A stretch of 26,775 bases of DNA from Ectocarpus siliculosus (lineage: Eukaryota > Sar > Phaeophyceae > Ectocarpales > Ectocarpaceae). Below, in pieces: positions 1 to 26,775 of the stretch. Within the stretch, counting starts at the first letter, position 1; each line of letters begins with the position of its first letter. The translations under genes were made by a program, and so were the position numbers. Under the pieces are notes generated by a model, which did no database searches, was not told the origin of the DNA, and saw nothing but the letters and a program-made list of their open reading frames with translations. The stretch spans positions 602,290 through 629,064 of the forward strand of contig FN649003.1 of the NCBI GenBank assembly GCA_000310025.1, written 5' to 3'.

Positions 1-24
1 TAGAAAAAGCCCTCCCCCCCCCCC

Positions 25-3000
25 CTATCCGCATGTTATTTCATTGCGCTTTTGGAGTCTGAGTCCTACCAGGCGGTCGGTGTAACCGTCCATGGGAGGC
101 TTCTCCAACAGGGCCGATGCCACGTCGTCCGAGTGTAGCAGTAGACACGCCAAGAAGGCTGGCAGGGTGGCTCGCTCCCCCAGTCCCCCCCTTCGCACCG
201 CCTCCTCGGTGGATCTGACGTCGATGTATCTGGTATGGTGATCATCCATCCATGGTGTTATGGATGGAGGGAGGCAGGCGGACACGCGCGCGCGTGTGTA
301 TGTGTGTGTGTGTGAAAGAAGGTGCAGGGGTGCACATTACTGTGGATGGACTCAGATGCGCCGGAGGGGTATCATGCGTGGTCAGGCCGTAAAAACCATG
401 CTTGCTTCCACGCGTACCTGTAACGTGATGGTTGACCAGAACTGAGTACACCCAACGTCGTGTGGTCGGCCTCATACGGTTCTTTCGACCTGGATAAGCC
501 GCTCTTGAACCCTACCTGAGTACGGCATCTCCCGAAGCACCCAAGTAGGACGCCGTAGCAAGGGTGTCTCCCCGAAGCAGAAACTCAGCTATTTAGACTA
601 CACGCGAGCGAGTGCTTCGATTCTCTGCCAACCCACCCAACCAAACCTTTCATGAGTTCAAGAACGTTTTTAGCCTCGGCACCAGGAACCAGAACCTAAC
701 TTGCAACACCCAGGCAAGACTACCATCTCTACCCTCCATCCCTGTGCCGCGCACGTCTACCACACGCAATATTACTACGCAATCCCCGGCGAAATAGACG
801 TTTTGGGTCACGACAAAGATCAACTTGGTGCCCACCGGGGCGGGGCGGAGTACTGGGGCGGTTGGAGGGAGTTTGGATGCACTTCTGATGTCACACGGCA
901 CAGCTGCTGCCCGACGAGGCTCTGTAGGCGCTATCATCATAGTAGTGCACCTTGAGAAGCTGTTGTACCGACTGCGTCATGCTACAACGACACTTTCATC
1001 CGTGACTCGGACATCTTGAACATCCCAGCAATACTGATCCGGTCTCAACAGATAGCATACGAGGCATGTCCTACTGCGGGGTGTGGTGTATATTGTACCT
1101 CAAGTGGTTCCGCGGCTCCGCTTTCATGACCTGGAGCTGGTCTAAGAGTATTCGGAGGTTGACCTCCCGCGCGGCTCTCTCTTTCGTGCCGCCGTCTCCC
1201 CTGCCTCCCGCGAAGCTGCTGATGCTCCTGCGCCTGTCCGACCTGAACGCTAAGGAGCCGAAGAGCGTGTGTATGTCCTCAAAGAACTCCTGCCCGATCG
1301 AACGCGGTGCGGTGTCGATTGCACGATTTTGGCCGCGCAGAGGATACGATCTTATTGAAGGATGGGCCTCGGTCGTGAATACTACCATGTTCGGGCTACT
1401 AGATGGTACGGATCTACGAGATTTCGGGGGTTACGTGGATGCTTGTGTGTGGCGGCAGGGAAGTTCGGCGGCAGGGCCCCCGGCAGGGCACCTCGCTCTC
1501 CCCGTGTGCTCTCTAATTCTGTCAAATACATATCAAGGTCCTGGGGTCAACATTTGTTCTGCGCTTCTGACAGTGAACTGTCCGCCTCCAAGCATACGAT
1601 ATGTGGCGTGCGGACCAAACCCAGCCCAGAAGCTTTTTCAAAACAAAGAAGAACGTTCCATCAATGCAAAATAGGGTTGCGTTTTATACACTTGGTCTAG
1701 TACAAACCTTGGTATAGCATAACGACAAGCGTCAATGGAAAGGAGTCCCCGAGCCTCCCTATACTCATGTTCTCCTACGAAAAGCTTGTGGGAGACCGAA
1801 GACAATAGTGGGGATTTCACGACCTCCTTCTTCGCCACAGCACCACAAAGTGGGGCCCCACAAAGAGCACTACTAGCAGACCTATACCTGGAAGCAAAAG
1901 TAGACGATGCACGCGCGAAGGAACACTGCGAAGGGAAGCGACTTCACACCGTCGGCTTCTTGGGTGGGGGCATCGGCGACAGCGCCGGCATCATCAGCCC
2001 CAGACGGCGTGATCCTGCAATTGTTGTCGCTGCGAACCCCAACCGTTGTCGGGGAGGCTACTGCTGCTGCTGCTGCTGCTGCCCCTGATACCTCCGATTT
2101 CGCTGATGGTATGGGCGATGCCCCCGTTCCGGGAGGGCTGCGGACATACCTTGATCCCTCGGACAGGATTCTGGCCACCTGTGTTGACACAGAGCAACAT
2201 GGCCCAGAAAATGTTCGCACAGACAGGAAAAACGGTCGGTGTGCAGCAAGTTTTGTTCGACCCAATACCTAACCTATTGCCTCTTAGTCGTTGCCACCCT
2301 TAAAGAGTCTACGGTATCATGCTGCGTGTCTCCGCGTGTGCTCTTTGTCCTCGATTCACCTGCCACGCATTATGGCAAGAGAAAAAAACACCCACCCGGA
2401 CCACAATCTCCTCCGGAAAGTCTTGACAGACAAGTCCGAAAAGATGAACGACATCCTTCTGCTCGAACCCACCCCCGTCGGCACCGGCCGTTGTGACATT
2501 GCCGGGCTCACCGAACATCTGTTGTACGGTAAGGGACACAGACGGCAATGTTCGTAGCTTTAAACAGCGCGTTGCCGGCTTGGAACGTGGCCAAAGTGCG
2601 CGCATGCTAAACCGAGACAGAAGCTTCTCCCGCCCGAGCCCTAATAGACAAGTTTCAGCAGGGGATACGAGTCCGGCATAAATATTTATCTTCCAAATCC
2701 AAACTTGTGTGAGGCTTTGGTATTCGCTGAGCGTTAAACCTCACCCTAGCAGAATACGGGGAGATATTCCTGCCTTGTTTTGCTTAGAAGATCATGTTTG
2801 ATTCGCCCAACTTCGGGTAGGAAAGAGGAGGGGGGGGAGTGTGAAGTATAGTATCGACGAATGCTAGCAATTATTTGTAACCTAAAGCGCCGGAGCACAT
2901 TTAAATGTCAACGTTTTCCCCTTTGATGACTAATAATCCGACAATGAAACTCGATATTTATATTGTAAGTAACTTGGACACATTTTTACGCCACCTCATG

Positions 3001-3754
3001 TACGGCGCGCACGAAGGCCCGGCGGTTGCGCGTGGTGGCATTGACGTAGGCATACTCCCTCCCAACCACGTTGTCTTGACTCAGCACGCTTGTTTTCATT
3101 GCCGTTGGTGGATGGGGTTTTAAGCAGCGACCAGGCGACGGGAGCGCGACCAGAATCGGCGGTGATGTGATAGTGCGATGGGGCTGGGGACACCCATCTC
3201 ATACATACTTACTATACACTGAGACTGACGTATTTTCATTGGTCAGCCGGTTAGAGCGGTCAATGCTAATAAAAAAATACACACAGCAACCATCAGGGTG
3301 TTTGACCAAGGTTATGTGGCATGACAGCACATAATGTGGACCCTGTAAAACAGGATACGTGATTTTACTATGAACGTCCGGTACCTCTCCAAATAGTCGT
3401 GAATGAGGTCCAGGGGTTTCTCAGGTCGGGCGGCAAGCACAAGTCGAAGGGCGTCCTCGACGTACACCTTGAGTTCGGGGTTCTCTGGGAAAGATTCGAA
3501 CGAGCGTGAGGAGCGAAGACGGCTGGAAATATATTCTCCATGAGTTACAGTATGTGGGGACCAAAGAGCGTCCTACGATGAACAAAACAGATTACGCTGA
3601 GAGCATAGCCCAAGCCTCTTGTGTTGTTCTGTCAACCATGCGTCCTGCGACCGGTCTACATTGGGCAAGCCTTGCTGCTCAGATCGAACAACACCACACA
3701 TGAAAATTTCCTTATTTCCACACCTAAAAAATCTTGAGCTGTGATCCCATCCAT
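25..3754 (-). CDS. TPGS1: Tubulin polyglutamylase complex subunit 1-like protein (8 exons)
   Basis: Spliced minus-strand gene. Exons in transcript order: 3754-3724, 3484-3385, 3088-2995, 2518-2396, 2178-2150, 2014-1888, 1289-1099, 229-25. Phases match at every junction, giving about 299 residues; from memory, human TPGS1 is about 290. The N-terminus reads QDFL followed by an RIIa/DPY30-like helix pair (LRLVLAARPEKPLDLIHDYLE), the expected TPGS1 start. Next come RRAFVRAVHE, then GGGFEQKDVVHLFGLVCQDFPEE, then SLPFAVFLRACIVYF joined to EFFEDIHTLFGSL; these follow the order of conserved TPGS1 blocks. In animals TPGS1 is a non-catalytic subunit that helps target the TTLL1 polyglutamylase to axonemes, basal bodies and centrioles. 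The exon 3 acceptor (3088 or 3079) and exon 6 acceptor (2014 or 2029) are ambiguous but in frame. The exon 5 of 29 nt is unusually small. The stop at 25-27 may be bypassed if a donor near 73 is used, so the C-terminus is tentative. Identity is from motif order by eye; another RIIa-domain axonemal protein is the alternative. Confidence 0.72.
230..1098 (-). other. Last intron of the TPGS1-like gene
   Basis: The donor is GTACAA after TTGAG and the acceptor is CCAG before the last exon. Phase 2 is kept, giving an Arg codon across the join. Apart from the dinucleotide tract nothing else was recognised here. Confidence 0.7.
284..314. repeat. CG/TG dinucleotide tract
   Basis: Alternating CG then TG repeats, with one TA interruption. 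It lies just upstream (in transcript sense) of the last TPGS1-like exon, inside the intron 230-1098. Confidence 0.9.
2061..2082. repeat. (CTG)7 trinucleotide tract
   Basis: On the gene's strand this is (CAG/GCA)n, just upstream of TPGS1-like exon 6. In one frame it would encode poly-Ala, but the phase of the 29-nt exon requires an acceptor downstream of it, so it is read as intronic. Its CAGs are potential decoy acceptors. Confidence 0.85.
3233..3257. repeat. Copy 1 of a 25-nt dispersed motif
   Basis: This copy matches 19156-19180 in the same orientation with two mismatches (core TTTTCATTGG, then CAGCCGGTTAG). It lies in a TPGS1-like intron. The GGTTAGAGC part resembles a tRNA D-arm / A box, so a tRNA-derived element is possible. 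Confidence 0.4.
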
Positions 3755-3756
3755 GG
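3751..3756. promoter_or_regulatory. CCATGG palindrome holding both proposed start codons
   Basis: The plus-strand ATG (3753-3755) opens MAAESAALVPN and runs to a GTAAGT donor at 3787. The minus-strand ATG (3754-3752) opens MDGITAQDFL and runs to a GT donor at 3723. Each ATG has G at +4 and C at -1. If both are used, the promoters must lie inside the partner's first exon or intron and the transcripts overlap. Confidence 0.4.
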
Positions 3757-6700
3757 CAGCGGAGTCTGCGGCGTTGGTGCCAAACGGTAAGTCTGGAGGT
3801 GGGATGCAGTGCGCCATGTGTCGCAGCGGAGTGATGGACGGAGTGATGGAGGTCTAGCCTCAGTAACACGTGAGAATACAGATTTCGCGCGGAGCGAGAG
3901 GACCACAGGAGTGCTGTGAGATATATATGACAGTGTGAAGGACCTACCACTGAGAGATTGAGCTGAGGGATGCTATGTAACATGCCAACTCAAACTGCCA
4001 ACTGCCAACTGCCAACTCAATCCAGGTTCCAGGTCAGCCCGATCCCACGAACCGGCAAGGGTTATCCCGCATCCGGGCTGACGTTTCAATTTTAATTCCA
4101 CCGCATGCTGTTCCCCGTTCCCTGTGCGGCACGCGGCACGCGGCGCGCGCTGCCGTTTGTTGTTCCATCTCAGACACGGGCACTTAGGCCTAGCTTGACA
4201 ACCACTACCCAATTGGAAGGAAGAAGGGGGTTAGTCTTTGGTTGCTCGACGAGCACCGCGTGTCCGAATATCGAACCTCGGGGAGTCCGGGACGGACGGG
4301 ACTGTACGCGATTTGATTGAGAATCGTGCCCGCAGGCAGCTGAGGGACCAATACTACACCAGTAGGGCAGCTGGCCAGTTGATCGGCAGCATGAGCTATG
4401 TTGGAGTTCCCACCGTTCCAAGAGACTCGACCATTGCATCCTCCATGATCGTGCAAGACTACATATCGAAGCGCTTCCGAGGAGAGAAACCCATTTCGCG
4501 AAGGTACGATAACCAACCAACCTTGTACATTTATTTCAGGTTCTTTCGCCGGCTACAATGAATGTAGGCTACATGTACAGAGGTTGTTCTCGTACAATAT
4601 CGTATCGGTGTATCGGCTGGGTTTGATGCTGTGCCACGTGTCGAATATTTCGATGTTACGGGTACATTCCGTTGCCTCTTATTTCGAGGCTGGCGGTGTG
4701 ATGGCTACGAGGTCGTCACCTACCCTATAGACTATATATAGTCTAAGAGAGGACGCGGCCACGGTTACTACTACTGCTGTACCCTCGATTAAATAAGAGC
4801 TCCGTCACAAGCTAATTGTTAACCTGCGTATGCGCAAAATATTGGGTTCCAATATCTCTATGGCATGGGATATTGCGCTATCACATTTTTTTTACTAGAG
4901 TTAACAATATCGCGATGGTGGCACGCGGTACCGACCGCCAACAACCTGTTTGACAATACCATACCCGTGCAAACAATCGTTTCTTTAGATCCCTTCAGAA
5001 ATGTGTGCAAGGAGAGTTGAAGTTTCCACAGCCTCTTCACCCAAGGGTACAATGGTTTTCCGGTCATTTCGGTTCATTTTAGCTCTGAGTGACTTGCGAC
5101 CTTTGAGGTAAACTCGCTCCCGGCCCTACCTAGCTAGCTGTTGGGTCCCTCCTCCCTTCAAATGCTCCAACTTTTCCGACGCGGTGTGCTGATATGATTG
5201 TTAAAATGCAGCATTCTACAGCAGCACCGGCCCGCACAAGGGCGACGTGCTGGATAAAGAGCGCCGTAAGGATACAAGTATATCCTACCGAAAGTGTGTG
5301 TGTACGCTAAATTTTACGATGGTTTCGTTGGTAATTCGTGCCGATATCTCCTATGGTGCTTGTTACCCGATACTTACGGTGTGTCTTCCAACTTTTTCGA
5401 GTAAGCACCGAACCCCACTACTTACTGAACTTTATGTCAATCTTGCTGCAGCTTGACCTCCACTTGTCGGCGGGAAGGCTTGAACAACAGGCGGCGAGTT
5501 GCTGCCATTCGTGTATGCTGACACAAAAAAAAACGCAAATCATCAATCCTCGTGCGCGTGTGGCACCGCAGGCACATGCCCAAGGGAGTGGATTCCTGCT
5601 TCGGGAATTTTCCGATGCAGTACAAGACGAAGGACGCCTGGGACGGAAACCCGACTCTGCGCCGCGACTCCCGAACCTCTTACACATCCCCGCAGCGGTC
5701 CCCCACCAAGACCCGCCGGCCAAAGGGTTCGGTGAGAGGAAGAAGGTTGCTTGCGAGCAAAAGAGATGGGAGTTGAAGAGCGTCGAAGCTGTCTCTACAG
5801 CCGAGAAGGCGAAAAGACCTGCGTCGCGGAGAATACAATCGACGGTGTTGTCTTTGGGATTGTTATGTGTTGGAAAGAGAAAAGAGTGTGCAAGCTCCGT
5901 GCATGGTGGTCGGGTGGTTGTGACAACACCCGTCAGAACGGCCTTAAGCGCCAGCGTCTGGGAGACCAGATGCTTTGGATTTAATTGGGCTTCAAACGTG
6001 AGGGGGGGAACACCGTCCAAAACACGACGACCTGTGGATCTACCCCGGGGGCAACACTGCTACCCGTATTCCACCGCAACGAGAAGTATTGAAGGGGGGC
6101 ACAAACATCATCCTGACGGAATAGATGCTCAACCGGGTGGTTCATTGGGTCAAAAGACACTTTTCCCTGTGAACCTCTCAATCGAACTCTCCTGCTCATC
6201 TTGCCGAAGCTTTCTCTCTCTATTGCTCGATGTTTATTGTGTGACTTCTCGGCCAGCCACATCTGTCTCTAAACCCAGCCCACCCAACGGTACCCTCCTT
6301 CGCTGCTAGACACGGCCGGAAATTGACCCCGGCCGTCCGCCCCCAACCTCCCTGCAATTAATTATGTTCTTCTCCGTGCTGCATTAGGATGTGAGAGAGA
6401 AGTCGGGAGTCATCCCGGGGGTCGGTGCCCGCCCTGCCACCGCCGGCTCGTACCGCCGATCAAGCACCTACTCCGGAAGCAGCGAAGTCGGCCGCTCCGG
6501 GTTGGCAGCAAGCGGGGCTCCGCGGATGGAGCCGGCGACGCGCGGGAGGGGGTTGGGTGGGGGTACCGGTGGTGGTGGTGGGGCCAGGCCCAAGTCTGCG
6601 TCGATGTCTCGGTCCCGGCCCTTCCTGGAAGTCCACGGGTCGTCCACGGTATAAAATATGGTTTTCGGACTATTAACAGTTTATTTGAGTAGAACCTTTT

Positions 6701-9700
6701 CAAGGGTAAAACGCTGCTATTTAGTCCTAGGGCGGTTGAGAAGTGTTCACTATCTAGTCCGAGGGAGGTTGAGTAATGTTTTTTATTTCGGCCTTTTGGC
6801 ATAGGGCTGCCGTCTATATGTCTACTCACGGCAAGTTGGCGGTCGCCTTAGTGAGGTCTTTTGGGGAGTGGAGGCGTGCTTTCCAACGTGAGGATACGTG
6901 TTGTGTGTCCGTTCAGATAACCCCGGCCTGTTTCGTGGGCACGGTTTATTCATGGAATGGACACCTCTTTGAACAAGAAAATAACGATGACTTGGACAGA
7001 GGATATTGGTGAGAGATATATTGAGGTCCGGACGTCCATGTCAACAACCTGCTGCAAAACCAATATTATATTTTGTACAACAGAGCTGGTTTGGCACGAC
7101 ACAGGCGGGGGGGGGTCTGCTCTTAACCCCACGGGTAACCTGTCGACCTAGTCACCACCAAACCTGGGTGCTATTAACAATCTTGTGGCCTTCCTGCACG
7201 CGCACATGTCGTTTGCCTCAAACGGCGTTCGGCGCACACCCACCGCGCGCCGTCACGGCCCCCATGGGAACAGAGGCAGCAGCAGCAGCAGCAGCAGCAG
7301 CGAGACCCGGGGGGGGAGACGCGGACAGCAGAACGGCGAGGAGAAGGGGGGGTGCCGTCACTGGCATCAACGGAAAAAGGCAGAAAGGCGACGAGGGTCA
7401 GGCCTAAGACGGCGGGGGCGAGGCCGACTTCGCGAGGTCGGAAGGGAGGGGGGGTCGTACTTGAGGATCTCCCGGACCGCCAGGAATTAGAGGTGCGTCC
7501 GATTCACGAATCTTCCACGCGTATGGTCCACGTTTTTGCTTGTATCATGCGTGCTCCCGGTTGTGGTGTGTCAATCATATAATCCGGAGTACAACGTGTA
7601 GGTTGGCTCCCAGAATGTGTAGGTTGGACGAAACCAAGCTGCGCACATCACGCGAGGTTTCGGAGCTCCTGTGTCGACCCATCCATCCAACGTGAGCGTA
7701 AAAGCTTTTTAGTTTCGTCTGGTGAATCAACGACAAGGAAGAAGAATGTGGCTGTCGGAGTCGATCCCGACGGCATTGGGCGCCTTCTTCTTCGCTGGCA
7801 TTGCTGCATGGTATGAAAGGGCACAGCACGGTCAACACGTCGGTTAGAAATAACGAATTCGACGAAACAAATGGGGGATAGGAGATGTTGCAAACAAACG
7901 CGTCGCTGGTATCTCTTTTGCTTTGGTGGGTGCATGCAGGACGGATGTCAGAAGAAGGAAAAGGAGAAGAAGAAACAGGACAAGGCAACAGAAGAAAAAA
8001 AGGAAAGGGAAAAGTATAAGGAACGGAAACGGACAAACGGACAAACGGACAAACGGACAAGGAAGTAAGCGCAATATCATCACTACCAGAGTACATACAA
8101 GAGACAACACAAATCGTTCGCTAAAAAACGCATCTCGCGTGCAACAGGCGACGCGAACGTACCTGCTGACCCAAGGCAAGTTCCGCATCACCCCGTCGAA
8201 GCTCATGGCCAGTCTAGAGGCGGCGAGGGCCACCAACAGCAGGCCTCTCAGCGCACCGGCTAGCGTCCGTCGACGCCGCGCCCCCGCCCCCCCCAAAGCC
8301 GGTGAGAATGTGGTCAGTGAAGATGTACATATACGCTTTTTCTATTCAAGGGTTTTACTGACAGGGTGCGTGTTTTGTTACTCGTACCATCGACCGCGCC
8401 AGCCGGCTGACCGATGAAAAAGACGTCGATCTCAGTGTGGTTGAAAACACATAATGCTTGTAGAGGCCATGGTCTGGGACCCCGTGGGGGGGCGTCGTGA
8501 TTGTGTGCGTTCATGTGGGTGTTTGGTCGCTTCCTCGCCCCCGAACCCCCGAATATTAACTACTGTAGGAACAAGCCAATCCAGAGGAAGGCGACCTGTA
8601 GCGCTGTGAATCCTTGTTTTTGTGTCCCGTCCGGTGGACTGGACAGAGCACGACCCTTTCGCCGCGATACTGTTCATCCCCAATCATGCGGTGTCGGTTG
8701 GTGCGTTGGCACGTTTCTCTCTCTATTCCTTGTTATCGTTGGCGTTGGTACTGCTTTGATGTTGTGGTCGCGGTTACCGCTGCCGTTTCCTGTGGCGACA
8801 TATATGTATGTTGCTCTTGCTGTTGATGTTGATGGTGACTTGCCCGTTGTTGGTGTTGCTGCTGTTGTTATTGACGATGATGGTGATGAGAAGTGTTTGT
8901 TGTTGCTTGCTGCTACTGGTGCCGGTCTGTTCTACCGGCCGTTATTCCATCGTTGATCGTCGTTTCACGAACAGTATTTGCCGGCCCATCACCAAACACT
9001 CAGCAGGAACACGAGGCCCAAAACTGCCGTTGATAACCGTCGGCGCGTTTTTGTTGTCTTTTTTTCCCAACCACTAAACAGGCGCGTGGCGTCGGCGGGC
9101 AATAGCCGCAACGCTCTTCCGCAAGTACTACGTGAGGGGGGACCTCCCGATCAGCGTGGACCACTGCGGACACCGGAACGCAATCCGTTGGAAGATCCGA
9201 CCCGCCGACCTCGACTTCCACGTCTACCTGCCCATATTCTTCGATGGTTTGAGAGAGGCAAGCTATTTTAAGTGGGGATTCTTTCCTTAAGAGTTCGTGG
9301 GTTTCTTTGACTGTTTAGAGACTGACTGGTCGTCCAGGACGCGTCTCGGAGTACGCTATAGGCGAGAATGGTACATCAACGACCCCAAACTTCTGCCTGC
9401 CTCGTGCAATCTGCTACCATCCCCTGGACCGTTTGGACAACGGCTGGACACGAATAATATGCATTAGACGCCGAAGTTCCGAAATCAATCTCCACGTGGT
9501 GTCCATTGCCTATTCGTTTAGACCACCACCGACCTGAGAAATCCAATCAAACCCCATGACCGAGAATAGAAGAGGGAGACACGAAACCTCCGAGGAAACT
9601 CGATTCTTTCTCGACATATCGTTATCGTTCTTCCGACAGGTCTGGTCACGTCTTGCTGTTTGGTATGTATGTACGTGTGCTCGAGGCAGGTGGAAGACCC

Positions 9701-9843
9701 GTACCGTTTCCTCGCGGTCCAGGGGACTGTGGACATGATCGAGGGTGCTCCGGACAAGGTCCTCCCCGTCATCCCGCAGGTTCGTGGCTGTTGAGGGTTG
9801 CGGATGCCTGTGGTGGTTGTAAGTCGCTGTTGTGGTAGATGCT

Positions 9844-9879
<36 letters not shown>

Positions 9880-12772
9880 ACTGTTGCTGTTGTTGCTTTT
9901 GTTGTTTGTTTTTCAGCTGCCGATTAGCGCTGATATCCAAGGCGAGCACTCTTTCACCCCGAAGGCCCTCCCGGCCTCTCGCCCTCCCACACAACACGAC
10001 CACAAGATTTCATGACATAACAACAGTCTTGTGCCCCCCCCCCCCCCCCNNNNNNNNNNNNNNNNNNNNNNNNNNNNNNNNNNNNNNNNNNNNNNNNNNN
10101 NNNNNNNNNNNNNNNNNNNNNNNNNNNNNNNNNNNNNNNNNNNNNNNNNAAAGATGGGGACACTTTTTTTTTTTTTGAAAAAAAAAAGAGGGCCCAAAGA
10201 AAGGGAAAAAACCCTACCTTTTTTCTCCGGTCCAGGGGAATTGGAAAAAAATTAAGGGGTTTCCCGAAAAAATTTTCCCCCTTTTTCCCAAAATTTTTGG
10301 GTTTTAAAGGTTGGGGAACCCCTGGGGGGTTTAAAAATCCCTTTTTGGAAAAAAAAAAATTTTTTTTTTGTTTTTTTTTTTTTTTTTTTTTAAAATTTGG
10401 GTTTTTTTTTTTTTTTTTTTTTTTTTTAAGCCGCGATAAAGGGGTAAAAAAAAAGGGAAAATTTTTTTCCCCCAAAAGGCCCCCCGGGTTTTTTCCCTTC
10501 CCAAAAAAAAAAACAAAAAATTTTTAAAAAAAAAAAAAATTTTTTGCCCCCCCCCCCCCCCCCCCCCCCCGCCGCCGTGCGTACACGGCCCCCCGTTGCC
10601 CCCCTCCCCTTGCTGGTCTTCCCTTCTTTTTTTGCCTCTTCTTGGCGGGACACCCGCGTCTCGTGGGGATCTGACGTCCCGCCGAACACACCAATGTCCA
10701 TATGGACACACGTGCTGAATTTGCCGCGTACGATGGGAACGGTGCTCATGGCGCTTGGCGTGCGCAACGCTGGCATGCCCGGTGTTTACTGGCGTTTGCT
10801 CCCATGCACGGGAATTGGGTGCCTGGCGTTCATGACCATGTGTGTCATGCGTGGCACTACTACACCACAAAAATCCACACAAACGATAACAACAAATTGG
10901 GCACAAAAACGTGCTGCTCCTTCTCGAAAAATGCATGTAACTACACATGTACGCATGAAATCTGCATGCAACTACGTGTAAAAAAATACGCATGTTCGAA
11001 TTCATCATTAGCTCATTTTGCCCATGAAGACCGCCCTCAACACGAGGGAGCCCCGCATCATCTGCCCGACTCTCAAGATCCTCCAGCAGATGATTCTGCT
11101 GAGCCCCATGATCGGCCAGGCGCTGGTGCCGTACTACCGACAGGTACGTGCCTCCCGATTCGTTTTCGCGTGAGCATTGTTTGTTGTTTGCTCCTTGCCA
11201 CGGTTCTCAGGTACATATAGTTATTTCCTGCTGCCTAAGGATGATGGGCAGCATGCTTGCCTTGCCATTTATACCGCGTATTTTTGCCTGCTTGATAAAA
11301 AAAAATTATGTCGAATGTTTTTTGGTGGACGTGTCTGGGACAAAGATATGTATGTGCATCTCGTCCCCTCCTAGTCGGCTTGTTTGCCTAGTCTCCGCCA
11401 TGTCGGCGTTGCCTCGTACACACTGCGACCTCCTCTCCTGTTTCTCAGCTTGCAACCGGCGTGTGTAACTGTACAGGGCAGTTTGGTTGCTTTTCCCGGG
11501 GGGGGGCGGGAGGTACTGGGTGAGGTGGGCTGAACAGCTGCTGTAGTATGGGGCCCACTAGTAGTATGGAAAGCGATGAAGACCTGGCGAGAGGCGTGGT
11601 GGTTAGGAGGGAAACGGGGGGGGGGGGGGGGGAAACCCCCCAACCAAGGGGAAAAACGGGGTTTGTTTCTGGCCCGGAAATGAACAAAGTCCGCAACAAT
11701 GGCAAAAAAAATGAAAAAAGACAATGTCCAAACTCTTCTAGCCCGGACCGCCCCGCTATTCCTCCGAAGCTTCTTCCTGGGGATAGTGGTCGGCGAGCAA
11801 ACGATAAACCTCTCACGAACTGAATAATGTACCAAGCGCACCACCAACCCTTGACGGTTTTTTTCTTTCGTTTTCCGTTTTGTGTCTGCTGTTGGCGATG
11901 ATGCGTTGTAGCTCCTTCCGATGTTCAACCTGTTCCGCGGGATGAACAGCAACATGGGAGACGCCATCGACTACAACCAGCGTTCCAGGATCAACGTTGG
12001 AAAACTCATCATGGAGACCCTCGAGGTGATGGTAAACACGACAAGGTAGTTTTGTTTCTTCGAGCACCTTCACCACGCCATCTGTACCACTGCAGTGCTG
12101 TGCTGTATCGTGTCGTACTCTTGGTGTGTGAAGCAAAGAATGTGTGATGCACCCCGCATAAGCCTCCCTCTTTTTTTTTCTGTCTTGGTGGGGCTGGCCG
12201 CAGGTGATGGAGCAGTTTGGAGGGCCCGACGCCTTCATCAACATCAAGTACATGATTCCAACGTGAGTGCGGTGTTTTGCACAAGGTGGAGGAAAGTTGA
12301 ACCCCACAAGGATAAAGCTGTTTCTTGCATATACTGGGTCAGAATCCTCCACCCGCGCGCACGCACACGCTGCACTTCATTTGCCAGCAATCCCTTCTGT
12401 TGCTGTCGCTCGCAGTTATTCATAGTTTCAGATTCCCATGTACCCTCCGCTCTCCCCGCCGTTCTTATCTGAAGTGCTTCTTCGATCCGAGGTTCAAACG
12501 TTGTCATTGCTCTGCGAAGCCGCTTCATCCTGCACCACCCTAGATGGGCTTCCCTCCTCCACACCGTGAAATTTAGCGAGAAGAACACCGATCGATCCAC
12601 CACACAACTTGTGCTGTAACCACGGGTTGTACGACATCAACACTCCATTGCCACTTTTTCCACCCTTCGTGGGACAGTCCCGAGGGAAACCTAGAAAAGT
12701 CGACTCTGACCGTCGGGTCGTGCTCTCCGCCCTCCGTGTCCAATGTGTAGGTACGAGAGCTGCGGGCCCTGA
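3753..12772 (+). CDS. PACRG: PACRG-family axonemal protein with long N-terminal extension (about 13 exons)
   Basis: Proposed exons: 3753-3786, 4254-4503, 5222-5293 (or 5265), 5572-5731, 6388-6648, 7274-7492, 8148-8301, 9082-9257, 9690-9779, 11012-11143, 11912-12025, 12204-12262, 12751-12772. The product is about 580 residues. The last six exons (about 197 residues) are unmistakably PACRG: FRKYYVRGDLPI, YLPIFFDGLRE, PYRFLAVQG, LILPMKTALNTREP, IGQALVPYYRQ, LPMFNLFRGMN, GDAIDYNQR, DAFINIKYMIPTYESCGP. PACRG lies at the inner junction of axonemal doublet microtubules, where it helps join the A and B tubules. The roughly 380-residue N-terminal part is basic, Pro/Ser/Ala/Arg-rich and probably disordered, with a Gln-8 run and repeated RPx[ST]A motifs. 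The exon 8 donor is GC (9258). Junctions from exon 4 onward are phase-consistent. The join of exon 3 to exon 4 is unresolved: the best donor (5266, GTAAGG) gives the wrong phase and the 5294 donor is weaker. The first exon rests on a perfect GTAAGT donor and phase only. One intron holds an assembly gap. Confidence 0.93.
3995..4017. repeat. CTGCCAA tandem repeat, three copies
   Basis: Three perfect 7-bp units plus a partial one, inside proposed PACRG intron 1 and upstream of the TPGS1-like start. Confidence 0.85.
4728..4745. repeat. 18-bp perfect palindrome in a PACRG intron
   Basis: TAGACTATATATAGTCTA is fully self-complementary. It lies in the intron after the 4254-4503 exon and has no assigned role. 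Confidence 0.8.
7277..7300 (+). repeat. (CAG)8 at the start of a PACRG exon
   Basis: The repeat encodes a Gln-8 run immediately after the predicted acceptor (exon begins at 7274). Every unit ends in AG and keeps frame, so in-frame acceptor slippage is possible. Confidence 0.8.
8029..8060. repeat. ACGGACAA tandem repeat, four copies
   Basis: Four perfect 8-bp units in the PACRG intron 7493-8147, within an A/G-rich stretch. Confidence 0.9.
8740..8935. repeat. TTG/CTG-rich degenerate repeat region
   Basis: Loosely repeated GTT, GCT and GAT triplets in the PACRG intron 8302-9081. Open frames here are low-complexity Leu/Val/Cys runs and not credible exons. Confidence 0.6.
9258..9263 (+). other. 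GC splice donor (GCAAGC) of PACRG exon 8
   Basis: The exon ends LRE (GAG) at 9257 and the next exon starts GTG at 9690. Only a GC donor here gives a continuous PACRG reading (FFDGLRE then VEDPYRFL) in phase 0. Flanking AG before and AAG after fit the consensus of GC-AG introns. Confidence 0.75.
9845..9912. repeat. (TTG)n microsatellite
   Basis: About twelve perfect TTG units, then a degenerate tail, in the PACRG intron 9780-11011. Confidence 0.9.
10050..10149. other. Assembly gap of exactly 100 N
   Basis: One hundred N bases flanked by a C homopolymer (10034-10049). A length of exactly 100 suggests a placeholder for unknown size. It sits inside PACRG intron 9780-11011, so no coding sequence of that gene need be lost. 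Confidence 0.97.
10150..10570. other. Degraded homopolymer-rich sequence next to the gap
   Basis: Nearly every base occurs in runs of 2 to about 20 identical letters. The texture differs abruptly from both sides and ends in a C run (about 10546-10570). It looks like low-quality read ends assembled next to the gap, not biology. Poly-Lys/Phe/Pro frames here are artefacts. Confidence 0.75.
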
Positions 12773-13418
12773 CGCTTGTGTGCTGCCCTGACACGGGCCG
12801 GAAGATTCGCTTTCGTTCTCGAGAAACGGACGGCGAGACGAGGAGACTTGGTCGGCCGGGAGGGAGAGGAGAGAAAGGACATAGTTTTTCATTGTATTCA
12901 TGGTTGTTTTTTTCACGGCAAGCAGTAAAGTTCTGCAAAGTCTCCGCACGCGTCGCGGCAGCGAGGGTGCGCACGATAGTCGTTCTTTGTATGTCGTTCG
13001 TGTGAAAGTCAGATCAAGTCATGATGGCTTTGCGGTCGATAACGATAGCTGGGGGGGAAGAGGAGAGGGGCGGAGAAAGCGCGCGCAAAAGGCAGCGAAA
13101 TGCCGGTCGATCGGTCGGTTGTTCGACGAAGAGACACACGGTTCTTGTCTGAAAAACAATTATTTGGGAAATTGCGTACACAACGAGCCAACATCACCCC
13201 ACGCCGATCATCGATCGACCCCTTACTATCCTGTCGGGCACGCTGTTTCGACGGAAAGCTCTACACCCCTCAAAGTCCATGTCAGTCCACGGCTGACCTT
13301 CGGTCCAGTTTGACCCAACAGAAAACAGAGTGTTTGAAGAGATTGACTCTAGGTGACACCGTTACTACTTTCTTGGTCTTTCTTCCATCAGTACACTGAC
13401 TGGTAGCCAGAGGTTGTG

Positions 13419-13447
13419 AGTAGGTTGGGGCACCGCTACAACCTACT
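13419..13447. repeat. 9-bp perfect inverted repeat, 11-nt loop
   Basis: Arms AGTAGGTTG (13419-13427) and CAACCTACT (13439-13447). It lies downstream of the PACRG stop. Confidence 0.75.
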
Positions 13448-13667
13448 ACATGTAGGAGGTCGTTTCTTCTCCCAATCCCAAAATAGTAACATCGCGACAA
13501 TACAGAGCTCTTCGCTGGCTTCAACCACTCGGAAGCTGCTGCGGCGTTGGTAGTCAGCATAGCTGCCGCAGATACTGGCAAATGTCGTCATACCACATAG
13601 ATAGAGCAATTTTTCGTATCAGCTATCATACCTGAAGACGTGGGAAGTATTATTATAGAAGAAACGG

Positions 13668-13713
13668 CTGCTGTACAGCCAGCTCTGTACAGCAGTCTAC
13701 ATTAGCAGTAGAC
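13668..13713. repeat. Two adjacent potential hairpins
   Basis: Hairpin 1 has arms CTGCTGTACAG (13668-13678) and CTGTACAGCAG (13685-13695), a perfect 11-bp stem with a 6-nt loop. Hairpin 2 has arms GTCTAC (13695-13700) and GTAGAC (13708-13713) with a 7-nt loop. They share one base. Confidence 0.75.
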
Positions 13714-14033
13714 TTCAAGTAGCCCAGACAAAGCAGCAGCAGCAACGGCAGCAGCAGCAACGCGGACGTGTTTCTTCTACGTACCACAAGTCGCTCCTTT
13801 TCTGTGTGCTGTGTGCTGTGTGTGCTCTGTGAGCTGTTGCCGAGGGCCAGGGCCTCATCCACGCACATTTGGGTCACAAGAAATTTCCTTGAAATTCCTA
13901 CAATCAGCAATACCGACGGATCGCCGCGGCACTGTCAACTGTTGGGAGCGGTCCGTAGATTATTTTCGTTCCCAAAGCGTGGTCTTCGGATTCTTCCAAG
14001 ATTTTGCCATTTTCACAGAAGAAAACCGGCTGG

Positions 14034-14074
14034 TCTCTGTCTGTGTCTGTTGTCTGTCTGTCTGTCTGTCGTCT
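14034..14074. repeat. TCTG/TGTC tandem tract
   Basis: Interrupted tetranucleotide repeat in non-coding DNA upstream of the GT8-like ORF. Confidence 0.85.
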
Positions 14075-14757
14075 CCGGAATATCTGGTGGCTTCTCCTTC
14101 GTGAGGTGCTCAATACACATGTGAGTGCATCAGCTTGGTGGGAAAGGCTGATTTGGGCACCCGGGTGTGTGTATATATCAGCAGCAGCAGTATCACCTGG
14201 TCTGTGTTGTATGCAGGCGAGAATCGCATGTCACGGACACAGAAGCGGATTTGTCTCGTTGTCACGCACGGTGTGCCGCTGAACTCGAGCCGGTAGATCT
14301 TGATGATATGCATCGGATGGGTATGTTCACATCGCATCAAGTGTAGACTTTCCATGTGTCCATGTAGCGTCTGAAGACGTTTTGTTTTCGTTCCCTTCGA
14401 GAGAAAAGATTAGTATATCCAAACCGGCGATCGGGAAAATGGTCTATCCGCGAACAATTTGCGTCTGTTGTATCTACGTTAGGTGGAGAAGATATGGCGA
14501 TACGGACGCGTTCTCAACCAGACGACACAACAGCTGTGTCGTCGTTGTGCCCCTGAAGTATAATTGTAGGTACTGCTGAAGTAGCTGCCATGAGATACGC
14601 CAATCAACCGACCTCCTTCCTTGTTTTCATCACTGGAGTCCACTTGAAGGTGCTTGCTGCGTCTGCAAACAAACTTATCTGCTGTTTCTTTCCATCCCGC
14701 CCGCCTGCTGAACAGATAGAGGGCTAACCCCCCCGCCTCCCCCCGTCGCCAGGACCG

Positions 14758-14758
14758 C

Positions 14759-14793
<35 letters not shown>

Positions 14794-14820
14794 CGACGAC
14801 GACGACGACGACGACGACAA
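14758..14820 (+). repeat. (CAA)12(CGA)8 tract upstream of the GT8-like start
   Basis: Twelve CAA units (14758-14793) pass directly into eight CGA units (14794-14817). The tract ends 60 nt before the ATG at 14881, so it probably lies in the 5' leader or core promoter. Confidence 0.9.
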
Positions 14821-14880
14821 CGGACGACGCAGCCCCCACTAGTATCTCCTACCACATCCTCACAACTTCGAGAACATCAG

Positions 14881-16107
14881 ATGCGACGAGCGAGACGGAG
14901 GTGCTGGTCCGTCGCCCTAGCCCTCCTGCTAACGTACGCCGTCGTCAGCACCGTCCTTTTCTTGCGGCCTCCGCTCCACCCGGTCGGCCCCTCCACCAAA
15001 CCCAGCACCACCATCTCCGGCAACCAGCGGACACGACAGCAACCCAGGCTCCGATCGGCTTCGGGGGCCGACTCGATCGTCTTCGTTGCCCTGGGCCCCG
15101 CGGCGCGGTCGGCCTCGCTGCTGTACGCCCTGACGTCGCTTAGAGAGGAGGGAGGCTGGGACGGCCAGGTGCACGTGGTCGTTGAGCGCGAGGATGACCT
15201 GGCCTGCCTCTCGTCGTACCTTCGCCAGTCCGTCACGGCCATCGCTATCGCACCGCCGCCGCCGCCGCCCTCACCCGGCGGTAGTCTTCATTCCGGTGGC
15301 GGGGACACGAGAGGGGTGGTGCAGAACGCCAAGATGGCGAAGATGAAGCTCCTGGACCTACTTCCGCCCTCGGTGGAGCGCGTGGTGTACGTGGACTGCG
15401 ACGTCGTCACCCAGCGGCCTCTCGGGCCTTTCCTCGACGCCGTCGCCCGCGAGTGGGACGAGCTGGACAGAAAAGCGGCAGCGGCAGCGGCAGCGGCGAC
15501 AGCTGCGGTGGGAGGGCCAGCGACAACCAGGCCGCCGCCGAAAAAAGGAGTAGTGAACTCACGCTTGCGAGGAGGGCGTGATGATGGCGACGAGGTATTT
15601 GCTCCTCCTCCTCAGCCGATGAGCGGCGACGGTGACACCAACCGACGGCCGCCGCCGCCGCCGCCGCCACCGCCGTCAACAGTGATGATCTTCGCGGACG
15701 CGGGCGGGCACACGGTCCCCGTTTGCCGGGGCTGCGACCGGGCACACTCGGGGGTGGTGGCCCTGGCGCGTGGGCACTCCGAGCGGTGCCTGAAGCTTTG
15801 GCACGACGCTTTCGAGGGAGACGGCGCGGGAAACGGGGGCACGTCCACGGACCAAGAAGCGCTGGACGCGGCGCTCGGGGAGGGGTCGGGCTGCGAGGCG
15901 ATCATGATGGGACGGTGGCACCTCTCGTTCATGAAGGACGCGTTTGTCATGGCCGGGCTGACGAGGACGAGCACGTTCGGCCACTACACGGGGCTGCTTC
16001 ACCCGAAGACCCTGGGCAAGGTCTACCGGAGGTTTTACGAGTGGGCCCTTGGGATGAGCTTCGAGGAGTGGGGGCAAGGGGAGATCCAGGGCTGCGCGGT
16101 CGAGTGA
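14881..16107 (+). CDS. Type II membrane glycosyltransferase, GT8-like, intronless
   Basis: 408-residue ORF from the first in-frame ATG to TGA. The N-terminus MRRARRRCW and a hydrophobic segment at about residues 8-28 form a signal anchor, placing the catalytic part in the Golgi or ER lumen. VVYVDCDVV gives a DxD metal and nucleotide-sugar motif (D172, D174). AHSGVVAL (about 288-295) and STDQEAL (about 322-328), then a RWHLSF block, follow the layout of GT8-type nucleotide-sugar transferases, where a small-residue SG motif and a DQ motif follow the DxD. Three low-complexity insertions interrupt the fold: poly-Pro near residue 125, poly-Ala near 200 and poly-Pro near 258. Having no introns is unusual beside its neighbours and may mean retroposition or transfer. 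Donor and acceptor sugars cannot be told; GT77 or another GT-A family is the alternative. Confidence 0.78.
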   Translation: MRRARRRCWSVALALLLTYAVVSTVLFLRPPLHPVGPSTKPSTTISGNQRTRQQPRLRSASGADSIVFVALGPAARSASLLYALTSLREEGGWDGQVHVVVEREDDLACLSSYLRQSVTAIAIAPPPPPPSPGGSLHSGGGDTRGVVQNAKMAKMKLLDLLPPSVERVVYVDCDVVTQRPLGPFLDAVAREWDELDRKAAAAAAAATAAVGGPATTRPPPKKGVVNSRLRGGRDDGDEVFAPPPQPMSGDGDTNRRPPPPPPPPPSTVMIFADAGGHTVPVCRGCDRAHSGVVALARGHSERCLKLWHDAFEGDGAGNGGTSTDQEALDAALGEGSGCEAIMMGRWHLSFMKDAFVMAGLTRTSTFGHYTGLLHPKTLGKVYRRFYEWALGMSFEEWGQGEIQGCAVE

Positions 16108-18666
16108 TGATTGGGAGGGAGGGCGGCGGGCTGTGGTGATGTTGTGGGCTGGCTCTTGTGATTCGGTTGGCTCGATATGGTGGTAAACAATGCTCTGTTT
16201 GGTGAAGAGGAGGGCCTCGGAACAGCAACATTATATCAGGAAGATTGTGCGTGTCTTAATAAGACCGTGGTTGTTTACCGTACTTGTCAGGTTGCTAGAA
16301 AGACGAAAGATTTCTTGGGCGATGAAGTGGTGATTTTCGCATTGGTGGCAGCTACGATGACCGTGTGAATGTGCGTTCTATGCTTGCATTGTTTCCTATG
16401 GAAGGAATGGTACGAATTAGGGGGAGCGGGGGTAAGGTCGAAGGAACAATGCCGTACGTAGAGCTACTCGCAGTTGACTGTGTTGAACGGAGTGTAATCA
16501 ATTGGCTAGAAAACGGCCGGGAAAGCTGGCGCAGCCGTATACCCCTCAATAGTTGTTTGGTTTTGCTCGACTGCAGATTTGTATGACGTGATTGCTCTCA
16601 TTATTGAGCCCAATACAACTTTGATAACGGCTTATTTAACAGACGGAAACAAACAAGAGGGAAGGGCGGGTTGCAGGTCCAGTCGTCGGGTATCCATGCG
16701 AATGTTTTCTTGTCTTGGCTGTCGGTGTTGCCCCGACACAATAATAATAGTGTAAAGGAGAGGTTTGGCTTAGAATTGCCAGGCGTTCATGCGACGGTTC
16801 CTGGGGTTCTCGTCCAGAATCATCCTCCACTGGAGAGAATGGGAGACTAGCGATTGAACCTCAACTCATTATACTGTAGGCACAGGTGCTCGGTTCCGAG
16901 GTCCCGACAACAGAATAGGTTCTGCAAAGGAACCTGTGAACACAAAATTGGCCAATGATCGCAGTAAAACTAGTGTTTGCGACGTTAGATCGAACAGGCC
17001 CGGTCGCTTCTAACGTCCCGGGCACCCGGATCTACCGCTCGTGCTTCGACGGCACATGCTGTGAAGCAAATGAGCAATGTTGTAAGTTTTTTTCTGTTCT
17101 AGTATGAGGCATATACACACGCTTGAGTCGCCTGCAGAAACCCACCCGGCAACTGATACTTGTCCTGTTTGAGGCAATCATTGTTGTTGCAGACAGACGT
17201 AAGAAATAGAGATAATCCCCCGGCCGTTTCAGCGAGCGGTAAACCTCTAGCCGAAACAAGAACCTGGCGAAATAAGGACAAGCGTGCTCGGTTTGCGGTA
17301 GGCAAAACACCGCCAGGAGTCTCACACGCTCATTAATAGCCTTTGCAGTGATAGAGGGTTCTGTGTACGCCGTTAGTAGTAGCGCGCTTCGCCTTGCCGG
17401 CAATCGACACGGAGGGGTCCGCTGATGGTGCTCCTCATGCTATTGGTGGAGCTTCACAAGTGCTCGATGCCACGAGTGGCAGGATTCTGACTAGAAACGA
17501 TGCGCTTCCGGTGTTGTTGTCGTTGTACGGTATTCCCGTGATGATCTTATGCAGACCGTGGTTGGATGGAAATGTATAGGCCGTGCGTCTTGTTTTGTTA
17601 TGCAGAACGATGGACGCTCTGCGTACGTGGGTTGTTAACCGCTGAACATCTGTGCCCCCCTCTACTTGTTTTGTACCGTCAAACCCCAAGATACAAAAAT
17701 ACACATCTCTCTTCTCTCTCATTTGCTATTCATCTACGGAACAAGTAGTACGCCATGATTCCCTAGTGAAGGCTGCTACAACACGCACCGACCCAATCCC
17801 CTCTTTTTTTCAACCACTCTCCTCCACCACGGGACGTCCAACAAGAACCGCAGCCTAAGGCCTTCAAACAAGCGCGCGCGCGGACAGTCGACACTGAACA
17901 ATTCTTCGCGGTTGCTCGGCACCACCAGACACAGAGAACTTCCGCCTCCAAATGCTGTACAAAACTAGGGCACATGACGTGCGTACCAATACATCCAACA
18001 GTTCATGCCGCGCGCCACAGAATTCCTCCATATTTTCGCCCGGATCGTTCCGGCGCACGCTTGAAGGGAACGTAGTTGCGGCAGTATGCACAAGGTCTAG
18101 GACGATACATCGATTATTGTCTACAAGACGAACACGCGACATGTCCTACGAAAACAGATCTACAGTGATAAAAACAGCCATCAGTTTGACTCTCCATTTA
18201 CTTACATCAACACGCACACGGCCGCGATCTCAACGACACGCGCTCCTAAAACTCCCGAGAGTCATCACTTGTACTAACTGTCGCTTATGGTTACATCTCC
18301 GTGTTTCAATGTTACAAAAATCAGCCCATTTTTTGGTCCAGGTACTACCCCTCCCAAAGTTGTCCGAAACTACTCCCCTGGGCTGTTTAAATAGCACTGC
18401 CTCTCCACGGTCCTGACTTGACTTGTTAGCATCCTAAACATAATTCAGATCCCGTTTCCGAACGGCCACCTTCTATTTTCCCACTCACTACACCATGCAC
18501 CCCGATTTCGCTTCTTCAGCTACGGTGAAGTAATCTCCTCCGACCATCTCAGGCCGGTCCCTAAGAAACAACAGGAGGACACGGGGTAGATTTCAGAAAC
18601 ATTGCTTCCATCAAGACAAGATGTGCATATGCACACCACCCCGAACCACCACCACACGGGGTATCA
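16108..18666. other. Non-coding stretch between convergent genes
   Basis: Lies between the stop codons of the GT8-like gene (plus) and the GT64 gene (minus), so it should hold two 3' UTRs. Open frames are short and lack recognisable motifs. No RNA gene or mobile element was recognised. Confidence 0.6.
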
Positions 18667-19123
18667 TCATCGACGACCCCGGATGTCATCCTTTGCGAAC
18701 CACTTCCAGAGCTTGGCAGGGACAAGGAGCATGTCCGCGCTGACAAACTCCGCCAGAGTCGGAGCCCGCACGGCCAGGCCCCAACGCGATAGTCGCGACA
18801 AATCGCTTCTACTACTATTACCATCACCATCCCCCCCCCTCCCACGGACACCCCCTCTGATGGAAGGGGTGGCGGTGGCGCGAGGTGTCGAGGCGAAGAG
18901 ATCGGTTCGAATCAAGGGCTCGCAACGACGTGTGCGTGGTCGTCGTCTGTCTGTCGCTCCCTGCTCCTTGTTGTCTGGAAAAGGCGGTGGCGGCAGGAGT
19001 GGCTCGTCGGCGACGTCGCAGAAAATTTCCCGGAGATCTGCGAGGCACCTGCATTTTCGATTACCACCACACACACACATATGATGAGCATTAGCGCGGT
19101 CGATGATCTACATATGCGTAGAA

Positions 19124-19155
<32 letters not shown>

Positions 19156-22100
19156 TTTTCATTGGACAGCCGGTTAGCGCCGTGGATTCCAATTAAGATA
19201 ACACGCACGCACGGAAACGCGCAAAAATAGGGCACAAAAATGTGTTGTTTAGGTCGGTAAACGTGGGCGTAAGTAAGAGGTTCTCACAGCAGGCACGCCG
19301 CTGAAGGGGATACATGAACGGGTGCGTGCTGCAGAGCAGTTCGAACTGTGGCATACGAAACAAGCAGTCACTGGTGGGTTTTCCCGTGCCTCCTGTGTGA
19401 CCCCGGCTAAAACGCCACAAGGTATACACCGAACGCTGTGTAGGATGGCGCTAGAATAGATGAGACGAAAACACACACGATCACATCTCTTACTGCGGGG
19501 AGGGACGACGTGGACATGTCGAGTACGGCTTGCGTCGGAAAAGCAACAAAAAACACGAGCGTTCAGTCTTCGCTCTGCACGAACCCGAGACGACCCATCG
19601 AAAACGAGGAGGGTCAAACCGATGCCAAGCAGAGACGCGCGGAGCATGTCGTTACAGCAGCACAGTACTCGCCTCGAGCGTTTCTTGGCGTGGGGGGCTT
19701 GCCACCACTTCCCGCTGCCCTCTCCGATGCTAATGCCTCCGAAGAGGCCGACGTCGACCACGGGGGCGAAGGCGGCAACGGGAGGCAGCCCCGACACAGA
19801 GGTCACCGCCTGTTTCGTCGCAGGTAGTAGGTGTTGATTGACGCAACATTTCGGCGTTTGGCGGCGCACGTCATCACCAGCAGACGGAAGAAAGAAGCAA
19901 GGCGGGTCGAGTGGCAAGAGTAGGTTTGTTAGGCGACTGCGTGCATGTGCCGTGTGTGCATCGTAGATACCGGTAGCAGGGGCGAGTGAGGTACGACATG
20001 AAGAGGATGGTATCGTGCCTCGAGCATGAGACGGTAATGCGCAGAGGTACTAGCTGCTGAGTGGTTGTGTTTCCGCGGTTACCTGTTCCCCTAATCTCCG
20101 GAGGATATTAGTGTCTGGGGAGTAGATCTCGGCCTCAAGGACGTAGGAAGGGTGTGAGAGGCAATAATATTGTTTGTCACGGATTCGAGCGAGATGCGAG
20201 TTTTAGCGGCTAAACTGGGAGGAGCCAGATCGAGACTCGACGACAGCAAAAAAAGGGACGTCATCACCAGAAGACATTCTACAAAACAGGGAGTCACTCC
20301 GTACTGCACACAAGAGCGCTCATTGTGAGAAGAACACCAGAGGGTTTTGTATCAGCTTTTTCAACCTGCTAACACGAAACGACCCAGCACGTTGCCTGTG
20401 TACTGCGCGAAGAACACGCACCATCTGCATGGCGATGTCCTCGCAGTTGCGGTGGGAGTCCACGTAGGCCCGAGTCTTGACCATGGCCCGGACGGTAGCC
20501 TCGCTCCACGCGGAGCCGGCGCTATCATCACGGCGTCGTTCTTGTGTTTCCGTGACGTCGCCACCACCACCACCTTCGCCTCCGCCACTGCTGTAGAGCT
20601 CGAGGTACTTGGCGTGCACGAAGGCGGCCTTGGTCAGGATGATGCTGTACTCCATGCTCCAAAGCACCCTTCATGTTTTCCAGGAGCAGTGGTCAACACG
20701 AATGGACGTGGGCAGGCACGGTGTGGCTGCGAACAACGTCCGGGCTCATATCCTGCATGCGGAAAGCTCCTCGACAAGAGAATAACCTCCGACGAGAGGA
20801 AGAGGCTACGGCTGACGGTTACACTTACGAACAGTCAACGCGAAGCACTCAAGACACAACCAAAAAACCACCGCCAACAGCGTTTCAAGCGTGTACTCCA
20901 GCAGGACATGTTACATACTTTACTACACCCATCAGACATCAGTATCAACATACGCGCACCCTTTCGCCGAGTTGAAGGGCATGCCTGCACGTCAGCCTCA
21001 CCATGTCCCCGCTGCGCGACAACACAACACCCCGTTCAGCCGAGCCGAAAATCTACCGTTTCACGCGGACTTACAAGACGTGCTTGTCGTACATACAGAC
21101 ATGCGAGACGCCGGCCCATGCATCAAAATAGCAAACAAACACGCCATACCTCCAAAAGTAGAGGTATTCCCAGTTGCCGTTGCCCCCGTCCTCCTTCACC
21201 CCTGCCGCCGTTGGCGGCTGGTAAGAGTGCGAGCGAGGGAAGAAGCCCACCAAGGTGTCCGGGTGCTGTTGCCAGGTCTGCTCGAGCGAGTTCGGTTTCA
21301 TGGTGTTGAGCAGTGGTCACCCAAACCATAGATATACCCAACATCAGGGGGAACAATCAACTACGTTGTTTGCCCTGTAACAGCTCAAGAGCCTCTAGTT
21401 TCAGCAAGGGGGACCCGGATCACGGGGTGGTTTTAGTCCAATACGAGATGAAGCGCTTGTTGTGTGCGCAATTTCTACGTTTTGCCCTGAAAAAAGAACA
21501 AGAATGTCGTTCGTTTGACAATGATGTGTGCCTGAAGACGCCGGCCGTACGCTTCACGCCTGGGACAGCAGAGAGGAAGGTAACCTATGGGCTGAATCGT
21601 GCCGCTATTGCTGAATAGTCCGGTAGTGCTAGTTACCCTCCGGTACATCATGGGCGCCGCGCGGTTGACCTCACATTAAAGGCAGACAGGAGGTGCTCGC
21701 AGGGTACAGCGATATCGTCGTCCACGACAAAGACCGCCTCCGTCATCAGGTCCGACGGTGGCATGAACCTACCACATAGTAGAAAGAAAAAAAAAACGGC
21801 GCACGCAGAGAAAAGGGCGAGGTATCCGCGAAGTAAGTGCGTTACGTTGTCTTCGCTAAAGCCTTTTTTTCGACGGCGGATCGCGGCTTGAAACGGCCGG
21901 GTTAGACTATTTCTTGAGACGACAACAAACACTCCGCCTGTCCCGAGAGGGCAGTCGGCATCGGAGTATAGCTACCTACGAATACCGTAACGAACGCGTC
22001 ACCACACACACTGTTCCAGGGTGGTGGTGGAGAACGGCGGTAAATCAAGCAACAACGATAACCCGGACACGCAGCATGGTGTCCAGTGGTATGCTACATC

Positions 22101-23477
22101 ACTCTTGGATGCGTCTACGCGCATCTTGGAACAACCACCCAACGCAAAAAATGCGATGTATGCGTGATACCGACGCGGGAGTTGGAATCCCAGCAGGACA
22201 CTTTTTTTGCCAAACATGCAACAGAACTACCGGTGGCAGACTGGCGTGGGGTCCGTCCTCGGAGATCACTGTCACATGTATATCACTATCTGTCCATGCT
22301 GGTGTGCCAAGAGCCCACCGACATATCTTTTATTCAATAATGCTACATGTAGTCCATTAGACTAGCATTTATTGGACAGCGTGTACCTGTTGTTGATGCT
22401 CGTCGTCGGGTAGGCGTGTATCTTCACGGGCCTCGGATGATCGAAAAGCAGCGGGCTCGTGGTCGCGTCCGGCGGGGGGGAGGGCTCGGACCACGCAACT
22501 CTGACGCTCTCCACGCTGGAGTTATTCGTTGGCGTGAAAGAGACGGGACGATTTCCGGTCAACATGTCACCGGACAGAGGCGGTCAAAAGCAGCAACAGA
22601 AGAACAATTATTTTCCAAGACTTGTGCGTACATAGGTGACGACGAACTGAAGCAATCGTCTAGAATTAATATTGTTTTGATTGAGACAGCGAGGCGAAGA
22701 AGAGAGAGCCAAAGCCTCTACAGTGTAGATGGAAAATTATAGTCAAGCGCACATCAGGCATGTACTGATATTGGGGGGCGGGTGAAGAAAGAGATCAGAA
22801 GAGGAAAAATATGAACGGTGGCATACGCTATCCATGAGCGGTGGAATACGCTATCCATGAGCGGGTGCAATGGCGGGTTCATTGAATGCGCTCATCATGC
22901 TGTGGGCGGGATTTACAACAACTTTCTCGTTTTCATATGCATGCTTGCTTGTGAAGTCGGTAGCATTCTACAGACTGCTGCTGCTGTAAACTGGGACGGC
23001 AAGAGGGCTCCAATCTACAACAACAGTAGGAATCCACCTTGGGCACTTCGCGTAGTGTCGCACAGCCTCTTCCATCTGTCTAGGTCTCTCGAAAGTGTTG
23101 ACCACGATCGTGAACATGCCGCCTTGACGGTCGACAGCAGCACTACTACTAGCCGACGAGGCCACCCTCGCCATGGCCACGGCTCGGAACCAGATAAACA
23201 GGAACGCGCCGCCTATCGACAGCAAGCACCAGCCACCACAAGCGGCCAGCACTGCCCTCCTTCGCGTACGGGTGAAGCCACCGAGGTGCAGCTTTAGCTT
23301 GAGATTTGATCGCCTGAAAATGCGTTTTCTGCGATCTTTCTCTGTCGGAGGCATCGGCAAGACGCCGAGCCCGTCTTCAGCGATCGTCGCCATCGGCGGC
23401 AGCAGCGCCTTCTTCTTGTTCCCATCTTCTTCGATGATCGGCACCGGTGCCGACACGTGCCGCGGTCGCAGGAGCAT
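18667..23477 (-). CDS. Exostosin-like GT64 glycosyltransferase, membrane anchored (7 exons)
   Basis: Exons in transcript order: 23477-23038, 22515-22387, 21768-21675, 21277-21150, 20656-20422, 19809-19673, 19048-18667. All phases agree, giving 514 residues. A cytosolic basic N-terminus precedes one membrane span at about residues 75-97 (type II). The GT64 domain starts at about 120: MFTIVVNTFERP and HYAKCP, then INNRFMPPSDLMTEAVFVVDDD (DxD at 206-208), TWQQHPDTLVGFFPRSHSY, MEYSIILTKAAF, and RAYVDSHRNCEDIAM (NCED at 334-337). These are the signature blocks of EXT/EXTL C-terminal domains; GT64 enzymes transfer N-acetylhexosamine. No GT47 exostosin domain is present, so it is arranged like EXTL2 or the plant GT64 proteins. 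Odd points are a Gly/Asp/Arg-rich insertion in exon 5, a long Pro/Arg-rich insertion in exon 7 and a GC donor after exon 6. The start is the first in-frame ATG of an open frame reaching 23639. The substrate is unknown. Confidence 0.92.
19124..19151. repeat. (AC)n microsatellite
   Basis: Uninterrupted AC dinucleotides in the last GT64 intron, directly beside copy 2 of the dispersed 25-nt motif. Confidence 0.92.
19156..19180. repeat. Copy 2 of the 25-nt dispersed motif
   Basis: Matches 3233-3257 with two mismatches, in the same orientation, in the last GT64 intron. ATTGGA (19161-19166) and TCCAAT downstream could pair. Confidence 0.4.
19667..19672 (-). other. GC splice donor (GCGAGT) of GT64 exon 6
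   Basis: Exon 6 ends at 19673 in TCG AG. Joining to G at 19048 restores an Arg codon and continues into CLADLREIF. The nearby GT at 19669 gives the wrong phase and a non-family frame, so a GC-AG intron is favoured. Confidence 0.65.
22811..22873. repeat. 23-bp tandem repeat, about 2.7 copies
   Basis: Copies at 22811-22833 and 22834-22856 differ at two positions; a diverged partial copy follows. It lies in GT64 intron 1 (22516-23037). Confidence 0.88.
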
Positions 23478-24115
23478 GAGTAGACTCTGTCTCTCTCTCT
23501 TGAACAGGGCTGCAATTGCTGGATTGCACTGCTTGCGGTGCCCTGTGGTTTGGGCGGGACCGTCAGGTCGGGCTCGTTCGTGGTCCACCGTTTCTCTTGG
23601 TTTTGAGCGGACCAGCGATCTGTGCGTTGCTGTAATCACTCAACCATTAACGGTGATCCTCGGCTCTGATAAAACCCTTCCCTTTCGACTTGTCGAAGGG
23701 GCGGTTCTCCACTCGTGCACGCGAACTGCGGGGCGCGCGTAGTTCGCAAGGAGAGAGCCGGTCGAGATCCACACTTTTTTTTCGAGCTTTTTCCTTGTGT
23801 ACCGACGGAAAACGGAGAACGCTCCGCAAAGAACAAGCAATTGTCACGGGAAAAATGGCTGAAAATTACCAACGGCTTGAATTGGATATTCCGATCCTCG
23901 AGCTTTGGCATCAGGCCGAAACGGTTACAGGCCAGGCCCACACAGCGGATGAATACCCCAACACACCCATTCCCACACTGCCCACCGCGCGCACACCTCA
24001 AACTGAACCGCTCCCCAGCCATCCCCTCGTCTCTCTGCTCGTCCCCCTCTACAACAACACATCTATCTGTAACACCACCACTCACCGCAGCAAGCAACTC
24101 TCACCACCCATCATC
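23478..24115. promoter_or_regulatory. Divergent promoter region between GT64 and GT4 genes
   Basis: 638 bp separate the two proposed start codons. The region must hold both 5' leaders and promoters. The half near GT4 (about 23985-24110) is C- and A-rich and T-poor like a leader. No TATA box or defined element could be assigned. An open frame continues upstream of the GT4 ATG, with another ATG at 23854. Confidence 0.5.
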
Positions 24116-26596
24116 ATGGCAGTAGCGTCAGACCACCAGCAGCAGCGCGTTGTGTTCTACAGCGGGTCCTTCTTCAAGATCGACGGCGTGACCCTAACTC
24201 TGAGGGGCTTGATCTCGCACATCACCAACGAGCGCGGGGCAGACGTGCTCGTCCTCACCGCAGACAACCCGTCAGACGCCGCCATATCCGACTTCACGAG
24301 GAGCGCCAACAACGGCGGCGGCGGGCTCGTGCGCGTCCTCCGCGTGGGCGGTGGGCCTGTGCCCGCCCCTGGAGCCGACTACTCGCTGGGGCTTCGGGTG
24401 CCCGAATCCACCAAGAGGGCGCTGGAGGTTTTCCGCCCCACCGCCGTGCACGTCACGAACCCTGATCTGGTAGCTCTGTGGGTGAGTTGGCGAGAGTAGG
24501 ATATGCATGTAACCTTCGCCTGGAGACTGTTGCTTCGACATCGATATCTTGGGGCTACAAAAAACATGAATTGCTTCGGTTTGCTGTTGTCGAATTTTGT
24601 GTGTGGGAATGGGGAAGATCTAATTGTTCTTTTCATATCTTTTGACAGTGAGTGCCGACGAAATAAAGCATGGCGATGAGGCAGAGGGGGCGATAAGACA
24701 ACTTCAAGGATAATAGTCGGTCTGTGCATGCAGTGGGGCAGAGCACGCAGATCTACTTCCAAGTGTGTGTCCGTTCGGTGCTACACGATCAATCGTCGTT
24801 TGAACAAAAATTGAGAATGCACATAAAACGACGTACGGACCACAATTGTTATTGTTCTTTTCGCCCTCCACGTGCGTGCGTGTGCGTGGTAAAATATAAA
24901 TGCTCGTCGCCGTCCCCACGCTTTGCGAGCTCTCTTTCGCCATCGGCGAGAACGAAAACGCCAGGGCAACCCATTTAACGATGTAAATTATTCCTGTAGG
25001 CCTGAGTGCGGTGGCGGGGGGCGAACAAATAAAATATTCCGTCACACGAATTATGTACACCGCACTGGGACTACTTGCGTTTGAAGTAGAAACGGCCTCC
25101 AAAAGCGTGACACGTGCGTGCGGAAGCGTGTCTTCGCCTCTGGCTTTTCCTCTCCGTTAGTCGAGATGTCCTGCGCCCCCCCCGGCCACCCCCTCCACCA
25201 CTGACACGCAAACGCGGCACGCATGGCAAAGCTAACGTATGGCGCCTACAACTCTGATCGTTGTCCACGGCGACGTTAGTTATCTCATATTTTTTTTGTT
25301 GTGCAGCCAGTGCCCCACCTTGTTGGACGATGTACAATAGAACAATTACTTCTGCGCGTTCCCACAATTGTTTATGTATGATATGTAGGCAACAACATGC
25401 TGTACAATAATAATCAGGCTCATCTCCCGCGCGCTGAAGAAAAATGCACCTCTGCGTGATCGTAACGTATTTCACAATCAGCTCATCAATTGGGTCCTCC
25501 GGGAGAGGGAGGACTGCGGCGTAATGGCCACGCTCCACACGGACTTCATGGAGATTGTCAACTCCTACTGCATTGTCGGGTGAGTCCGCTGAAGAAACGA
25601 ACGTTCAAGTTGTCGATCTGAATGGATGGAACACCGACGCCTCGAGAGCACGTTTCGCAGCCCTTTTCTACTCCGCCTCTCTGCTGGTCCGTGTACGCAC
25701 ATACATAACCAATGCCAGGAAGAGAATAGATCGACGAAGGATACGCGTCTTTCTACTCAGGACGGAACCGCACAGAGGGTGTACGTACGCGTTTGTGTCG
25801 ACGTCGGACGATGTATTGTGTCTTCGCATTTACAGGCCGTCGGGATGGTTCTGCCTAACTATTAGCATAAACCCTGAATCCGTGACCGCCTCGCCCGCCC
25901 GCCCGCCCGCCCGCCCGCCCGCCCGCCCGCCCGCCCGCCCGCCCGCCCGCCCGCTCGCCCGCTCGCCCGCCCGGTGTACGTGTCTGTCTGTGTTTGGGAG
26001 TGCAGCCGAACGCAGGCGCTGTGGGCGCTGTCATCGTTCCTGCGCCACGTGTACGGGCTATGCCCTTCAGTCTACGCGCCGGTGAGGGATAACACGTAGA
26101 TACGCAGTTGATCGCGGCTGGTTTTCGTCTGTTCTTTGGTGCTGACGGTGTTGAAGTTGTTGTGGGTCAATGCAGCTTTCGAAAACAAACAACAGTGACA
26201 GTAGTAGTGTGACCGGATCGTGTTCTCAAAGGATAGGTCTGTTTATCTGCTTGTATATGTGTTCATGTCCTGCTACTTTCGCAACGTACTAGCTTACCAG
26301 TCGGTGCCTCTTCGTGTTCTACCCTCCCCCCATGGTCCAACGTCGTTTCGTTTGCTTCACGCTCTGTGGACACTGCTGTCGACTCGACTCAGACGGAGTT
26401 CATGCGGCGAAAAGTCCAGGCGGAAGGGTGGGACACAGAGCTGGGCGTGTGGGGGCGGGGCGTCGACCCCGAGCTCTTCTCCCCCGCCAGGCGCTGCCAA
26501 GACCTCCGGCGGCAGCTAGGGCTAGACCCCGATGACGTCGCCGCCCTGTGGCTCGGGAGGGTGGTTCAAGAAAAGAAGCCGGGAGTGTGGCTCCGG
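24116..26596 (+). CDS. GT4-type glycosyltransferase, N-terminal half, runs off the window (4 exons seen)
   Basis: Exons 24116-24481, 25482-25579, 26006-26081 and 26393-26596 join in phase and give about 248 residues; the last donor (GTGCGT at 26597) leads outside. The start ATG has a good context (CATCATGGC) and opens MAVASDHQQQRVVFYSG. The sequence then shows the N-terminal Rossmann domain of retaining GT4 enzymes: FFKIDGVTLTLRGL, RGADVLVLTADNP, FRPTAVHVTNPDL, ATLHTDFME, a WALSSFLRHVYG stretch, then WGRGVDPELFSPARR and ALWLGRVVQEKKP, the linker into the UDP-sugar-binding domain. The WGRGVD...F.P and LGR..EK pattern is shared with SQD2-like sulfoquinovosyl and mannosyl transferases. No signal peptide or membrane span is seen. 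Donor and acceptor cannot be assigned because the C-terminal half is missing. Confidence 0.87.
25892..25973. repeat. (CCCG)n tetranucleotide tract
   Basis: About 80 bp of CCCG units with a few CTCG variants, in the GT4 intron 25580-26005, ending about 30 nt before the acceptor. In any frame it would encode Ala-Arg-Pro repeats, which are not real. Confidence 0.93.
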
Positions 26597-26775
26597 GTGC
26601 GTAGACAACGCCTTTCTAGCTGTCGACTTCGTCCCCCCACATAGAAATATTACTTGCTGCTCTACAACAGGGGATAAATTGAGGCCTGTGGGAACAATGC
26701 CCCGTACTCTCGAGGACGCGTGGTCAATGCTCTAACCGCTAAGGCATGCAAAACATGAGTAACCCCCCCCCCCGG
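26597..26775. other. Partial intron at the right edge
   Basis: Sequence after the GT4 exon 4 donor. No further exon was recognised. The minus strand at about 26748-26718 carries GCGGTTAGAGCATTGACCA, which resembles a tRNA D-arm / A box, but no complete tRNA fold was found. Confidence 0.5.

Follow-up and report, generated by a model that had tools for sequence, protein, structure and literature searches.

Divergent gene pairs are common in the brown alga Ectocarpus. The published chromatin survey reports that 61.7% of genes flanking TSS-adjacent intergenic regions lie in divergent pairs, with a median spacing of 409 bp and a common nucleosome-depleted region below about 600 bp; in close pairs the chromatin is shared and transcript levels are uncorrelated (PMC7784034). 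The mammalian PACRG gene is described as sharing a bidirectional promoter with Parkin, the two start sites being separated by about 200 bp (PMC5951884). A human study lists 582 coding pairs with 5' overlap in one sample or more, the overlap depending on the start site used (PMC8076222); the term "start codon" is absent from the main text of that study. A narrow literature search on overlapping start codons of divergent genes found neither start-codon phrase, and among the matches listed there was no paper title on a PACRG/TPGS1-like pair.

Here we describe a locus of Ectocarpus siliculosus within a 26,775-nucleotide stretch of intron-rich DNA (the window), to which all positions refer. A first-pass annotation, made from the letters alone, had placed a TPGS1-like gene on the minus strand head to head with PACRG on the plus strand, and our analysis supports this arrangement. 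The two genes probably form a compact divergent pair whose 5' exons touch or overlap.

Materials and methods

Splice-site scores were taken from a generic matrix, not trained on this organism, on which the ten accepted plus-strand acceptors score just -6.0 to 2.7. Coding potential was scored with a codon model trained on 15 segments of the window, the majority being exons that are predicted, not proven. Scores are given as the number of open background windows that score as high; these windows overlap one another, so the counts are not independent tests.

Results

Identity of the two genes

The plus-strand gene had been called PACRG, and database searches upheld the name: on these matches it is certainly PACRG, and certainly a flagellar gene. 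Its core (9082-12772) has a best PDB match of 1e-74, with 16 distinct sequences at 0.001 or below, and it matches Pfam ParcG (PF10274) at 7.3e-69 over profile positions 1-183 of 183, i.e., the full domain, at a level that makes it a member of the family. The exon chain from 3753 to 12772 (Table 1) forms one open frame of 578 residues whose only stop is the terminal one; begun at 4391, the chain has 521 residues. The upstream exons, beginning at 4254, 5222, 5572, 6388, 7280 and 8148, were picked by frame and join the core in phase. Because donor 6648 (17% of GTs score as high) and acceptor 7280 (72% of AGs as high) are weak links, a separate gene upstream of the core is conceivable. The N-terminal stretch of 172 residues, about the first third, gave no Pfam match up to E 10, and the 12 PDB matches of the N-terminal region all had E 0.33 or worse and were taken as chance. 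No relative was found for a 64-residue piece of PACRG in viral contigs (4 pattern matches) or for the 195-residue core in prokaryote genomes (67 pattern matches), collections that are poor for eukaryotes and silent on conservation.

Several features of the PACRG region are recorded in their own right. Intron 9258-9689 has a GC-AG boundary (GAG/GCAAGC ... GGCAG/G). By eye, the N-terminal exons (5573-8300) contain the recurring short motifs RPATA, RPKSA, RPKTA and RPLSA. A candidate exon at 9917 (LPISADIQ) was dropped, and 11012, which continues PACRG, was preferred. Within a PACRG intron, 100 N (10050-10149) precede some 400 bases of implausible sequence rich in homopolymers, and the region 10050-10560 looks like an assembly fault.

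Table 1. Coordinates of the proposed and alternative features of the two genes (a slash marks an exon boundary)
Feature	Position	Strand	Details
PACRG core exons	9082-9257 (GC donor), 9690-9779, 11012-11143, 11912-12025, 12204-12262, 12751-12772 with stop	+	PDB, Pfam, open frame
PACRG N-terminal exons, predicted, phases consistent	5222-5293, 5572-5731, 6388-6648, 7280-7492, 8148-8301	+	
PACRG exon 2, first-pass version	4254-4503	+	GAG acceptor, AAG/GTACGA donor
Proposed PACRG first coding exon MAAESAALVPN/G, or end of non-coding leader exon	3753-3786	+	donor CG/GTAAGT
Alternative untranslated leader	4174-4390	+	after acceptor CTCAG/ACACGG, first ATG at 4391
Alternative PACRG start codon	4391-4393	+	GGCAGCATGA, A at -3; in frame with rest of gene
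Proposed first coding exon of TPGS1-like gene, MDGITAQDFL, phase 1	3724-3754	-	donor TAG/GTGTGG; GCCATGG start context
Alternative in-frame minus start codon	3815-3817	-	adds MAHCIPPPDLPFGTNAADSAA
Alternative minus first exon	3948-3983	-	MLHSIPQLNLSV, donor 3.1, for acceptor 3572
Exon 2 of the TPGS1-like gene, with both helices (I and II) and the RPEKP loop of the docking/dimerization motif	3385-3484	-	acceptor 3484 or, extended, 3572
Tentative further exon of minus gene	2397-2606	-	contains FEQKDVVHLFGLVCQDFPEEIVV; inferred bounds

The minus-strand gene is likely TPGS1 and probably a flagellar gene as well; its protein presumably resembles human TPGS1. As judged from its residues, it carries a docking/dimerization motif of the PKA-R kind. 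Read together with the junction codon, exon 2 (3484-3385) encodes ENPELKVYVEDALRLVLAARPEKPLDLIHDYLE, which aligns weakly with the docking/dimerization domain of PKA RI-alpha (E 0.34 to 0.6). The FL of the proposed first exon aligns without a gap with YV of RI-alpha, an alignment that depends on the exon being right, and the exon-1 residues raise the match by just 0.5 bit (14.0 to 14.5). A hand-joined partial model of the gene had RI-alpha as its sole match in PDB (E 0.6) and no Pfam match up to E 10. Two features mark the R1D2 class, in which TPGS1 is placed with reservations: adjacent aromatic and hydrophobic residues in the N-terminal helix, and a PxxP loop (PMC8339350). RPEKP in exon 2 is this loop. 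For TPGS1 itself the same source names two marks, helix I having a glycine and helix II a YF (PMC8339350); by eye both are absent here, ENPELKV being without glycine and DYLE having YL, not YF. The gene is therefore called TPGS1-like only.

Elsewhere in the window, a long ORF without introns extends over 14881-16107 and weakly matches glycosyl transferase family 8 (E 0.0032), short of the curated cut-off. Also short of the curated cut-off is the match of 24116-24481 to Glyco_trans_4_4 (E 0.00061); this piece appears to be the opening exon of a likely glycosyltransferase gene. An array of CCCG units at 25894-25954 adjoins this glycosyltransferase-like gene.

The CCATGG site

CCATGG at 3751-3756 is a palindrome that holds an ATG on each strand. 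The plus ATG is 3753-3755 and the minus one is read from the complement of 3752-3754, an overlap of 2 bases; this much of the first-pass annotation is borne out by the sequence of both strands. The further claim that the first exons of both genes begin here stands in part. Either ATG opens a short frame that ends at a GT donor in the phase assigned to it, while the sequence allows minus starts at 3754 and at 3817 or 3983, and plus starts at 3753 and at 4391.

How much the palindrome itself contributes can be judged from its frequency. CCATGG is found at 8 places in the window (3751-3756 and seven others) and CATG at 131. Since the two strands of any CATG carry ATGs that overlap, the palindrome lends no further support, and once the start of one strand lies in a CATG the two-base overlap is automatic. 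We scored 130 of the 131 CATG sites, leaving out one beside Ns. At least one strand was open to a donor of at least 2.5 at 24 of them, and both strands were open to such a donor within 120 nt at five, 3751-3756 included; a donor of at least 6.3 on either strand occurred at a single site, namely this one. Open frames on both strands combined with two phase demands are an uncommon coincidence, which speaks for real exon ends and less so for use of the plus ATG.

First exon and start of the minus-strand gene

The exon 3754-3724 (31 nt, phase 1) joined to acceptor 3484 reads MDGITAQDFLENPELKV, which confirms the proposed in-phase passage from MDGITAQDFL to ENPELKV. Scanning first exons of up to 240 nt with an ATG between 5000 and 3560, we found 22 ATG-led phase-1 candidates for acceptor 3484. 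Just two of these end in an aromatic and a hydrophobic residue and so fit the domain; both use donor 3724, and they alone have a donor score of at least 2. An exon carrying QDFL is supported in this way.

The two fitting exons differ in their start, which is either 3754, in GCCATGG, or 3817, with C at -3 and 21 codons longer. Start-context rules derive from other eukaryotes. The choice of 3754, made in the first pass, was not confirmed: the ATG at 3817 lies in frame with no stop between, and exon 3983-3948 joined to 3572 is open too. Upstream of 3817 the next stop is only at 3856, and the 21 added codons score as coding (263 of 7,522 open background windows reach their score), although part of the added stretch lies opposite the proposed plus exon, and antisense sequence of this kind can resemble coding sequence. 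The codon usage of MDGITAQDFL is poor (7,389 of 10,914 as high). Set against the full GCCATGG at 3754, a protein start at 3817 is doubtful; the start codons would then not coincide, and if plus 3753 were used as well, the whole 34-nt plus exon would be antisense to minus coding sequence.

Acceptor 3572 (TAG) scores 5.7 as against 3.2 for 3484 (CAG), which places it in the top 0.87% of AGs, and the frame stays open. Among 31 phase-0 first exons for it, one has a donor of at least 2, namely 3983-3948, whose donor scores 3.1 compared with 2.6 for 3724. With this exon, FP would take the place of the domain's aromatic-hydrophobic pair, contrary to the R1D2 pattern, and we consider it quite improbable that the minus gene uses acceptor 3572 with this or another first exon, in which case CCATGG would be no minus start.

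First exon and start of PACRG

On the plus strand, the exon 3753-3786 comprises 34 nt, has phase 1 and ends CG/GTAAGT, and 4254 completes its last codon. The GTAAGT donor and the phase match to 4254, both part of the original proposal, were verified; donor 3786 is the best of the 3,483 GTs on both strands of the window (6.36, next 6.13). No earlier ATG is available in the frame of ATG 3753, which has a stop (TGA) upstream at 3735. Pairing first exons located between 3000 and 4330 with eleven acceptors between 4235 and 4379 gave 303 phase-compatible combinations, of which 3753-3786 to 4254 ranks first and 3786 to 4371 second, both because of donor 3786. A plus-strand exon very probably ends at 3786, and it follows that PACRG transcripts would begin in or before the region of the minus first exon. 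It could still be that donor 3786 is unused and that the first exon of PACRG lies elsewhere between about 3790 and 4390, so that PACRG could start wholly downstream of 3786. The minus start context would force a plus ATG in any case, and 24 of the 130 CATG sites are open on at least one strand to a donor of at least 2.5; on the other hand, no other combination among the 303 has an equally good donor, and a coincidence of this kind is unlikely.

GTAAGT is a mark of an exon end and says nothing on whether the exon is translated. The use of 4254 as acceptor, as first annotated, was not confirmed: it is a GAG site, in contrast to CAG or TAG in 12 of 12 accepted acceptors (ten plus, two minus; hand-chosen, partly by frame), and 37% of the 2,992 AGs score as high. 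Plus ATG 3753 has T at -3, and in codon score its exon comes out middling (1,282 of 10,546 open background windows reach it). Acceptor 4174 ranks within the best 0.77% of the same AGs and, joined to 3786, leads into a stop. The 217 bases from 4174 to 4390 are without an ATG, which is rare in the background (710 of 11,494 windows of 217 nt), and the ATG that follows has A at -3. These features fit translation from 4391 at least as well: position 3786 would then close a non-coding leader exon joined to 4174, or the leader would be unspliced. Against it, 4256-4390 is open in the frame of the gene and scores as coding (only 11 of 3,269 open background windows as high; rough density ratio 8.9 for coding). 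Codon usage is a blunt tool here, because the piece that is coding in both models, 4391-4501, scores lower (441 of 4,325 windows as high). We lean towards 4391 over 3753, without the choice being firm, and put this reading at slightly short of even chances. If transcripts begin before 3753, the ATG there would head a 15-codon uORF in the spliced form, MAAESAALVPNDTGT. A start at 3753 would give the N-terminal peptide AAESAALVPNAPR and a start at 4391 SYVGVPTVPR.

The yardstick for a divergent pair with a shared promoter is opposite strands with transcription starts under 1 kb apart; depending on the model, the start codons of the pair range from overlapping to 637 bases apart. The exact shared start would use both plus 3753 and minus 3754, giving a two-base overlap of the start codons and placing each 5' UTR inside the partner gene. 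It draws on donor 3786 with its phase match and first rank, on the coding score of 4256-4390 and on GCCATGG at the minus start. It has to accommodate the GAG at 4254, the T at -3 of the plus ATG, the in-frame minus ATG at 3817 and the other possible minus first exon, a strong acceptor 4174 left unused, the middling plus-exon codon score and the fact that overlapping ATGs arise at every CATG. Taken together, this makes it an unlikely reading.

Discussion

The arrangement is most likely an ordinary compact divergent promoter. The TPGS1-like gene would be transcribed leftward and PACRG rightward from one short region, with first exons that touch or overlap at about 3724-3817, and two promoters within one open chromatin region may fire outward. 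CCATGG would provide the minus gene with a strong context for its start (GCCATGG), and the palindrome would give a plus ATG whether used or not. The site is a reminder that a palindromic start context yields an ATG on both strands by construction.

It is also unlikely that two axonemal genes rest on one six-base start site, where each start codon would be fixed by the other, each 5' UTR would be antisense to the first exon of the partner and a change of either start would alter both. Were this so, one mutation within the six bases would change where two proteins start, evolution could hardly part the genes, and the pair would serve to test whether co-expression is enforced by overlapping 5' ends. 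If the genes are a close divergent pair, which is more likely, the locus is a further instance of a layout common in Ectocarpus.

The locus resembles the Ectocarpus divergent pairs in that adjacent genes lie close together on opposite strands; the difference is that the survey reports spacing between annotated genes, whereas here the first exons may touch or overlap (PMC7784034). The first-pass annotation spoke of a "locked" pair, implying co-regulation; the close divergent pairs of Ectocarpus are reported to share chromatin but to be uncorrelated in transcript level (PMC7784034). In mammals as here, PACRG stands head to head with another gene, but the partner here is TPGS1-like and not Parkin, and common ancestry of the two arrangements is not implied (PMC5951884). 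The human 5'-overlapping pairs share with the pair proposed here the head-to-head sense-antisense overlap of two coding genes, and they differ in that the overlap described there varies with the start site used (PMC8076222). The layout is thus of a known kind, in which co-regulation should not be assumed.
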